A DNA stretch of 63,469 nucleotides from positions 1 to 63,469 of the forward strand of contig JANXQO010000115.1 of NCBI GenBank assembly GCA_025353485.1, read 5' to 3'. This stretch comes from Chitinophagales bacterium. GTDB taxonomy: Bacteria > Bacteroidota > Bacteroidia > Chitinophagales > Chitinophagaceae. The translations under genes and the position numbers were made by a program. The notes under the pieces were generated by a model. The model had not been told where the DNA came from, ran no database searches, and saw only the letters and a program-made list of their open reading frames with translations. Positions 1-63,469 of the stretch are shown here, in pieces (positions within the stretch are counted from its first letter, which is position 1; each line of letters begins with the position of its first letter).

Positions 1-1
1 C

Positions 2-658
2 AGGAAATTTTTGGGAAACATCGCTGCAGGTGCCGCTGCACTTGGCCTGCTAAGCATTCCCTCTTCAATTAAAGCAGCACCTTCTCTTTTTAAAGAAACC
101 GATGATGCAGATGCATGGTTTAATAAAATAAAGGGGAAGCATCGTATTGTATTTGATGCAACAAAACCAAATGGATTATTTCCATTTGCATGGCCAAGGG
201 TATTTTTATTAACCAACGCAGCAACAGGAACTCCGGAAAAAGAAAACAGCGTTGTGGTGGTATTACGCCACGAAGCTATTCCATATGCTTTTGAGGATCG
301 GCTTTGGGCAAAATATAAATTTGGCGATATGTTTAAAGCGGATGATCCCCGTACAAAAGCCGTTGCTATAGTTAATCCATTTTGGAAACCAAAGACAGGC
401 GATTATCAAATTCCCGGTTTTGGAGCTGTGCCTATTGGCATAAATGAATTACAGGACAGCGGTGTTATGTTCGCCGTTTGTAATGCAGCTATGACTGTTT
501 ACTCAAACGTGGTTGCACAACAAATGAAAATGAATCCTGAAGATGTGATGAAGGACTGGACAGTGGGTTTGTTACCGGGTGTACAGATCGTTCCTTCAGG
601 GGTGTGGGCAGTAGGACGTGCACAGGAACATAATTGTGCATATTGTTTTGCAGGATAA
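2..658 (+). CDS. Tat-exported DsrE-like protein (5' partial)
   Basis: The reading frame is open from the window edge; in-frame codons before the first possible start (TTG at 11) read R-K-F, so the true start lies upstream. The N-terminus RKFLGNIAAGAAALGLL followed by a small-residue region looks like the end of a twin-arginine signal, implying export of a folded protein. The body has a DsrE-like layout: a strand near VVVVLRHEAIPY, a conserved cysteine in FAVCNAAM and a late PSGVWAVGRAQ strand, ending in a CAYC pair. DsrE-fold proteins bind or relay sulfur through cysteine (family knowledge). It converges on a TsdA-like dihaem cytochrome whose own operon also carries a DsrE protein, which supports a periplasmic sulfur role. 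The substrate is unknown. Confidence 0.7.
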   Translation, partial: RKFLGNIAAGAAALGLLSIPSSIKAAPSLFKETDDADAWFNKIKGKHRIVFDATKPNGLFPFAWPRVFLLTNAATGTPEKENSVVVVLRHEAIPYAFEDRLWAKYKFGDMFKADDPRTKAVAIVNPFWKPKTGDYQIPGFGAVPIGINELQDSGVMFAVCNAAMTVYSNVVAQQMKMNPEDVMKDWTVGLLPGVQIVPSGVWAVGRAQEHNCAYCFAG

Positions 659-678
659 ATTTTTGAAATTATAATTAC

Positions 679-713
679 AATGCAGGTTACTTAGATAGCC
701 TGCATTATTTTTT
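679..713 (+). terminator. Rho-independent terminator
   Basis: An 8-bp perfect stem (AATGCAGG / CCTGCATT, positions 679-686 and 699-706) is followed by ATTTTTT. It lies 20 bases after the stop of the Tat DsrE-like gene. The 3' arm overlaps the stop codon of the converging cytochrome gene, so it may also slow transcription from the other side, although the T-run favours the + strand. Confidence 0.7.
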
Positions 714-1682
714 AGCAATATCTTTTGCTTTTTTAATGGGATCAAAAGGGCCGTATTTGTGTTGCCTTTCGGAGAAGCCATCTGTATACGGCCCGAAAGG
801 ATAATCCACAGGTTTACTGCGAATCACAGGCCAATCAACTGCAAATATTTTTTTAGGATGAGGCTGTGTATTTATATATGCAGCCAAATCCCAGGCTTCC
901 TCATCACTTAGTAAAGGCTCACTATAACTGGCTCCCAAAGGCATATTATTTTTTATAAAAGAGGCAAGTTTTGACAGGCGGAACATGCCCGCGCTTTCAG
1001 CATAACTATGTTCGCCGTATAAAGGAGGATAAACGTAACTTTTGCCATCAACGCTTATTACTCCTTCACCATTTTCAGCATGACAGGATTTACATTTAGC
1101 CAAATAAATTGTTTTTCCTTTTACAACCTCTGCAGCTCTTGATAAAAAAGGCAGTTCATTATTTGCAACGCCTTCTATCTTTTCATTTTTATGAATGTTC
1201 TTCCCGGTCCATTTTATGTAAGCTACCATTGCTCTCATTTCTTTACTTAAACTATCTAAAGGTTCTCCATTTAAACTTCGTTGCATGCATTCATTTACAC
1301 GCCACTCTACTGATTCCAACCTTCCGCTGCGCTCCCTGAATTTTGGGTAGGTAGAAGCCACGGATAAAAAATTATTTGTATACAATTTTGTTCCGCTTTC
1401 TCTATGGCAGTTTTGACAATTAAGCCCGTTGGTTATAGAAGCAACTGAGCCATGAGGGCCAAAATATTTTGCGGTATTTTCAATTAGATCTTTACCGTAG
1501 CGAATTAGATTGTCTGCTTCTGAATTGGAAAGTTCATAAATATCCGGAACAATGGATGTTTGCTTAGAAGGCACTAAAAGATTTTCTTTATTATTGTCAC
1601 TGGATGATAACCCATTCAAAATAACTATCAGGATTATTGCCCCTAACAAATAAGGAAACCAATGTTCTCTTAAATGTGCCAT
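705..1682 (-). CDS. tsdA: dihaem c-type cytochrome, thiosulfate dehydrogenase (TsdA) type
   Basis: 325 residues with an N-terminal membrane anchor (about 11-24) and two class I haem sites, CQNCH (89-93) and CKSCH (197-201). Between them lies RVNECMQRSLNG, matching the TsdA signature in which a cysteine (here C132) is the distal ligand of haem 1. NNMPLG (M247) fits the haem 2 ligand region. TsdA enzymes couple two thiosulfates to tetrathionate, or run the reverse reaction (family knowledge). The membrane anchor instead of a cleaved signal suggests tethering on the periplasmic side. It lies 5 bases downstream of a secreted DsrE gene on the same strand, a likely operon. The direction of catalysis cannot be read from sequence. 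Confidence 0.75.
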   Translation of the reverse strand: MAHLREHWFPYLLGAIILIVILNGLSSSDNNKENLLVPSKQTSIVPDIYELSNSEADNLIRYGKDLIENTAKYFGPHGSVASITNGLNCQNCHRESGTKLYTNNFLSVASTYPKFRERSGRLESVEWRVNECMQRSLNGEPLDSLSKEMRAMVAYIKWTGKNIHKNEKIEGVANNELPFLSRAAEVVKGKTIYLAKCKSCHAENGEGVISVDGKSYVYPPLYGEHSYAESAGMFRLSKLASFIKNNMPLGASYSEPLLSDEEAWDLAAYINTQPHPKKIFAVDWPVIRSKPVDYPFGPYTDGFSERQHKYGPFDPIKKAKDIAKK

Positions 1683-1687
1683 TTTTT

Positions 1688-2101
1688 TTAATGGCTTACT
1701 TTAATATATCCCCATCCATCCCGTTGCTTACTGATAATTTCATAAATGCCATCCGGTACTGTTTGTACTCCGGCAACCAATTGGTCCATCTCAATATTGT
1801 GGGCCTTCATGGCAACTCTGCAAACTTTAAATGATGCATTTTTATTTGCTGAAATCTTTGTGATCGCATCTGCAACTACTGATTTGTTTTTTGTGATCAT
1901 ATCCAGCGATTGCCCGAAGAATACTACTTCAACCTGCGCTGTAGGTTCGGCTTTTAAAACTTCGTTAACCCAGCGGATGGCCATTTTATGATCATTAGTA
2001 TCTTTACTGGTAAGATCAAAAACAACTTTGTAATTGGGTTGTGCTGATAAAAAAACAGAATGTAATAACAGCATTGACAGAATAAAAATTATCTTTTTCA
2101 T
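1688..2101 (-). CDS. secreted DsrE-family protein
   Basis: 137 residues with a typical signal peptide (1-20, ending FLSAQ). The mature part has the DsrE fold pattern: KVVFDL strand, an amphipathic helix, VEVVFFGQSLDM, a conserved cysteine in FKVCRVAM (C94) and GVQTVPDGIYEI near the end. Secreted single-domain DsrE proteins are common beside cytochromes c in Bacteroidota and are presumed sulfur carriers. It is the first gene of a two-gene unit with the TsdA-like cytochrome, 5 bases apart. A role handing sulfane sulfur to or from the cytochrome is inference. Confidence 0.75.
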   Translation of the reverse strand: MKKIIFILSMLLLHSVFLSAQPNYKVVFDLTSKDTNDHKMAIRWVNEVLKAEPTAQVEVVFFGQSLDMITKNKSVVADAITKISANKNASFKVCRVAMKAHNIEMDQLVAGVQTVPDGIYEIISKQRDGWGYIKVSH

Positions 2102-2129
2102 GTTTATAAAATTTAGTTTTTTACAAAAT

Positions 2130-2324
2130 TTATTTTTCCTCTAAGTTATATTCATTTTGTAAGATATTAAGAGTTTTACGTGCATTGTTTACCAGCAGTG
2201 TAGAGTTATGAATAAAATAAAAATTTGCATTTTGAATAAAATGAATCTGATTGCTATATTCATTTATTGCGGCTCTGTCAGTTGTAAGTAACTGCGGATT
2301 TCCTTCAGAACGGACGGGTAAAGA
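2130..2324 (-). pseudogene. decayed 3' coding remnant
   Basis: A 64-codon stretch without a start codon reads as normal protein (for example DRAAINEYSNQ and ARKTLNILQNEYNLEEK) and ends at TAA (2132-2130). A second protein-like stretch (NAEWFNLYPSVLKEIRSYLQ) overlaps its 5' end in another frame, upstream on the - strand, suggesting a frameshift plus loss of the 5' part. The tail NEYNLEEK resembles the KEYHLENE tail of the array genes at 4.5-8.7 kb, so it may be a dead distant paralog. That link rests on a short match and is tentative. Confidence 0.45.
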
Positions 2325-2387
2325 TTAAACCATTCAGCATTTTTTGAAATACCCTGTTATCATTAAACTTTAATAGTTATTGTAAAA

Positions 2388-2425
2388 AAAACAGCGGCAT
2401 ATTTTATGAGTATACCGCCGTTGTT
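2388..2425 (-). terminator. Rho-independent terminator of the cupin gene
   Basis: Inverted repeat AACAGCGGC / GCCGTTGTT (one G-U pair) at 2390-2398 and 2417-2425. On the - strand it is followed by a run of eight T, directly after the cupin lipoprotein stop codon. T-runs on both sides could make it bidirectional. Confidence 0.7.
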
Positions 2426-2427
2426 TT

Positions 2428-2889
2428 TTATTTGGCACGAGGGCGGTATATATCGTTTATGAGCAACCTGACAGTTGTATTGCCTGTGTTTTTAGCAGAA
2501 TGTGTAACAGCGCCGAATATCACACCCATGCCTGTTTTCAAATCCATTTCCCGGCGACTTCCATTAGCAGTTATAGCAATTTTTCCGCCCTGAAGAACAT
2601 ACATAGTATAATCAGGATGGGTATGTATAAAAGCTGAATCACCAGGTTTAAGTGCTACTTCATACATTTTTATATTCAAGGTATCACCAAGCGCTTTGGC
2701 ATATGCACCTTCCACCTTTAAGGGATCCATAGCCGGATCATATGCAGGCATTATCGAAGTGTCTTTGCTTGTGATAGTTGATGTGGTATCAGTGCTGGTA
2801 TTTTTATTCCCGCTTTCAGGCTGGTTGCAGGACATAACAACAGAAATAAAAATTACAAAAGATAGTTTGATTATGGTACTTTGGTTCAT
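2428..2889 (-). CDS. cupin-domain lipoprotein
   Basis: 153 residues. A hydrophobic leader ends in a lipobox-like VVMSC, so the protein is probably lipidated, followed by a Ser/Thr-rich linker. The cupin barrel covers about 65-150: HTHPDYTMYVLQGG is the metal-binding motif 1 (His and Glu-type positions), and AVTHSAKN provides the late His of motif 2. Small periplasmic cupins may bind metals or small ligands; no substrate can be assigned. It is transcribed alone, with its own hairpin terminator immediately downstream. Confidence 0.7.
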   Translation of the reverse strand: MNQSTIIKLSFVIFISVVMSCNQPESGNKNTSTDTTSTITSKDTSIMPAYDPAMDPLKVEGAYAKALGDTLNIKMYEVALKPGDSAFIHTHPDYTMYVLQGGKIAITANGSRREMDLKTGMGVIFGAVTHSAKNTGNTTVRLLINDIYRPRAK

Positions 2890-2942
2890 AAAAAAAATTT
2901 GAAAGTTTTTTGATTAATTAGATCGTTTTAATTGTGCAAAAA

Positions 2943-3353
2943 TTATCCCTGTAATTGCCGCATCATTACGTCAGATAACATATAAATTCTTGCCTGCTTT
3001 ATAAGCCCGTCTTCAAGATCATACGAAACACACAAAGGCACATTTACTTCTTTATTGGTTGGCTGCATTCCGGCAAATTCACCTACATGCCTGCCTTTGA
3101 AACCCGCTTCAAGCAAAGCCTTATCCCCGGTTATTATTGTACTTATTATTTCTGCCTTTGCATCAAACGCTATATGATACATGTAATGCAACATGCCGGC
3201 TATTGCCTCACGGCCTTTTGTTTCTTCACCTGTGCTCATATTTTTAAATACGGCATCTTCAGCAACATATTTTGCATCATGTGTTTTAAAAAAAGATTCC
3301 ATGTTTTGCTGAGTGGTGGAAATAGATTTTTTTTCCAGAATTGCTTCTTCCAT
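2943..3353 (-). CDS. SnoaL-like / NTF2-fold protein
   Basis: 136 residues with no signal peptide. The pattern of an early helix with a FFKTHDAKYVAEDAVFKNMSTG segment, GREAIAGML and a late sheet ending in ARIYMLSDV matches the SnoaL-like polyketide cyclase / ester cyclase group of the NTF2 fold. These are cytosolic proteins with a conical pocket, often of unknown substrate. It lies 53 bases upstream of the cupin lipoprotein gene on the same strand and could be co-transcribed. A broken gene of the same fold occurs at 19504. Confidence 0.65.
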   Translation of the reverse strand: MEEAILEKKSISTTQQNMESFFKTHDAKYVAEDAVFKNMSTGEETKGREAIAGMLHYMYHIAFDAKAEIISTIITGDKALLEAGFKGRHVGEFAGMQPTNKEVNVPLCVSYDLEDGLIKQARIYMLSDVMMRQLQG

Positions 3354-3568
3354 AATAGATAATTTTAGGTTAATTAATAATTAGCTTACAGAAGGGAGGA
3401 AATAAAAGCAGCCATTCAAGGGAGTATTTTAGAAATTAGTAACATGAAGTTATGATATATAAGTAATCAGGAAAAACTATTTTAATTTTATCTGTAAAAA
3501 TTTCAGCGAGGTGAAATGGTTTTACGGTATAACTTTAGAAATACATATTCAATTTTAAATAAATTTTT

Positions 3569-4504
3569 ATGCTCTCAAACAATTCTATTATCAGCGCTAT
3601 TGGAAATACTCCATTAGTAGAATTAAAAAAAGTGGTACCTGCCAATGCAGCACGCATTGTGGCAAAACTTGAATGGGCAAACCCTACGGGAAGCATGAAG
3701 GACCGAACGGCTAAAACGGTGATTGAAAATGCCGAAAAAAAAGGATGGATAAAACCCGGGGATACCGTTGTAGAATACACTGCGGGTACAACTGGTATTT
3801 CACTTGCATTGGTTTGTGCTGCGCTGGGTTATAAATTTCATGCTGTATTTTCTGACGCATTCAGCAATGAAAAACGAGTTACGATGAAAGCCTTTGGTGC
3901 GAGAGTTACCGATGTAATAAGTGATAATAAAAAAATTACCGAAAAACTTATCAAAGAGATGATCGAGACTTCACGTAAACTGAGTGAACAGGAGAACCAT
4001 TGGTGGGCAGACCAACTAAATAATGTTGATGCTGAAGAAGGATACTACCCTTTAGGAGATGAGATATGGAAACAAACAGAAGGGAAAACAGATGCTTTTG
4101 TTCATGCGGTAAGCACCACTCATTCACTTCATGGAGTTACAAAGGCTTTACAAAAACATAATAAAAATATAGCGGTTTATGCGGTAGAGCCTGAGGAATC
4201 AGCAGTGCTTTCAGGAAGACCAACGGGTTCGCATAAAATTGAGGGAATAGGAATTGGATTTATTCCCCCGATGTGGCAACCCAACCTTGTTAATGAAATT
4301 ATTACTGTAAGCACAGAAGAAGCAATGACAATGGCACGCAGACTGGCAAAGGAAGAAGGGATTTTTGCAGGCACATCTACGGGAGCCAATGTGGTAGCTG
4401 CTATTCGTGTTGCAGAAAAATTAGGAGCAGGTAAAACGGTAGCCACAATTATTGTAGATTCAGGAATGAGATATTTAAGTACAGCGCTTTATAATTCTTT
4501 ATAA
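3569..4504 (+). CDS. PLP-dependent enzyme, cysteine synthase family
   Basis: 311 residues covering a complete fold type II enzyme. IGNTPLVEL opens the protein and PTGSMKDR carries the Schiff-base lysine (K44). The asparagine loop, TSGNTG in classical CysK, here reads TAGTTG, and the phosphate/serine loop near the C-terminus reads GTSTGAN rather than GISSGA. Family members make cysteine from O-acetylserine, or act on related beta-substituted amino acids. The altered loop places this in a divergent subgroup, so naming it CysK would be unsafe. It is monocistronic and converges on the array genes after a 16-base gap. Confidence 0.75.
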   Translation: MLSNNSIISAIGNTPLVELKKVVPANAARIVAKLEWANPTGSMKDRTAKTVIENAEKKGWIKPGDTVVEYTAGTTGISLALVCAALGYKFHAVFSDAFSNEKRVTMKAFGARVTDVISDNKKITEKLIKEMIETSRKLSEQENHWWADQLNNVDAEEGYYPLGDEIWKQTEGKTDAFVHAVSTTHSLHGVTKALQKHNKNIAVYAVEPEESAVLSGRPTGSHKIEGIGIGFIPPMWQPNLVNEIITVSTEEAMTMARRLAKEEGIFAGTSTGANVVAAIRVAEKLGAGKTVATIIVDSGMRYLSTALYNSL

Positions 4505-4520
4505 ATTTTTTATTCTTCTC

Positions 4521-5369
4521 TCATTCTAAGTGGTATTCTTTTTTTATTAATTGGATAAGATTAGAGGCTGTCTTTTTGTTAGTTTCAAATACCCCAAGAT
4601 TATTCTTAATTAAAAATTCATAGTTCATAAGATTGTTAAGGTACTCATCTAAATAGGCAAGATTTAATTTTATTATTATAGAACTATCGGGCATAGCTTT
4701 TATATTATTAGAAGATTGAAGTGTTTTTATTACAGACCTTGCATCAAATAATTTTTGACCCAACCTGCTATTGTAAACGAATGCTTCACCTTCATAATCA
4801 TCTCTTTTTGCCATACGCCTTACCTGCTGATCATAAGCTTCAATAGAATCAACAATTTTCCGGTTATTGATGAGGCGTAAGCCACCGGAATTTTTTAACT
4901 GATCTAATGTGCCGCTGTTTTGAAAAAAGCTTCTGCTACCATAAAATTCCCTGGATAAATTATAAACCATCAACGTAACGAGAGAAGTGTTTTGAACACC
5001 TAATATGTTTATTGTTGAATCCAATGCAGCAATTTTTTGCAGCCTGAATTTTTTTCCTTTAGAAAGCTCTAAAGTATCCAGCGCAAGATCTTTTACAAGG
5101 GATTGCATATATTGCTTTTCCCGGTTTCTTTCAACAATATGTTCCCGCCAATTTTCCGCAACAAACCCAAGAAACACTGCAAGAAATAACATAAAAAATT
5201 CAAGCAGATATTCAAACCATTTCTTTTTATGTGTTACGTGGTGTGGATGTTTGTGTACTTCCATTGTTGAAGTTTGTGGTTGGTAGTTTGTAGTTGGTAG
5301 TTCATCAATTACAGGCTGTACGTTCTCTTCTGTTAACTGTTCTTCCGTTATATTTTCTTCTTCACTCAT
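4521..5369 (-). CDS. array paralog A: His-rich membrane-anchored protein
   Basis: 282 residues and last gene of a tandem array. The N-terminus (1-35) is low-complexity and acidic. Residues 37-51 hold MEVHKHPHHVTHKKKW, a His/Lys patch that should stay cytosolic, then a transmembrane helix (about 54-72) and AEN.RE. A long, mostly helical domain follows, predicted outside the membrane, with the array-wide motif GTLDQLKNSGGLRLI and R.IVDSI..YD, and a KKEYHLE tail. Its ATG overlaps the preceding gene by 8 bases (ATGAGTGA). The layout resembles DUF6090-type Bacteroidota proteins, but function is unknown. Confidence 0.75.
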   Translation of the reverse strand: MSEEENITEEQLTEENVQPVIDELPTTNYQPQTSTMEVHKHPHHVTHKKKWFEYLLEFFMLFLAVFLGFVAENWREHIVERNREKQYMQSLVKDLALDTLELSKGKKFRLQKIAALDSTINILGVQNTSLVTLMVYNLSREFYGSRSFFQNSGTLDQLKNSGGLRLINNRKIVDSIEAYDQQVRRMAKRDDYEGEAFVYNSRLGQKLFDARSVIKTLQSSNNIKAMPDSSIIIKLNLAYLDEYLNNLMNYEFLIKNNLGVFETNKKTASNLIQLIKKEYHLE

Positions 5370-6204
5370 TTTCTAAATGATATTCTTTTTTAAGAAATTT
5401 AATCAGGTTAAACGCACTTCTTTTTACAGACCCGTTGGTATTTGTATCCGAAACAGCACGCAACCTAACTGATATGCACTCATTGATCAATACGTTTAAG
5501 TTTTGATTATCTAATCTTATAGTTTGCTTTTGAACAATCTTCTTTTTATAAAACAATGAATCGTACAACGTATGTAATAAATCATTTCCAATAACCGTTT
5601 TATTCAAAGCTTCTGTAAAATCGTGTGTTAATTCATTTGTTATACCTCTTCGTACTTCTAATCTTCTCATCAGGCGATCATAATCTTCAATTGAATCTAC
5701 GATTTTTCTATTCGTGATAAGACGCATACCACCCGAACTTTTTAATTGTGTGATAGTTCCGTCGTTAGGAAAAAACATTATCTGAACTGTGCTTTTTCGC
5801 AAATGTTGATATACGCTCACGGGCATTTCAGTGTTCTCTGATCCTGACAGTGATAAAATCGCCGAATCAATATTCTGTATTCTTACGTTTGCAGATTCTG
5901 TAACTGTATTAAGCCAGACAGTATCCAAGCGCAAGTCATTTAATAATGATTTAATGAATTGCTTTTCACGATGTGTTTCAACTACGCCTTCTCTAATATT
6001 TTCCGCAACAAAGCCAAGAAAAACAGCAAGAAATAACATAAAAAATTCAAGCAGATATTCTCTCCATTTCTTTTTGTGTGTTATGTGGTGTGGATGTTTA
6101 TGTACTTCCATATTTTCAGTTTGAAGATTAGGGTTTGTAGGTAATAGCTCAGAGGCGTTGTTGTCGGTTGACTTTTCCTGATGTATGTTTTCTCCGTCAC
6201 TCAT
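5362..6204 (-). CDS. array paralog B: His-rich membrane-anchored protein
   Basis: 280 residues with the array architecture: variable acidic N-terminus, MEVHKHPHHITHKKKW (32-47), transmembrane helix (about 50-68), then the motif GTITQLKSSGGMRLI with NRKIVDSIEDYD, and a KKEYHLENE tail. The 5' segment through the membrane helix is nearly identical at DNA level to its neighbours, while the domain after it is strongly diverged. Its end overlaps paralog A by 8 bases; upstream, 8 bases separate it from the ORF6N gene. A membrane-tethered sensor or assembly protein is possible but not shown. Confidence 0.75.
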   Translation of the reverse strand: MSDGENIHQEKSTDNNASELLPTNPNLQTENMEVHKHPHHITHKKKWREYLLEFFMLFLAVFLGFVAENIREGVVETHREKQFIKSLLNDLRLDTVWLNTVTESANVRIQNIDSAILSLSGSENTEMPVSVYQHLRKSTVQIMFFPNDGTITQLKSSGGMRLITNRKIVDSIEDYDRLMRRLEVRRGITNELTHDFTEALNKTVIGNDLLHTLYDSLFYKKKIVQKQTIRLDNQNLNVLINECISVRLRAVSDTNTNGSVKRSAFNLIKFLKKEYHLENE

Positions 6205-6212
6205 TTTCTACA

Positions 6213-6776
6213 TTAAGATTTATTAAATCCAATTCTTTTTCTTTCATCCCATTTTCTTTGTGCAGCTTTTTCATCTAATAAATTTTCCATTGCATTGTAA
6301 ATCTGGTTTAGCTGTACATCGTGTTCGCCTAATTTTTCTCTTATTTCTTTCATTTGTTTTTTTAAATCACTTTGCGTAAGAAAAATTTTTCTTACTTCTA
6401 TAAAAGCACGCATAATGGCAATATTCATATTAATCGCTTTATCTGAATTGAGTATGCCACTTAGCATGGCAACTCCCTGCTCTGTGAAAGCATAAGGCAA
6501 ATATCTCGTTCCGCCTCTGCCTTTTGAGGTTTCAATTTGCAACCTCAAAGGTTTGTCACTTTTTTCTAAGGTTTCAAATTGAAACCTCAAAACTTCAAAC
6601 TCTTTTTGAGTAAGCTGAAACATAAAATCTTTGGGAAATCTTTTGCTGTTACGCTTTACAGCAAGGTTAAGCGATTTTGTTTGTGTTTCGTACAATGCTG
6701 CTAAATCTCTGTCCAGCATAACCCGTTCGCCTCTTATTTCATAAATTCTGGTTTGTACGGTTTGTATAATGTTCAT
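6213..6776 (-). CDS. ORF6N domain protein (replaces body of an array gene)
   Basis: 187 residues. The ORF6N DNA-binding domain spans roughly 8-110 (IYEIRGERVMLDRDLAALY, RFPKDFMFQLT, LPYAFTEQGVAMLS), followed by a helical, probably coiled-coil C-terminus. ORF6N proteins are typical of phages and of orphan mobile genes in bacteria. It sits inside the array exactly where the rest of paralog C should be: upstream is a 62-codon N-terminal stub, downstream the array's conserved TAGAAAATGAGTGA junction resumes. No recombinase or terminal repeats are visible. It is probably co-transcribed with the array; a regulatory role there is inference. Confidence 0.85.
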   Translation of the reverse strand: MNIIQTVQTRIYEIRGERVMLDRDLAALYETQTKSLNLAVKRNSKRFPKDFMFQLTQKEFEVLRFQFETLEKSDKPLRLQIETSKGRGGTRYLPYAFTEQGVAMLSGILNSDKAINMNIAIMRAFIEVRKIFLTQSDLKKQMKEIREKLGEHDVQLNQIYNAMENLLDEKAAQRKWDERKRIGFNKS

Positions 6777-6792
6777 ATAAGTTTACTTGTTT

Positions 6793-6981
6793 CTAAAAAA
6801 TATTATTTAAGAAATATTCTCCCCATTTCTTTTTATGTGTGACGTGGTGTGGATGTTTGTGTACTTCCATATTTTCAGTTTGTGGTTGGTAGTTTGTAGT
6901 TGGTAGTTCAGAAATATTTTGATCTTCTGTTGACTGTGGGCTATCGTCTGTTGACTGATTTATGTTTTGTTCTTCACTCAT
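6793..6981 (-). pseudogene. array paralog C: N-terminal stub
   Basis: 62 codons reproducing only the constant head of the array family: acidic N-terminus, MEVHKHPHHVTHKKKW, then GEY. After GEY the sequence departs from the family (FLNNIF then stop), so the transmembrane helix and outer domain are lost. DNA identity to paralog E continues through GGGGAGAATAT and stops there. Its ATG keeps the 8-base ATGAGTGA overlap with the preceding gene. It may still be translated as a small cytosolic peptide and may couple translation to the ORF6N gene. Confidence 0.75.
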
Positions 6982-7840
6982 TTTTTAAATGATATTCTTT
7001 TTGAATCAAGGCAATTAATTTTTCTGTACTTTGTTCCACATTTTTATAATTCCTTTCATCCTGTATTGTATTGAATTTTTGATGGAATAAAAAGTTCAGG
7101 TATTCATTTAAGTAAGCAGTATTTAATTTTGCGGAAGGCGCATCATTGAACAAATTAGTCGTACTGCCACTCCTATCTTTTTTATAAATAGGCAACAGCT
7201 CAATAGCATTAAGCATTTTCTCAACCATTTCGGAGCCATGCCTTTGATTGTCTGTATATGCTTCACGCCAATATTCCAGCCGTGCCCATTGCATATCATA
7301 GGCTGCTATGGAATCAACAACATTTCTTTTTCGGATAAGCCGCAAGCTCCCGGAATTTTTTAACTGATCTATAGTGCCGGTATTTCGCCTTATATGCCTG
7401 TCCCACAAAGCTCTCCGCATATTGTTATGTACAGCTCCAGGCACTTCAACCGCCCTGTTGTTTTTTTCAAAGAAATCAAAAATCGAATCAATGGCCTGCA
7501 CTCTTTCTTCTTTTAAAGGAAAGCTTGCATTTAAAATAGCAGTATCTCTTTCGAGGTCCCGCACAAAACTTTGCATAAACTCCTGTTCCCGCTGGTGTTC
7601 TACACTATGCTCTCTTAAATTCTCTGCCAGAAAACCGAGAAATACGGCAAGAAATAACATAAAGAATTCAAGCAGGTATTCTGTCCATTTCTTTTTATGG
7701 GTTATGTGGTGTGGATGTTTATGTACTTCCATATTTTCAATTTCTGATTTCTGATTTTCAATTTCTGATTTACTGACAGGTTGCGATGGCAGTTGATCGT
7801 TGTCCGTTGATTGATCTTCTATATTTTGTTCTTCACTCAT
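6974..7840 (-). CDS. array paralog D: His-rich membrane-anchored protein
   Basis: 288 residues from the ATG at 7840; a longer frame upstream exists but the conserved array start MSEEQN and the 8-base overlap with paralog E fix this start. N-terminus has a short internal repeat (SEIENQ/SEIEN), then MEVHKHPHHITHKKKW, a transmembrane helix (about 55-72), the motif GTIDQLKNSGSLRLI with RNVVDSIAAYD, and a QKEYHLKNE tail. The outer domain is helical and poorly conserved with its siblings. It is followed by the stub of paralog C, overlapping 8 bases. Confidence 0.75.
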   Translation of the reverse strand: MSEEQNIEDQSTDNDQLPSQPVSKSEIENQKSEIENMEVHKHPHHITHKKKWTEYLLEFFMLFLAVFLGFLAENLREHSVEHQREQEFMQSFVRDLERDTAILNASFPLKEERVQAIDSIFDFFEKNNRAVEVPGAVHNNMRRALWDRHIRRNTGTIDQLKNSGSLRLIRKRNVVDSIAAYDMQWARLEYWREAYTDNQRHGSEMVEKMLNAIELLPIYKKDRSGSTTNLFNDAPSAKLNTAYLNEYLNFLFHQKFNTIQDERNYKNVEQSTEKLIALIQKEYHLKNE

Positions 7841-8708
7841 TTTCCAAATAATATTTGTTTTTGAAATACGCAATCAAACCGGCAGCTTTTGTTTGCAGTT
7901 GCAGCAATATCCGTTTCTGACCTGCTATTGCGTTTTTATAGCGCAACAGTTCATTAAAATATTTATTCAATAAAGGCTTATCATAAGAAAGTAATAACGG
8001 TAATTCAACAATACTGCTATCGCTGCCTGCAATAGCTTTAGATAAATAACGGTTAGCCTCGAAATCTAAAAGCATGCTGAAGGTGCTTCGCACAAGATTT
8101 TGGCTTTCCTGAAAATAAGTATAGTGGTAATCCTGGTAATCCCTTACCTGATTATCATAAAGGATGATGCTGTCTTTGTCTTCCCTTGGCAAAAGGCGGA
8201 AGCCACCTGCATTTTTTAGCTGGTTCAGGGTTCCGTCTGAAAAAGATACCGAAAGATTTGTTCTTGAATTTTTTGCAATGGGCAGCAGGCACGAAGTGGA
8301 CTTCCAATTTTTTTTAATTGTATCATAACATTGAAAAAGATTTTTTAAAGCATCCAGCTTTACATTGTCATTTTCAATAATTTTTGCAAACGTAGCAGTA
8401 TCTGTATTTAGATCGTGGTAAAAAGATTCAATGTATTGCTTCCCTTTTTCTTTTTCTACAATGGTTTCCCTGATATTCTCAGCAACAAAACCAAGAAACA
8501 CGGCAAGAAATAACATGAAGAATTCAAGCAGATATTCTCCCCATTTCTTTTTATGTGTTACGTGCTGTGGATGTTTGTGTACTTCCATGTTTTCTAATTT
8601 GGGATGTATGGTTTGAGATTGCGAATCAGTAAGAGATTTTGAGTTCTCTTCTCGTGACTGTGGACTGTTGTCTGTTGGCTGTTCTTCTATATTTTGTTCG
8701 TCGCTCAT
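7833..8708 (-). CDS. array paralog E: His-rich membrane-anchored protein
   Basis: 291 residues, first gene of the array and so likely nearest the promoter. It has the shared head (MEVHKHPQHVTHKKKW, one His changed to Gln), transmembrane helix (about 59-76), then GTLNQLKNAGGFRLL with a degenerate R..DSIILYD, and a KNKYYLENE tail. The outer domain is the most diverged of the set. The 62-base spacer upstream separates it from a divergently oriented zeta-toxin remnant. Function unknown. Confidence 0.75.
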   Translation of the reverse strand: MSDEQNIEEQPTDNSPQSREENSKSLTDSQSQTIHPKLENMEVHKHPQHVTHKKKWGEYLLEFFMLFLAVFLGFVAENIRETIVEKEKGKQYIESFYHDLNTDTATFAKIIENDNVKLDALKNLFQCYDTIKKNWKSTSCLLPIAKNSRTNLSVSFSDGTLNQLKNAGGFRLLPREDKDSIILYDNQVRDYQDYHYTYFQESQNLVRSTFSMLLDFEANRYLSKAIAGSDSSIVELPLLLSYDKPLLNKYFNELLRYKNAIAGQKRILLQLQTKAAGLIAYFKNKYYLENE

Positions 8709-8770
8709 AGCATTTATTAGAATTAGAAAGATAAAGCAAACTTTAATATGTTACTTTAGCAATTTAATTT

Positions 8771-8860
8771 ATGCCAACAATTTATATAATAGCAGGTTGT
8801 AATGGTGCAGGTAAAGATATTTTTAACTTTGAGGTATATAATAAATTAAATAAAAAATGA
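8771..8860 (+). pseudogene. internally deleted zeta-toxin-like kinase remnant
   Basis: A 29-codon frame begins MPTIYIIAGCNGAGK, the start and Walker A loop of Bacteroidota zeta-toxin-family kinases. The expected Thr and about 150 following residues are missing; the frame continues with DIFNFEVYNKLNKK, which looks like the end of such a protein. An internal in-frame deletion explains this. The stop overlaps the next start (ATGA), as in intact modules. It cannot be an active kinase. Confidence 0.65.
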
Positions 8861-9018
8861 GTACCTCAAAAAAACGGGAAGATCTTAGCCCTAAAATAAA
8901 AGCTGCTTTAGACAAAGCTATACAGAGAGTTATTGCGGAAGAAAAAGCCCGTAACGGTTATCTTATCATCTCCGACAATAAGGGTAATATTAAAAAAGTA
9001 GCTGCAAAAGATTTATGA
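8857..9018 (+). CDS. small partner protein of a zeta-like module (orphan)
   Basis: A 53-codon ORF starts at the ATG overlapping the remnant's stop. The product is charged and helical (KIKAALDKAIQRVIAEEKA) and ends with a beta hairpin-like NGYLIISDNKGNIKKVAAKDL. Small proteins with this pattern accompany zeta-like kinase genes in Bacteroidota and are presumed antitoxins or partners (recalled family pattern, not tested). The reading frame is intact although the kinase is deleted, so it may be retained for another role or be recently orphaned. Confidence 0.6.
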   Translation: MSTSKKREDLSPKIKAALDKAIQRVIAEEKARNGYLIISDNKGNIKKVAAKDL

Positions 9019-9053
9019 GTATGTAATCCCTATTTCGTTTTTTGTATTAATTT

Positions 9054-10376
9054 TTACTGAACTTTTTTCATCTCTCCTCTTTGCCCGTTATTAATGAACC
9101 AGATTTTTGTAACCTTTCCTGTTTTATCAATTTCAAATTCCAATTGCCTGTCGCTATCATCTGCATAAAAGAATTTTGTTTCTGATTCCGGTTTCAATTC
9201 AATGTCTGGTGTTCCATCACGGTGGCGGTAAAGCTTCCCCTCTTTTTTTATAACCTCCAGCGTAAGAAAAGCATTGTATTTACCAAGGTACCTGTCAAGT
9301 ATTGCAGGGTCTATTTTTATTTCTTTGTGTATATATGGAAATTCAACCGGCATATCAAACACAATACCAGCAAGGCCATTGGCTACACCATCAGCATTAA
9401 AATCATCATTGGATAAAACGATAATGCATACATCATCATTTACATAACGGCTGATATTACTTACAAAACCGGGAATGCCACCGTTATGCCAAATGCGTAA
9501 ATGATTCTCAAGGGAATCTATAACTATTCCATAACCGTAATTGCTTTTACCAGGCGTAACCATTTTTTGTTTAGAGGATGAAAAAATAACAGACGTTCCA
9601 TACAATGCTCTATCCCATTTATACATATCATCAACAGTTGAATACAAAATGCCTGCACTGAAAGGCCATGCAAGAGATATAAAATCTGCATTTACATATT
9701 TACTCTTCACTTTAGAATACCCTCTTGCTCTCATAGGTAATATGCTGTCTAATTTGTCTGCACCTGTGTTCATCATTCCAAGCTTATCAAGAATGTGTGC
9801 GCGCAAATAATTTTCATAAGATTGTCCGCTTACTTTTTCAATGATATAACCCAGCAGGAAAAATCCTGAATTATTATATTGAAATTTTGATCCGGGAGAA
9901 AAATTGTAAGGCCTGCTTTTGAAAAATGATATCATAGAATCGTTACTAAATGTTTGCGTTGCAACTTTAATAAAGTCAGTCTGGTCAGTATAGCTTGCAA
10001 TACCCGATGTATGATTCAGCAACATGTGAAGGGTAACACTATCACCTTTAGGGAAACCAGGTATGAATTTACTAAGCTTATCATCCAAATTTAATTTGCC
10101 TTGCTCTATCAATTGAAGAATACATGCAGCAGTAAATTGTTTGGTGATAGAACCTATCCGGAATTTGGTATCAGTAGTGTTGGCAATATTCCATTCTCTG
10201 TCGGCAAGGCCGTATGCTTTTTTAAGAAGCACTTTATTTTTCTGCATCACCAAAACTGCCCCGCTAAAGCCTTTTACATTCATTTGCGCCAGGGCATATT
10301 TGTCAAGCTGATCAGAATAATTTTTTTGTGCTGATACCATGACAGGTATAAGCAAGAGGAAAATAATTTTTTTCAT
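9054..10376 (-). CDS. secreted serine hydrolase, beta-lactamase class C fold
   Basis: 440 residues with a signal peptide (1-16). The penicillin-binding-protein/class C motifs are all present: S76-x-x-K79 in GSITKQF, Y167-N-N in FQYNNSG, and HNG in IWHNGGIPGF. The C-terminal 100 residues form a beta-rich extension. Such enzymes are D-aminopeptidases, esterases or peptidases of the periplasm rather than true resistance enzymes in most Bacteroidota. The next gene is a larger enzyme of the same family, 24 bases away on the same strand, suggesting a joint transcript. Confidence 0.8.
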   Translation of the reverse strand: MKKIIFLLLIPVMVSAQKNYSDQLDKYALAQMNVKGFSGAVLVMQKNKVLLKKAYGLADREWNIANTTDTKFRIGSITKQFTAACILQLIEQGKLNLDDKLSKFIPGFPKGDSVTLHMLLNHTSGIASYTDQTDFIKVATQTFSNDSMISFFKSRPYNFSPGSKFQYNNSGFFLLGYIIEKVSGQSYENYLRAHILDKLGMMNTGADKLDSILPMRARGYSKVKSKYVNADFISLAWPFSAGILYSTVDDMYKWDRALYGTSVIFSSSKQKMVTPGKSNYGYGIVIDSLENHLRIWHNGGIPGFVSNISRYVNDDVCIIVLSNDDFNADGVANGLAGIVFDMPVEFPYIHKEIKIDPAILDRYLGKYNAFLTLEVIKKEGKLYRHRDGTPDIELKPESETKFFYADDSDRQLEFEIDKTGKVTKIWFINNGQRGEMKKVQ

Positions 10377-10400
10377 AAAATGATTTAAAAAATTTCATAC

Positions 10401-12218
10401 TTATTTTTTCACTGCTTTAAAATTACCATTTGGCTGAATGAATGTGAGATCAGTTACTTTGTTTTTTTCATCAACAGAAAATTGAACATAATAGCCTGAT
10501 ATTATTTTTAATCCAAACTTATCTTTATCTGTTGGCACAAGCTCATACTCTGGCTGGCCGGGCACCAGAGCATATAATGTTTTGTCATTCTTAATGTATA
10601 TTTTAACTGTAGCGCCGCTCAACTCATAATCACCTTTGTACTTTTGAAGATCTTCTTTTGTAACAGCTTTTACCTTTAACTGCTTAGTGAATACAATTGG
10701 TTTTAATCCTGCTTCAAAGGGTACCGTAAGGCTTTCAATATCACCGGCTGCATTCATTTGAAACTGTATCTTAACAAGGCCTGCAGCAGAAGTATCAATA
10801 CCTTCCTTTGCCTCTTTATCAAAAATATCAAACACATCATAATGATAATGACGAAGCCACAAAACATTATCGCCACCTTTTGCAAACAATGAATCTTTAT
10901 TTACATACACATCAAAGTTGCCATAGCCGGGATTATTATAAATGCCTTCAAAATCTTTTAAAGGATGCGATGGTTTTGTATTTAATTTACGGTTTGATGT
11001 AGCAGTTTTTTTCGCTTCTGCAGCGGTTGCTTTTGCTTTGTCATTAGCTTTTTTAAGATCACTGTTCCAGTCATAATATTTAAGAGCGAGCATTCTGTCT
11101 GCAATTAAATTTCTCACAATACCGGGAACGGTTGATCCGTCCTGATTTGTAAGAACAATAATACCGATACTGTCTGTAGGAAAAAATGAAGTGCTTGCAG
11201 AGAAGCCATTAATATTACCGCCATGCTCTACACGATAATGTCCTTTATAAGAAGATAGGCTCCATCCAAATCCATAGGTTGCAAAAAACAGATCCGGCCT
11301 TTCGGTTGTTGGTAATCCGGGAGATACTATTGCCTGCGAACTGATAGCCTCTACAAGATATGAAGCCGGAATAATTTCTTTACCATTATATTTTCCACCA
11401 TTGATCCATGTTATTACCCAGTTTGCCATTTCATGAACACTGCTGTTAATGGCGCCTGCGGGGCTCATGGCAGCAATATTATAATATTCCAATTTTTTTA
11501 TAATGCTGTCTTTTTTTACTCCATAACCAATTGCAGATTCGTTGTATGCTTCCCAATCTTTAATGGTAAAATTTGAGTTACTCATACCAAGTGGTTTAAA
11601 GAATTTTTCTCTTACATTATCTTCCCAGCTTTTACCGGTAAGCTTTTCCACTAAAGCGCCTTGAGCCGTAAACATAAAATTATTGTACTGCCATTTGTCT
11701 CTTACGGGTGCTGTAGGTTCCTGGTATTGGATGCGTTGAAGAATACTATCTCTTGAAGATGAAGAAAAGAAATACCATGAAAAATCATGACGGGGTAAGC
11801 CGGTTCTATGGCTCATCATATCACGAAGTGTAATGGTATTGTTCATAGGATCATTAAAGAATTTTAAGCCCGGCATATAAAGCTCAACCGGCTTATCAAT
11901 ATCCACTTTGCCTTCTTTAACTAATAAACCGATCAGCGATGCTGTAAATGCTTTGGTGCATGATCCAATTGCAAACAATGTATTCGGCGTTGCCGGTAAT
12001 TTTTTTTCAACATCACGATAACCAAATCCTTTTTCATAGATTACTTTATTTTTTTCAACAACTGCAACTGCAAACCCTGCAGCATGCCAGTCTTTAAGCA
12101 CACGTACAAAAGCAGTGTCAAGCCCTGCAAAGCGTTTATCAATATTTTGATTTTTTATTTTTTGAGATGATGCAGTTAGTACCATCAGGCAACCAAACAA
12201 TGTGGTAATTGTTCTCAT
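10401..12218 (-). CDS. secreted serine hydrolase with C-terminal DUF3471-like domain
   Basis: 605 residues. After a signal peptide (1-18) the beta-lactamase-like domain runs to about 390, with S86-x-x-K89 (GSCTKAF), YNN (WQYNNF) and HGG (VEHGGNINGF). A linker rich in Ala/Lys then leads to a beta-barrel-like C-terminal region of the DUF3471 type (about 430-600), which often accompanies such hydrolases. It lies upstream of a shorter family member, 24 bases away. The substrate is unknown; peptide or ester hydrolysis in the periplasm is the family expectation. Confidence 0.8.
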   Translation of the reverse strand: MRTITTLFGCLMVLTASSQKIKNQNIDKRFAGLDTAFVRVLKDWHAAGFAVAVVEKNKVIYEKGFGYRDVEKKLPATPNTLFAIGSCTKAFTASLIGLLVKEGKVDIDKPVELYMPGLKFFNDPMNNTITLRDMMSHRTGLPRHDFSWYFFSSSSRDSILQRIQYQEPTAPVRDKWQYNNFMFTAQGALVEKLTGKSWEDNVREKFFKPLGMSNSNFTIKDWEAYNESAIGYGVKKDSIIKKLEYYNIAAMSPAGAINSSVHEMANWVITWINGGKYNGKEIIPASYLVEAISSQAIVSPGLPTTERPDLFFATYGFGWSLSSYKGHYRVEHGGNINGFSASTSFFPTDSIGIIVLTNQDGSTVPGIVRNLIADRMLALKYYDWNSDLKKANDKAKATAAEAKKTATSNRKLNTKPSHPLKDFEGIYNNPGYGNFDVYVNKDSLFAKGGDNVLWLRHYHYDVFDIFDKEAKEGIDTSAAGLVKIQFQMNAAGDIESLTVPFEAGLKPIVFTKQLKVKAVTKEDLQKYKGDYELSGATVKIYIKNDKTLYALVPGQPEYELVPTDKDKFGLKIISGYYVQFSVDEKNKVTDLTFIQPNGNFKAVKK

Positions 12219-12257
12219 AAAGTTTTCGTTTTGGTTTGATTATTAGTAATGGAAATT

Positions 12258-13982
12258 TCAAGCTTTCAATCCCATATCATTTATAATTGCTGCAATCTTA
12301 TCATCCAACACTTTTTCTTTTGCATCAAAATTGGCAGCATTATCAAGCTTTGTATTCACGCTGAAATAGAATTTTATTTTAGGTTCTGTTCCGCTTGGTC
12401 TCGCTGATATTTTTGTGCCATCTGCTAAAATAAATTGAAGAACATTGCTCTTTGGAAGTTCAATCTTACTACTTTCACCGCTTTGTAAATTAGTGTTGGT
12501 TTGATTTTGATAATCAAGTAATTGAATAACTTCGGAATCATTAATTTTTTGAGGTGGATTGGCTCTGTAAGCCTGCATCATGTTTGCAATTTCTTTGGCA
12601 CCGTTCATTCCCTTTTTTGTTATTGAAATAAGATCTTCTTTATACAAACCATACTGCACATATAGCTCAATTAATTTATCAAAAAGTTTTCTTCCTTTAT
12701 TTTTTTCGTAGGCTGTCATTTCACAAATAATTGCTACTGCACTCTCAGCATCTTTATCTCTTATTTTATCTCCTATCATCAAACCAAAACTTTCTTCACC
12801 ACCTATGACATAATTTTCTTTGCCTTCTTTTTCTTTAATTAATTCTGCTATCCATTTAAACCCGGTAAGAACATTATAGCAGGTTACATTATTTTCTTTG
12901 GCGATCTTATCAATCATATCTGTGGTAACAATTGTTTTTATCACCATGTCGTTTGGCAGTGCAATACCTTTTGTTTTTCTTGCCTCTATTATATAATTAA
13001 AAGCAAGCAAAGCAGTTTGGTTGCCATTCATAAGTATCCATTCATTGTTGTGATTTTTTACACCGATGCCTACTCTATCACCATCAGGGTCTGTTCCTAA
13101 TAAAATATCTGCATCCAGTTCTTTTGCTTTCTGCAGACCAATGCTCATGGTTTCTTTTTCTTCAGGATTGGGATACTTTACGGTAGGAAAATTTCCATCA
13201 GGTGTTGCCTGCTCTTCAACAATATGAACATTATCAAATCCATATCTTTTTAAAACCTGTGGCACCACCATTATTCCTGTACCATGTATGGGAGTATAAA
13301 CAATTTTAAGATCATGCTGCGCAAGGCATACATCAGGATAAACACTTAAACTTTTCACCATCTCAATATATTTTTCATCAATCTCTTTTCCTATAATGGT
13401 GATATTTTGTTCTCCCCCTTTCCATTTTACATCATCAAGGCTCTTTATTTTTTCGACTTCTATAATTACATTTTTATCATGTGGCGGAACTAATTGTGCG
13501 CCATCATCCCAGTACGCTTTATAACCATTATATTCTTTTGGATTGTGAGAGGCAGTGCACACAACTCCACCCTGGCATCCAAAGTAGCGGATGGCAAAAC
13601 TCAGCTCAGGCGTAGGCCTCAGCGATTCAAACAAATACACTTTAACATCATTCGCTGCAAAAATATTGGCTACTATTTCTGCAAACACCCGGCTGTTATT
13701 CCTGCTGTCATGAGCAATTGCAACTTTTACTTCTTTAAAAGATTGTTTTAAATAATTGGCATAACCCTGTGTGGCCTTACCAACGGTATACCTGTTCATC
13801 CTGTTTGTTCCTACACCCATAATGCCACGCAACCCTCCTGTACCAAATTCAAGATCTTTATAAAAAGCATCTTCAAGGTCTGCGGGATTTTCCTGCTCCA
13901 GTTTTTTTATTTCACTTCTTGTTTCTCCATCGTAAGCCGGCGAAAGCCATGCATCAATTCTATTTTGCGTTCTGCTGTCCAT
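12258..13982 (-). CDS. phosphohexomutase (phosphoglucomutase/phosphomannomutase family)
   Basis: 574 residues, full length for the bacterial alpha-D-phosphohexomutase group that includes PgcA. All four functional loops are visible: catalytic TASHNPKEYNG with phosphoserine S145, metal loop DPDGDR, sugar loop GGEESFG and phosphate loop RPSGTEPK. The enzyme interconverts hexose 1- and 6-phosphates through a bisphosphate intermediate in the cytosol, feeding glycogen and envelope polysaccharide synthesis. It lies 39 bases upstream of the serine hydrolase gene on the same strand. Glucose versus mannose specificity cannot be decided by eye. Confidence 0.9.
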   Translation of the reverse strand: MDSRTQNRIDAWLSPAYDGETRSEIKKLEQENPADLEDAFYKDLEFGTGGLRGIMGVGTNRMNRYTVGKATQGYANYLKQSFKEVKVAIAHDSRNNSRVFAEIVANIFAANDVKVYLFESLRPTPELSFAIRYFGCQGGVVCTASHNPKEYNGYKAYWDDGAQLVPPHDKNVIIEVEKIKSLDDVKWKGGEQNITIIGKEIDEKYIEMVKSLSVYPDVCLAQHDLKIVYTPIHGTGIMVVPQVLKRYGFDNVHIVEEQATPDGNFPTVKYPNPEEKETMSIGLQKAKELDADILLGTDPDGDRVGIGVKNHNNEWILMNGNQTALLAFNYIIEARKTKGIALPNDMVIKTIVTTDMIDKIAKENNVTCYNVLTGFKWIAELIKEKEGKENYVIGGEESFGLMIGDKIRDKDAESAVAIICEMTAYEKNKGRKLFDKLIELYVQYGLYKEDLISITKKGMNGAKEIANMMQAYRANPPQKINDSEVIQLLDYQNQTNTNLQSGESSKIELPKSNVLQFILADGTKISARPSGTEPKIKFYFSVNTKLDNAANFDAKEKVLDDKIAAIINDMGLKA

Positions 13983-14063
13983 GTTTATTTATTTTAAGGA
14001 GGGAAAGTTATTGAATTTTGATTATTTAAAACCCAAATCCAATTACTGCCGTATTTTTATAAG

Positions 14064-15053
14064 ATGAGCTATTACCCTGTGAGATCGATTATTACCATTA
14101 TTTGCTTAACCTTTTCTAATCTAATTTATTCCCAGGATAGCCTCAATGTAAAAACTGATACCTCGCATTATCAGCAAATAACTACTGCAGGACATACTCT
14201 TTATCCATACAACAAAAACCGAGTTCACCTGGTTACTGCTGCAAATATTATTGGCTATGGGAGTGTTATGATCGGATTTAATTCAGCTTGGTATTCACAA
14301 TATCCACGAAGTAAATTTCACTTTTTTAATGATAATGCTGAATGGCTGCAGGTGGATAAGGCCGGGCATATTTACGGAGCTTATATTGAAAGTTTTGCAA
14401 GTTATGAAATGTGGCGATGGAGTGGGTTGCCGCGAAAACAAAGAATATGGGCAGGAGGATTAAGCGGAGTGGCTTACCAATCCATCATTGAAATATTAGA
14501 CGGCTTCTCTTCTGAATATGGTTTTAGCTGGGGAGATTTCTCTGCAAATATTTTAGGTTCAGGTTTATTTACTGCACAGGAATTTGCATGGGATGATCAA
14601 AGAATTAAAATGAAATTCTCTTTTCATAAAAAAGATTACGGGGCTGCTGACCTGAATGCAAGAGCCAATGTTATTTTTGGCAAATTTGAAACTGAACGAT
14701 TTTTAAAAGACTATAATGCATCTACTGACTGGGTGAGTATAAACATAAAATCATTTTTCCCTAAAACTAAATTGCCCGGATGGTTTGCTATTGCATTTGG
14801 CTACGGCGCCGAAGGGATGTTTGGCGCAAGAAGCAATATTGCAAAAGATAAGAACGGGAATATAATTTTTGACAGGAGCGATATCAAACGCTACCGTCAA
14901 TGGTTCCTTGCGCCGGATGTAGATCTTACTAAAATAAAAACAAAAAAGAAAGCGGTAAAAATTATACTCGGGGTTTTAAACTCTTTTAAATTCCCCACTC
15001 CCAGCCTTGAGTTTTCTAACGGAAGTTTTAAAGGACATTGGATATATTTTTAA
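14064..15053 (+). CDS. DUF2279 family secreted protein
   Basis: 329 residues with a signal peptide (about 1-23, ending LIYSQ). The central region has the DUF2279 pattern: conserved aromatic/Asp segments EWLQVDKAGHIYGAY, a glycine-rich AGGLSGVAYQSIIEILDGFS and GFSWGDFSANILG. Conserved Asp and His residues and several short hydrophobic segments suggest outer-membrane or envelope association (related to the E. coli YfiM group). Function is unknown. It stands alone, oriented away from the phosphohexomutase. Confidence 0.75.
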   Translation: MSYYPVRSIITIICLTFSNLIYSQDSLNVKTDTSHYQQITTAGHTLYPYNKNRVHLVTAANIIGYGSVMIGFNSAWYSQYPRSKFHFFNDNAEWLQVDKAGHIYGAYIESFASYEMWRWSGLPRKQRIWAGGLSGVAYQSIIEILDGFSSEYGFSWGDFSANILGSGLFTAQEFAWDDQRIKMKFSFHKKDYGAADLNARANVIFGKFETERFLKDYNASTDWVSINIKSFFPKTKLPGWFAIAFGYGAEGMFGARSNIAKDKNGNIIFDRSDIKRYRQWFLAPDVDLTKIKTKKKAVKIILGVLNSFKFPTPSLEFSNGSFKGHWIYF

Positions 15054-15179
15054 TCATACATTTTTAAGCCTTTACCACACATCCAGTTAACAGCAAAAAA
15101 ATATTTTTGACTTTTTTACATTTACGTGCAACAGAATAATAAATGTTGTGTATTTATAATAAAGATCTAAACATTTACT

Positions 15180-15737
15180 TTGGAACTTACTGCAAGCATT
15201 TTTTATGACAACCTGGTAGAAAGCTGTAAACAGGGGCACTCTTTAAGCTTTACAGAGCTTTACCATCGGTACTCAAAGGCTATGTATAATACCAGCCTGC
15301 GTATTGTAAATAATGCTGCCGATGCTGAAGATTTAATACAGGAATCATTTATTGATGCGTTTAAAAATATAGAAAGGTTTAATTATCAGTCCACATTTGG
15401 TGCCTGGCTTAAAAGAATTGTTATCAATAAATCCATCAATCACCTGCGTGATAAAAAATTAAGACTGATAGAAATAAACCAAACAATTATTAGTGAGCTG
15501 GAAAATGATGAGGGATTTGATGAAACAGAAATTAAATTTAAGGTTGCCGAAATAAAAAACGCAGTGAGCCGGCTGCCCGATGGTTACCGCACCGTGTTTA
15601 CACTTAATGCATTTGAGGGTTATGATTATGATGAGATAGCAGAAATGTTAAGCATAACACCATCTACAGTACGAACACAATATCACCGGGCTAAAAAACA
15701 ATTATTATTATTTATTATAAAAAAGAAATTATTATGA
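15180..15737 (+). CDS. ECF RNA polymerase sigma factor
   Basis: 185 residues. TTG at 15180 is the only start available before an in-frame stop at 15168. Sigma region 2 (about 20-95) includes ADAEDLIQESFIDAFKNIERF and FGAWLKRIVINKS; region 4 (about 130-180) includes LPDGYRTVFTLNAFEGYDYDEIAEML and STVRTQYHRAKKQL. Its stop overlaps the start of a membrane anti-sigma gene (ATGA), the usual translational coupling for this class. It probably controls itself and the downstream adhesin-like gene in response to an envelope signal (inference). Confidence 0.9.
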   Translation: MELTASIFYDNLVESCKQGHSLSFTELYHRYSKAMYNTSLRIVNNAADAEDLIQESFIDAFKNIERFNYQSTFGAWLKRIVINKSINHLRDKKLRLIEINQTIISELENDEGFDETEIKFKVAEIKNAVSRLPDGYRTVFTLNAFEGYDYDEIAEMLSITPSTVRTQYHRAKKQLLLFIIKKKLL

Positions 15738-16294
15738 ACAATTTAGAAAGCTTTATAAATAATAATCGTGAAGAGTTCGATTCAGAAGAGATGAAAAATG
15801 GCTGGGAGAAAATTGAATCTAAACTCAAACAAAAAAAAGATAAACAAAATATCAGTCGCTGGTGGTTGGCTGCTGCTGCATCTATAACCATATTTGTTTC
15901 AGGGGTTATCTATTATAATAACAGTACAAACAAAAGTGATAATACTGTTATACAACAGCCTGTTGACGGGAATTCCAAAGAATTAACTGAGGATGATCCC
16001 TCCTATAAATTTCAAATGGATCAGTTTGCACAGTTGATTGCTCTAAAACAAAATGAATTAAAGCAAAATCAAAAAAAGCAGCCGGTTCTTTACAACCAAT
16101 TCTTAAAAGATAATAACCAACTGGATAGTTCCTATACTTATTTAAAATCCAAATTATCCGCTAATCCAAACAAAGAAATATTGCTTGATGCTATTATTCA
16201 AAACTTACAATTAAAGCTTGATCTTTTAAACCGGCAATTACAGATAATTAAACAATCAAAAAATAAAAAAACAGATAATGAAAAAAATATTTAA
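15734..16294 (+). CDS. membrane anti-sigma factor-like protein
   Basis: 186 residues. The N-terminus FINNNREEFDSEEMKNGW is typical of Bacteroidota proteins encoded right after ECF sigma genes, followed by one transmembrane helix (about 43-61) and a periplasmic, Gln/Lys-rich helical domain with coiled-coil character. Position and a 4-base overlap with the sigma gene identify it as its regulator; no zinc anti-sigma motif is visible. Its 3' end overlaps the next gene by 17 bases. Confidence 0.75.
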   Translation: MNNLESFINNNREEFDSEEMKNGWEKIESKLKQKKDKQNISRWWLAAAASITIFVSGVIYYNNSTNKSDNTVIQQPVDGNSKELTEDDPSYKFQMDQFAQLIALKQNELKQNQKKQPVLYNQFLKDNNQLDSSYTYLKSKLSANPNKEILLDAIIQNLQLKLDLLNRQLQIIKQSKNKKTDNEKNI

Positions 16295-17264
16295 TATTCT
16301 CATTGTATTCATCGTACTTGGTTTATCCCCTGCCTATAGCCAGGATACCAAACAGGAACCAAAATTTAAAAAGCAAAAATCCTACACCAAATCTTACAAT
16401 GTTTCTTCCAATGATAAAATTTCGCTTGAGAACCAGTTTGGCGAAATGAAACTTATCACCTGGGATAAAAATGAAGTTAAAGTTGATGTATCCATTTCCG
16501 GTTCCTCTGATGATGAAACACGTGCACAAAAAATAGTTGACCGCATATCCATACAGGATGAAAAAAACAGCAGTGGTGTAAGCTTTAAAACAAAAATGGC
16601 TAACCAGGATAAAGATTGGAATAATAAGGATGATAAAAATTATCAGCATAATGAATCAATGAAGATCAACTACACTGTATATCTTCCATCATCAAATCCA
16701 TTATACGTAAAGAACCAGTTTGGAGCAATGATCATTCCTGACTATCGTGGTGAAGCTACTATTGAAAGCCAGTTTGGATCATTAACAACAGGCAAAATAA
16801 CCAATAACAAAAAAATAAGCGTTGGCTTTGGTCATGCTGATATTGGCCAGGTAAATAATGGTAAAATAGATATTCAATATTCAAAAGGAAATATTAATAA
16901 ACTTGTTGGAGATGTAGATGCAAAATTTCAATTTTGTGGCGCCATAAAAATTATGGTAGATAATGATGTAAAAAGCCTTGATATTGATAACTCATATTCT
17001 ACACTTTATTTAGACCTTAGCAAAAACCTTTCGGCGTCTTATAATATCTCCACCAGCTTTGGCTCATTTAAAAATAAAAGTGATTTTAAAATTGATGGCG
17101 GAAGTGATGAAAGTAAAAGAAGAGATTATTCAACTTCAAGATATTCGGGTAGTTCAGGTAGCGGAGCAAGTAAAGTGAGTGTCAGGTCTTCCTTTGGAAG
17201 TGTTATTGCAGGACATGATCTGCAGGTTGATACATCAAAGAAAAAGAAATCTGCAACAATATAA
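16278..17264 (+). CDS. secreted DUF4097-like adhesin repeat protein
   Basis: 328 residues with a signal peptide (1-21). The protein is a beta-helix-like repeat with recurring motifs NQFGEM, NQFGAM, SQFGSL, TSFGSF and SSFGSV, separated by 20-60 residues, as in the DUF4097/head-GIN family often linked to ECF sigma genes. A Ser/Gly-rich low-complexity stretch occurs near 270-300. It is third in the sigma - anti-sigma operon and overlaps the anti-sigma gene by 17 bases. Likely exported to the periplasm or surface; binding partner unknown. Confidence 0.75.
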   Translation: MKKIFNILIVFIVLGLSPAYSQDTKQEPKFKKQKSYTKSYNVSSNDKISLENQFGEMKLITWDKNEVKVDVSISGSSDDETRAQKIVDRISIQDEKNSSGVSFKTKMANQDKDWNNKDDKNYQHNESMKINYTVYLPSSNPLYVKNQFGAMIIPDYRGEATIESQFGSLTTGKITNNKKISVGFGHADIGQVNNGKIDIQYSKGNINKLVGDVDAKFQFCGAIKIMVDNDVKSLDIDNSYSTLYLDLSKNLSASYNISTSFGSFKNKSDFKIDGGSDESKRRDYSTSRYSGSSGSGASKVSVRSSFGSVIAGHDLQVDTSKKKKSATI

Positions 17265-17292
17265 ATTAATTACAAAATCTCTAACCATTAAT

Positions 17293-17319
17293 GCCCGGTA
17301 ACTACCGGGTATTTTTTTT
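17293..17319 (+). terminator. Rho-independent terminator of the ECF operon
   Basis: GCCCGGTA-AC-TACCGGGT forms a compact GC-rich hairpin (17293-17310) followed by ATTTTTTTT. It lies 28 bases after the adhesin-like gene. Because it sits within a longer open frame leading into the DoxX gene, it also argues that the DoxX start is the later ATG at 17384. Confidence 0.8.
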
Positions 17320-17343
17320 ATACATCGCATTATATAAAATAAG

Positions 17344-17351
17344 TAGATTTG
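17344..17351 (+). promoter_or_regulatory. -7 box of the DoxX gene
   Basis: TAGATTTG matches the Bacteroidota -7 consensus TAnnTTTG exactly. It lies between the upstream terminator and the DoxX ATG at 17384, predicting a leader of about 25 bases. No clear TTTG box is seen at the usual -33 distance. Confidence 0.4.
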
Positions 17352-17383
17352 TATCCGCTCTTTTCATACTAAAACTAAATAAT

Positions 17384-17836
17384 ATGAACATCCTACACCG
17401 CATTGAACTTTGGGGTGACAGGCACCACCCTAAATGGCTTGATATAATACGAATAGCCCTGGGCTTATTTCTTTTTTATAAAGGCATTGATGTATTTCTA
17501 AACATGAGCGACATCACAGCAACCATGAAAAACAGGGCGCCGTTTGGTTCTTTTGCATTTTTAATGGCTGCACAATATGCTGCGTTTGCACATACTGTTG
17601 GTGGCATCCTGCTTATATTAGGTTTGTTTACCCGCCTTGCATGTCTTATCCAAATACCTGTTTTGCTTGGAGCCATTATATTTGTAACCAGCAATCATGA
17701 TATGCTGAGACCTTATTCAGAATTATTTCTTTCTATTTTAGTTTTGCTTTTGCTTATTTATTTTTTAATTGTAGGTAATGGCCCATTTTCATTTAAGATT
17801 CCGGAGGAAGAAGATAAAAGCAAGCGCCACCATTAA
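17384..17836 (+). CDS. DoxX family membrane protein
   Basis: 150 residues from ATG 17384 (the longer frame from 17291 runs through a terminator hairpin and is rejected). The start MNILHRIELWGDRHHPKWLD leads into four transmembrane helices (about 23-40, 60-85, 88-105, 115-133) with FYKGIDVFL and LGLFTRLACLIQIPVLLGA, typical of DoxX/DoxD-like proteins. These are small inner-membrane proteins, some linked to quinone or thiol redox, mostly uncharacterised. Confidence 0.75.
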   Translation: MNILHRIELWGDRHHPKWLDIIRIALGLFLFYKGIDVFLNMSDITATMKNRAPFGSFAFLMAAQYAAFAHTVGGILLILGLFTRLACLIQIPVLLGAIIFVTSNHDMLRPYSELFLSILVLLLLIYFLIVGNGPFSFKIPEEEDKSKRHH

Positions 17837-17844
17837 ACCCCCTG

Positions 17845-17933
17845 TCCCCGAAGGGGAAACTTATATTGAATAATCTTTAATTTTTGCTGCACTACTAAAT
17901 TTGAAAATACTTCGATCCCTTCCCTTCGGGAAG
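17845..17933. repeat. pair of GC-rich intergenic hairpins
   Basis: Two small hairpins: TCCCC-GAA-GGGGA at 17845-17857 and CTTCCC-TTC-GGGAAG at 17919-17933. They are joined by an AT-rich spacer holding a TAAATTTG -7-like box at 17896-17903. They resemble short palindromic units scattered in Bacteroidota intergenic DNA. No T-run follows either one, so they are not obvious terminators. Confidence 0.5.
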
Positions 17934-18021
17934 AGCTTTAGTGTGGTCTTTAAATTTTAAAGAAGGTGCGTTGGGATGGGCTTGTAATTCATGTTTCATA
18001 ATTCGTGTTTATATTCGTGAT

Positions 18022-19347
18022 ATGCAAATTCTTCAGCAAATATTTTTTATCCTTCTCGTTGCTATATCCGTTTGGCTGTTCGCAAAAAAAGCAAAAGAGA
18101 TACGCAGAAATATTTTATTAGGGGTTGATGAAAACTTAAATGACCGACCTGCAGAACGTTGGAAAAATCTTTTGCTGCTTGCTTTGGGTCAAAAGAAAAT
18201 GTTCCGCTATCCCCTGGTAGCATTTATGCATTTTATTATTTATGCAGGATTTATTATCATCAATATCGAAGTGCTGGAAATTGTACTGGACGGTGTTTTC
18301 GGCACTCACCGCATGTTTGCGGGAACATTGGGAGGCTTGTATTCTTTCTTAATTAATTTTTTTGAAATTTTAGCCATTGGCGTGGTTACAGTTTGCATTG
18401 CATTTTTAATAAGAAGAAATATCTTAAAGCTTAATCGCTTTATGAAGCATGAACTTGATGGCTGGCCACGAAGTGATGCAAATTATATTCTTCTTACAGA
18501 AATAATTTTGATGACATTATTTCTTACAATGAATTCGGCGGACAGGGCTTTGCAATTACAGGGAAGTGAACATTATATTGATCATGGCAATTTTGTTTTG
18601 TCGGGATTGTTTGCATCTTCATTACAGCATCTTTCTTCATCAACATTGATAAGTATTGAACGAACATGCTGGTGGCTGCACATCACAGGTATTTTTGCAT
18701 TCTTAAATTATCTTCCTTACAGCAAGCATCTTCATATTTTATTAGCTTTTCCAAATGCATATTATGGACAACTACAGCCAAAAGGCAAGATGGAGAACAT
18801 GCAAAATGTGCAGAACGAAGTTACTTATATGTTTAAGCCGGAACTGGCTCCCACAGTGGCTTCGGAAACAACGCCTAAATTTGGAGCTAAAGATATTTTT
18901 GATCTTAGCTGGAAAAATTTATTGGATGCTTACAGTTGCACAGAATGCGGAAGATGCACTGTTGCCTGCCCTGCTAATAAAACGGGCAAACTTTTAAATC
19001 CCCGCAAAATAATGATGGACACACGTGACCGCATGGAAGAAGTAGGAAGAAATATTAATGCCAATAAAATTTTTACTGCTGATAATAAAACATTGTTGCA
19101 CGATTACATTACTACCGAAGAATTGCGGGCCTGCACCACCTGCAATGCCTGCGTGGAAGAATGCCCGGTAAGCATAAGCCCTCTCGATATTATTTTAGAA
19201 CTGCGCCGATCATTGGTGATGGAAGAAAGCAATGCCCCTGCAGAGTGGAATGCCATGTTCAGCAACATTGAAAATAATTTTGCTCCCTGGAAATTTAGCC
19301 CTGATGAAAGAGATAAATGGGCGGAAGAGATGAAAGCGGAGAGTTAG
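18022..19347 (+). CDS. membrane 4Fe-4S dicluster protein (heterodisulfide reductase-like, ferredoxin half)
   Basis: 441 residues from ATG 18022 (an upstream frame from 17941 encodes no plausible leader). About five transmembrane helices in the first 240 residues resemble a NarI/HdrE-type quinone-facing domain. A ferredoxin domain follows with CTECGRCTVACP (306 onward) and CTTCNACVEECP (371 onward), enough for two [4Fe-4S] clusters. It should pass electrons between the quinone pool and a cysteine-rich partner such as the protein at 29760-30539. In many relatives these two genes are adjacent (recalled); here about 10 kb separates them. Confidence 0.8.
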   Translation: MQILQQIFFILLVAISVWLFAKKAKEIRRNILLGVDENLNDRPAERWKNLLLLALGQKKMFRYPLVAFMHFIIYAGFIIINIEVLEIVLDGVFGTHRMFAGTLGGLYSFLINFFEILAIGVVTVCIAFLIRRNILKLNRFMKHELDGWPRSDANYILLTEIILMTLFLTMNSADRALQLQGSEHYIDHGNFVLSGLFASSLQHLSSSTLISIERTCWWLHITGIFAFLNYLPYSKHLHILLAFPNAYYGQLQPKGKMENMQNVQNEVTYMFKPELAPTVASETTPKFGAKDIFDLSWKNLLDAYSCTECGRCTVACPANKTGKLLNPRKIMMDTRDRMEEVGRNINANKIFTADNKTLLHDYITTEELRACTTCNACVEECPVSISPLDIILELRRSLVMEESNAPAEWNAMFSNIENNFAPWKFSPDERDKWAEEMKAES

Positions 19348-19503
19348 GATTTGATTAAATGCTTTTATATTAAAAGTTCGCAAATCCAAACAAGGGTAGA
19401 TAGCTTTGCGAATGTTTGTAAATTTAAACTTGGAAAGCACCGAGTTGTGTGTCATGCACAATTTTTATACTGTAATTTATTTCTAACAATTAAACGAATA
19501 AAA

Positions 19504-19914
19504 ATGGAAACAACAGTAATGACAAACAAAGAGATAGCCCAGGCAGTCTATGACTATTTTGGCTAGGGTAATGTTCCCGCTATTCTCGACCTTGTTACCG
19601 ATGATATTAAATGGACCTGTCCCGGACCCACAGAGATACTGCCTTATGCACAGGTCTACAACGGAAAAAAAGGAGTAGAAGAATTTTTCAGGCTTATTTA
19701 TGCAAACAAGGATTTCCCCAAATTTGAGGTTAACGAACTTATCGGAGAAGGCGATAAGGTGGTTGCCCTTGGGCACTGGGATGCAAAATCGAAGAAAACA
19801 GGTAACCCTTATTCCGGAGACTGGGCCATGGCATTTTATTTCAGAGATGGAAAATTATGTGAGCACAGAGAATATTATGACTCCTATGGTGAGGCAATGG
19901 CTTCCAAAGGATAA
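19504..19914 (+). pseudogene. SnoaL-like protein interrupted by an amber codon
   Basis: The frame from ATG 19504 encodes METTVMTNKEIAQAVYDYFG, then TAG (19564-19566), then continues without other defects as GNVPAILDLVTDDIKW ... EYYDSYGEAMASKG to TAA at 19912. Together this makes a full-length NTF2-fold SnoaL-like protein of about 136 residues. A single C-to-T (CAG to TAG) or similar change explains it. Codon 21 precedes nearly the whole domain, so termination would abolish function unless the stop is read through or the base is a sequence error. Confidence 0.8.
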
Positions 19915-20283
19915 AATTGCTTGAACTGAATTTCAAAATCCGTTTCGTTTATCGTCCGTTATGCCGCAATACTGTGGATGATTCACGAAACGATTTTTTA
20001 TGTAATATTTAATCGTGGCTACATTCGGAAAACTCTATTATTAAAGTGTAAAAGTAACAGCCCCCCCATTTCTATCCTTAGTATTTTAAAATAATAAAAG
20101 TAATGCTAATCTTTGCATAAGATTTGATCAACAGATTAAATTATTATTATTTAGTTTTAACTGAGATAATATAAAATGCCGTCACGTAGAAATTTTTTAT
20201 TTAATTCTGCTATCATAGGATTGCCGTACTTTGCCAAAGTAAAGCGACTTAAATTTTCAATTGAGTCACCATACGAACTTCTT
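19915..20283. other. intergenic gap without a recognisable gene
   Basis: 369 bases of AT-rich DNA. It contains a weak inverted repeat (GTTTCGT near 19946 with ACGAAAC near 19988, followed by six T), which may terminate the SnoaL transcript, and a run of seven C near 20060. No protein-like frame was found on either strand apart from the beginning of a longer frame at 20176 that lacks a plausible leader. Confidence 0.4.
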
Positions 20284-20915
20284 ATGATTCGACACCTTCT
20301 TATATTTTTTATTCTTGCTTTACCTCTAACAATTTCCTCCCAAATCAATGATACTATTTATAAGAATCAAATAAAGGTTTCAGTCCTACAACTTATTAAT
20401 ATTATTAATCCAGGGGTAGAAATTAGTTATGAGCGATTTCATAAGCTATATCTTTCTTCAGAGGTGTCAGTGGGTTATGCTACAAATGTTATCGGTAAAC
20501 CTCACAATCATTTAAAAGGATATTCAATTGGGTTTGAAGAGAAATATTTTGCTAAGATGCATCCAAATTCCAGAAAGTATTTTTCACTGGATTTCAATTA
20601 CAATAATATAAATTATGAAGAAACAACATCAGGCAGGGATACGATAAATAATGTAACTATTATTGATCCCTTTACAGTTGTTAGAAAAAGTCTTTCATTG
20701 TCCTTTAGATATGGTTTACAATTTTACCGGAAACGATTTGTATGGGATCTGAATATCGGTGGAGGAGTGAAATATCGAAGTGTTAAACACCATGACAGAA
20801 TATTTGAATATAAAAGACCGCCAGAACCGTTTGATTTCATAAGGAACGCAAATTTGGAAACAAATGGATTTGTATTTTTTTACCAGTCAATATAAGATTA
20901 GGTTATAGATTTTAA
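20284..20915 (+). pseudogene. outer-membrane beta-barrel protein, frameshifted at its 3' end
   Basis: From ATG 20284 the product has a signal peptide (MIRHLLIFFILALPLTISSQ) and alternating strands typical of small outer-membrane barrels (DUF3575-like). The current frame ends at 20895 with FFYQSI. A run of seven T ends at 20881; one extra T restores FFLPVNIRLGYRF and a stop at 20913-20915, giving the final strand with the C-terminal Phe expected for barrel assembly. This is either a real frameshift or phase switch, or a homopolymer miscall. Confidence 0.7.
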
Positions 20916-20966
20916 TTTTCCATTTATACCTGTCCCATCTGGGTCTTCATAGCAGACCATGTGGCA

Positions 20967-21017
20967 AGCATGAGACCCTGATGAATGAATTATCCTGTAG
21001 CAGCAAGGTCTCATGCT
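20967..21017. repeat. 11-bp perfect inverted repeat with 29-nt loop
   Basis: AGCATGAGACC (20967-20977) and GGTCTCATGCT (21007-21017) are exact reverse complements in the gap between the barrel gene and the DUF3500 gene. No T-run follows, so a terminator is unlikely. It may be a protein-binding site, an RNA structure or a relic of a mobile element. Confidence 0.55.
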
Positions 21018-21127
21018 AACTCTACAAAAGCTTGAATGAAAACCTCGTTGGAATACAATAATTTTAAAAATATTTATAGTAACCCGAAATAAAACTGACC
21101 TTAGCTTTATTATCAAAAACATTTTTT

Positions 21128-22144
21128 ATGAAGCTGCTTCTAATTCTTTTGTTATTACCATCTTCTTTGATAGCTCAAAATATTAATGAGAACTCCAATG
21201 CTGCAAAAGCAAATAGTTTTATTAACTCCTTACATGATGAACAAAAGAAAAAGGTATTATTTGCCTTTACTGAAATGAATCGCTATGAATGGCATTATGT
21301 TCCTTCTTCCATGATTCCCCGCAGGGGCATTGCAATAAAAGATTTAGACTCCACACAAAAAGACAAGCTGAATTATTTACTTCAGGCTTTTCTTAGCAAA
21401 GAAGGTTATAATAAAACAAAAAGCATCATGAGTCTTGAATATGTGTTGCGTGAACTGGAATCAAATAATGAACACCGTATCCCTGAAAATTACCTCGTAG
21501 CAATTTATGGAACACCTACAAAAGATAGTGTATGGGGATGGAAATTCAGCGGACACCACATAGCATTAAACTTTACAGTGGTAAAAGATAAAATTGCATT
21601 TGCCCCATTCTTCTTTGGCGCTAACCCGGCGATGGTTAAAGAAGGCTCCAGGAAAGGGTTCAGGGCAATAAGAGAAGAAGAAGATCTTGGATTTGAATTG
21701 GTGAATATGCTTACACCGGCACAAAAACAAAAAGCCATTTTTCAATTAGAAGCGTTTACTGATATTGTAACAACTATGTCTGCAGAGGTAGCGCCACTGA
21801 AGCCGGTTGGTATTTTTGCCGTTGATATGACGGCTGAACAAAAGAATGTATTAAACAAATTGATAGTCGCCTATCTTTCATCAATGCCACCTGCCATTGC
21901 AAAAACCAGGATGAAAAAAATTACAACAGAAGATATGAATTCACTTAGGTTTGGATGGGCAGGAGGTACTGTAACCGGTACACCACATTATTACCGTGTA
22001 CAGGGAAAAACTTTTTTAATTGAGTTTGACAACACACAAAACAATGCCAATCACATTCATACCGTATGGCGTGATTTTAATGGCGATTACGGGCTCGATC
22101 TTTTGAGAGAACATTATCAAAACGCTCCACACCATCATCATTAG
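21128..22144 (+). CDS. DUF3500 family secreted protein
   Basis: 338 residues with a signal peptide (1-16). It carries the recognisable DUF3500 signatures: WGWKFSGHHIALNFT near 140, FGANPAMVKEG near 165, and the late YYRVQGKTFLIEFDNTQNN with HIHTVWRDFNGDYGLDLLREHY. Histidines in GHH, HIH and the terminal HHHH suggest metal binding, but the biochemical role is unknown. It is full length and intact although genes upstream in the same block are damaged. Confidence 0.85.
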   Translation: MKLLLILLLLPSSLIAQNINENSNAAKANSFINSLHDEQKKKVLFAFTEMNRYEWHYVPSSMIPRRGIAIKDLDSTQKDKLNYLLQAFLSKEGYNKTKSIMSLEYVLRELESNNEHRIPENYLVAIYGTPTKDSVWGWKFSGHHIALNFTVVKDKIAFAPFFFGANPAMVKEGSRKGFRAIREEEDLGFELVNMLTPAQKQKAIFQLEAFTDIVTTMSAEVAPLKPVGIFAVDMTAEQKNVLNKLIVAYLSSMPPAIAKTRMKKITTEDMNSLRFGWAGGTVTGTPHYYRVQGKTFLIEFDNTQNNANHIHTVWRDFNGDYGLDLLREHYQNAPHHHH

Positions 22145-22202
22145 CATATGATTATTTTTCCTGTTCAGTCTTTCCCAACTTTGATGCGGCAACATCAAAG
22201 AG

Positions 22203-23033
22203 ATGAGTTTTGATTACCGGCATTTTTTATTTCTCTATTTTAAAATTTTTAATAATGAAATTTTTAATAATCAAACAACCGTTTTATACTTACTTGTTTT
22301 TTTTAGTACAGGTATAAGTTTCACAATTGCTCAACCATCCCGGTTCAGTTTTGAGAAGTTTATTAATAAGGGAGATACACTAAACTATCGGCAACTTTTT
22401 CCTGATGCTGATACGCTCCGTAAATATCCACTCGTAGTTTTTTTACATGGTTCCGGTGAACGTGGTAATGATAATGATGCGCAATTAAAATGGGGCGTAA
22501 TGAATTTTGCAGACGACCAAATTATGATAATGCATCCCGCTTTTGTGATTGCGCCACAATGCCCTCAAAATATGAGTTGGGCTAATTTCTCCAACAAAAA
22601 AAACAGTATCGAAATGTCTCTTCTTCCTTCACCTTCCAAACCTATGGAGCTTTTAATTACACTTATTCACCAGCTTATAAAAAAATTACCAATTGACAGC
22701 AATCGAATATATATCACAGGGCTTTCTATGGGAGGCTTTGGAACATTTGATGCTATTGAGCGGTATCCACATTTATTTGCAGCCGCTGTTCCCGTTTGTG
22801 GTGGCGGGGATATATCAAAGGCAGCCTCAATAGCACATATTCCCATCTGGATTTTTCATGGAGCTGAAGACCCGGCGGTAAATCCACTTTTCTCGATTGA
22901 TATGGTAGATGCATTAACAAAAGCCGGTGCACATCCGGCATTAACTATGTATCCGGAGGTTGGACATTTTTCATGGTTGGCTGCTTACAGTGATAAGCTT
23001 ATGCTGGAATGGTTATTTAGACAACACAAATAA
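22203..23033 (+). CDS. secreted alpha/beta-hydrolase (esterase/dienelactone hydrolase type)
   Basis: 276 residues in the frame from ATG 22203. After a hydrophobic segment ending SFTIAQ, an alpha/beta-hydrolase domain follows: oxyanion region FLHGSGERGND, nucleophile GLSMGG, acid HGAEDPAV and catalytic His in VGHFSW. Relatives are carboxylesterases or polyhydroxyalkanoate-depolymerase-like enzymes. The start is uncertain: an ATG at 22255 in another frame gives a better signal peptide (MKFLIIKQPFYTYLFF) and would join the domain if an eight-T run held nine. Convergent with the next gene. Confidence 0.75.
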   Translation: MSFDYRHFLFLYFKIFNNEIFNNQTTVLYLLVFFSTGISFTIAQPSRFSFEKFINKGDTLNYRQLFPDADTLRKYPLVVFLHGSGERGNDNDAQLKWGVMNFADDQIMIMHPAFVIAPQCPQNMSWANFSNKKNSIEMSLLPSPSKPMELLITLIHQLIKKLPIDSNRIYITGLSMGGFGTFDAIERYPHLFAAAVPVCGGGDISKAASIAHIPIWIFHGAEDPAVNPLFSIDMVDALTKAGAHPALTMYPEVGHFSWLAAYSDKLMLEWLFRQHK

Positions 23034-23047
23034 AATGATCATTTCGT

Positions 23048-26000
23048 TTATCGCTTCATCTGCTGCCTATCAACTTTACTCTTAATTTTAATATCCGGCA
23101 CAATTGGTATAAAACTTTTCTTTACCAACCTGTAATCGCTTTCAACTTTTTGCAGATCACTATTTAATTTTTCATATACTTCTACATCCTTGCTTGTTGG
23201 TTTAAAATCTGCGCTGCTCATTGAACTTTCTTTTGCAATAGCAAGAAAGCGTTCAAGCAATTGAGCAGGGCTGCGGAAAATATCTTCTCTTGCTCCTGTT
23301 TGAAAAATATCATGCACTTTTCCTTCCAATGTCCATAGATCATTTTCTAATTTTACAGCTTGCAATTTTTTTGTTTTACTGCTGTTAGATGAATCAATAA
23401 TGAATAATAATTTAGCCCGCAACCTTTCCATTTCATCTATCATTATAAAACATTCTTTAACCGATTTGTACAATTTCAGCGCAAAAATATTTTGCTTTTT
23501 TATATCGTCAATAGTACCTGTTGTATTAGGATCTTTTAATACATCTACCTGTTGTTTAAAAGTTTTATCACCAATTTTTAATTCAACAGAGTACGTGCCG
23601 GGCGGCACTAATGGGGGCTCTAAGGCCGGCCCCATATCAAGATCCCAAATATACATGTCACGTTTTCCTACTGCATCCAGCTTAACCCAATCTTTACCTC
23701 TTGGCCTTGTACGAAGTGAAGGAACATCCAATTTATTATAATTCAGTGCCCAATAAACCCGATTGATGCCGGGTGTATTAGTACCGGTAAACTTTTTTAT
23801 TTCGTCGCCTTTGCTGTCCCGGACAATTATGAATGCACTGTCTTTTATTTTATCTTTTATATAATAATTTATGCTGGCACCATATTTAGGATTTTCTCCT
23901 GTAACAAAACTTCTTTCGGTATGTATGCCTCCTTTATTCTGAAAGCGATATGCCTTCTTAACATTAAAAAGATAAGCAGCAGATTGTTGAACCTGCGTAG
24001 AAAATTCTCTAAACAAAGTAATGTCATCAAGAATATAAAACCCTCTGCCGAATGTGGCCAATACAAGATCATTGAAGTTTTTTTGTATCGCAATTCCATA
24101 AATGGGTGATGGCGGAAGATCATTTTTTATCTGGTTCCAGTTATTGCCATCATCTACAGAAAAATACAAAGCATTGTCAGTTCCTGCCCACAGCAATCCT
24201 TTTTTTACAGGATCTTCTTTTACCTGGTGAACAAAAGCCATATTGGTTTTTGGAATTGTGTTGCTGATGAACGTCCATGTATTTCCAAAATCAGAAGACT
24301 TATAAATGTATGGATCAAAATCTCCCTGCTGGTGCAGGTCAACAGAAATATAAACAGTGCCTTCATCATAATCAGAAGGCTCAATGCAGGAGATGGTACC
24401 CCACTTAGGAAGCCCTTTAATGTTTACAGTAACATTGTTCCATGTTTTACCCCCGTCCTTTGTAAGCTGCACCTGTCCATCATTACTTCCTGTCCAAATC
24501 ACACGTTGCTTTACCGGTGATTCTGCAATTGTATACAAAGTGCAACCATCAAACGTCATAAGATTATCTATTGCAATTCCACCGGAGTTTTGCTGGTGTG
24601 ATTTATCATTGGTGGTAAGATCAGGGCTTATCAGTTGCCAGCTTTGTCCGCCATCGGTTGTTTGATGTACAAACTGGCTGCCCACCAAAACTTTGTTGTG
24701 ATTGTGTTTGGAGATCATCATAGGGAAATTCCAGTGCCACCGGAATTTCAGATCTGCAGGTGTCCATCCATAAGCAGCCTCAGGATATACTCTTACGTCC
24801 CGTGCATGTCCTGTTTTTTTATCAAAAATATCCAGGCCGCCATCATAACATCCTGACCATACAATATTATTATCAAAAGGATCAGGTTGTGCAAAGCCGC
24901 TCTCACAACCGCCTACAGAGCGCCACAGACCCAATGGAATACTTCCCTGCAAACTGTTAGATGGGCCCATGTAAGAATATCCATCCTGCCTGTTGCCATA
25001 CACATTATAAGGGATTTGATCATCAACTGCCACATGATACATTTGCGCAATAGGAAGATTTATATTACTCCATGTTTTGCCGCCATTGTTCGTCATGTTT
25101 ACACATCCGTCATGCCCCACCATAATTCTTTTTGCATTGGTGGGGTCAAACCACATATCGTGATTATCACCACCGGCTCTGTAATCACCATTACCATTAA
25201 ATGTTTTTCCACCATCATTGGATTGCATAATGGTAACTGAAATTGTGTACACTTTATTTTCATCCTGTGTAGAAACACGAACCCTTGTATAATAAGGCGC
25301 TCTCTGCGCCATTGAGATACTTTCATTCATGAGTTTCCAGCTTTCGCCACCATCTTCTGACCGGTATAATCCCGGTGCTTTATCTTCAACAAGGGCATAC
25401 ACTATTTTGGGATTGCTGTAGGCAACATCAACAGACGTTTTTCCTAAAGGATGATTAATGCCTCCCGGTAATCCATTACGCAAAGGCTTCCATGTTTTAC
25501 CACCATCAGTTGTTTTATAAATTCCGCTACCAGGTCCGCCGCTTTTTAAATTCCATGTTTTAATATCAACCTGCCACATGGCAGCAAATAAAATATTGGG
25601 ATGTTGGGGATCAATCGCAAGATCGGAACAGCCTGTATTTTCATCAACAAATAAACTCCTCTCCCATGTTTTACCTCCATCTGTTGTTTTGTATACGCCA
25701 CGTTCCTGCTGCGGCATATGTGTATTTCCAAGAGCAGCCACATACACGGTATTGGTATCATTGGGATCAACAATTATCCTGCTGATCCTAAAAGTTTTTT
25801 GCAAACCCATATTCACCCATGTCTTTCCTGTATCAACAGATTTATAAACACCATTACCGATGGCATGTGCCGGGCGGATCAAAAAAGTCTCTCCCGTTCC
25901 TGCCCAAATATGACTGTGCTTTGATGGAGCAATTGCTAATGCACCTATGCTGGAATTATCCATTTTATCAAACACAGGTCTCCAGCTTACACCTTCATCT

Positions 26001-26203
26001 TCTGTTTTAAAGATGCCGCCGGAAGCCGCTCCTACATAGGATATCATAGGATTGCCCGGCTCTCCCACAACAGCAATTACACGGTTACCATCAGGGCCGA
26101 TAAAACGAAAATGAAGTTTGGAAAAAATTGCACTATCAAATTGTTGCGCAAAAGCAATGAAGTGAAGCATCAAAAAAATAATAAGCAGTTTACATTTTTG
26201 CAT
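23048..26203 (-). CDS. large secreted VPS10/BNR-repeat beta-propeller protein
   Basis: 1051 residues from ATG 26203 (a TTG 18 bases upstream is less likely). Signal peptide ends AFAQ. The region to about 690 consists of repeated BNR/Asp-box motifs such as TEDEGVSWRP, SVDTGKTWVN, TTDGGKTWER, SEDGGESWKL and TKDGGKTWNN, forming sortilin/xyloglucanase-type propellers. The last third (about 730-1050) is a beta-sandwich then helical domain. Such proteins are common in Bacteroidota and often annotated as glycosyl hydrolases, but no catalytic residues can be assigned here, so binding or scaffolding is equally possible. Confidence 0.8.
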   Translation of the reverse strand: MQKCKLLIIFLMLHFIAFAQQFDSAIFSKLHFRFIGPDGNRVIAVVGEPGNPMISYVGAASGGIFKTEDEGVSWRPVFDKMDNSSIGALAIAPSKHSHIWAGTGETFLIRPAHAIGNGVYKSVDTGKTWVNMGLQKTFRISRIIVDPNDTNTVYVAALGNTHMPQQERGVYKTTDGGKTWERSLFVDENTGCSDLAIDPQHPNILFAAMWQVDIKTWNLKSGGPGSGIYKTTDGGKTWKPLRNGLPGGINHPLGKTSVDVAYSNPKIVYALVEDKAPGLYRSEDGGESWKLMNESISMAQRAPYYTRVRVSTQDENKVYTISVTIMQSNDGGKTFNGNGDYRAGGDNHDMWFDPTNAKRIMVGHDGCVNMTNNGGKTWSNINLPIAQMYHVAVDDQIPYNVYGNRQDGYSYMGPSNSLQGSIPLGLWRSVGGCESGFAQPDPFDNNIVWSGCYDGGLDIFDKKTGHARDVRVYPEAAYGWTPADLKFRWHWNFPMMISKHNHNKVLVGSQFVHQTTDGGQSWQLISPDLTTNDKSHQQNSGGIAIDNLMTFDGCTLYTIAESPVKQRVIWTGSNDGQVQLTKDGGKTWNNVTVNIKGLPKWGTISCIEPSDYDEGTVYISVDLHQQGDFDPYIYKSSDFGNTWTFISNTIPKTNMAFVHQVKEDPVKKGLLWAGTDNALYFSVDDGNNWNQIKNDLPPSPIYGIAIQKNFNDLVLATFGRGFYILDDITLFREFSTQVQQSAAYLFNVKKAYRFQNKGGIHTERSFVTGENPKYGASINYYIKDKIKDSAFIIVRDSKGDEIKKFTGTNTPGINRVYWALNYNKLDVPSLRTRPRGKDWVKLDAVGKRDMYIWDLDMGPALEPPLVPPGTYSVELKIGDKTFKQQVDVLKDPNTTGTIDDIKKQNIFALKLYKSVKECFIMIDEMERLRAKLLFIIDSSNSSKTKKLQAVKLENDLWTLEGKVHDIFQTGAREDIFRSPAQLLERFLAIAKESSMSSADFKPTSKDVEVYEKLNSDLQKVESDYRLVKKSFIPIVPDIKIKSKVDRQQMKR

Positions 26204-26363
26204 GAGTGTGTTTTTAATCAATTTCCTAAAGGTAAAAGTAGAGCAGTCTAAGCATCAAAGGAGCAATATAATAATCGTTGGCTTAATTGCTTAATTCACT
26301 TACTGATTTTTTTATTTACTTTTCGTTATTAAATTTTTTAATCAGCATACTACTATTTCATTC

Positions 26364-26693
26364 ATGAAAATAGCACAACATCCTTTTGAAACTATTAACT
26401 GGGTTAATATTGACAAGGTTAAGCATTCCGGTGAAAATGGCTTTGCCATTTGGCAAACAATTATGATGGGTGATATAAGAATAAGAATGGTTGAATATTC
26501 TGCAGGTTATGTTGCTGACCATTGGTGCAATAAAGGGCATGTTATTTATTGCATCAATGGCAAAATGAAAACTGAATTAATAGATGGTAGAATAATGAAA
26601 ATGAAAAAGGGGATGACCTATCATGTTGGTGATGACAGCATGGCCCACCGTTCTTCTTCTAAAAAAGGTTGTAAGCTTTTTATTGTTGATTAG
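26364..26693 (+). CDS. DHCW-motif cupin-fold protein
   Basis: 109 residues without a signal peptide. The motif YVADHWCNKGHVIYC and the late THV..DDSMAHRSSSKKGCKLFIVD identify the small DHCW-motif cupin group. Conserved His, Cys and Asp line the presumed metal site, and it is cytosolic. Function is unknown in the family. The 3' end overlaps the converging LysE-type gene by 14 bases. Confidence 0.8.
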   Translation: MKIAQHPFETINWVNIDKVKHSGENGFAIWQTIMMGDIRIRMVEYSAGYVADHWCNKGHVIYCINGKMKTELIDGRIMKMKKGMTYHVGDDSMAHRSSSKKGCKLFIVD

Positions 26694-27366
26694 GCACAGG
26701 TGCTTCGCCGAGTTTATCCAATTTTTCTGCAGCATCTTTATGCGTTACTATTTTTATCAACTGGATAATGGCTGTGAGTGCAAATATTCCTCCTAAAACA
26801 TAATTTAAAATATTTTGGTTCGCATTCATTTTTTCATACATCAATTTGCCGCCAAAAATAAAAACGCAATTACCCATCAATGTACCCAGCCCGATACCAA
26901 TTATGTAAAGGTTATAATTTGAATTATTCGGTTGTAAAATTTTCTTGGTAAATAGTACGGTACTCCATCCAAACCAGAATGGTATTTGCATTGGGCTGAT
27001 GGCGCTTAAAGAAATGCCTAATAAAAAACGATGCATGTCCGGCAAATTATTTTCAACGGGCTGTCCGGTAGTATGATGCTTCATTGCTGTCATAAAACTG
27101 CCAACAGCTAAAGCAACTACAATAAACAATGTTAACCACTCCAGCCATTGAAATAATTTTTTTTGTTTGCGTATCCAGTTGATACCAACAAGAGAAATGC
27201 GTACATATATCATCTCCGTTAATAAAGAGCCGATGGAAAACCAAATCGCATTCTTAATTCCTTCTTCCACACTTATCTTCATGGCAAGTACGTTGAGCGT
27301 GCCTAATGGCAGAGATCCCAAAAAACTTACCATCATTCCCCAAAAAAATACACGTACCAGTTTCAT
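26680..27366 (-). CDS. LysE-family membrane transporter
   Basis: 228 residues with six predicted transmembrane helices. The start VRVFFWGMMVSFLGSLPLGTLN carries the LysE/RhtB family pattern (helix with SLPLGT in place of the usual GPG-type turn), and ISAISPMQIPFWFGW marks the mid-protein helix. Family members export amino acids; the substrate is not predictable here. The 15-base gap to the upstream YceI gene suggests co-transcription. Confidence 0.75.
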   Translation of the reverse strand: MKLVRVFFWGMMVSFLGSLPLGTLNVLAMKISVEEGIKNAIWFSIGSLLTEMIYVRISLVGINWIRKQKKLFQWLEWLTLFIVVALAVGSFMTAMKHHTTGQPVENNLPDMHRFLLGISLSAISPMQIPFWFGWSTVLFTKKILQPNNSNYNLYIIGIGLGTLMGNCVFIFGGKLMYEKMNANQNILNYVLGGIFALTAIIQLIKIVTHKDAAEKLDKLGEAPVPNQQ

Positions 27367-27381
27367 AATTGAAAAACTAAA

Positions 27382-27930
27382 TTAGCTTTTCTTAGCTAAA
27401 ACTGAGAGCGAAATTTTTACGGTATTGCTGAGTATGGCGCTGTTACCTCCAACGCCAAAATCCAAACGGTTAATTGTAAACCCGCCTACAAATAAATAAT
27501 CAGTTCCTTTAGGGGTTGCAGAAAATGGAAATGCAATTGGCTTTGTAACACCATGCATAGTAAGCGTTCCGGTAAAATAATACCAGCCTGCAGCAGATTT
27601 ATTCGTGCTGTTTACCTTTGTAGATTTAATCGTTATTACAGGATATGTTTCTGCATCAAAATACTTTTTTGTTTTTAAATCCTTATCTCTCATTTCATTA
27701 TCAGTATCAATAGTTTTTACACTAACTGAAACATCAAAAGTGCTGGTTGTAATATTGGTGGAAATAAAAGTTATATTTCCGGCCAGGCCTGAAAGATCGC
27801 CGCCAGTCTCTATTCCAAAATTTTTAATTTTAAAATGAACTTTGCTTCCTGCATCTGCAGGTTTATATTTTTGTGATATTGCTGTAAAAGAAAATATCAA
27901 AAATGAGAATGATAATAATAAACGTTGCAT
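27382..27930 (-). CDS. YceI family secreted lipid-binding protein
   Basis: 182 residues with a signal peptide (1-19). The mature region has the YceI lipocalin-like barrel: SKVHFKIKNFG, the segment DNEMRDKDLKTKKYFDAETYPVITIKS split across two strands, GTLTMHGVTKPI and INRLDFGVG. YceI proteins bind isoprenoid chains in the periplasm. It lies 15 bases upstream of the LysE-type gene and is likely co-transcribed. Confidence 0.9.
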   Translation of the reverse strand: MQRLLLSFSFLIFSFTAISQKYKPADAGSKVHFKIKNFGIETGGDLSGLAGNITFISTNITTSTFDVSVSVKTIDTDNEMRDKDLKTKKYFDAETYPVITIKSTKVNSTNKSAAGWYYFTGTLTMHGVTKPIAFPFSATPKGTDYLFVGGFTINRLDFGVGGNSAILSNTVKISLSVLAKKS

Positions 27931-27971
27931 ATAATCTTTATTTAAAGATGTAGTAAAGTTGCTTTTAGTTG

Positions 27972-29018
27972 TCAGATAAATTTATCTGCTTCTTTAATAC
28001 GCCTGTAATGTTTTTTGGTTGCTCTTAAAAATTTTGATCCTTTCAAAAGTGGCCAATATTTAATTCCCTGTTTGTAATTGTACCTGCTTATTTTATAAAG
28101 AACTTTCCAATGCATTAATATTTCTTTGTAAGCACCCATTAATGTATAGCCGGTATCATAAAAATGATTTGGCTCGGCGCCGCAACCATTATACTCCAGG
28201 ATTGAAAAATTCTTTTCCTGTTTTAAGTCTTCAATTGATGCACACAATATATCATAGCGTCCATAAAAAAAATCATTCAGTTTAATGCTTATCTTATCAA
28301 AGATTCTTACCAGCCTCTCATCAATTTCATTTTGTAAATTAATGAATTGAGCACCCCGATTATGGTTTGCCGCATAACTTAACATATATTTTTCACCGGG
28401 TTTTAAAATGGCAGTAAAGTTTGCGCCGTGCTTAACTTCCAATTCGGCTTCTCTGGTATTGGCCTTGGGATGCTGTTTAATTAATTGCTGAAGTGTTTGT
28501 TTTCCATCGCCAATTACCTGCAATGGAATTTTATGAAGAAAGCCAGTGACAGTTCCCTTTAGCTGATCGGGCTGGCGAAAGTAAAACACACTAACTTCCA
28601 TTGGGTAAGTTATCATCTCCTGAACAATATATTCTACCGGAACTTTACTGTGGTAATTTTTTAATTGTTCTTCTGTATCAATTTTCCTGAATAATATTCC
28701 CTGCCCTCCTACTTCCGGCTTTACAATTAACGGAAAATTAATTTTGTATTCCGGCAGCTTTTTTTTTACAATTTCAAAATCGCTGGTGGGCAATACATTA
28801 AATGTTGCAGGCGAAAATTCCAGTGGCAGCAGATCATGCATTTCCTGTTTTGGCTCCCCTTCCATACCACCAAAAGTTAGTTTAGGATTGCTGGGAGTAA
28901 AAAACCAAACAGAACCCGAGCGAATTATATACCATAACCAAACAGGAGAAATAGGTGCATATAAAATTTTAAATGGCCAATGCTCCCAATCAAATATGCG
29001 TTTAAAAAATAGCTTCAC
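27972..29018 (-). CDS. ATP-grasp domain protein
   Basis: 348 residues; the start codon is GTG. Residues 95-300 show ATP-grasp features: FPLIVKPEVGGQGILF (glycine-rich loop and Lys for ATP), VEYIVQEMI, and acidic/Asn residues of the metal site in LEYNGCGAEPNHFYD. Relatives include D-Ala-D-Ala ligase-like and carboxylate-amine ligases. Flanking aromatic N-terminus (WEHWPFKILYAPISPVW) suggests membrane-surface association. The substrate is unknown. Confidence 0.75.
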   Translation of the reverse strand: MKLFFKRIFDWEHWPFKILYAPISPVWLWYIIRSGSVWFFTPSNPKLTFGGMEGEPKQEMHDLLPLEFSPATFNVLPTSDFEIVKKKLPEYKINFPLIVKPEVGGQGILFRKIDTEEQLKNYHSKVPVEYIVQEMITYPMEVSVFYFRQPDQLKGTVTGFLHKIPLQVIGDGKQTLQQLIKQHPKANTREAELEVKHGANFTAILKPGEKYMLSYAANHNRGAQFINLQNEIDERLVRIFDKISIKLNDFFYGRYDILCASIEDLKQEKNFSILEYNGCGAEPNHFYDTGYTLMGAYKEILMHWKVLYKISRYNYKQGIKYWPLLKGSKFLRATKKHYRRIKEADKFI

Positions 29019-29240
29019 TAGTATTTTTTACAGGTTGCAAAAATAAGTTTTAAAAATTTGTGAGGCTCTATTCCTGCGCATTGTAGTTATACAAATTAAC
29101 AAAGCATCGTTTTCAAAAAAAGAAGTGTCTATTTTCAAATATGTTTTACTAAACTTTTATTTAACCTTCATTATGAAAAAATTCCAACTCTTATTATTAA
29201 TTACAAAATTGTTTCCTGTATTTTAGCCAAAACATTTTTA

Positions 29241-29750
29241 ATGAAAAAATTGTTGCTAATCTGTGTTATACCCTTTTTTGGGTTACAAACATTTTCATTT
29301 TCTCCCGGAAATTCAGGAGCGATCCGTTCATACACACTTCCTGCTGATTTAAATGCTATGGCCCTGCAGGAATTTCTAAATCTTACTCCCAAAAGATACC
29401 AGGAGCTTACAGGAAAGAGATTGACCTTTAAACAAAAGATTGGCTTCTCTATTTTAAAAGCAAAAATAAAAAAACAATTACCGGATGATAAAATAAAGAA
29501 CGTAAATAATGTAGGGATACTTTCTCTTTTATTTGGAATTGTTGCAATTATAGGTTTGATTGGTACATCAGTTCCGGTTTTAGGTTTTATAAGTTTGTTT
29601 AGCGCAATTGCTGCTGTTATCCTGGGTATAAAAGGTTTAAAAAGAAATAAAAAAGATAAAAACTCATTGATAGGATTAATTCTTGGCGGAAGTTATTTGT
29701 TACTCGCAATCATTTTTATTGCATTTATTATCAACTTTGGATACAAATAA
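29241..29750 (+). CDS. small membrane protein with signal peptide
   Basis: 169 residues: a signal peptide (1-19), a soluble segment with FLNLTPKRYQELTGKRLTFKQKI (split motif), then two or three hydrophobic helices (about 91-125 and 145-166) rich in Gly/Ile, similar to DUF4190-type small membrane proteins. Similar proteins with the LTPK.YQELTGK segment are frequent in Bacteroidota and uncharacterised. It ends 9 bases before the cysteine-rich Fe-S gene. Confidence 0.65.
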   Translation: MKKLLLICVIPFFGLQTFSFSPGNSGAIRSYTLPADLNAMALQEFLNLTPKRYQELTGKRLTFKQKIGFSILKAKIKKQLPDDKIKNVNNVGILSLLFGIVAIIGLIGTSVPVLGFISLFSAIAAVILGIKGLKRNKKDKNSLIGLILGGSYLLLAIIFIAFIINFGYK

Positions 29751-29759
29751 ATTGTAAAT

Positions 29760-30539
29760 ATGCAGGTACCCACAATGGCAGAAATGATGGCTAAAAACGA
29801 AACTCCTGAAGTTTTGTTTTGGGTTGGCTGTGCCGGAAGCTTTGATCAGAGAGCACAAAAAATCACAAAAGCCTTTGCAACTATTTTACATAAGGTGGGG
29901 GTTAAATATGCCATTCTTGGTAAAGAAGAAATGTGTACCGGTGACCCTGCAAGGCGTGCCGGAAATGAATTCATGTTCCAAATGATGGCATACCAAAACA
30001 TACAGGTTTTAAATGGATATGGGATTAAAAAGATTGTAACTGCATGCCCGCACTGTTTTAATATTTTAAAGAATGAATATCCCGAATTAGGAGGCAATTA
30101 TGAAGTGATACATCATGCAACATTTTTACAACAATTAATTGATGAGAGTAAAATAAAAATGAACGAAGGCGGTTCATTCAAAGGAAAGAAGATCACTTAC
30201 CACGATAGCTGTTATTTAGGAAGAGCCAATAATATTTATGATGCCCCCAGAAAAGTGTTGGAAGCATTAGATGTGGAATTGGTAGAAATGAAACGCTGCC
30301 GCAGCAATGGTTTATGTTGCGGCGCAGGCGGAGCTCAAATGTTTAAAGAAGAAGAAAAAGGGGATGTAAGAATAAATACTGAAAGAACAAAAGAAGCTAT
30401 AGAAACAGGCGCATCCGTTATTGCATCTAATTGTCCATTCTGTATGACCATGTTAAGTGATGGCGTAAAGATGAATGAGAAAGAAGACCAGGTAGTAGTG
30501 CTTGATATTGCCGAGATGATCGCAGCTTCGATGGTGTAA
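29760..30539 (+). CDS. cysteine-rich (CCG) Fe-S protein, heterodisulfide reductase-like partner half
   Basis: 259 residues. Two CCG-type segments are seen: FWVGCAGSFDQR ... CPHC in the first half, and HDSCYLGR ... GLCCGAGGAQMF ... CPFC in the second. These bind a noncubane or [4Fe-4S] cluster at the active site of HdrB/GlpC-like enzymes. The natural partner is a ferredoxin-containing membrane subunit such as the protein at 18022-19347. No signal peptide, so it acts on the cytosolic face. The substrate (disulfide, lactate-like or other) is unknown. Confidence 0.85.
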   Translation: MQVPTMAEMMAKNETPEVLFWVGCAGSFDQRAQKITKAFATILHKVGVKYAILGKEEMCTGDPARRAGNEFMFQMMAYQNIQVLNGYGIKKIVTACPHCFNILKNEYPELGGNYEVIHHATFLQQLIDESKIKMNEGGSFKGKKITYHDSCYLGRANNIYDAPRKVLEALDVELVEMKRCRSNGLCCGAGGAQMFKEEEKGDVRINTERTKEAIETGASVIASNCPFCMTMLSDGVKMNEKEDQVVVLDIAEMIAASMV

Positions 30540-30560
30540 ATTAAATGTGTAACTTTAAAT

Positions 30561-30773
30561 ATGGGAACTAAAGAAATAATCCGTGAAATAAAAAAATTGC
30601 CTCTTGCCGATAGAATTTCAGTAATTGAGAAAACGCTAAAAAGTGTAAAGGCAGATTCAGTCAGGCATCCAATAGAACATGCCAGTGAAATTTTATACAA
30701 TGATTATAAAAATGATAAAGAATTGACAGCATTTACTTCCATTGATTTTGATAAATTCTATGAAGCAAAGTGA
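30561..30773 (+). CDS. antitoxin of a MazF/PemK-type pair
   Basis: 70 residues, charged and mainly helical (IREIKKLPLADRISVIEKTLKS split over two helices), ending NDKELTAFTSIDFDKFYEAK, a tail seen in Bacteroidota antitoxins encoded before PemK-type toxins. The C-terminal peptide would occupy the toxin's RNA groove (family knowledge). Its last 14 bases overlap the toxin start at 30760. Confidence 0.75.
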   Translation: MGTKEIIREIKKLPLADRISVIEKTLKSVKADSVRHPIEHASEILYNDYKNDKELTAFTSIDFDKFYEAK

Positions 30774-31116
30774 AATTTGGTTAATTAACCTTGATCCCAC
30801 TATTGGTGCAGAAATAAAAAAAATACGCCCTGTTATTATTATTAATGATAATTATTTAGGCAAACTTCCCTTAAAAATTATTGTTCCTCTAACTGACTGG
30901 AAAGAAAGATATGCAATAGCTGTTTGGATGGTTCAAATTATCCCTGATAAACAAAATAAGTTATCAAAAACATCTGCTGCAGATTGCTTCCAGATTCGTT
31001 CTGTATCAGAAAATAGATTTATTAAAAAGGTGGGAATTATCTCATTGAACCAGTTAGAAAAAATTCAATTTGCTATTACCCAGGTTCTTTCAATTTCAAA
31101 TACTTTTCAAAAATGA
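30760..31116 (+). CDS. mazF: MazF/PemK-family mRNA interferase toxin
   Basis: 118 residues from ATG 30760 (a start 18 bases earlier adds an unlikely leader). It opens with SEIWLINLDPTIGAEIKKIRPVII, broken here as SEIWLINLDPT and KKIRPVIIIN, the RNA-binding loop of MazF. IIVPLTDW carries the catalytic Thr position and LSKTSAADCFQIRSV follows. MazF toxins cut mRNA at short sequences. The pair interrupts the Fe-S gene and the conserved gene downstream. Confidence 0.85.
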   Translation: MKQSEIWLINLDPTIGAEIKKIRPVIIINDNYLGKLPLKIIVPLTDWKERYAIAVWMVQIIPDKQNKLSKTSAADCFQIRSVSENRFIKKVGIISLNQLEKIQFAITQVLSISNTFQK

Positions 31117-31625
31117 ACTTCCATTTCCAGGATATTATTCCCGAAGATTTTAATGATAACTCCAGAGTTTGGATATACCAGAGCAACAGGGTATTCACTT
31201 TAAGCGAAGCTTTAGAAATTGAAGAGTTACTGAAAGACTTTATTAAAAGCTGGCAAAGTCATGGAGCTAAAGTTAAGGGGTATGCAAATTTATTTTTCGG
31301 ACAATTTATTATTTTAATAGCTGATGAAACCGCAACAGGTGTTAGTGGCTGCAGCACTGATTCTTCAGTACGGTTAATAAAAAATATTGAGAAAGATTAT
31401 ACTATAAATTTATTCGACAGGCAACTGCTTGCGTTTGTTGTAAAAGAAAGAATCCAATTGCTTCCGATGGAGCAATTAAATTATCCCGATGAAAATAAAT
31501 TTATAAATGCTGATACCTTATATTTTAATAATACTGTTGAAACAAAACAGGAATTATTAAGCCGCTGGATAATCCCTGTAAAAGAAAGCTGGCTGGGTAA
31601 TAGATTTTCATTTGCTGTGAATTAA
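31113..31625 (+). CDS. conserved Bacteroidota protein (often mislabelled ABC transporter ATPase)
   Basis: 170 residues, soluble. Signature segments are VWIYQSNRVFTLSEALEIEE, SWQSHGAKVKGYANLFFGQF and ADETATGVSGCSTDSSVRLIK. It has no Walker A or B motif, so the common label ABC transporter ATPase is unsupported. It is widespread in Bacteroidota near miaB. The first codon overlaps the toxin's stop (ATGA), so translation is coupled to a toxin gene although the two are unrelated. Confidence 0.65.
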   Translation: MNFHFQDIIPEDFNDNSRVWIYQSNRVFTLSEALEIEELLKDFIKSWQSHGAKVKGYANLFFGQFIILIADETATGVSGCSTDSSVRLIKNIEKDYTINLFDRQLLAFVVKERIQLLPMEQLNYPDENKFINADTLYFNNTVETKQELLSRWIIPVKESWLGNRFSFAVN

Positions 31626-31684
31626 TTTTTATAGAAAATTTCGTTAAGGAATTCTGCCATCCTGTCACCAAATTTTTAATTTCC

Positions 31685-31692
31685 TATCTTTG
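31685..31692 (+). promoter_or_regulatory. -7 box of miaB
   Basis: TATCTTTG matches TAnnTTTG exactly and lies 20 bases before the miaB start. This suggests miaB has its own promoter behind the toxin-antitoxin unit. No -33 TTTG is apparent. Confidence 0.45.
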
Positions 31693-31711
31693 CCATCAAT
31701 TTTATTTTTAA

Positions 31712-33133
31712 ATGTTTGAGTTAACACAGGATAAAGTTCATGATGAGAGAAGGCAGGGTGAAGCATTTGCGCCATTATCTGCATATGATGCTTCTCAAAA
31801 AAAATTTTATATTGAAAGTTATGGCTGTGCAATGAATTTTGCTGACAGTGAAGTGGTAGCATCTATTTTAATAGATAAAGGTTTTGGGGTAACTCAAAAT
31901 TCTGAACAGGCTGATCTTATCTTTTTAAATACTTGCTCTATCCGTGAAAAAGCAGAGCTAACTGTTCGTAAACGGTTAACAGAATTCAGAAGATTAAAAA
32001 AAGAAAAACCGGGATTGTTGGTAGGCGTATTAGGGTGCATGGCAGAAAGATTAAAATCAAAATTTATTGAAGAAGAAAAATTAGTTGACCTTGTTGTTGG
32101 CCCGGATGCATACAGAAGTTTACCGACATTAATTGAAGAAGCGGAGACCGGACAAAAAGGAGTGAATGTTTTATTAAGCAGGGAAGAAACTTATGCAGAC
32201 ATATCGCCAATACGTTTAAACAGCAATGGAGTTACAGCATTTGTAAGTATTATGCGGGGATGTAATAATATGTGTTCGTTTTGTGTAGTTCCATTTACAA
32301 GAGGAAGAGAAAGAAGCCGTGATGCTGATTCAATTATTAAAGAATGTAAAGAGCTTTTTGCAAATGGCTATAGAGAAGTAACGTTACTTGGACAAAATGT
32401 TGATAGTTATTCCTGGATAGATGAGAATAATAATGAGAAGGTTTCATTTGCAATCCTGATGGAAAGGGTTGCAAAAATATCACCGCTGCTTCGTGTACGT
32501 TTCTCTACATCTCATCCTAAAGATATTACTGATGAAGTTTTATTTACCATAAAAAAATATGATAATATTTGCAACAATATTCACCTGCCGGTACAAAGCG
32601 GAAGCACAAGAATATTGCAAATGATGAACCGTACTTACACAAGAGAATGGTATATCTCTAAAATAAACAGGATACGTGAAATCATCCCCGGCTGTGGTTT
32701 ATCAACAGATATGATCTCAGGATTTTGTACTGAAACAGAAGAAGATCATAAAGAAACTTTATCCTTAATGGAATATTGTGAATACGATCTTGCTTATATG
32801 TATTATTATTCTGAAAGACCGGGAACACTGGCTGAGAGAAAATATAAAGATGATGTACCTGAAGAAATAAAGAAAACAAGATTGAAGGAAGTTATTGCAT
32901 TGCACCGGATTCAATCTTTAACAAGTATGCAAAAACAGGTTGGAAAAATTGCCCGGGTTTTAATAGAAGGCAATTCTAAAAAGAGCGATGCTCATTGGGC
33001 TGGCAGAAGTGATATTAATAAGGTTGTTGTATTCCCAAAAGCAAATAATGATTTAAGCAAAGGAAGCTATGCTGATGTTTTAATTACAAAATGTACAGCG
33101 GGAACATTATTAGGAAAAATAAAAGAAGACTGA
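31712..33133 (+). CDS. miaB: tRNA-2-methylthio-N6-isopentenyladenosine37 synthase
   Basis: 473 residues. The N-terminal UPF0004 domain has cysteines in [20 protein letters not shown] and [10 protein letters not shown] for one [4Fe-4S] cluster. The radical SAM motif is CNNMCSFC (about 185), and a TRAM domain closes the protein (about 405-470). It methylthiolates isopentenyl-A37 of tRNA, aiding decoding of U-starting codons. Length and all motifs are normal. It is flanked on both sides by toxin-antitoxin genes. Confidence 0.95.
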
Positions 33134-33136
33134 TTT

Positions 33137-33466
33137 ATGATAGCTATCGTAAAAAACAATTTAAATACAATAACAGATTTGTGTAAAAAGTATCATGTAA
33201 GGTCTTTGTATTTATTTGGAAGTGCTGCCAGGGTAAGTGATTTTACAGATAAAAGTGATATTGATTTTTTAGTATCATTTGAATCTCTTCCAACAATAAC
33301 AAATGAAGATATATTCTACAAAGTGGAAAATTATGACCATTTACAAAGGAATCTGGAGTTAGCTATAAATAGAAAAATTGATTTACTTCAGGAAACAAAC
33401 ATTAAAAATAAGTACCTCAAATATTTCATTAATAAAGAAAAGAAATTGCTTTATGGCATATCGTGA
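33137..33466 (+). CDS. mntA: MntA-type nucleotidyltransferase antitoxin
   Basis: 109 residues. The nucleotidyltransferase signature is LFGSAARVSDFTDKSDIDFL: GS, then 11 residues, then DID, one residue longer than the usual GSX10DXD. MntA proteins AMPylate and neutralise their HEPN partner (family knowledge). The stop lies 14 bases inside the start of the HepT gene. It begins 3 bases after miaB, so the pair is probably carried on the miaB transcript. Confidence 0.85.
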   Translation: MIAIVKNNLNTITDLCKKYHVRSLYLFGSAARVSDFTDKSDIDFLVSFESLPTITNEDIFYKVENYDHLQRNLELAINRKIDLLQETNIKNKYLKYFINKEKKLLYGIS

Positions 33467-33821
33467 CATTTCGGTTTGGCTGGAGGATGTTTTAATAGCA
33501 ATTGAAAGAATAAAGCAACATAACAGTACTATAAATTCATATTCTGATTATATTCAAAGTCAGCTTATCATTGACGCTACTGAAAGAAATTTGGAAGTTA
33601 TTGCTGAAGCAATAAAAAATGCTATAAAAATAAATCCTGATTTATCTATTTCTAACAGTTCTAAGATTATTGGTTTAAGAAACATTATTAATCATGAATA
33701 TTATAAAATAGAAAATGACAGGATATGGATAATTATAAAAAAAGATTTACCAATACTTGAAAAAGAAGTTAAAAAAATATTAGAAGATTTTGAAAGAAGG
33801 CTTGAATTAAATGAATTGTAA
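33453..33821 (+). CDS. hepT: HepT-like HEPN ribonuclease toxin (DUF86)
   Basis: 122 residues from ATG 33453, which overlaps the MntA gene by 14 bases. The HEPN catalytic motif RNIINHEYY (R-x4-H with the trailing Tyr that is the AMPylation target in characterised HepT) is intact, preceded by a four-helix domain. It should be an RNase toxin held inactive by MntA. Its end is 2 bases before the sigma-54 activator start, overlapping the longer frame that opens at 33811. Confidence 0.85.
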   Translation: MAYRDISVWLEDVLIAIERIKQHNSTINSYSDYIQSQLIIDATERNLEVIAEAIKNAIKINPDLSISNSSKIIGLRNIINHEYYKIENDRIWIIIKKDLPILEKEVKKILEDFERRLELNEL

Positions 33822-33822
33822 T

Positions 33823-35046
33823 ATGGATCTACAATCAATAAAAAACAGGTTTGGAATTATTGGCACATCGCCATCTTTAAACTATGCATTAAGTGTTGCA
33901 GCACAGGTTGCCAATACTGATTTAAGTGTTTTGATAAATGGAGAAAGCGGTGTAGGTAAAGAAGCTTTTTCATTAATCATTCATTCGCTGTCTGCAAGAA
34001 AACACAATCCATTTATTGCTGTAAACTGTGGCGCTATTCCTGAGGGCACAATTGATTCAGAATTATTTGGTCATGAGAAAGGGTCGTTTACAGGAGCCGT
34101 GGATAGCCGCAAGGGATATTTTGAAACAGTTAATGGCGGAACTATATTTTTAGATGAAATAGGAGAAATGCCGTTGGGTACACAGGCACGATTGCTGAGG
34201 GTTTTGGAAGCAGGAGAATATCTCAGGGTAGGCTCTTCCAAAGTTCAGAAAACAGATGTGAGAGTTATTGCGGCATCCAATAAAGATCTGCTGGATTTTA
34301 CACATGCAGGAAGATTCAGGGAAGATCTTTACTATCGCTTAAACACAGTGCCCATAAGAGTTCCCGCCTTGCGTGACAGGAAAGAAGATATCCCATTATT
34401 ATTTAGAAAATTTGCAGTTGATTTTGCAGAAAAATATAAATCGCCCCCTGTTCAGTTAGATGACGAAGCAAAAAATGTTTTAATAAATTATCCATGGCCG
34501 GGCAATGTAAGAGAATTAAAAAATATTGCAGAACAGATTTCGGTTCTTTCACAGGATAAAAATATTACAGGTCCGATACTTAGAAAATTTTTACCTGATA
34601 ACAATTCAAGATTACCGGTTTTGGTTTCAGGAAACACAGGTAATAATCCAAAAGAATTTTCCAATGAAAGAGAAATTCTTTACAAACTTTTTTTCGATAT
34701 GAAAAAAGATGTAACAGAGTTAAAGAAAATGTTTTTTGAAATAATGCAAAACCCTGCTCTTGCAACTTCAAATGGTTTCCAGCGTGAGAATGTTTTAAAT
34801 GAATATCATCAAACGGATCAACAATCCCTTGCAACGCCTGCACAAGCGGTGTTATTAAATGGTAACAATGATATACATCAACATGTTGAAGTGGAGGAAT
34901 CTCTCAGCATCATGGATAAAGAAAAGGAACTGATTATTAAGGCTTTGAAAAAACACAGGGGAAAACGCAAAGATGCTTCTGCAGATCTTGGTATCAGCGA
35001 ACGTACACTTTACAGAAAATTAAAAGAATACGATATTGATGAATAG
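33823..35046 (+). CDS. sigma-54-dependent activator without receiver domain
   Basis: 407 residues from ATG 33823. The AAA+ domain starts almost at residue 1: Walker A GESGVGKE (40-47), the sigma-54 contact loop GSFTGA (87-92, canonical GAFTGA), Walker B-type GGTIFLDEIGEMP, and arginine-finger region FREDLYYRL. A spacer of about 90 residues leads to a Fis-type helix-turn-helix (ASADLGISERTLYRKLKEY). Lacking a receiver or PAS domain, its activity is probably controlled by level or protein partner, as in PspF. It sits upstream of lptE-like and secG genes. Confidence 0.9.
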   Translation: MDLQSIKNRFGIIGTSPSLNYALSVAAQVANTDLSVLINGESGVGKEAFSLIIHSLSARKHNPFIAVNCGAIPEGTIDSELFGHEKGSFTGAVDSRKGYFETVNGGTIFLDEIGEMPLGTQARLLRVLEAGEYLRVGSSKVQKTDVRVIAASNKDLLDFTHAGRFREDLYYRLNTVPIRVPALRDRKEDIPLLFRKFAVDFAEKYKSPPVQLDDEAKNVLINYPWPGNVRELKNIAEQISVLSQDKNITGPILRKFLPDNNSRLPVLVSGNTGNNPKEFSNEREILYKLFFDMKKDVTELKKMFFEIMQNPALATSNGFQRENVLNEYHQTDQQSLATPAQAVLLNGNNDIHQHVEVEESLSIMDKEKELIIKALKKHRGKRKDASADLGISERTLYRKLKEYDIDE

Positions 35047-35087
35047 CTGAATTAGAAAATTTAAAATTTATTCAATCTTAAAATTAA

Positions 35088-35618
35088 ATGAACAACATCG
35101 TACATCGTACATCGTACAGCACATATCTTATTTGTAGCTTGCTGCTGCTAACTCTCAACTATGCTACCTGCAAATATTCTACAAAAGATACCTCTCCTAT
35201 TCCGGCTGATGTAAAAACTTTCAGAGTAAATTATTTTGAAAATAAAGCACGTTATGTAAACCCACAACTAACCCCTCAGCTAACTGAAAAGTTAAAGCAA
35301 AAAATTATCGGGCAAACAAGGCTTCGGCAAATAAACGGCGATGAAGCCCATTATGATATCAGCGGTTATCTTTCTGATTATAGTGTAACAACAACGGGTA
35401 TTACCAATCAAAATGCCAGCACTAACAGGTTAAATGTTTCTTTTCATTTGGTATTTAAAAATACACTGGATCAAAAAAAAGATTTTGAAACAGACATTAC
35501 AAACAACTATGATTTTGATGCACAAAAATCTTTACAACAGGCTGAAACAGAAAACGGAGCTGCTATTATAAAAAATCTTGTAGATGGAATATTTAATAAA
35601 ATATTTTCAAACTGGTAA
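35088..35618 (+). CDS. LptE-family LPS-assembly lipoprotein
   Basis: 176 residues with a hydrophobic leader and Cys 28 as possible lipid site (YATC, an imperfect lipobox). The mature region matches the LptE-like pattern of Bacteroidota: KTFRVNYFENKA, NPQLTPQLTEKLKQKI, ARYDISGYLSDY-like strand and a final IIKNLVDGIFNKIF helix. LptE plugs the LptD barrel that inserts LPS. The start codon is followed by three tandem copies of a 7-base unit. Position before secG is typical. Confidence 0.7.
   Translation: MNNIVHRTSYSTYLICSLLLLTLNYATCKYSTKDTSPIPADVKTFRVNYFENKARYVNPQLTPQLTEKLKQKIIGQTRLRQINGDEAHYDISGYLSDYSVTTTGITNQNASTNRLNVSFHLVFKNTLDQKKDFETDITNNYDFDAQKSLQQAETENGAAIIKNLVDGIFNKIFSNW
35096..35117 (+). 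repeat. three 7-nt tandem repeats in the lptE start region
   Basis: CATCGTA occurs three times in a row just after the start codon of the LptE-like gene. A 7-base unit shifts the reading frame with every gain or loss, which makes it a candidate slippage site. Confidence 0.6.
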
Positions 35619-35635
35619 TTACCTATTTTATCCGC

Positions 35636-36364
35636 ATGAACACTAACGATATATTTTCTTTTTATAAAGATGAACTTCATCCGGAAAAAATGGCTGAAAA
35701 ATACCCATGGTGTTCAATGGCACAGCTTTCCTTACTTCAGCATTATAAAAAAAGTAATTCAACACATTTTGAAAAACAGGCCCTAAAAACTGCCTTGTTT
35801 TTTGAAAACAGTAACTGGCTAAACTGGCAATTACATTTACTTTCAAAAGAAAACAAAATAGAGGAAAGCATACCGGTAGAAATATCTGTAAATGCTATTG
35901 AACACGAAGAACAAAATGAGAAAATAAGACATTCGCTTTCTCAAATATCTTCCCGGGCAAACACAACAGAAGAATCAATTGCATTTGAACCATTACATAC
36001 AGTAGATTACTTCGGATCGCAGGGCATAAAAATAACTGAGGAAACCCTTGCAAATGATAAGCTTGGTAACCAAATGAAAAGCTTTACCGAATGGCTAAAA
36101 AGCATGAAAAAAATTCATAAAGAAAAATTTATTGAAGGCGATGAACAAACTGACAAAAATATTCAGCAGATAGCTGAACATTCAAATGCAGATGCTGAAG
36201 TAGTTACAGAAGCCATGGCAAACATTTTGATTGCGCAAAATAAAACGGAGAAAGCCATAGAGGTTTATGAGAAATTAAGTTTGATTAATCCCTCTAAAAG
36301 CGCTTACTTTGCAGGCAAAATTAATAGCCTGTCTACCGGGCAGGCAGATTTAAAAACACCATAA
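35636..36364 (+). CDS. TPR-like cytosolic protein
   Basis: 242 residues with no signal peptide. The N-terminus (DELHPEKMAEKYPWCSMAQLS broken into two helices) and the C-terminus (MANILIAQNKTEKAIEVYEKLSLINP) resemble tetratricopeptide helices; the middle is charged and likely disordered. Similar genes precede secG in many Chitinophagaceae (recalled, not checked). The stop is 1 base before the secG start region, so the two are likely coupled. Confidence 0.55.
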   Translation: MNTNDIFSFYKDELHPEKMAEKYPWCSMAQLSLLQHYKKSNSTHFEKQALKTALFFENSNWLNWQLHLLSKENKIEESIPVEISVNAIEHEEQNEKIRHSLSQISSRANTTEESIAFEPLHTVDYFGSQGIKITEETLANDKLGNQMKSFTEWLKSMKKIHKEKFIEGDEQTDKNIQQIAEHSNADAEVVTEAMANILIAQNKTEKAIEVYEKLSLINPSKSAYFAGKINSLSTGQADLKTP

Positions 36365-36365
36365 C

Positions 36366-36713
36366 ATGTTATACGTATTCGGTACATTAATAATTCTTGC
36401 CTCAATTATTTTGGGATTAATAATTTTAATTCAAAACCCTAAAGGCGGAGGATTATCTTCTTCATTTGGTGGTATAGGTAACCAGCTAATGGGAGTAAAA
36501 CAAACAACTGATGTTTTGGAAAAAGGTACATGGCTTTTTGCAGGTATAGTAGCAGTATTGTGTTTAACATCTGCCATATTTATTCCTAAGAGCAGCAGTT
36601 CTGCCAGCGATAAATATTATGAAGCTCCTGCAACTTCACCAGCTACAAAACAAACCACCGTGCCTTTGCCTCAACCAACGCCACAGCAAACAAACCCACA
36701 ACCATCAAAATAA
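36366..36713 (+). CDS. secG: preprotein translocase subunit SecG
   Basis: 115 residues. The SecG pattern is clear: first transmembrane helix, LIQNPKGGGLSSSFGG loop, the glycine-rich cytosolic segment NQLMGVKQTTDVLEKGTW and a second transmembrane helix. A Pro/Gln/Thr-rich tail of about 40 residues follows. SecG assists the SecYE channel. A strong hairpin terminator follows 20 bases after the stop, closing this transcription unit. Confidence 0.95.
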   Translation: MLYVFGTLIILASIILGLIILIQNPKGGGLSSSFGGIGNQLMGVKQTTDVLEKGTWLFAGIVAVLCLTSAIFIPKSSSSASDKYYEAPATSPATKQTTVPLPQPTPQQTNPQPSK

Positions 36714-36732
36714 AATAATTTCATAACTTTTC

Positions 36733-36761
36733 AACCCTGTCTTTAAAAGACAGGGTTTTTT
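36733..36761 (+). terminator. Rho-independent terminator after secG
   Basis: AACCCTGTCTT-TAA-AAGACAGGGTT is an 11-bp perfect stem (36733-36757) followed by TTTT. It separates secG from mltG. Confidence 0.85.
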
Positions 36762-36807
36762 AGTAACGAAAAAATATTGTTGCATACTTTTATAGCATTC
36801 ATACCCA

Positions 36808-37845
36808 ATGAAAAATAAACGAAAATATATTGTATACCTATTCATTATCCTGCTCCTGGTAATTGGATATATCAGCTGGACATTATTTGGTCCAACTATT
36901 AACGAACCGGAAGGGAAATATTTTTACATACACACGGGCTCAGATTATAAAAGTGTAAAAGATAGTTTGCTGCAAAAGAAAATTATTTCAGAAACAATAT
37001 GGTTTGATAAAGTTGCAAAGTATCTTGACTATGATAAAGCAATTAAGCCTGGCAAATACAGGATAAATAACGGGATGAGCCTTGTACACCTTGTGCGAAT
37101 GTTGCGTTCAGCAAATCAAACTCCGGTTAATTTAGTTATTACTAAGCTTCGGACAAAGGAAGATCTTGCAAAAAAACTCGGTAACAATTTTGAAGGTGAT
37201 TCCACAAGTGTTATACAATTTTTAAATAATAACGATTCTCTTTCAAATTACAACCTTGATAGCAATACGGTGATGACAGCAGTTATTCCCAACACCTATA
37301 CTTTAAAATGGAACAATACAACAGCAGGTATTTTTAGGAAATTATTTACAGAACAGCAAAGATTCTGGACTGCAAAAAGAAAATCCCAGGCTGCGGCACT
37401 ACATCTTTCTGAAAAAGAAGTTTACACCTTAGCCTCTATTGTAGAAGAAGAAACAAATGAAGCAGAAGACAAAGGGAAAATTGCCAGTGTTTACATAAAT
37501 CGTTTGAGAAAAGGGATGCGGCTTGCTGCCGATCCAACAGTAAAGTTTGCTATTAAAGATTTTGGATTAAAAAGGATATATGAAAAACATACAAGAATGC
37601 CTTCGCCTTATAACACTTACCTGGTTTCAGGGTTGCCACCGGGGCCTATCTGCACACCCTCCATTAAAACTATTGATGCAGTTTTAAATGCCCCTGCAAC
37701 TGACTATTTATTTTTTGTTGCTAAACCCGATTTTTCTGGCTATTCAAATTTTGCTTCTTCTTATGAAGAACATATTAAGTTTGCAAAGGCTTATCAACTG
37801 GCGCTGGATAGTTTAATGAGATCAAAACACCAAAATCAAAATTAA
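36808..37845 (+). CDS. mltG: endolytic murein transglycosylase MltG
   Basis: 345 residues with one N-terminal transmembrane helix (about 7-27). A LysM-like region follows, then the YceG catalytic domain with LASIVEEETNEAEDKGKIASVYINRL split at the catalytic Glu, and RLAADPTVKFAI with the late SPYNTYLVSGLPPGPI motif. MltG cuts nascent peptidoglycan strands in the periplasm at the membrane. Full length for the family. Confidence 0.95.
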   Translation: MKNKRKYIVYLFIILLLVIGYISWTLFGPTINEPEGKYFYIHTGSDYKSVKDSLLQKKIISETIWFDKVAKYLDYDKAIKPGKYRINNGMSLVHLVRMLRSANQTPVNLVITKLRTKEDLAKKLGNNFEGDSTSVIQFLNNNDSLSNYNLDSNTVMTAVIPNTYTLKWNNTTAGIFRKLFTEQQRFWTAKRKSQAAALHLSEKEVYTLASIVEEETNEAEDKGKIASVYINRLRKGMRLAADPTVKFAIKDFGLKRIYEKHTRMPSPYNTYLVSGLPPGPICTPSIKTIDAVLNAPATDYLFFVAKPDFSGYSNFASSYEEHIKFAKAYQLALDSLMRSKHQNQN

Positions 37846-37941
37846 TATCCCAACCCCTAAAGGGCTTTTGTACCTTACTATTAAAATGTTACATTATTTT
37901 ACATAGATAATTCAGGCATCACATTTTTAATAAAAATCGTT

Positions 37942-38910
37942 TTGATAAAACTAAAACGTATCATAGTAAATCTTCATCCATTAGTATACTTATCAAATAA
38001 AAGTAAGAGTTGGGTATTGCCTGGCTTTCAGGGAATCCCTCTTTATGAAGTGATAAAATTTTTCAGGAAACAACTAAGAGTTTCCGGTTTAACAGAAAGA
38101 GCATCTGCTATTTCTTTTAATTTTATAATGTCCATTCCTCCCACCTGTCTTTTTTTATTTACGCTTATCCCCAACCTCCCTTTTATTCCAAAAAAAAGTA
38201 TTCAGATACAACTGCAGAATTTAATTGTTGATATGGTGCCTGCAAAAACTTACAATGGAGGCTTAATAAATTTTGTTGACTTCTTTTTTAAGGGTTCCAA
38301 GATCGGCATATTATCTTTTGGTTTTATTCTCTTACTTTTTTTTGCATCCAATGCAATGATGGGGGTTATGCGATCATTTAATAAAAATTATATAGGCTTT
38401 GAAAAAAGAAAAGGGTTACATAAAAGATGGGTAGCTATAAAACTTACTTCATTACTCTATAGCCTTGTGCTGATGTGCTTAATGTTATTATTGATGCAAA
38501 GCAATATTTTAAAAATGGTGGGTGTAAAAGATGTTGTACTAAGAGATGTTATTGTTTATGGTAAATGGATATTTATTATTGCGCTGATTTTTTACTCCTT
38601 TGCCTGCATTTATAAATATGCACCTGCAATGCAAAAACGATGGAAGTTAGTATCTCCCGGAGCTATCATAGCCACATCCCTCAGTATAATTGCAACACTG
38701 GGTTTTTCGGCATTTCTAAATAATTTTGACAGGTATAATGTTTTGTATGGTTCAATAGGAACCATCATAGCATTGGGGACATTAATTTTTCTCAACTCCA
38801 TGGTCATACTCATCGGCTTTGAATTTAATGTGAGCATAAACTCGTTGCGGGCTATGGCGGAAGAGAGAAAATCAGCGGAAAAGAAGTCACCTGCCCACAT
38901 TGATACATAA
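37942..38910 (+). CDS. YihY/BrkB family membrane protein
   Basis: 322 residues; the only start in frame is TTG 37942. Six transmembrane helices with the YihY signature regions (RASAISFNFIMSIPPTCLFLF broken as RASAISFNF and PPTCLFLF, FFASNAMMGVMRSFNK, NNFDRYNVLYGSIGTIIALG). The family was once called ribonuclease BN in error; its role is uncharacterised, possibly in envelope transport. It stands 96 bases after mltG. Confidence 0.85.
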   Translation: MIKLKRIIVNLHPLVYLSNKSKSWVLPGFQGIPLYEVIKFFRKQLRVSGLTERASAISFNFIMSIPPTCLFLFTLIPNLPFIPKKSIQIQLQNLIVDMVPAKTYNGGLINFVDFFFKGSKIGILSFGFILLLFFASNAMMGVMRSFNKNYIGFEKRKGLHKRWVAIKLTSLLYSLVLMCLMLLLMQSNILKMVGVKDVVLRDVIVYGKWIFIIALIFYSFACIYKYAPAMQKRWKLVSPGAIIATSLSIIATLGFSAFLNNFDRYNVLYGSIGTIIALGTLIFLNSMVILIGFEFNVSINSLRAMAEERKSAEKKSPAHIDT

Positions 38911-38928
38911 ACGGTATCTGTATTTTTG
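38899..38928 (+). promoter_or_regulatory. candidate promoter of the thioredoxin-fold gene
   Basis: A -7 box TATTTTTG (38921-38928, exact TAnnTTTG) is preceded by ATTG at 38899-38902, 18 bases upstream, near the expected -33 TTTG position. Predicted transcription start is about 30 bases before the ATG at 38966. Confidence 0.45.
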
Positions 38929-38965
38929 TACTAATTTCTTAAATTAGCAGTCTAAATTTTTCATT

Positions 38966-39577
38966 ATGAAAAAGAATCTCATTGTGCTTTCTTCCGCTAT
39001 TTTGTTGGTAACAATATTAGCGGCTTTTAAATTTGCAGGCTTTGTACTTCCAATCGGAAGCGAGCTTCCAAAAGGTGATGTTACAATGAAAGATATTAGT
39101 AATGAAGATATTAGTATGAAGGATGCAAAAAGAAAAAATGGTTTGCTTGTGATGTTCACCTGCAATACCTGTCCTTATGTAGCAAAAAACCAAGGCCGTA
39201 CAAAAGAGATATGCAAATATGCTTTGCAAAATAATATTGGTGTTATCCTTTTGAATTCTAATGAAGGCGACCGCAGAGGAGGAGATAGCTTTGGAGCCAT
39301 GCAGCAATATGCAAAAGAGCAAAAATATGACTGGTATTATGTTGTAGATAAAAACAATGAAATAGCGGATGCCTTTGGCGCTAACAGAACTCCTGAGAAT
39401 TTTTTATTCAACAAAGATTTAAAACTTGTTTACCACGGAGCTATTGATGATAACCCCACAGATGCTGCTAATGTTACACGCCAGCATTTAAGAGAAGCTA
39501 TGAATGACCTGCTCGCAGGAAAAGAGGTATCGGTAAAAGAAAGCCGTAGCATGGGTTGTGCAATTAAAAGGAAATAG
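38966..39577 (+). CDS. secreted AhpC/TSA-type thioredoxin-fold protein
   Basis: 203 residues with a signal or anchor (1-20). The redox motif is FTCNTCPYV (CxxC), in place of the thioredoxin WCGPC, followed by NSNEGDRRGGDSFGAM and a TPENFLF cis-Pro-like loop. A late Cys in SRSMGCAIKRK is typical of this group. It is probably a periplasmic thiol oxidoreductase related to the peroxiredoxin/TlpA branch. Confidence 0.8.
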   Translation: MKKNLIVLSSAILLVTILAAFKFAGFVLPIGSELPKGDVTMKDISNEDISMKDAKRKNGLLVMFTCNTCPYVAKNQGRTKEICKYALQNNIGVILLNSNEGDRRGGDSFGAMQQYAKEQKYDWYYVVDKNNEIADAFGANRTPENFLFNKDLKLVYHGAIDDNPTDAANVTRQHLREAMNDLLAGKEVSVKESRSMGCAIKRK

Positions 39578-39655
39578 TCTTGAACTCTGATTTAAGGATT
39601 ATATAATTTTATAAACTATTTTCCTATTAATCTTTTAATCTCCCCAAATCATGAT

Positions 39656-40144
39656 TCAGAAATTAATCGCTTTCTTCAACTCTTTCTCAAATTCTTCCGG
39701 CTTCAGTTGTTGCTCAAAAAACTTTCTATACCCCGTTTTAGGATTTATCAACAATGTTGAAGGTATCCCTCCCATCCAGGCTTTATCAACCTTAGGACAG
39801 AAATAATCTGCATTGGTCTCATTAAGCCATACTATCTGGTTAGTATAATTATTCTTTTCTGCAAATGCTTTTATCTTATTTGGATATTCATCTTTAAGGT
39901 CTAAGCTTACCAGCAACAACTTTACTTTTTGATCTTTATATTCATTTACTATGGTTTGAAAATAAGGGATCTCTTCATTACATGGTTTACAAAATGTAGC
40001 CCAAAAATTTATCACCAATACTGAATCCGATTTGCTGATGTAATCCTGCAGTTTGATAACTTTCCAGGAAGCAATGGTTTGTCCCTTTGCAGAAATAATA
40101 CCTGCAAGGAATAATAACAACATTATACTTTTCAAAAATTTCAT
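39656..40144 (-). CDS. TlpA-like periplasmic thioredoxin
   Basis: 162 residues with a signal peptide (1-21). INFWATFCKPCNEEIPYF contains the redox CKPC pair, and GGIPSTLLINPKTG supplies the cis-Pro loop. TlpA proteins reduce disulfides outside the cytoplasm, for instance in cytochrome c maturation. It is monocistronic and convergent with the preceding redox gene. Confidence 0.85.
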   Translation of the reverse strand: MKFLKSIMLLLFLAGIISAKGQTIASWKVIKLQDYISKSDSVLVINFWATFCKPCNEEIPYFQTIVNEYKDQKVKLLLVSLDLKDEYPNKIKAFAEKNNYTNQIVWLNETNADYFCPKVDKAWMGGIPSTLLINPKTGYRKFFEQQLKPEEFEKELKKAINF

Positions 40145-40312
40145 TCTGCAAAATACACTCTAAAATTTCAATTGTATAAATGCATCCGTTCATTTAACAG
40201 TTTTGCGCTTTACTTAATTCAAACTAATTTCGCAACTCAATTCAAAAACGAATTATTATTATTAAATAACTTCTCTACTCCCCTTTAGAGGATGGAGGTA
40301 AATCGAATTAAT

Positions 40313-41701
40313 ATGGCTTACGATGTAATAGTTTTAGGAAGCGGTCCCGGTGGGTATCCTGCTGCTATCAGGGCTTCACAGCTTGGTAAAAAAGTTGCAA
40401 TTATTGAAAGGGAAAGTCTTGGTGGCATTTGCCTTAACTGGGGATGTATTCCCACAAAAGCATTGCTTAAAAGTGCCCAGGTTTATGAATATGCAAAACA
40501 TGCAGCTGATTATGGAGTTGATATAAATGAGCCAAAACAAAATTTTGTAAAAATAATACAACGAAGCAGAGGTGTTGCTGATAAAATGAGTAAGGGCGTT
40601 CAATTTCTTATGAAAAAAAATAAGATTGATGTGGTAATGGGGGCGGGCAAATTATTGGCTCCGGGAAAATTAGAAGTGACAGGAGCAGACGGAAAAAAAC
40701 AAGTGCTTGAATCAAAAAATATAATTATAGCAACAGGCGGAAGAGCAAGGCAACTTCCTTCTTTACCAATTGATGGTAAAAAAATAGTTGGCTATCGGGA
40801 AGCTATGGTTTTGCCTCAACAGCCCAAAAGTATGCTGGTAGTAGGCTCCGGGGCAATAGGATCTGAATTCGCTTATTTCTATAACAGCATAGGAACAAAA
40901 ATTACCATCGTAGAATTTTTGCCAAGAATTGTTCCTGTAGAAGATGAGGACATTTCCAAAGAGCTGGAAAAACAATTTAAAAAACAGGGAATGGAAGTAT
41001 TAACTAATAGCGAAGTGCTAAGTGTTGATACAAAAGGTGATAGTATAAATGCCAAAGTAAAAACTGCTAATGGAGAAATTAATTTGACAGCTGATATTGT
41101 ATTAAGTGCAGTTGGTGTGGTTGCAAATATTGAAGGGGTGGGTTTGGAAGAATTAGGAATAAAAATGGAAAAGGGAAAAATTGTTGTAGATGCTAACCAG
41201 CAAACAAATATTCCCGGCATTTACGCTATTGGTGATTGCACGCCCAACCAGGCATTGGCACATAAAGCCAGCAAAGAAGGTATAAATGCTGCCGAACATC
41301 TTGCGGGGCACAATCCTGATCCAATAGATTATAACAATGTTCCCGGTTGCACTTATTGTACTCCTGAAATTGCATCTGTAGGTCTTACAGAAAAAGCGGC
41401 AAAGGATGCAGGCTACGAGATCAAGGTTGGTAAATTCCCTTTTATGGCAAGTGGTAAAGCAAGTGCTGCCGGCGCAACTGAAGGTTTTGTAAAAGTAATT
41501 TACGATGCAAAATATGGTGAGTTTTTAGGCTGCCACATGATTGGCAGTAATGTTACAGAAATAATTGCTGAAGCGGTTGTTGCCCGTAAATTAGAAACAA
41601 CAGCGCACGAAATATTGAATGCAATACACCCTCACCCAACTATGAGTGAAGGATTGAAAGAGGCTACAGCTATGGCTTATGGAGAAGCAACAGATATATA
41701 A
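40313..41701 (+). CDS. lpdA: dihydrolipoyl dehydrogenase (E3)
   Basis: 462 residues from ATG 40313, which gives the standard MAYDVIVLGSGPGGYPAA start; an upstream in-frame ATG at 40292 adds seven residues of no family similarity. FAD is bound through GSGPGG, the redox pair is CLNWGC, NAD binding is GSGAIGSEFA, and the dimer-interface HPHPT near the end carries the catalytic His. It reoxidises lipoamide in 2-oxoacid dehydrogenases and the glycine cleavage system. No partner subunit genes are adjacent. Confidence 0.95.
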   Translation: MAYDVIVLGSGPGGYPAAIRASQLGKKVAIIERESLGGICLNWGCIPTKALLKSAQVYEYAKHAADYGVDINEPKQNFVKIIQRSRGVADKMSKGVQFLMKKNKIDVVMGAGKLLAPGKLEVTGADGKKQVLESKNIIIATGGRARQLPSLPIDGKKIVGYREAMVLPQQPKSMLVVGSGAIGSEFAYFYNSIGTKITIVEFLPRIVPVEDEDISKELEKQFKKQGMEVLTNSEVLSVDTKGDSINAKVKTANGEINLTADIVLSAVGVVANIEGVGLEELGIKMEKGKIVVDANQQTNIPGIYAIGDCTPNQALAHKASKEGINAAEHLAGHNPDPIDYNNVPGCTYCTPEIASVGLTEKAAKDAGYEIKVGKFPFMASGKASAAGATEGFVKVIYDAKYGEFLGCHMIGSNVTEIIAEAVVARKLETTAHEILNAIHPHPTMSEGLKEATAMAYGEATDI

Positions 41702-41839
41702 TGTGAGCTGTGATTTTTGGGATTTTTGGGAATGATGGGAATCATATTTTTACAATTGATATTTCGGATGGAAAATAGTAAACATTAAATATATCAAAAT
41801 CCCATAATCTTATAATCCTATAAATCCTAATTCAGACAA

Positions 41840-42352
41840 ATGAAAAAGATATTTTTATCTGTTGCTATAACATTTTATCTGTGCAATGCATTTGCGCAGA
41901 TAAGTTTTTATAAAGGCGAATGGACAAAAATAAACAGTGAAGAAAATTTTTCAGCGTTCTTAAAACTTGATATAAAAGATTCTGTTATTAAAGGTGAAAT
42001 TATATGGACGTTCAAAGCCATTGACAGCGCTGATGATGCTGCTATAAAATATTATAAAGGACAAAAAGGGAAAATGGGAATTGAATATGTGAAAGGGATC
42101 TATTCACTAAAAACCTATGATATACAATTTGAAGGCACTTCTAAAACAGACCCTGATCTAATTATTGGTATGGATAAATATCTATTAAAATTATCGGTTG
42201 ACGGATCGGTTATTTACGGAAGAACCCTTGCACAAGGTGAAAATAACGGCCTCATTTATTTTTATAAAATAAATAATTTAACCGGAGAAAAAGAATTTAA
42301 TATACTCCACTCAAATATCCTTCTAAAGTCTGGAGATAAGGCACTGCGTTAA
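41840..42352 (+). CDS. secreted protein of unknown function
   Basis: 170 residues with a signal peptide (1-19). The rest is predicted all-beta (WTKINSEENFSAFLKLDIKD, KGIYSLKTYDIQFEG) in the manner of lipocalin-like or calycin beta-barrels, but no family is recognised. It converges on a DUF4197 gene with a 6-base gap. The leader region contains repeated AATCC/GGGATT low-complexity blocks. Confidence 0.6.
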   Translation: MKKIFLSVAITFYLCNAFAQISFYKGEWTKINSEENFSAFLKLDIKDSVIKGEIIWTFKAIDSADDAAIKYYKGQKGKMGIEYVKGIYSLKTYDIQFEGTSKTDPDLIIGMDKYLLKLSVDGSVIYGRTLAQGENNGLIYFYKINNLTGEKEFNILHSNILLKSGDKALR

Positions 42353-42358
42353 TTCAGT

Positions 42359-43072
42359 TTATCCGCTGTAGTTTGTACCAAATACTTTTTTCAAAATATC
42401 AGTTACCCTTGCAGCAGGATTTTTTCTAATTTGCTGTTCCTGCAAACCAATATGGTAAAATAACCCTCCCAATGCTTTTTCAGTTACGTATGCCCCAAGA
42501 TCAGTATTAACAGGGTTCTTGCTGATCTTATTATAAACTGAAAACACATCTGCCCAATATCTTGTAGCATCCACATTATTCAACGATCTATCAATTACAG
42601 GGCGAAATGCGGTGGTTAGTTGCTGTGTTGTTGTTCTTTTTAAATAGTTAGTTGCTGCAAAATCGCCGCCACGCAAAATGCCGATAGCATCCGTAATTGT
42701 CATTTGCTGAATAGAATTCCATAAAATTGTTCCAACAAATTTTGATGCATCTTCAGCAGCCCTGTTCATAGAAAGTATTGCTTTATCAACTGTTTTACCA
42801 AGACCAATGTCTCTTAAAGTTCTCTCCATTTTTTGCGCTTCAGGTGGCATAAGTATCCTTATAATATCATCACCAAAAAACCCATTTAGTAATGACAGTC
42901 TTTTTGTTGTACTATCTGCACCAACCCGCAAAGCTTCTTTAAGGCCTGCAATAATTTCTGTATTGTTTAAATTGCCGGCACCATTGCCTATGGAGCCTAT
43001 CACCTGTTTTGCAGTATCACAACCAGTAACTGCAAATGCAAAAAAAGAAAGTATGATTAAAAATTTTTTCAT
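42359..43072 (-). CDS. DUF4197 family lipoprotein
   Basis: 237 residues; a lipobox VTGCDTAK follows the hydrophobic leader. The helical domain has the DUF4197 marks: LKEALRVGADSTTKRLS, NGFFGDDIIRILMPPEA, MNRAAEDASKFV and ALGGLFYHIGLQEQQIRK broken over two helices. These are periplasmic lipoproteins of unknown role. Transcribed alone, back-to-back with the saccharopine dehydrogenase-like gene. Confidence 0.85.
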   Translation of the reverse strand: MKKFLIILSFFAFAVTGCDTAKQVIGSIGNGAGNLNNTEIIAGLKEALRVGADSTTKRLSLLNGFFGDDIIRILMPPEAQKMERTLRDIGLGKTVDKAILSMNRAAEDASKFVGTILWNSIQQMTITDAIGILRGGDFAATNYLKRTTTQQLTTAFRPVIDRSLNNVDATRYWADVFSVYNKISKNPVNTDLGAYVTEKALGGLFYHIGLQEQQIRKNPAARVTDILKKVFGTNYSG

Positions 43073-43129
43073 AAAATATATTTTATTAAGTATGACAAGT
43101 AAGATGCCAGTTCTTTAATAATTAGTTGT

Positions 43130-43163
43130 ATTGAAAAGTTTAATTAACATTTTCATTACTTTG
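43130..43163 (+). promoter_or_regulatory. candidate promoter before the palindrome
   Basis: ATTG at 43130-43133 and TTACTTTG at 43156-43163 (one mismatch to TAnnTTTG), 22 bases apart, fit a Bacteroidota promoter. Transcription would start near 43170, inside the 33-base palindrome that follows. Confidence 0.4.
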
Positions 43164-43166
43164 CTA

Positions 43167-43199
43167 AACTCCTGGAGGGTTTTAAACCCTCCAGGAGTT
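43167..43199. repeat. 33-nt perfect palindrome in a 5' leader
   Basis: 16-base arms (left arm AACTCCTGGAGGGTTT) around a single central base, ending 14 bases before the ATG of the saccharopine dehydrogenase-like gene. As RNA it would form a long stem just upstream of the ribosome site; as DNA it is a perfect dyad. It resembles dispersed palindromic units of Bacteroidota. Confidence 0.75.
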
Positions 43200-43213
43200 A
43201 TAAAATATTTTGG

Positions 43214-44350
43214 ATGATAAAAATTGCAGTACTTGGCGCCGGAATGGTAGGCAGAACAATAGCTCTTGATCTTGCAAAAAATTATGATGTAACATCTATT
43301 GATATAAGCGATACTTCTTTGAGTGTATTACAAAATAAAAATTCTAAAATTAAAATTTTAAAAAAAGATTTGTCAAATCATAAAAGTTATCCTGAACTTT
43401 TACTCCCGTTCGATTTTATTGTAACTGCGGTTCCCGGCTTTATGGGGTATAAAACAGTAGAGGCAGTTATCCTTTCTAAAAAAAATGTGGCAGATATTTC
43501 TTTTTTCCCTGAGAATGCTTTAGACCTTGATAAACCTGCAAAAGAAAATAATGTAACAGCTATTGTTGACTGCGGTGTAGCGCCTGGTATGAGCAACCTG
43601 ATATTAGGGTATTATAATGAACAAATGAAAATTGAAAATTTTGAATGCATGGTGGGAGGCTTACCCAAAGAAAAAATAAAACCTTTTGAATACAAAGCTC
43701 CCTTCTCTCCCATTGACGTAATTGAAGAATATATAAGGCCTGCAAGGTTTATTGAAAATGGCAAATTAATAACAAAGGCCGCATTGACTGATACAGAATT
43801 AATAAATTTTGATAAAGCAGGAACACTGGAATGTTTTAATACAGATGGCTTGCGATCGTTGCTTTTTACAATGCCGGGCATAAAAAACATGAAAGAAAAA
43901 ACACTTCGTTATCCCGGGCATATTGATCTTATGAAAGCATTTATAGCTGGTGGATTTTTTGATAAAGAAAAGATCGATTACAAAGGCATAAAAATATCTC
44001 CGCTTGAATTTTCCTCAGCAGTTTTATTTAAGCAATGGAAATTGGGAGATGAGGAAGAAGAATTTACTGTTATGCAAATAAAAATTTCAGGGAATGAAAA
44101 GGGAAAACAAAAGACGGTAGTGTACGATCTGTATGACGAATATGATCATGCAACAAAAACTTCTTCAATGGCACGAACAACAGGCTATACCTGTACAGCT
44201 GCATTAAATCTTTTAATAAAAAATTTATTTAATGAAAAAGGCGTGTTCCCTCCGGAATTAATCGGTAAGCATGCGCAATGTTTTAATTTTATTTTAGATT
44301 ATTTGAAAGAAAGGAATGTGATCTATACTAAAAAGGAAATACAGGTCTGA
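43214..44350 (+). CDS. saccharopine dehydrogenase-like protein
   Basis: 378 residues. A Rossmann start (IAVLGAGMVGRTIALDLA) and the C-terminal saccharopine dehydrogenase domain with CGVAPGMSNL, TLRYPGHIDLMKA and YTCTAALNLL identify the family. Members include lysine 2-oxoglutarate reductase-type and carboxynorspermidine enzymes; this short bacterial form catalyses an NAD(P)-dependent imine reduction whose substrate is unassigned. The leader carries a 33-base perfect palindrome. Confidence 0.8.
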   Translation: MIKIAVLGAGMVGRTIALDLAKNYDVTSIDISDTSLSVLQNKNSKIKILKKDLSNHKSYPELLLPFDFIVTAVPGFMGYKTVEAVILSKKNVADISFFPENALDLDKPAKENNVTAIVDCGVAPGMSNLILGYYNEQMKIENFECMVGGLPKEKIKPFEYKAPFSPIDVIEEYIRPARFIENGKLITKAALTDTELINFDKAGTLECFNTDGLRSLLFTMPGIKNMKEKTLRYPGHIDLMKAFIAGGFFDKEKIDYKGIKISPLEFSSAVLFKQWKLGDEEEEFTVMQIKISGNEKGKQKTVVYDLYDEYDHATKTSSMARTTGYTCTAALNLLIKNLFNEKGVFPPELIGKHAQCFNFILDYLKERNVIYTKKEIQV

Positions 44351-44397
44351 ACGCAGAGAATTTTATAAAATATAATTACATAGGTGTAACTATAAAA

Positions 44398-45642
44398 TTA
44401 TTCTTTTACAAATCGTAAGGTTTTGTTCTCTTTACCCTCGCCTATTTTCAGGAAGTAAATACCAGAAGGTAAATGCTGAATAATAATTGTAGTTTTTTGA
44501 GTCAGCAATATTTGTGACATAACCACACCACCGTACATATTGTAAATCTTAACTATTTGTCCAATAAGATCAGATGCGTTCTTACTTTCAATATTAATGA
44601 ATTTTATTGCCGGGTTAGGAAACAATGAAACTGTCATTTTCGTTTCAACCGGATCTATAGCCACCGGACCCCGTTGTACTGAATTAGTATCACATACAGC
44701 AGAATTTAAAAACGAATTTCGGGCACCCCCTGCCGCAAACATACTGCGCATTTTTATTGCCTGGCCTTTGCTAAACATATTCATACATGCATCATCAGTA
44801 AAATCCATATAGTTCATAAACATATCGCCATTGCCATTTATTGAGCATGAAGTTTTATGAGGAAACGATGGGCATCCATTATTAAAACCCTGTTGTGGAG
44901 GCGTATCCGCAATGCCGTCATCACCACAATTTGCATCACCCCATAAATGTTGCAGCCCTAACCAATGCCCTGCTTCATGGGTTAATGTTCTTCCTTTATT
45001 AAAGGGAGCAGCAACAGTTCCTGTAGTACCAAAAGCATCGTATTGTATAACCAATCCATCTTTTTCAGCCTGGGAACCGGGAGTGCTGGAATACCCCAGA
45101 CTTCTTCCAAATAAATTACATATCCAGATATTTAAATACCGCTTTGAATCCCATGCATTATCTCCTCCCTGTGCAGAAAATTTCATCCCGTCATCAGCAG
45201 TCCAGCTTTGTGTTGATGTGTACTTACGAATGATTCCTGTAGTTGCTTTACCAAAACCATCAATCTTTGCAAGACAAAAAACAATTCTTGCATCTGCTGC
45301 TAAAGGTGCAAAAGCAGCCGGTACGTTTGAGGCATCAGCATTTAATTTTCGGTAATCGTTATTTAAAGATTGCAGTTGAGAAAGAATTTGTGCATCACTT
45401 ATATTTTGAACAGTATTATTATACAATACATGAATTACGACAGGTATAGTAATTACTTCATTTGAGAGAGTATCTCTTGATGGCTTAGATGTTTCTGAAA
45501 CACGGCTGGTAGCGGAAGAATTGGTAACCGGGTATTTTTTGTAATACTCATATGTATCACAGCGCTGGCCATTCGCTAAAAAAGAGGTAAAAATAAAAAG
45601 CAGGCTATAGGCTAACAGTCTTAATATCCTAATAAATTCCAT
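44398..45642 (-). CDS. secreted M43 metalloprotease with type IX sorting domain
   Basis: 414 residues from ATG 45642. Signal peptide (about 1-25), then a pappalysin-like (M43) domain with zinc motif HEAGHWLGLQH (222-232), GIADTPPQQ and the Met-turn region MNYMDFTDDACMNMFS. A type A T9SS C-terminal domain (about 338-414, VSLFPNPA ... LPSGIYFLKI ... LRFVKE) directs it through type IX secretion to the surface or medium. This is direct evidence that the organism has T9SS. Monocistronic. Confidence 0.9.
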   Translation of the reverse strand: MEFIRILRLLAYSLLFIFTSFLANGQRCDTYEYYKKYPVTNSSATSRVSETSKPSRDTLSNEVITIPVVIHVLYNNTVQNISDAQILSQLQSLNNDYRKLNADASNVPAAFAPLAADARIVFCLAKIDGFGKATTGIIRKYTSTQSWTADDGMKFSAQGGDNAWDSKRYLNIWICNLFGRSLGYSSTPGSQAEKDGLVIQYDAFGTTGTVAAPFNKGRTLTHEAGHWLGLQHLWGDANCGDDGIADTPPQQGFNNGCPSFPHKTSCSINGNGDMFMNYMDFTDDACMNMFSKGQAIKMRSMFAAGGARNSFLNSAVCDTNSVQRGPVAIDPVETKMTVSLFPNPAIKFINIESKNASDLIGQIVKIYNMYGGVVMSQILLTQKTTIIIQHLPSGIYFLKIGEGKENKTLRFVKE

Positions 45643-45912
45643 TGTTTTTCTTTGTTTCAATTGGTACAATAAATCCGTTCTGATTCTAATTCCGGTCTAA
45701 CAATGGGATGTTGGAGTATTTGAGATAACACATCTGTGAGTGATAATATACCCTGGTAAATTTACGTTAGGCGAGCATTAACCGGGTAACAGAGGTGTTG
45801 AAGGCAAAGAAAACATAAATTACCGATAAATGCAAGGGTTATACTCATTCTTTTATAATTGAATTAACGTACAAACCACAGGTGTTTGCTATTTTTACGT
45901 ATAAAATAAAAT

Positions 45913-46737
45913 ATGCTTAAAAGAATTTTTACTATTATTTTAATATCAGTATTTTCCGCATGTAATACAGGTGATAAACCTGCAGATGATACACCTGTAA
46001 ATAATTTACCAGCACCACAGCCTATAACCTTTTCAATAGATGCTGCCTATCCGCATGATACCGCAGCTTTTACCCAAGGCTTGCAATTTTATAAAGGTAA
46101 ATTATATGAAGGAACAGGCGAATTTGAGGAATCAACTTTACGGATAGTTGATCTCAAAACAGGAAAAGTTGAAAAAAAATATTTGATACCTGACACCACG
46201 ATCTTTGGAGAAGGCATTACCATTTTTAAAAATAAAATTTACCAGCTAACATGGCAAAGCCATAAAATTTTTGTGTATAATCTTAATGATATTATGCATC
46301 CTATAAAAACATTGAATTGGTTTAGCGAAGGTTGGGGAATTACCAACGATGGAAATAATTTAATAATAAGCGATGGCGTAACTGATAAGATCTATTATGC
46401 TTTGCCGGATGAAGAAAAAAATGAAATGCACCTAATTAAAACACTTACTGTTGCTGATAATACAGGTGTCTTAGACAATCTTAATGAGCTTGAATTTATT
46501 GATGGTTATATTTATGCAAACCGATGGCAAACAGATTATATTTTAAAAATTGATACAGCTAACGGGCATGTAGTTGGTAAGATAGATCTTACAGGTTTAC
46601 TGGCACAATATGATGCAAAAGAAATGACCCACAATACAAATGTTTTAAATGGCATAGCCTACGACAGTACTACAAAAAAGTTATACATCACAGGTAAAAG
46701 ATGGCCTAAAATGTTTGAAATACATTTGAATCAATAA
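45913..46737 (+). CDS. glutaminyl-peptide cyclotransferase lipoprotein
   Basis: 274 residues; lipobox FSACN after a short leader. The plant/bacterial-type glutamine cyclotransferase five-bladed propeller is recognised by PHDTAAFTQGLQFYKGKLYEGTGEFEES (in two pieces), VEKKYLI.D..IFGEGI, NLNELEFIDGYIYAN and THNTNVLNGIAYD. It forms N-terminal pyroglutamate on exported proteins, protecting them from aminopeptidases. It follows a secreted metalloprotease, whose products could be substrates (inference). Confidence 0.9.
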   Translation: MLKRIFTIILISVFSACNTGDKPADDTPVNNLPAPQPITFSIDAAYPHDTAAFTQGLQFYKGKLYEGTGEFEESTLRIVDLKTGKVEKKYLIPDTTIFGEGITIFKNKIYQLTWQSHKIFVYNLNDIMHPIKTLNWFSEGWGITNDGNNLIISDGVTDKIYYALPDEEKNEMHLIKTLTVADNTGVLDNLNELEFIDGYIYANRWQTDYILKIDTANGHVVGKIDLTGLLAQYDAKEMTHNTNVLNGIAYDSTTKKLYITGKRWPKMFEIHLNQ

Positions 46738-46805
46738 CTAAGATTACTTGTACTATTATATTTTATATCGAATATAAACCCTGTCGCTAAACTTAACAAC
46801 CGGCT

Positions 46806-47243
46806 ATGAAATATACTATCTCTTTACTGCTTTTCATTTTTACACTAAATGCTAATGCACAAAATAATGTTACTATAAAAGCTGATACAATATTTATATC
46901 TGAAGATATGGATAATAAAAGCGGAACTTTTTACACTAAGGATAAAGGGAATATTTTAATTATTAGTCTTACAGAAATATCCAGTACAGGCTATGCCTGG
47001 TCAAAAATCAGCAAACCTTCACGGTTGTTACTTTTTATAAATGATAAATATTCCTCTGGTAAAAGTTTATATGATAATGGACAATCAATTGCAGGAGTGC
47101 CGGGTAGACGTTTGTTTTTTTATAAGCTAACAGGAAAAAGAGGAACTGTAAAATTAAAATTTGGTTATCAACGTCCCTGGATGAAAAATACTCCACCTGA
47201 AAAAACTTTTACCTACATGGCTAAAGTAAAAAGATTCAAATAA
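46806..47243 (+). CDS. chagasin-like (I42) protease inhibitor
   Basis: 145 residues with a signal peptide (1-18). The three loops used by chagasin against papain-like cysteine proteases are recognisable: SSTGYAW (loop BC, usually NPTTGY), AGVPGRRLFFYKL (loop DE) and YQRPWMK (loop FG, usually RPW). Location is periplasmic or secreted. It may protect the cell from its own or foreign cysteine proteases. Lies 68 bases after the glutaminyl cyclase gene on the same strand. Confidence 0.75.
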   Translation: MKYTISLLLFIFTLNANAQNNVTIKADTIFISEDMDNKSGTFYTKDKGNILIISLTEISSTGYAWSKISKPSRLLLFINDKYSSGKSLYDNGQSIAGVPGRRLFFYKLTGKRGTVKLKFGYQRPWMKNTPPEKTFTYMAKVKRFK

Positions 47244-47253
47244 AATCACAGGT

Positions 47254-48765
47254 TTATATCACTTTATCCAAACCCCATTGTTGAAGGATAGGGTTTGTAA
47301 AAACTTTCATGCTTTCTTTATCCAGCAATTTATTTCTTGATGCAATCCATGTATCAGCATCTTTGCCATACATATTTTGTATCCTTGTAAAGTTAAGTTC
47401 GTTCATTTTGCCCCAATGAAATGTGAAGGGGATTTTTTCTTTCTCAAGCCTTGCCCACACAGCCGTATAAAACGATTTGGTTTTTTCTGAAGAAGCAGCA
47501 TCAAGCTCAAGAATGCAGGTAAAATCAAATCGTGTGAATGCCAGTTTTGCATTTGATTTTTTAATGAATCGGTAAGCAAATAATCCAACAAATGGTCCAT
47601 TCGTTTTATTAAGGTCAAACAGAATCTCTGTTACCTTGTCCACAGAGGTTATGGATATCCCTATAGCAGCACTCAATAGTTTCCCGTAAAGAGTTGTATT
47701 GTCGAATATTTCACTAAGAGTTCCTGTAACTTTTTCATAGGGTGTTATTGCTCCGGCAACCAACTTGTTCACAAGGCCGGGCACAAGGGCCGGCAATGCA
47801 TCAGTTAACTTTCCAACAAACACGGCAGCGTCATCTCCCGGCCCTACCCCATTGAGATTGCGTACGGGGCGTTTATAGTTTGTGCGGTAAGGTCGTTTAT
47901 ACATGGTTGTAACATATACTCCGCCTGCCATGTCGTAAGGGTTAATGTTAACCGCAAAATGATAGGGCCTCTCATTACCGTTAGGAAGATTTGCATTGCT
48001 AAAATCAAGTGTCGTCATCAACTTTTTCAGGTTATCATCATAAGGCATTCTTCGCAGATAAGCTTCTAAAAGAAAAAGATCTTCTGTTTCTATCATTACT
48101 CCATGAATGATTCCAAAACTTCCCATACTAACGAGGGCTGAATTAAAAAGATCGTCGTCCTGTACTAATTCTGTTTGAAGGTTTTTTATGAATGATGCTG
48201 AAGCAACAGGTGCTGATTTTCTTTCAAGCCAAATATGGCGGGTTGGGCTAACGATGATATGCAGGCCTACAACAAATTCCTGTGAGGCCCCAAAGTCAAA
48301 CGCAGAGCCATGTGCGCCGGTTGCAATAAGACCGGCAATGGTTTGACCATTACTTGCACCTGAGGTTTTTAAAGAGAGATTTTTATCGCGGAGATATTTG
48401 CCGATCTCCCATACTCCATTGCCGCATTGGGCGAAAAATAATTTTGTTACATCTCCTTTATACTTTGGATCTACACTCCCGTTTGAAATATCGAAGATCG
48501 TATTCAATGGTTTTGTATCAAACATTAATCCTCCATCAGCAGTGGCGATCTTCATCCACGACCAACCGGCACCTAATGCACGCAGCGGTAATTTTGCATT
48601 GACAGCTTCAGCAATCAATAGCTGTAACCCCTTTGTAGTATCATTATAACCATCAAGTGCATCCATTGAATGTTCATTCCCTATTTCATAGAGGTTGTTG
48701 ATATTTTCGACAAATGTTTCATGTTTGTTCTGCCATTTTGTAGCGCCTGTTTTAAATGTTTTCAT
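47254..48765 (-). CDS. FAD-binding PCMH-type oxidoreductase
   Basis: 503 residues from ATG 48765; the longer frame from a TTG at 48801 would overlap the upstream gene. The PCMH FAD domain (about 40-210) has LRALGAGWSW, TSGASNGQTIAGLIATGAHG and LHIIVSP. The C-terminal half fits the D-arabinono-lactone/alditol oxidase group. No signal peptide. It would oxidise an alcohol or lactone with oxygen or an acceptor; the substrate is unknown. The upstream Bor-like gene is 11 bases away and likely co-transcribed. Confidence 0.75.
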   Translation of the reverse strand: MKTFKTGATKWQNKHETFVENINNLYEIGNEHSMDALDGYNDTTKGLQLLIAEAVNAKLPLRALGAGWSWMKIATADGGLMFDTKPLNTIFDISNGSVDPKYKGDVTKLFFAQCGNGVWEIGKYLRDKNLSLKTSGASNGQTIAGLIATGAHGSAFDFGASQEFVVGLHIIVSPTRHIWLERKSAPVASASFIKNLQTELVQDDDLFNSALVSMGSFGIIHGVMIETEDLFLLEAYLRRMPYDDNLKKLMTTLDFSNANLPNGNERPYHFAVNINPYDMAGGVYVTTMYKRPYRTNYKRPVRNLNGVGPGDDAAVFVGKLTDALPALVPGLVNKLVAGAITPYEKVTGTLSEIFDNTTLYGKLLSAAIGISITSVDKVTEILFDLNKTNGPFVGLFAYRFIKKSNAKLAFTRFDFTCILELDAASSEKTKSFYTAVWARLEKEKIPFTFHWGKMNELNFTRIQNMYGKDADTWIASRNKLLDKESMKVFTNPILQQWGLDKVI

Positions 48766-48776
48766 GCCTGTTGTTT

Positions 48777-49124
48777 TTATAAGTGGCCGTGAATTTGGCA
48801 AGGTTTACTGCACCTGTAGTCTATTTTCATCGGGCACCAAATACCGAGTGTAACAATTGTTATTAATGCATAACCGAGATTTGTTCTTACCCTCACTACA
48901 GAAACTCCGTTAACATCCAGTGAGTCGCAAAGAGGTGTAGTGATACCACCTTTTGGCTTTTGTAAAAGCCCCCAGAAATAAGAGTTTGCATTTATGGTGG
49001 TTATCTCTGAGCCTGCCTGGGCATGTGTTTGCAAGCGATAGGTATAGCAACTGCTCAGCATCATTAACACAACACCTGACAATAGCAGCGTATCTTTCAA
49101 TCTGTTTAATAAAATAATTTGCAT
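48777..49124 (-). CDS. Bor-family lipoprotein
   Basis: 115 residues. A hydrophobic leader ends in a lipobox LSSCYTYR. The late segment YALITIVTLGIWCPMKIDYRC matches the Bor/Iss group (FITLGIYTP...YC in phage lambda Bor), a surface lipoprotein of serum-resistance fame in enteric bacteria. Its role in Bacteroidota is unknown. Upstream of the FAD oxidoreductase gene. Confidence 0.75.
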   Translation of the reverse strand: MQIILLNRLKDTLLLSGVVLMMLSSCYTYRLQTHAQAGSEITTINANSYFWGLLQKPKGGITTPLCDSLDVNGVSVVRVRTNLGYALITIVTLGIWCPMKIDYRCSKPCQIHGHL

Positions 49125-49355
49125 AGCAATTAATTTAGATGGTTAATAATTGTAAAGAACGGATCAATTGGTCTTGATCAGAATGGCTGTATTATAAATG
49201 TAGAGTTTATTTTATTTTTTTGCAAGAGCCCTAAAAAAATAAATGCAAAATTTAAAAATTTATTCTCAATTGATTTGTTATAAAGATTTTAAAGGCCTTA
49301 AAATGTTTTGTTACATTTAAACCAATTTAGAAACATTAATCCCAATCACACACCA

Positions 49356-50228
49356 ATGAGAATAATTGCAACACTTTTTATCCTGACCTTTTTTACAACA
49401 TTGTCTTTTGCACAAACAAATAATCCAACACAAACAAACAACAGCAAAGCCTTTGTGCTTGGCGTTATTGATGAAATACAATCAACGCAGTTAGCAGAAA
49501 AAAGAATTCTGAATATTTATCTTCCGGAAGGCTACAAGCAGGAAGACACAATAAAATATCCGGTAATATATTTATTGGATGGGTCGGCAGATGAAGATTT
49601 TATACATATTGCAGGACTTGTTCAGTTCAATAATTTTTCCTGGATCAACCGTGTACCCAAATCAATTGTTGTAGGAATTGCAACTGTAGACAGGAAAAGA
49701 GATTTTACCTACCCAACAACAATTGAAAAAGATAAGAAGAGGTTTCCCACAACCGGGCATTCAGATAAATTCATCGCATTTATAGAAAAAGAATTGCAAC
49801 CCTTCATAGAAAAAAAATATAAGGCAAATATATCAGGAACACTTATCGGGCAATCTTTGGGAGGGCTTCTGGCAACAGAGATCTTATTTAAAAAACCTAC
49901 GCTGTTTAATAAATACATAATTATCAGTCCAAGCTTATGGTGGGACAATGCTTCATTGTTAAATCAATCCACAAATATTTTACAAAGCACTTCACAAAAC
50001 ACCAGCATTTACATTGGCGTTGGGAAAGAAGGCCTTGCACCCACTGACGTACCACACGTAATGGAAGTTGAAGCAAACTTATTAACTGAAAAAATAAAAA
50101 AAACAAAGAATAAAAACGTAACAGTTTATTTTGATTACCTACCTCAGGAAGACCATGCAACAATTTTACACCAGGCTGTATTTAATGCATTTAGAATTTT
50201 GTATCCTTCAACAACAGATAATAAATAA
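49356..50228 (+). CDS. secreted esterase, alpha/beta-hydrolase (IroE/esterase D type)
   Basis: 290 residues from ATG 49356, giving a proper signal peptide (to about 20, SFAQT). Features: YLPEGYKQ, PVIYLLDGSADEDF, nucleophile elbow IGQSLGGLLA and catalytic His in PQEDHATI. Relatives hydrolyse ferric siderophore esters or acylated sugars. The CYTH gene starts 3 bases after its stop, suggesting co-transcription. Confidence 0.8.
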   Translation: MRIIATLFILTFFTTLSFAQTNNPTQTNNSKAFVLGVIDEIQSTQLAEKRILNIYLPEGYKQEDTIKYPVIYLLDGSADEDFIHIAGLVQFNNFSWINRVPKSIVVGIATVDRKRDFTYPTTIEKDKKRFPTTGHSDKFIAFIEKELQPFIEKKYKANISGTLIGQSLGGLLATEILFKKPTLFNKYIIISPSLWWDNASLLNQSTNILQSTSQNTSIYIGVGKEGLAPTDVPHVMEVEANLLTEKIKKTKNKNVTVYFDYLPQEDHATILHQAVFNAFRILYPSTTDNK

Positions 50229-50231
50229 ACA

Positions 50232-50765
50232 ATGTCTATCCTCAATTTTGAATTTAAAGCAAGAACAACTGAATTAGATAATTTAGAAAAGAAATTTTTA
50301 GAACTCAACCCAAAATTTGTTGGCGAAGACAATCAAACTGACACATATTTTAATGTAGCCAAAGGCCGATTAAAATTGAGAGAAGGTAATATTGAAAATT
50401 CTCTTATTTATTATGAAAGACAAAACACTGCAGACGCAAAGCAATCTGATGTTTTATTATATCACCACGATCCTGATAAAACTTTAAGAGAGATTTTAAT
50501 AAAACTACATGGCATAAAAGTGATAGTTGAAAAAAGAAGAAGAATATATTTTATAGATAATGTAAAGTTTCATTTTGATACCATTGCAGAACTTGGAACA
50601 TTTATAGAAGTGGAGGCCATTGATAAAGATGGAAGTTTAGGAATTGAAAAATTAAAAGAACAGGCTGATAAATATGCGGGGTTCTTTAATATTCCGAAGG
50701 AAGATTTTATAGCTTTATCTTATAGTGATATGCTGGAAGCATTTAAAAGAGGAAGTTTTTCTTAA
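50232..50765 (+). CDS. CYTH-domain protein (class IV adenylate cyclase-like)
   Basis: 177 residues, cytosolic. The tunnel-fold motifs are NFEFKAR (E.E.K type), TDTYFNVAKGRLKLREG, VEKRRRIYF and GTFIEVEAID. CYTH proteins are class IV adenylate cyclases, thiamine triphosphatases or polyphosphatases; the substrate cannot be read from the motif alone. It follows a secreted esterase by 3 bases. Confidence 0.85.
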   Translation: MSILNFEFKARTTELDNLEKKFLELNPKFVGEDNQTDTYFNVAKGRLKLREGNIENSLIYYERQNTADAKQSDVLLYHHDPDKTLREILIKLHGIKVIVEKRRRIYFIDNVKFHFDTIAELGTFIEVEAIDKDGSLGIEKLKEQADKYAGFFNIPKEDFIALSYSDMLEAFKRGSFS

Positions 50766-50836
50766 ATTTAATACTGATAGAAGATATTATTATTTTTAAA
50801 AAATTATGTCACCTGAGGAGGAGTACGAAATAAAAA

Positions 50837-51580
50837 ATGATTCAAAAACTTTATCATTATACGACCTATAATAACCTTGCTGTAATTCTTTCGTCGAAAA
50901 CAATTCGATTTGGAAGGCTTGACAAAGTAAATGACCCAACCGAAGGCCAATCATCTGATTTTCATTCTTTAGCTATTTATATTTTTGTTTCTTGTTGGAC
51001 ACATAATATGGAAGAAAATCTAGCACTTTGGAATATGTATACACCACAAATGCGAGGTGTAAGAATAGAATTAAGTTTGCCATTATTTGAAACATACAAT
51101 ATAGACGGTGTTGAAAATTGCCTCTGTCAAAAAGATGAATATGTAAACGAGAAAGACAAGATTTTTATTTTTGGAGGAAGGAATACACCTTATCCAATAG
51201 AATATACAACTGAAAAAGAAAAATTAACTCCAAGAATAAAAACAGCAATTGGTTTAAATGTTGCTCAATTGGGAAAATATAAAAACAAGATCTGGTCTTT
51301 TGAAGAAGAATATCGCTATAGATTAGACATTGTGCCAATAAACAATAATAGTTCAGAAAATTTTTTCCCTGATAGATATATGGACTTTATGGAAAAAGCT
51401 GTTCCTCCTTCAATTGATAGTTATTTTATTAAAATAAGAGAAGGTAGTTTTAGTTCCATGAAAATATTAATCAGCCCTAAATCATTGCCAGGTGATAAAG
51501 AAATAGTATTATCCTTAATTGAAAAATATAATAATACTGCAACTATTTTAGAAAGTAATCTAAAAGGCTCTATAAGATGA
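50837..51580 (+). CDS. DUF2971 protein
   Basis: 247 residues. Signature segments of DUF2971 are LYHYTTYNNLAVILSSKTIRFGR (in two parts), LDKVNDPTEG, VSCWTHNMEENLALWNMY and WSFEEEYR. Function is unknown. Such genes are patchily distributed and often sit in accessory or phage-defence regions, and this one is distinctly AT-rich. The repeat-rich DNA downstream fits an accessory site. No toxin or helicase partner is adjacent. Confidence 0.8.
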   Translation: MIQKLYHYTTYNNLAVILSSKTIRFGRLDKVNDPTEGQSSDFHSLAIYIFVSCWTHNMEENLALWNMYTPQMRGVRIELSLPLFETYNIDGVENCLCQKDEYVNEKDKIFIFGGRNTPYPIEYTTEKEKLTPRIKTAIGLNVAQLGKYKNKIWSFEEEYRYRLDIVPINNNSSENFFPDRYMDFMEKAVPPSIDSYFIKIREGSFSSMKILISPKSLPGDKEIVLSLIEKYNNTATILESNLKGSIR

Positions 51581-51804
51581 AGCATCGTTTACGACGAGGA
51601 CATTAGAAGAATTAAAAACTTTATCCCCTTACACAATTAGCGGCGACTCACTTACAGGATTAGTAATGGTTTTCATAACTACATCAAATACATTTTTTAT
51701 TAATTGCTCACATCAAAAAATATTTATTTGTAACTTCATATCGATCCCTTCCCTAAAACTTCTTTTCGTTCAACTATTTTATTTAATCATAAAAATATCA
51801 ATCG

Positions 51805-52155
51805 ATGAACATTACATTACAACCCGGCGAAACAAAAATTGATACCTGGACAATTTTATATGTGCCACCCAAAGGAGGCAAGTACAATGGAAAACTAACC
51901 GTTACCAACAAACGATTATTATACGATGCCAAATTTGATGTAAGCGCCAGGGGTATTTTAGAAGAATTTGCCTTTGTGAAATGGGGCAGTGAAGGTTACC
52001 TGGAAATAAATAAAGAAGATATACAGAATGTGGAAGTACAGAAATCTTTTTTCAGCAAGAAGTGTATTGTAACCCTGAAGGATGGCAGCAAGCACACCTT
52101 TGACTATGGTGCTTTAAATGTTGATAAATGTGCAGCAGCTATAGAGGAAAAATAA
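51805..52155 (+). CDS. GRAM/PH-like domain protein
   Basis: 116 residues, no signal peptide. A single GRAM-like beta domain is suggested by LQPGETKIDTWTILYV, YNGKLTVTNKRLLYDAKFDV (broken), INKEDIQNVEVQKSFFSKKC and LKDGSKHTFDYGA. These domains bind lipids or proteins at membranes in eukaryotes; the bacterial role is unknown. Downstream is a 365-base repeat-bearing gap. Confidence 0.7.
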   Translation: MNITLQPGETKIDTWTILYVPPKGGKYNGKLTVTNKRLLYDAKFDVSARGILEEFAFVKWGSEGYLEINKEDIQNVEVQKSFFSKKCIVTLKDGSKHTFDYGALNVDKCAAAIEEK

Positions 52156-52520
52156 TTATCAGTTGCTATATACCATCAAAAGTAAACCACTAAATGGATT
52201 AATGATAATCCCCATCGCTATTCCTCGTTTGCAACGAGGAATATAAAATAATTTTCTAAAATATCATACTTATCAAAGTTAATCCAGTATCAGCATTGTA
52301 TCTCATGGCTAAAGCTATTACCATCTTGCATAACTAACCAGCCTTAAGGCTGGGGTTAGTGAAATACAGCGTGGCAGAGGGCTTTAGCCCAGGCACAAAT
52401 GCTTTTTGATTAAGTAGCACACCATCAAAGGAGTCCTCTAACAGGATTGGTGATGATCCTTTATCTTACAGGTATCTTATTATTAAAAATGGCGGTAAAG
52501 TTTTAAAGATTGAAATTAAT
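52156..52520. other. repeat-rich intergenic gap
   Basis: 365 bases without a gene. It holds ATTCCTCGTT-TGC-AACGAGGAAT (52220-52242), an imperfect hairpin CTAACCAGCC ... GGTTAG (52334-52359) and a GGGCTTTAGCCC unit (52379-52390), plus two related segments around GGATTaaTGATaATCC (52195 and 52443). A third related segment lies near 51655. These look like dispersed short repeats, possibly remains of repetitive extragenic elements. Confidence 0.6.
52220..52242. repeat. 10-bp perfect inverted repeat
   Basis: ATTCCTCGTT and AACGAGGAAT flank a 3-base loop. A degenerate copy (TCGTTTACGACGAGG) lies at 51588, just after the DUF2971 gene, suggesting a dispersed unit. Confidence 0.7.
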
Positions 52521-54971
52521 TTATTCATTGGTTTTTTTAAAGTTAAATGGTATTAATAACTTTAAACTAATGTTTCTCCCCATATTAAATACACCTGTAC
52601 GTCCTGTAACATTATTAGTATCTCTATATTTTAGATGGCTCATATTACTTTGATATGCAACATTTGCTAAATTATTACCAACTAAATAAATAGAACATGC
52701 AATACCCTTTGCTGAATAGATATCAGCCCCAATGCCCACATTTATCAATGTATAACCCGGAGTAACCGTTTCATCTCCAAATTGATAATATATTTTATCC
52801 TGTTTAAAATAATGATCAATCCCAAAACTGATATAACTATTTTGAAATGTTTTATTCATTTTGTTGGCAAAGAACTTAATTTTTGATTGCCATTTATCAG
52901 GCGGAGTATAAGGTAAATATTTTGTAGAATCTCCCTGGTTTAATTGGATAGCCCTTACCATTGAAAAGGCACTTTCAAAATTAAACCAACTGATAGTATG
53001 CGGATGAATATTAATCATTATTTCACCACCGGATAAGTTTGCATTTCCCGCAATATATTTAAAGACAGGCCCTGAAAAACCGGCAACATTATCATCCCGA
53101 ATCGAATCTCCTCCCAATAAACTTTCCAATTTAACAGGAAAGATGTAATTATTTATTTTATTATTAAAAACATTTAATTCAGCATTTACATCATCAGAAT
53201 TTATTCCTAATGTACCATCAACCTGCAAACTATTTTCAGCCTTTAATTTGTGCTCCCCAATCTCATAAAACGGAGTGCCATCGTGTATTCCATTCTGACC
53301 ACTTTCTGAAGCTGTAGGTGCTCTAAATCCTCTTGCTAAATTTATTTTACCATAAAATGTTTTAGAAAAATCGTAAGCAATTCCTATGCTTCCTGAAACA
53401 CCTGTAAAGTTTGAGTTATAATCAGTAAACCGTTGAACTGAATAATTATCCGGTTTAGCTAATCTAATTCCATTGGTATCTACAAACATATTTTTACCAT
53501 GTAATGTTCTTGAATCAAATCTCAAACCTCCGGACAGCGTTAATTTATCAACTGTTTTTTTTACGATTGAAAATGCTCCAATATCAAATAAATTATATTC
53601 AGGAAGAACAAATACTATACCCCGGTCTTCTGAAGATTGTTGCATTCCATTAACTCCAAAAGATATGTTCCATTTATTCTTTTCGGGTAAAATATATTGA
53701 ACATCATAATTAAATGTTCTCAGAAAAAAATAATTGTTATAAATGTCTCCTTTGGTTATATCGTTTGCCTCCTGCCGGCAATTTAATTGTAATCCCAGGG
53801 CTATATTTAATCTACCCTCCCCCATAACAAAACTATTATCCAATACTACTTTGTAATGCCTTACATGTTGGTGAATTATCGGATAATTATTATAGGTTTT
53901 ATATTTATTTTCAGGAGCAATACCAAGGCTGTCATTACCATTACTATCCAAATAGTGTTGTTCAAATTTGCCGGTTGCACTATCTCTTGCGCCTTCAACA
54001 ATTCCCAATTTTAAATTAAACATACTTAACGTAAGATGAGTAAACCCCCAGGCTTTATTAATCCCAAAAATACCTTTTAAATTATTTTCACTGTAGCCCG
54101 AATTCCAGACAAATCCATCATATTTATTTTTATAATTATGTGCAAGGAGTCCGGTATATAAGAGATCCCATGAGAAGCCTTTGCTATTACCTGCAAGATT
54201 TATTGAGCCATTAATTAGCCCATTGTTTGTTTGAAAATTTCCTAAAACGGTTCCTTTTATATTTCCTTCTGCGATAGAAGGAGGCGAAAGGAAATTAATT
54301 ACTCCAGCCATAGCATCTGAACCATATCTCAAACTTGAAGGGCCTTTAAGTACTTCAACTTTGTTTACTGAATTTTCATCAATCTCAATTCCGAATTCAT
54401 CAAACCATTGTTGGCCTTCCTGCCTTACTCCGTCATTAATTACTACTACACGATTATATCCTAAACCTCTAATTACAGGCTTTGATATGGAAGGCCCTAA
54501 AGTAATTTGAGAAACGCCGGGAATTATATTAATTGCATCAATTATGTTTGATGAAGCAGATTGGAATAATTCATTTTTGTTCAGGATGCTGACAGGGATA
54601 GGATTATCAGTTCTCTTTGTTGCTGAAGAAACCCCTGTGAGCATAACTTCATTTAATTCATAATTTTGCGGGGTAAGAGAAAAATCGTTCGTTGATATCC
54701 CATCAATCTTTATTCTTTCAACTATTGCCCGGTAACCAATTAAACTAATTTCAATTAAATAAGTTCCGGACGGAATGTTTTTAAGTTCGTACCCACCAGA
54801 TAAATTAGATATTGTTCCAATTTTTAGATCTGGAATGTAAATTGACGCTACATGCAGCGGCTGACCATTTTTTGCATCTCTAATTTTACCCGTAATTTGA
54901 TTTTGTCCATTGGCGTTGATTGAATAAAATAATAAAAATGGTATAAATATGTATAAGATTCTAAATTTCAT
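52521..54971 (-). CDS. TonB-dependent outer-membrane receptor
   Basis: 816 residues from ATG 54971. Signal peptide (1-22, SINANGQ), then a carboxypeptidase-regulatory-like domain (about 25-105), plug domain with VSILNKNELFQSASSN and PVIRGLGYNRVVVINDGVRQ (broken), and a 22-strand barrel ending FNFKKTNE. Such receptors import iron or metal complexes, vitamins or glycans; substrate is unknown, but an N-terminal CarbpepD domain with plug of this type is common in metal and cobalamin receptors. A small membrane protein is encoded upstream. Confidence 0.9.
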   Translation of the reverse strand: MKFRILYIFIPFLLFYSINANGQNQITGKIRDAKNGQPLHVASIYIPDLKIGTISNLSGGYELKNIPSGTYLIEISLIGYRAIVERIKIDGISTNDFSLTPQNYELNEVMLTGVSSATKRTDNPIPVSILNKNELFQSASSNIIDAINIIPGVSQITLGPSISKPVIRGLGYNRVVVINDGVRQEGQQWFDEFGIEIDENSVNKVEVLKGPSSLRYGSDAMAGVINFLSPPSIAEGNIKGTVLGNFQTNNGLINGSINLAGNSKGFSWDLLYTGLLAHNYKNKYDGFVWNSGYSENNLKGIFGINKAWGFTHLTLSMFNLKLGIVEGARDSATGKFEQHYLDSNGNDSLGIAPENKYKTYNNYPIIHQHVRHYKVVLDNSFVMGEGRLNIALGLQLNCRQEANDITKGDIYNNYFFLRTFNYDVQYILPEKNKWNISFGVNGMQQSSEDRGIVFVLPEYNLFDIGAFSIVKKTVDKLTLSGGLRFDSRTLHGKNMFVDTNGIRLAKPDNYSVQRFTDYNSNFTGVSGSIGIAYDFSKTFYGKINLARGFRAPTASESGQNGIHDGTPFYEIGEHKLKAENSLQVDGTLGINSDDVNAELNVFNNKINNYIFPVKLESLLGGDSIRDDNVAGFSGPVFKYIAGNANLSGGEIMINIHPHTISWFNFESAFSMVRAIQLNQGDSTKYLPYTPPDKWQSKIKFFANKMNKTFQNSYISFGIDHYFKQDKIYYQFGDETVTPGYTLINVGIGADIYSAKGIACSIYLVGNNLANVAYQSNMSHLKYRDTNNVTGRTGVFNMGRNISLKLLIPFNFKKTNE

Positions 54972-55067
54972 TTCAGTAAGATTTAATTGAATAAATATGC
55001 AGCAATAAAACGCTGCATAGAGAAGTGCAGTCAACATTGCTGACTATAAATTAATAGAAACTAAAAA

Positions 55068-55583
55068 TCAGGCTTTGGGCGGAGGTGAAATATTATCTAT
55101 CAAATTTTCAGGAAGATTGAAATTGATAGAAGAAAAATTATTTGGAAGATAGGTGACGCAGGATTCGCCGGTTTTTTCATCCTGGTAAACAAAAAGATTG
55201 AATGAATTGTCAATCGTATTTTTTCCTTTTTTATCCGAAGAGGAATTATGCTTTGTTATCAGGTTGTAATTATCAACAAGCTCCCTTTCTTTTTTATCGT
55301 TGATGCAATACAGCATAACTTTACCATTAACTATTTTTGTTTTTACAACATCATACATTTCTCCTTTAAACAAAAACTCCTTTCCTTCTTCTTCCCAATA
55401 AATTTGTTGATGATTGTCGCTGGCAGATATGATCTTTAATTCTTCCTCTTTTAACTGACTTAGTATTTTTTCTTTAATTACTTCTTTCTGTAAAGCCTGG
55501 TAGTGGCGTGATACAAAGTAATAGCCAACCTGGCTATACGCTAAAACAAAAATTAGTAGTATGAGGGGTAGTTTTTTCAGCAC
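55068..55583 (-). CDS. small membrane-anchored protein next to a TonB receptor
   Basis: 171 residues; the start is GTG 55583. One N-terminal transmembrane helix (about 5-24), then a Lys/Glu-rich helix and a beta-rich periplasmic domain (FLFKGEMYDVVKTKIVNGKV, LYCINDKKERELVDNYN) with a Pro-rich tail (ISPPPKA). No family recognised. It lies 96 bases upstream of the TonB receptor on the same strand and may belong to the same regulon. Confidence 0.6.
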   Translation of the reverse strand: MLKKLPLILLIFVLAYSQVGYYFVSRHYQALQKEVIKEKILSQLKEEELKIISASDNHQQIYWEEEGKEFLFKGEMYDVVKTKIVNGKVMLYCINDKKERELVDNYNLITKHNSSSDKKGKNTIDNSFNLFVYQDEKTGESCVTYLPNNFSSINFNLPENLIDNISPPPKA

Positions 55584-55616
55584 AGTTAATTATAACGTAA
55601 ATATATTAAATTAATT

Positions 55617-55723
55617 AACCTCACCCCCACCATCTATTTTATTTTTGAAGAACGTTCCACCCCTCTCCATATGGAGAGGGGTGGAAATGATTTAAAATTA
55701 AAATAAGGTCGTGGGGTGAGGTT
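55617..55723. repeat. nested palindromic element (about 107 bp)
   Basis: A 32-base perfect palindrome (55655-55686; left arm TTCCACCCCTCTCCAT, no loop) lies inside an outer inverted repeat: AACCTCACCCCCAC (55617-55630) and GTGGGGTGAGGTT (55711-55723), differing by one extra C. Between them is AT-rich DNA. The whole could fold into a compound hairpin or cruciform. No transposase is present. Confidence 0.75.
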
Positions 55724-55733
55724 GCTGTTGAAG

Positions 55734-56621
55734 TTAATGCGTTACAACATAAATAAGTGAACTGCATCTTTCTTTATTAAACAATGCTTTCCAATTTGAA
55801 ACATAACCGTTGAATACGGCGTTCAGGAAATTATTTTTACCGGTTTTATATTTCTCACTTAACATGCTTACATAAAAACTATCATACCACATGGGCTTTA
55901 TTTCTTTTAATTGCAAACCATGTTGTAATAATAATTGTGTAACAGATGCAGGTGAAAAATGATAAAGGTGCCGGGGAACATCGTATGCTGCCCAAAATTC
56001 TTTATAAACTTTTTCATCATAGCAGGTATAATTAGGTACAGCAATAAATAAACATCCATTTGGTTTTAATAACTTTTTAAACTGATCCATATATTCATGC
56101 AGATCATGCACATGTTCCAGCACATGCCACAAAGTAATTGCATCAAAAGTTTCTGGCTGTAAATTAAAGAGTTCTTCCGCGGGCAGTAAACTTAGCCCAT
56201 ATAACTTTTTTGCATTTTCTCTTGCAGTCTCATCCGGCTCCAATCCGGTTACTTTCCAATTGGATTGATTCATGGTATTTAAAAACGCTCCTGTTCCTGC
56301 GCCAATGTCTAAAATATTTCCTGCAGGAAGCTTTGTATACTTTTCTACAATTTTTCTCTTTCCCTGTAATGTTCTTTTTCTAACAAAGTGATAAAGTGAA
56401 TTGATTAATCCCTTTTTGGTATTGCTGTGAGAAATATAATCTTCTGACTTATAATATTTTTCTATTTCATTTTTACCGGGAATATTTTGCGTAAATCTTG
56501 CCGTGCAGGCATTACAATGCCATATCTCAAAAAGCCCGTTAGAAACGGTATGATCTTTTGCTGATAAAGCTTTTGCTATACTTTCACTATTGCAACAAGG
56601 GCAGGCAGAATAAATGATCAT
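55734..56621 (-). CDS. class I SAM-dependent methyltransferase with zinc ribbon
   Basis: 295 residues. A zinc ribbon opens the protein (CPCC ... CNAC), then a Methyltransf_23-type domain with ILDIGAGTGAFL (SAM loop), ITLWHVLEHVHDL (motif II) and CLFIAVPNYTC. Related enzymes act on small molecules or sugar intermediates in envelope biosynthesis. The palindromic element lies 11 bases after its stop codon. Confidence 0.85.
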   Translation of the reverse strand: MIIYSACPCCNSESIAKALSAKDHTVSNGLFEIWHCNACTARFTQNIPGKNEIEKYYKSEDYISHSNTKKGLINSLYHFVRKRTLQGKRKIVEKYTKLPAGNILDIGAGTGAFLNTMNQSNWKVTGLEPDETARENAKKLYGLSLLPAEELFNLQPETFDAITLWHVLEHVHDLHEYMDQFKKLLKPNGCLFIAVPNYTCYDEKVYKEFWAAYDVPRHLYHFSPASVTQLLLQHGLQLKEIKPMWYDSFYVSMLSEKYKTGKNNFLNAVFNGYVSNWKALFNKERCSSLIYVVTH

Positions 56622-56723
56622 TACTCAATTTGCTGCAAAGAAAATGTAAATACTCTTCAGATAGTATGGAATCTTTTAGATATTTAATCTTTCTTTATAA
56701 TATTTTACAGTAATTTTTCAGTG

Positions 56724-58094
56724 ATGAATTTTGACTTAATAAAAAACAGGATACGGTACGCAAGTTTTTTTGTCCCTTTCCGTTTTCACATTGTATTACT
56801 GGCAATTGTTTTATTGGTTGCTTACTACTGGCTTAAAAAAACGAGCGTACTCCCTGATACATCCTATACAGCCATTATTGATTTGTTTATTACCGTAGCC
56901 ATTGCATTTATAGCTGCCATTTTTGCAATAAGCTTTATCACAGCAATCCTCCCCTGGCTGTTTTTTCTATTTAATAAAAAAAGCGGCAAAATTTTTATAA
57001 GAGTAAAAACAGCAGCCAAACAAAATACAATTACTGAAAAGCAAAAAGTAAGTATTGATCTCAACCCTATTCATCGTCCGATATTTGGATATATACGGTT
57101 GCGCCTTCATTATGACGACAAAAATATTTCGCCAAAATTTTCTTTAATAAACAACCAATCAAAAACACAGCTCTTTTCTTCTTCTCTAAATGGAGTATAT
57201 AACTGGCCCCTACCGGAAATTAAAGAATACAAAGTAAGCAGTGCTGTTATTTATTTTGAAGACATGTTCCAGTTTTTTTCTTTTGCCGCAACACTTCCCG
57301 CTCAGGATAATTTTTTTACACAGCCTGGTAATAATGCCGGTTCAGAAATAAAAGTTCAGCCAAAGAAAACAGAAGATACCAATACCCGGATTGAACAAAT
57401 AAGAAAAGTACAGGGTGAGTTTTTGAATTATAAAAACTTTGAGAACAATGATGATGTAAGAAGAATAGTATGGAAGATATACGCAAAAAATAAAGAGCTC
57501 GTTGTAAGAATACCTGAAACAAATGATCCTTATGCATCACATGTTTATTTTTATGCTTCGTACTACAATGCAATGGGTACAGGCATTTACAGTGATTTTT
57601 TCCCTGCGTTTCTTAACTATTACAAAACAGGGGTTTGGAATGCTTACCAGCAGTTAAATAAACAAAACGTATTAATAAAATATATCCCCGACCAGGAAAG
57701 CAAAACAACTTTTGCTGATGATCCGCTGCAGAAAATAAAATACATTATCAGCACATCAGAATGGCAAACGCAAAAAAATCTTCAGCAGTATTTTAAAAAG
57801 GAAGAGGCTTCTGTTCTCTGCATATCTTCATTGATAAACGCAGAAGAAGTGCAACAAATTTTAGACAGAACAGGAAAAGACCTGGTAATTATTTTTGTAC
57901 AATTAAGTAATGCCTTTAGTAAAGTAGAGATAAAAGACTGGCTGCAATGGATGTTCATAAAACCTGAAGCAGACGGGCTTGATAAGCTTAGATTAATGTG
58001 GAATATCTCGCCATTAAAAAGAAAAATAACAGAGAATGAAAATAAGATTAAAGCTATTCTGAATAAAAGTGAAAGCGAAGTATTAGTTGTATAA
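56724..58094 (+). CDS. DUF58 domain membrane protein
   Basis: 456 residues from ATG 56724 (a GTG directly before would add one residue). Two N-terminal transmembrane helices (about 20-37 and 48-78) are followed by a cytoplasmic DUF58 region with NNDDVRRIVWKIYAKNKELVVRIPE (in two parts). DUF58 proteins are paired with MoxR ATPases and transglutaminase-like proteins; their molecular role is unknown, possibly assembly or activation of complexes at the membrane. First gene of a unit continuing to the window end; next gene starts 5 bases after its stop. Confidence 0.85.
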   Translation: MNFDLIKNRIRYASFFVPFRFHIVLLAIVLLVAYYWLKKTSVLPDTSYTAIIDLFITVAIAFIAAIFAISFITAILPWLFFLFNKKSGKIFIRVKTAAKQNTITEKQKVSIDLNPIHRPIFGYIRLRLHYDDKNISPKFSLINNQSKTQLFSSSLNGVYNWPLPEIKEYKVSSAVIYFEDMFQFFSFAATLPAQDNFFTQPGNNAGSEIKVQPKKTEDTNTRIEQIRKVQGEFLNYKNFENNDDVRRIVWKIYAKNKELVVRIPETNDPYASHVYFYASYYNAMGTGIYSDFFPAFLNYYKTGVWNAYQQLNKQNVLIKYIPDQESKTTFADDPLQKIKYIISTSEWQTQKNLQQYFKKEEASVLCISSLINAEEVQQILDRTGKDLVIIFVQLSNAFSKVEIKDWLQWMFIKPEADGLDKLRLMWNISPLKRKITENENKIKAILNKSESEVLVV

Positions 58095-58099
58095 GTAAA

Positions 58100-60715
58100 A
58101 TGAAAATTGAAAAATTACATAGCACTAAAAAGATAGCAGCGCAATTGTTGCTTCTCATTTTGCCCGCATGTGCAATTGGTGCGTATATGCTTTGGCATAT
58201 AAACCAATATTATTCTGTTCTTAATAATCAATGGGTAAAGCATACACTGTACTTAGCAGCCGGGTTATTAACCGGCTGCATTTTTTATAATTACAGGTTC
58301 CGTTTTATTTCCACGTTTATTCCTTTGCTTTTATTACTGCTTATTATCAGCAGGGTTATCAGGGTTATATTTACAGGAGAGTTTACTGCGTTTTATGCTG
58401 CCACTGATTTTTTTATTTTTTCTTTCCTCTTCATAGCCGGATGGCTTATTGGGTGGGGCTTTGCAAGACTTAGATATTTCCCAATTATTCTTTCTGCTGT
58501 ATTATTAGCCATACAAATAATTGTAGTAAGCAAAACAACAGATATCACAGCACAAAAGTTGATCATAGCTTTTGCACCTGTTTTAATTTTTTCGCTTTAC
58601 ATTATTTATACAGCAGAGCTGGTACGCAATATGAATGATGAGGAACCCGGATTTGCATGGTTCATCGGAAGAAAACTTATTGGTTTTGCATTGGTTGCTG
58701 CTGTTCTTCTGATAATAATTTTTTCTTTTTTTAATAAAGAATTTAAAGCAATAGAGAAAGAATTTGGCGGTGGCGGAAAGCAGGAGAAGGAACAGGATAA
58801 AGAAAGCCTTACCAAACAAAATAAAGATGGAACACTAAGTAATAAGAAAGATATGGGAATGAAAGGAGGAAGAAAATCTTCCAAGCGGCTTGTATTTATT
58901 GCAAAGCTTGATAATTATTTCCCGGGCACTGAAACACCCAACCCACTTTACTTTACCTACGATTATTTTACAAAATTTGATACGCTTACACAAACATTAG
59001 AGACGGATAGTCTTATGCCTTCCAACGATCTTTTTCAACCTGATCCTTCTAAAATTCCATTGTACTTTACGCAAACTGATTCTTCTGTTCTTATAAAAGC
59101 AAAAGGAAATTTAAAAAGAAAAATAATTACTACAGAAGTATATAAAGCATTGCTATCCCCCAAAGATTTTTTAGCGCCAAGCACTGCTTTTTTCTGTCAG
59201 CCGATTGCAGTTGAAAAAGAATACAGGCAACAATTTAAAACTGCTTACCGTGCAAAAATGTATGTAAGCGATTTAAACAGCGCTTATTTTATTTATAATC
59301 CTGCAGGAGACTCAACGCTGCTAAATTTTCAGCAGCAAAGGTTTGATGAACTACGCAAGGTGAAGAACTGGAATAATGAGGATAACAGTTTTATGAGTTA
59401 CTATACTTTCATCCCGAAAGGAGATTCATACGATTCTATAAGAAATTTAGCACAACAACTTACAAAAAATGCTGCCACACCCATTGATAAAATGATCGCT
59501 CTGCGAGAATTTTTTTTAAGCAAAGATGAAGATGGCCAACCTCTTTTTAAATACACTGAAAACCCCGGTATACCCGGCTTGCCCAGCGCTAACAAACTCA
59601 CTTACTTTTTATTTGAAAACCGTAAAGGATACTGCGCTTATTATGCCGGCGCAACATTATTTTTATTAAGGGCTTTGGGAATTCCATCAAGAGTGGCAAC
59701 TGGTTTTTTAACGGTTGACAGAAGTGATAAGAATAAAGGCTGGTATTGGTTTTATGAAGACCAGGCGCATGCGTGGGTGCAGGCTTATTTTCCGGGATAT
59801 GGATGGATAGATTTTGATACCACAGTACCCAGTACGGAACAACACCAATCTCCTGCACCTGATGGTACGCCACCAATTACTGTACAATCAGCGCAGTTTG
59901 TATCCTTTGGTAAAGTGCTTACGGTAGATACAATAAAGAAAAGAGTTGAGATGGAGGTAAACAAAATGATATTTCATGATAAAGTATTTGAACTAAAGGA
60001 ACCGGTAAAACTTGATATGGATGTATCCCTGGCAACAATAAATAAAGATACCGGCTCTGTTACTTTAAGTGAATTAAAAAAAGGAATGGAAATAACAGCA
60101 ATGTCATTTTCAGAACAAATGAAGAATATCATTCCAATTGACAGCAACAGTTCACGGGAAATATTTTCAAAAATTCCAAAGCCTGCTCCTATTGATGAAA
60201 TAACAATTCTTGATACTGAAAAAGAAAAGCAGCAAAAAAAAGAAATCAAAAAAGAAAAAGAACCTTTTAGCCTTCTTAAATTATTATTGGTATCACTGGC
60301 AATTATTGGCGGGCTTGTTTTACTCATGCTAAGTTTACCCTGGCTCATTTATCGCTGGTTCAGATTTAAAGCATTACAAAAATCGGTGCCAAAGCAAAAA
60401 TCATACTGGTCCTACACTTCAACGATGTATCTTTTAAATCAATTAGGGTTGGTAAGAAATGATCATTCGCCTTTGCAATTTGCCAAACAGGAAATTGATC
60501 CACGATTTAATACCAATTTTTCTTCCTTCATCCAGGTTTATCTAAAAACAAAGTATTCAACACAGCCGCTAACAACATCAGAAGAAAATATTGTTTCAAA
60601 CTTTTATTTGCCTTTTGATAAGGCCGTTAAAAATCAAATCCCTTTTAAACAACGCTTTAATAAGTTTTTAAATTTTTACAGAACAATAAATTATTTTACC
60701 AAACCAAAAATATAA
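58100..60715 (+). CDS. membrane transglutaminase-like protein (TgpA type)
   Basis: 871 residues. About six transmembrane helices in the first 215 residues, a charged cytosolic-looking linker, then a transglutaminase-like domain with the catalytic triad Cys 512 (RKGYCAYYAG), His 557 (QAHAWVQAY) and Asp 571 (GWIDFDTT). A further helix lies near 730. In TgpA-like proteins the domain is periplasmic and may crosslink or cleave peptides. It lies between DUF58 and MoxR, as in the conserved neighbourhood known from Pseudomonas TgpA. Confidence 0.85.
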   Translation: MKIEKLHSTKKIAAQLLLLILPACAIGAYMLWHINQYYSVLNNQWVKHTLYLAAGLLTGCIFYNYRFRFISTFIPLLLLLLIISRVIRVIFTGEFTAFYAATDFFIFSFLFIAGWLIGWGFARLRYFPIILSAVLLAIQIIVVSKTTDITAQKLIIAFAPVLIFSLYIIYTAELVRNMNDEEPGFAWFIGRKLIGFALVAAVLLIIIFSFFNKEFKAIEKEFGGGGKQEKEQDKESLTKQNKDGTLSNKKDMGMKGGRKSSKRLVFIAKLDNYFPGTETPNPLYFTYDYFTKFDTLTQTLETDSLMPSNDLFQPDPSKIPLYFTQTDSSVLIKAKGNLKRKIITTEVYKALLSPKDFLAPSTAFFCQPIAVEKEYRQQFKTAYRAKMYVSDLNSAYFIYNPAGDSTLLNFQQQRFDELRKVKNWNNEDNSFMSYYTFIPKGDSYDSIRNLAQQLTKNAATPIDKMIALREFFLSKDEDGQPLFKYTENPGIPGLPSANKLTYFLFENRKGYCAYYAGATLFLLRALGIPSRVATGFLTVDRSDKNKGWYWFYEDQAHAWVQAYFPGYGWIDFDTTVPSTEQHQSPAPDGTPPITVQSAQFVSFGKVLTVDTIKKRVEMEVNKMIFHDKVFELKEPVKLDMDVSLATINKDTGSVTLSELKKGMEITAMSFSEQMKNIIPIDSNSSREIFSKIPKPAPIDEITILDTEKEKQQKKEIKKEKEPFSLLKLLLVSLAIIGGLVLLMLSLPWLIYRWFRFKALQKSVPKQKSYWSYTSTMYLLNQLGLVRNDHSPLQFAKQEIDPRFNTNFSSFIQVYLKTKYSTQPLTTSEENIVSNFYLPFDKAVKNQIPFKQRFNKFLNFYRTINYFTKPKI

Positions 60716-61699
60716 ATGATGGAACAGCAGGTAAACACTGATACAGCTTTACAAAATATTCAGCGGCTGACTGATAATATTGAAACAGTAATTAAAGGCA
60801 AGCGCAATCAAATAAAATTTGTACTTACTGCATTGCTTGCAAAGGGACATATTCTTATGGAAGATAATCCCGGTACCGGCAAAACCGTTATGGCAAAAAC
60901 GTTGGCACAAAGCATTTCAGGAAGCCATGACCAGAGTGTAAACTTTAAGCGCATACAGTTTACTCCAGATCTTTTGCCAATGGACCTGATCGGCTCTCAT
61001 ATTTTTGATGATGTAAAAAAAGAGTTCATCTTTAAAAAAGGACCACTGTTTTGTAATGTGTTACTTGCTGATGAGATCAACCGGGCCTCGCCAAAAGTAC
61101 AGTCAGCTTTGCTGGAATGTATGGCAGAGACACAAATAACAATGGGTGAACTAACCTATAAACTGGACAACCTTTTTTTTACTATCGCAACACAAAACCC
61201 GGTTGAGATGGAAGGCACCTATCCCCTGCCTGCAGCGCAATTAGACAGATTCTTTATAAAAATAATTTTTGGTTATGTAGATGAAGAAACTGAACTGAAT
61301 ATCTATAAAGATTATATGGGCATAAATAATAACCTCAATAATATTCAACAGGTGTTGGGAATTGATGAAATACTTTTTTTACAGCAACAAAGTGAAAATG
61401 TTTTTGTTCATGAAGAAATTATTAAAGCGGTAAGAAATATTGTTTGGTCAACAAGAAGGAACCAGGATATTTTATTAGGCGCAAGCACACGGAGCGGAAT
61501 AACTTTTCTCAAATGTTTAAAAGCATATGCTTTGGTTAATAAAAGAACGTATGTTATTGAAGATGATGTAAATGATCTGTGCCTGCCCGTTTTGGATCAC
61601 CGGCTTATTTATCGTAACAAAGAAGACAAAGCAAATGCCCTTGCCGGTATTAGAAATGCAGAAATGGAAAGGCTTTCAAAATTAAAGATCAATGCATAA
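60716..61699 (+). CDS. MoxR-family AAA+ ATPase
   Basis: 327 residues. Walker A is NPGTGKTVMAK (51 onward), Walker B is NVLLADEINRA (about 112-122), then sensor 1 TIATQNPVEMEGTYPLPAAQ (broken) with the MoxR-specific AQLDRF. MoxR ATPases act as chaperone-like factors that activate DUF58 or VWA partner complexes. Start lies immediately after the transglutaminase stop. Confidence 0.95.
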   Translation: MMEQQVNTDTALQNIQRLTDNIETVIKGKRNQIKFVLTALLAKGHILMEDNPGTGKTVMAKTLAQSISGSHDQSVNFKRIQFTPDLLPMDLIGSHIFDDVKKEFIFKKGPLFCNVLLADEINRASPKVQSALLECMAETQITMGELTYKLDNLFFTIATQNPVEMEGTYPLPAAQLDRFFIKIIFGYVDEETELNIYKDYMGINNNLNNIQQVLGIDEILFLQQQSENVFVHEEIIKAVRNIVWSTRRNQDILLGASTRSGITFLKCLKAYALVNKRTYVIEDDVNDLCLPVLDHRLIYRNKEDKANALAGIRNAEMERLSKLKINA

Positions 61700-61708
61700 A
61701 TAAACCTT

Positions 61709-63469
61709 GTGTTAAGAACAATCATTTATAGTATTTGTTTTCTGCTGTCAACAATCAACAGCCAGCTAATAACAGCCCAGGATGCAGCAAAGCGCTATGA
61801 GATAGATGCAAAGCGCATTGGTGTTGCTACTTATGATAAAGATGCTTTGCCAAGAAGTCGTGAATTTATACGGCTCGACAGCACTTATTATGTAGGCCAT
61901 TATTATGAAGGGATTTATAAATATGAGAGAGCTGCAGATTATTTAGGTTATAAAAATTGCATTCTTCCTTTAAAAAAAGCGATGTTACTTTTTGAAAAAG
62001 ATTTTAAAAAAGATTTGACAACTATTGACACCTATGATATTAAGCAAATTGATATCAGGAATATTTGTTTAACGTTATACGACAGCTACTCAAATATAGA
62101 ACAGCCGGATTCTGCCATGTGGATATTAGAAAAAGTTCAGAGCTGGAACCTGCCAACTGATTTTATGGAGTATCATATTAAAGCAGCTTGGACCATCCAT
62201 CGCAACAGGTATTATGTCAATAAATATTCTTTTTTAAAAAATTCAGTTGAAGAAAATGAGCAGATGGCATTAAGCCATTTATACCAGGCCCAGGCACAAG
62301 GCAATACAACTGCAAACTTTTATCTTGCCATCATTTATAATTATTTACAAAATGTAGATTCTACAACTTATTATTATGATTACCTGTTGCAAAACGGGGG
62401 AATTTCATATAATAATTATGCACACTTTAAAAATACACTAGGGCAATTTTCAGATGCCATTGATAATTTTGAAAAGGAGAAATTCGCATTTGATAAAAGA
62501 TTAATAGAGGCTTATTATTTTTTGCCCACATTATATATTAACAGCGGCAGATCAAACGAAGGGATATCTTCGGCCAGTGAAATTATCAGGCAAAATGGCT
62601 CTACGCCTGGATTTGGCTGGTATAATATCGCATTGGCAAGAAGTTATTTATATAATGGCCAGTTAGACAGTTGCGAAAAAGCAATTGAAAAAGCAGCACA
62701 ATTTAAAGAACTCCATCTTGCTACAACATTAGGACAGGCACAATATGATTTTGCCGTAAACGTAATTAAATTAATGCTGGTAAATCAAAAAATAGAACGG
62801 ATAAAATTCTTTAACAGTGGCTGGTGGTATTCAATAACAGACCTGCTAAAAATGAGCGGGTTATTCAGTGACAGGCTTTTATTACGATTTGCAATTGTAA
62901 ATGAGTTTGCCAATAACCCTGAACGGCAAAATGTTATATACACTTTGTTCAGCAGTGAAAATGTTATTGGCTTTGATGAAATATGGAATATGCTAAAAGA
63001 TATAAGCCCGGAATATTTTACAAAATTTTATAAACAAAAAATGGAAACTGAAAAAAGAGAAAACATTCAGCGGTACATGCAATTCTTTTATGGAAATTTT
63101 CTTTTTAAATCCGGGGAAAATGGTGAAGGCAAAAATATTTTTGAAAATATTCTTTACAACACACGGCTGGATACAGCACATGAAAAATTATTTTTAGGGA
63201 GAATTGCCGAAAGCCTTGCCAGACAATATGATAAAGATGGTGAAAAAGAAAAGTATAACGCAATGGTTGCCTATTATTTTTCAGAATATCCGCAACTTAT
63301 ACCCTATAGCGGAATAAAAATAAAAATGAAATTAAATAGTACCGGTGTTAGTGATGAGATAACAAAAAAAGTAATTAATGAAATGGATGATTGCAACATA
63401 AACTGGGTTAATGATGGCAGTTATACTGCAATTGCCAACATAATTTTTGAAAAGAAAAAAGATGAAAGA
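61709..63469 (+). CDS. secreted TPR-rich protein (3' partial)
   Basis: The frame opens at GTG 61709, 9 bases after the MoxR stop, and stays open to the window end (587 codons). It starts with a signal peptide (MLRTIIYSICFLLSTINSQ) and then shows repeated helical pairs of tetratricopeptide character (for example ALSHLYQAQAQGNTTANFYL, FYLAIIYNYLQN, AIDNFEKEKFAFDK, GWYNIALARSYLYNGQLDS, each under 20 residues). It is co-transcribed with DUF58, transglutaminase and MoxR genes, so it is probably an exported partner of that complex (inference). The end is unknown. Confidence 0.75.
   Translation, partial: MLRTIIYSICFLLSTINSQLITAQDAAKRYEIDAKRIGVATYDKDALPRSREFIRLDSTYYVGHYYEGIYKYERAADYLGYKNCILPLKKAMLLFEKDFKKDLTTIDTYDIKQIDIRNICLTLYDSYSNIEQPDSAMWILEKVQSWNLPTDFMEYHIKAAWTIHRNRYYVNKYSFLKNSVEENEQMALSHLYQAQAQGNTTANFYLAIIYNYLQNVDSTTYYYDYLLQNGGISYNNYAHFKNTLGQFSDAIDNFEKEKFAFDKRLIEAYYFLPTLYINSGRSNEGISSASEIIRQNGSTPGFGWYNIALARSYLYNGQLDSCEKAIEKAAQFKELHLATTLGQAQYDFAVNVIKLMLVNQKIERIKFFNSGWWYSITDLLKMSGLFSDRLLLRFAIVNEFANNPERQNVIYTLFSSENVIGFDEIWNMLKDISPEYFTKFYKQKMETEKRENIQRYMQFFYGNFLFKSGENGEGKNIFENILYNTRLDTAHEKLFLGRIAESLARQYDKDGEKEKYNAMVAYYFSEYPQLIPYSGIKIKMKLNSTGVSDEITKKVINEMDDCNINWVNDGSYTAIANIIFEKKKDER

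Follow-up and report, generated by a model that had tools for sequence, protein, structure and literature searches.

How can a row of neighboring genes keep one common beginning while the rest of each gene diverges strongly, and what might such a row be used for? The question is raised by an array in the window, i.e., the whole stretch of 63,469 nt analyzed here from a Chitinophagales bacterium. The array occupies positions 4521–8708 and consists, as the preliminary description had stated, of five head-to-tail copies (E, D, C, B, and A), all on the minus strand.

Organization of the array

The array contains four intact genes and one stub. Unit E (7833–8708, 291 aa) and unit B (5362–6204, 280 aa) are intact according to their open reading frames, the alignment, and the family profile. 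Units D (6974–7840, 288 aa) and A (4521–5369, 282 aa) are intact as well; each overlaps its neighbor, E and B, respectively, by 8 nt. Unit C (6793–6981) is a stub of 62 aa, which holds only the linker and the first part of the head and overlaps D by 8 nt. The place of its outer domain is occupied by an ORF6N gene (6213–6776, minus strand; PF10543, E = 3.5e-34; PADLOC PDC-S05, E = 3.7e-54), a feature additional to the preliminary description. The junction DNA at 6197–6210 (minus strand) consists of 14 nt that match the usual unit end, TAGAAAATGAGTGA, and overlap the start of B; they may be a remnant of the tail of unit C. The 8-base overlap ATGAGTGA, described earlier as repeated at the junctions, is present at E/D, D/C, and B/A; before B, the ORF6N gene precedes the 14-nt unit end.

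Each intact unit has one hydrophobic region and consists of a head, i.e., a His-rich segment and one membrane helix, joined to a strongly diverged outer domain. All heads lie on the minus strand, at 8487–8588 in E (102 nt from MEV), 7631–7732 in D, 6010–6111 in B, and 5163–5264 in A, with a truncated head at 6813–6870 in C. The genes are on the same strand and overlap.

Head and outer domain within the window

The central motif and the KEYHLENE-like tail reported for the units are both found in their alignment. The 5' block, called nearly identical in the same description, does have high DNA identity from MEV onward, although the wording is slightly strong for the 88–96% found per 51-nt half among A–E. 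In pairwise comparison of the four intact units, a shared amino acid was encoded by a shared codon in 135 of 176 cases in the head (columns 32–69), where codon usage predicts about 0.48. Outside the head, the values came nearer to the expected fractions (given in brackets), with 59/104, i.e., 0.57 (0.45), in columns 70–100, 17/36 (0.39) in columns 101–140, 57/124 (0.37) in columns 141–185, 13/33 (0.35) in columns 186–235, 18/41 (0.44) in columns 236–270, and 29/53 (0.45) in the tail (columns 271–288). The likeness of the heads in the window exceeds protein constraint, with codons shared beyond expectation. Synonymous sites are unsaturated in the heads and near saturation in the outer domains; by itself the window shows just these unsaturated head sites, and the support for recombination comes mainly from relatives.

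DUF6090 as the wider family

The outer domain and DUF6090 (PF19578) are homologs, with a profile-profile probability of 99.3 and E = 3.6e-20 over 206 columns, starting from the end of the membrane helix. The window units had no family above cut-off in Pfam and NCBIfam; DUF6090 was not listed for them at E up to 1, and its cut-off of 23.5 bits was not reached. Of 34 window-family members, 2 matched the Pfam profile of DUF6090 at E ≤ 0.1, the better of them at 0.0016. A search for DUF6090 in 30 relatives gave no match but carries no weight, as the 14 control genomes gave none either; DUF6090-type proteins were recovered in a phylum-wide search with the family's own profile. DUF6090 proteins share with the window family the homologous outer domain and the array design of a constant head with varied outer domains, but the sequence of their head differs. 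Their arrays are larger (as many as 23 units within 20 kb) and have genome-specific heads. Neither DUF6090 nor PF19578 was named in any paper found within the open-licence PubMed Central literature, and no paper there was recognized as describing arrays of constant heads and variable outer domains. With the design recurring in the wider DUF6090 family, the array may be an undescribed protein repertoire.

Evidence for recombination among relatives

For the window family, 116 members were kept of 135 profile rows after rows below 60 bits and identical proteins had been dropped, and 96 of the 116 were full enough for the tests of head and outer domain. The loci L040, L041, L042, L054, and L055 were left out as copies of contigs already included, though one genome could still carry two labels. 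The DUF6090 sample comprised 137 matches of at least 120 bits, with 129 used in the nearest-neighbor and shuffle tests and 133 in the trees. Pairs with an outer identity of at least 0.40 were excluded from the within/between tests. Most genomes are metagenome bins, and a few of them supply large shares (G018, G005, and G007; G173 and G097).

Among the 116 members, different species carry outer domains that are up to 98% identical behind clearly different heads. We compared 27 pairs of units from different genomes whose outer domains share at least 80% identity; the pairs come from both families and are not independent, because members are shared. In 11 of them (window family 4/13, DUF6090 7/14), the head had diverged significantly further than the outer domain (p < 0.01), and the reverse was found in none. 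The head was the less divergent part in 6/13 window-family and 5/14 DUF6090 pairs, in no case significantly. For example, L102|9891 of G093 and L094|6414 of G155 differ at 0 of 420 nt in the outer domain and at 16 of 135 in the head; L063|7608 of G007 and L062|10637 of G018 differ at 16/573 and 15/84, respectively. In DNA profiles, the jumps of identity are located inside the head. Moreover, two closely related arrays differ by the insertion or deletion of a whole unit and by a replaced head, and their collinearity stops at a head.

In the window family, the own genome held the nearest outer domain for 4 of 76 members (7.5 expected) and the nearest head for 26.8 of 76. The head tree required 41 genome changes against 52.1 in shuffled data, and the outer tree 56 against 52.2. 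The same was seen in DUF6090, where the nearest outer domain was in the own genome for 13 and the nearest head for 91.9 of 129 proteins (18.9 expected), with 33 genome changes in the head tree (86.8 shuffled) and 86 in the outer tree (87.2 shuffled). K heads are more alike within a genome, synonymous sites included, and their excess was reached in 0 of 2000 shuffles. The excess is weak in Hd heads (reached in 100 of 2000) and lacking in Hv heads (0.655 vs. 0.649; reached in 531 of 2000). DUF6090 heads have a within-genome excess that includes synonymous sites and was reached in 0 of 1000 shuffles. In DUF6090, outer domains also have a somewhat greater synonymous similarity within genomes (0.408 vs. 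0.374), and part of this head excess may therefore reflect codon usage.

Taken together, these comparisons support separate histories for heads and outer domains. Both of the alternatives proposed earlier, concerted evolution of the head and cassette swapping of the outer domain, gain support, mainly from relatives. The outcomes named beforehand as refuting, i.e., segments equally diverged across strains or orthologous copies in fixed order, were not seen: the head was the significantly more divergent part in the 11 pairs above and the significantly less divergent part in none. The earlier interpretation is qualified in two ways. Heads of one genome are clearly more alike than heads of different genomes in the K class and in DUF6090, only weakly so in Hd, and not in Hv, and the design also belongs to DUF6090.

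Ordinary tandem duplication, with a functionally constrained head, diverged outer domains, and no need for recombination, would agree with the conservation of the head protein sequence across genomes and with the Hv result. It is contradicted by the pairs that combine nearly identical outer domains with more divergent heads, it leaves the identity jumps and the outer domains without genome signal unexplained, and we regard it as highly improbable. Exchange of heads and outer domains by recombination within and between species is, on the other hand, very likely. The conserved head very likely serves as the joining place, so that heads are replaced, whole units gained or lost, and outer domains moved behind other heads. 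Heads of most classes in this way grow alike within a genome, while outer domains circulate between species. Whatever their function, the arrays are a clean natural system for watching interspecies gene conversion and cassette exchange, because each gene combines two parts that differ in history.

Selection and turnover of the outer domains

Between outer-type orthologues, 39 of 53 pairs gave a dN/dS value, and 34 of these 39 values were 0.06–0.29. The outer types are not fast-evolving and are mostly kept by purifying selection. At 0.40 identity, 24 of the 46 outer clusters were present in two or more genomes. Copy number varies strongly, as 19 other genomes of the same genus gave between 0 and 24 matches each; stubs and a head-to-tail deletion (L063:7252–7623) also occur. 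Such turnover could mean that the genes are dispensable and undergo birth and death with no selected repertoire, but the purifying selection on most outer types and their presence in several genomes make this improbable.

In known rewriting systems, a constant 5' part is combined with a variable 3' part, and antigenic or phase variation, in which a silent store rewrites one expressed gene, would produce a similar pattern. One expression site with silent incomplete copies is not what the window contains: four of the units are complete genes that overlap, one is a stub, and no separate expression site was seen. The low dN/dS values and an outer part that, judging from the topology, is probably periplasmic rather than on the cell surface also argue against antigenic variation, which we consider very improbable. 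In polymorphic toxins and pilin variation, too, a constant region provides the homology for exchanging a variable region. The window array resembles them in this respect, but its genes are complete, stand side by side, and all seem to be expressed, and none is a silent tip.

Neighboring genes and database searches

Amino-acid permeases account for 6 of the 72 same-strand adjacent genes and are absent among the best 25 of 153 families listed for 110 control genes, a contrast that is only indicative. Another 4 of these adjacent genes contain histidine-kinase ATPase domains, and G016 has a head fused in frame to a kinase core. Outer domains with long helices are also common in sensors. The recombining proteins could accordingly be modules that work together with transporters or sensor kinases, with outer domains that sense or bind ligands and a head that couples to a common membrane partner. 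Most adjacent genes, however, are neither permeases nor kinases, the kinase neighbor in G007, G014, and G018 looks like one conserved gene, and up to 23 successive units occur without a partner gene each; this use seems possible, but on the unlikely side.

Toxin and recombinase families were both absent among the best 25 of the 77 families listed for the 72 adjacent genes. Foldseek gave no match to PDB or viral models at E ≤ 0.001, and no PDB chain matched the family profile at E ≤ 1. In PADLOC (nine proteins), the units matched weakly, the best being unit A to PDC-S22 (E = 4.2e-4), and the ORF6N gene alone matched strongly. None of 59 relatives matched the type VI sheath model PF05943, a result given no weight because the model may not cover the sheath type of Bacteroidota. 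By tblastn, unit D matched nothing in plasmid or phage collections, and a search of viral contigs with alignment A3 gave no confirmed relative, so that no mobile carrier was found.

Comparison with known loci and possible function

Homogeneous polyimmunity loci of polymorphic toxin systems are described as same-strand, tightly spaced paralogues with no toxin genes among them and with content that differs between relatives (PMC3482391). The array resembles them in its tandem paralogues on one strand, with 8-nt overlaps in the window and tight spacing also in relatives, and in content that varies between close relatives. It differs in that the window units belong to no known immunity family and have no known cognate toxin, and a separately recombining constant membrane head does not appear in the portion of PMC3482391 available to us. 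The rAID orphan-immunity arrays of gut Bacteroidales, likewise arrays of defense genes from the same phylum, are named for associated recombinases in the available portion of their description (PMC12247911), whereas no recombinase was among the best 25 neighbor families listed here.

We propose that the array encodes, in an operon-like row, modular inner-membrane proteins that span the membrane once. Each would consist of a constant head, made up of a short cytoplasmic His-rich segment and one membrane helix, and of a single outer domain out of many, predicted to be helical and probably periplasmic. Because overlapping same-strand genes are probably expressed together, one type of anchor would display many outer domains at the same time. 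It is likely that the array is such a co-expressed repertoire, and the recombination mechanism and the repertoire taken jointly are reasonably likely. The most probable use would be a standing set of periplasmic domains that bind or neutralize toxins of competitors or phages, and the array would then act like a homogeneous polyimmunity locus; we hold this immunity-like use with less than even confidence. If the outer domains are a defense repertoire, the array would record the attackers met by the lineage, with a specificity testable for each outer domain. In any case, an uncharacterized membrane protein family is found in long recombining arrays in several Bacteroidota. More speculatively, it could form an undescribed, Bacteroidota-wide modular recognition system, in which dozens of co-expressed periplasmic domains from an interspecies pool are carried on a genome-specific anchor that doubles as the recombination handle. 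This would be a constant/variable repertoire for defense or kin recognition, built by homologous recombination without a dedicated recombinase.

Minor observations

The linker in the window has a real heptanucleotide period (lag 7, 0.472 vs. 0.305, sd 0.018; reached in 0 of 2000 codon shuffles). In pooled upstream stretches, it is faint for K heads outside this genome (0.31 vs. 0.297, sd 0.010) and amounts to 0.35 vs. 0.321 (sd 0.008) for Hv, with single stretches high. The period was dropped as part of the mechanism, as little of it is seen in the pooled upstream stretches of relatives. A further feature that the preliminary description did not include is an orphan C-terminal fragment of another unit, outside the array at 2133–2324 (minus strand), recognized by its reading frame and a profile match of 24.9 bits to positions 231–287. 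The genome also carries additional units, on contigs C34 and C93.

Organization of the array in the window

Five units follow one another as E, D, C, B, and A in one direction on the minus strand (4521-8708); four are intact genes (A, 4521-5369; B, 5362-6204; D, 6974-7840; E, 7833-8708) and one is a stub (C, 6793-6981). The preliminary description had proposed a head-to-tail array with a constant head and varied outer parts, and this is confirmed, together with its 8-base overlap, ATGAGTGA, shared by neighbouring units at the E/D, D/C, and B/A junctions. The intact units encode proteins of 280-291 aa, in which a poorly conserved linker precedes the head (consensus MEVHKHPHHxTHKKKWxEYLLEFFMLFLAVFLGF), and the outer part has the central GTxxQLKNSGG motif and the KEYHLENE-like end that had been described. 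A single hydrophobic region of membrane-helix length, preceded by a positively charged stretch, is present in each of the intact units, so the outer part would be periplasmic according to the positive-inside rule. Unit C stops within its head, with a break at about 6812. The usual unit end recurs as 14 nt at 6197-6210, and between the break and this copy an ORF6N gene (6213-6776), which matches PADLOC candidate defence family PDC-S05, occupies the place of the outer domain. A decayed C-terminal fragment of another unit (2133-2324) lies beyond the genes neighbouring the array, and more units were found on contigs C34 and C93 of the source genome. Over its first half, the C34 head shares 86-94% identity with the heads of A-E, and over the second half 80-84%.

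The likeness of the heads among the window units exceeds protein constraint. In the four intact units, head codons (columns 32-69) for shared residues were identical in 135 of 176 cases, where about 0.48 was expected. Codon identity in four bins of the outer part was nearer to the expected level, at 0.47, 0.46, 0.39, and 0.44 against expected 0.39, 0.37, 0.35, and 0.44, and it was intermediate in columns 70-100 (0.57, expected 0.45) and in the tail (0.55, expected 0.45).

Two minor features were also seen. The linkers before MEVHKHP (5265-5369, 6112-6204, 6871-6981, 7733-7840, 8589-8708) are coding DNA with a 7-nt period, which is weak in the pooled relatives, and the heptamers differ from unit to unit. 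At 8772-9018, a short plus-strand frame starting MPTIYIIAGCNGAGK is followed by a 53-aa ORF, and the two may be the remains of a P-loop (zeta-toxin-like) gene and its small partner.

Relatives of the array and genome signal in the heads

The profile of the four units matched in 20 of 59 genomes, source genome included. Of the 19 further genomes in the genus, 13 are among these, with between 1 and 24 matches per genome. A search of species genomes, proposed earlier for other Chitinophagaceae, located matching units at 23 loci, both in Chitinophagaceae and elsewhere in the Bacteroidota. After removal of copies, the member set of this window family comprised 116 units, many of them in arrays (12 in locus L063 of genome G007, 13 in L062 of G018, 9 in L064 of G005). 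The nearest relatives of the window outer domains come from four other genomes (B, 59%, L039; D, 53%, G008; E, 48%, G016; A, 42%, G015). Short units in which the head is directly followed by the tail, the outer-domain middle missing, were noticed at L063:7252-7623 and L060:2874-3227. Heads were assigned by simple motif to classes K (52-codon region with HKHPHH..THKK), Hd (HHHPDLHHKKK), Hv (HHHPH-VEKK), and others.

Among the 76 full units in genomes with at least three units, the nearest head was in the unit's own genome for 26.8 (ties shared) and the nearest outer domain for 4, with 7.5 expected by set size. The head tree required 41 genome-label changes against 52.1 (49-55) in 30 shuffles, and the outer tree 56 against 52.2 (47-57). 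Synonymous likeness within versus between genomes was clearly higher for K heads (0.687 vs 0.547; 0 of 2000 shuffles), weakly higher for Hd (0.720 vs 0.669; 100 of 2000), and not higher for Hv (0.655 vs 0.649; 531 of 2000).

The design of arrays with a constant head reaches beyond the window family to DUF6090 (PF19578). A phylum search matched in 24 of 148 genomes, source genome included, and returned closer members and distant matches, the latter mostly starting at profile position 76 or later. All six distant proteins scanned had a DUF6090 match, five above the cut-off (best E 4.8e-12), and profile-profile comparison aligned 206 columns from the membrane-helix end onward (probability 99.3, E 3.6e-20). 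The DUF6090 loci are arrays of like design with a different head, of 23 units in 20 kb (L098, G173), 18 (L100, G131, mixed heads), and 15 (L093, G097), counted over the analysed stretches, at whose ends some are cut off. Their heads are genome-specific, for example IREKLIASGSLTKYLLYAVGEILLVVIGILIALQVNNWNE in G097 and IRQKLLENGNLRKYFWYALGEILLVMIGILLALQVNNWNE in G182. For 129 units of 10 genomes, the nearest head was in the own genome in 91.9 and the nearest outer domain in 13 (expected 18.9). Head synonymous likeness was 0.475 within and 0.392 between genomes (0 of 1000 shuffles), and that of the outer part also differed slightly (0.408 and 0.374). Genome-label changes numbered 33 in the head tree (86.8, 81-91, shuffled) and 86 in the outer tree (87.2, 83-92). 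The concerted head evolution suggested in the preliminary description is supported through the relatives, clearly by K and DUF6090 heads.

Evidence for recombination between heads and outer domains

The heads are elsewhere the best conserved part; therefore, heads more divergent than the outer domains that they carry call for recombination. In 13 cross-genome pairs of the window family whose outer domains share 80% identity or more, the head was more divergent in seven (four at p<0.01) and less divergent in six, none significantly. For G007 L063|7608 (Hd) and G018 L062|10637 (Hv), 16 of 573 nt differ in the outer domain and 15 of 84 in the head; for G016 L080|1836 and G007 L063|3245, the values are 21 of 564 and 18 of 84. 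Upstream of MEV, the DNA profiles of nine chosen pairs were all at the unrelated level. Five pairs (rows 1-3, 5, 6) had lower identity in the head than in the remainder, which was mostly 90-100% from about 60-180 nt past MEV to the gene end; in the other four, the contrast was weak or the head was as alike as the remainder (X43/X48).

Among 14 close DUF6090 pairs, drawn from three genomes (G083, G093, G155), the head was more divergent in nine, seven at p<0.01, and the reverse was never significant. Loci L101 (G083) and L102 (G093) are collinear for seven units, in which most 45-nt windows are 96-100% identical, with flanks of 67-93% on one side and 91.8% farther off on the other. A complete unit of L102 (7216-8116) is absent from L101. 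In one unit, identity drops to 78-96% over the head (5506-5685) between stretches of 98-100%, with 5 of 486 nt differing in the outer domain and 21 of 135 in the head. The collinearity stops at a head, where successive windows have 93, 84, 58, and 49%. Through these relatives, the cassette swapping of outer domains that had been offered beside concerted evolution is supported as well.

Heads were also found on cargo of other kinds. Five of the DUF6090 units (322-367 aa) carry family heads, and BLAST with their parts beyond the head (E <= 0.01) linked them to no further member, one pair excepted. DUF6090-type heads at L094:9047-10129 and L103:8917-10017 precede an outer part of 309 residues; the versions in the two genomes are 58% identical and have no further relatives within the set. 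In G016, a head and a histidine kinase core with HisKA and HATPase domains share one reading frame (L065:10323-11552). The surrounding layout resembles L072, where a unit is followed by a longer kinase.

Outer domains and possible function

dN/dS was obtained for 39 of 53 orthologue pairs (55-98% identity) and was 0.06-0.29 in 34 and 0.30-0.93 in five; four of the five higher values belong to pairs with an identity of 89% or more. Clustering of 96 units by outer domain at 0.40 identity gave 46 clusters, 24 of which are represented in at least two genomes and four of which have two members of one genome. Units D and E are 32% identical, and their models (pLDDT 83.4 and 83.7), built with the same relatives, predict long helices in like order, the first continuing the membrane helix. 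The modelled outer domains had no match at E <= 0.001 among solved or viral structures.

We tentatively regard a repertoire of binding or neutralising domains in the periplasm as the best fit, a possible rather than a probable function. Polyimmunity loci as described in PMC3482391 have a like layout, with tight same-strand arrays of changing content, and the window family differs from them in protein family. No toxin was present among the best 25 of 77 families for the 72 genes adjoining units. The main alternative is that the units are linked to transporters or kinases. It is favoured by amino-acid permeases, which account for 6 of the 72 adjacent genes and are absent from the best 25 of the 153 families that 110 control genes gave. 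Of the six, five were identified, each directly next to a unit and sharing its strand (L050:115-1470, L058:4551-5858, L062:8463-9770, L068:234-1673, L070:782-2149).
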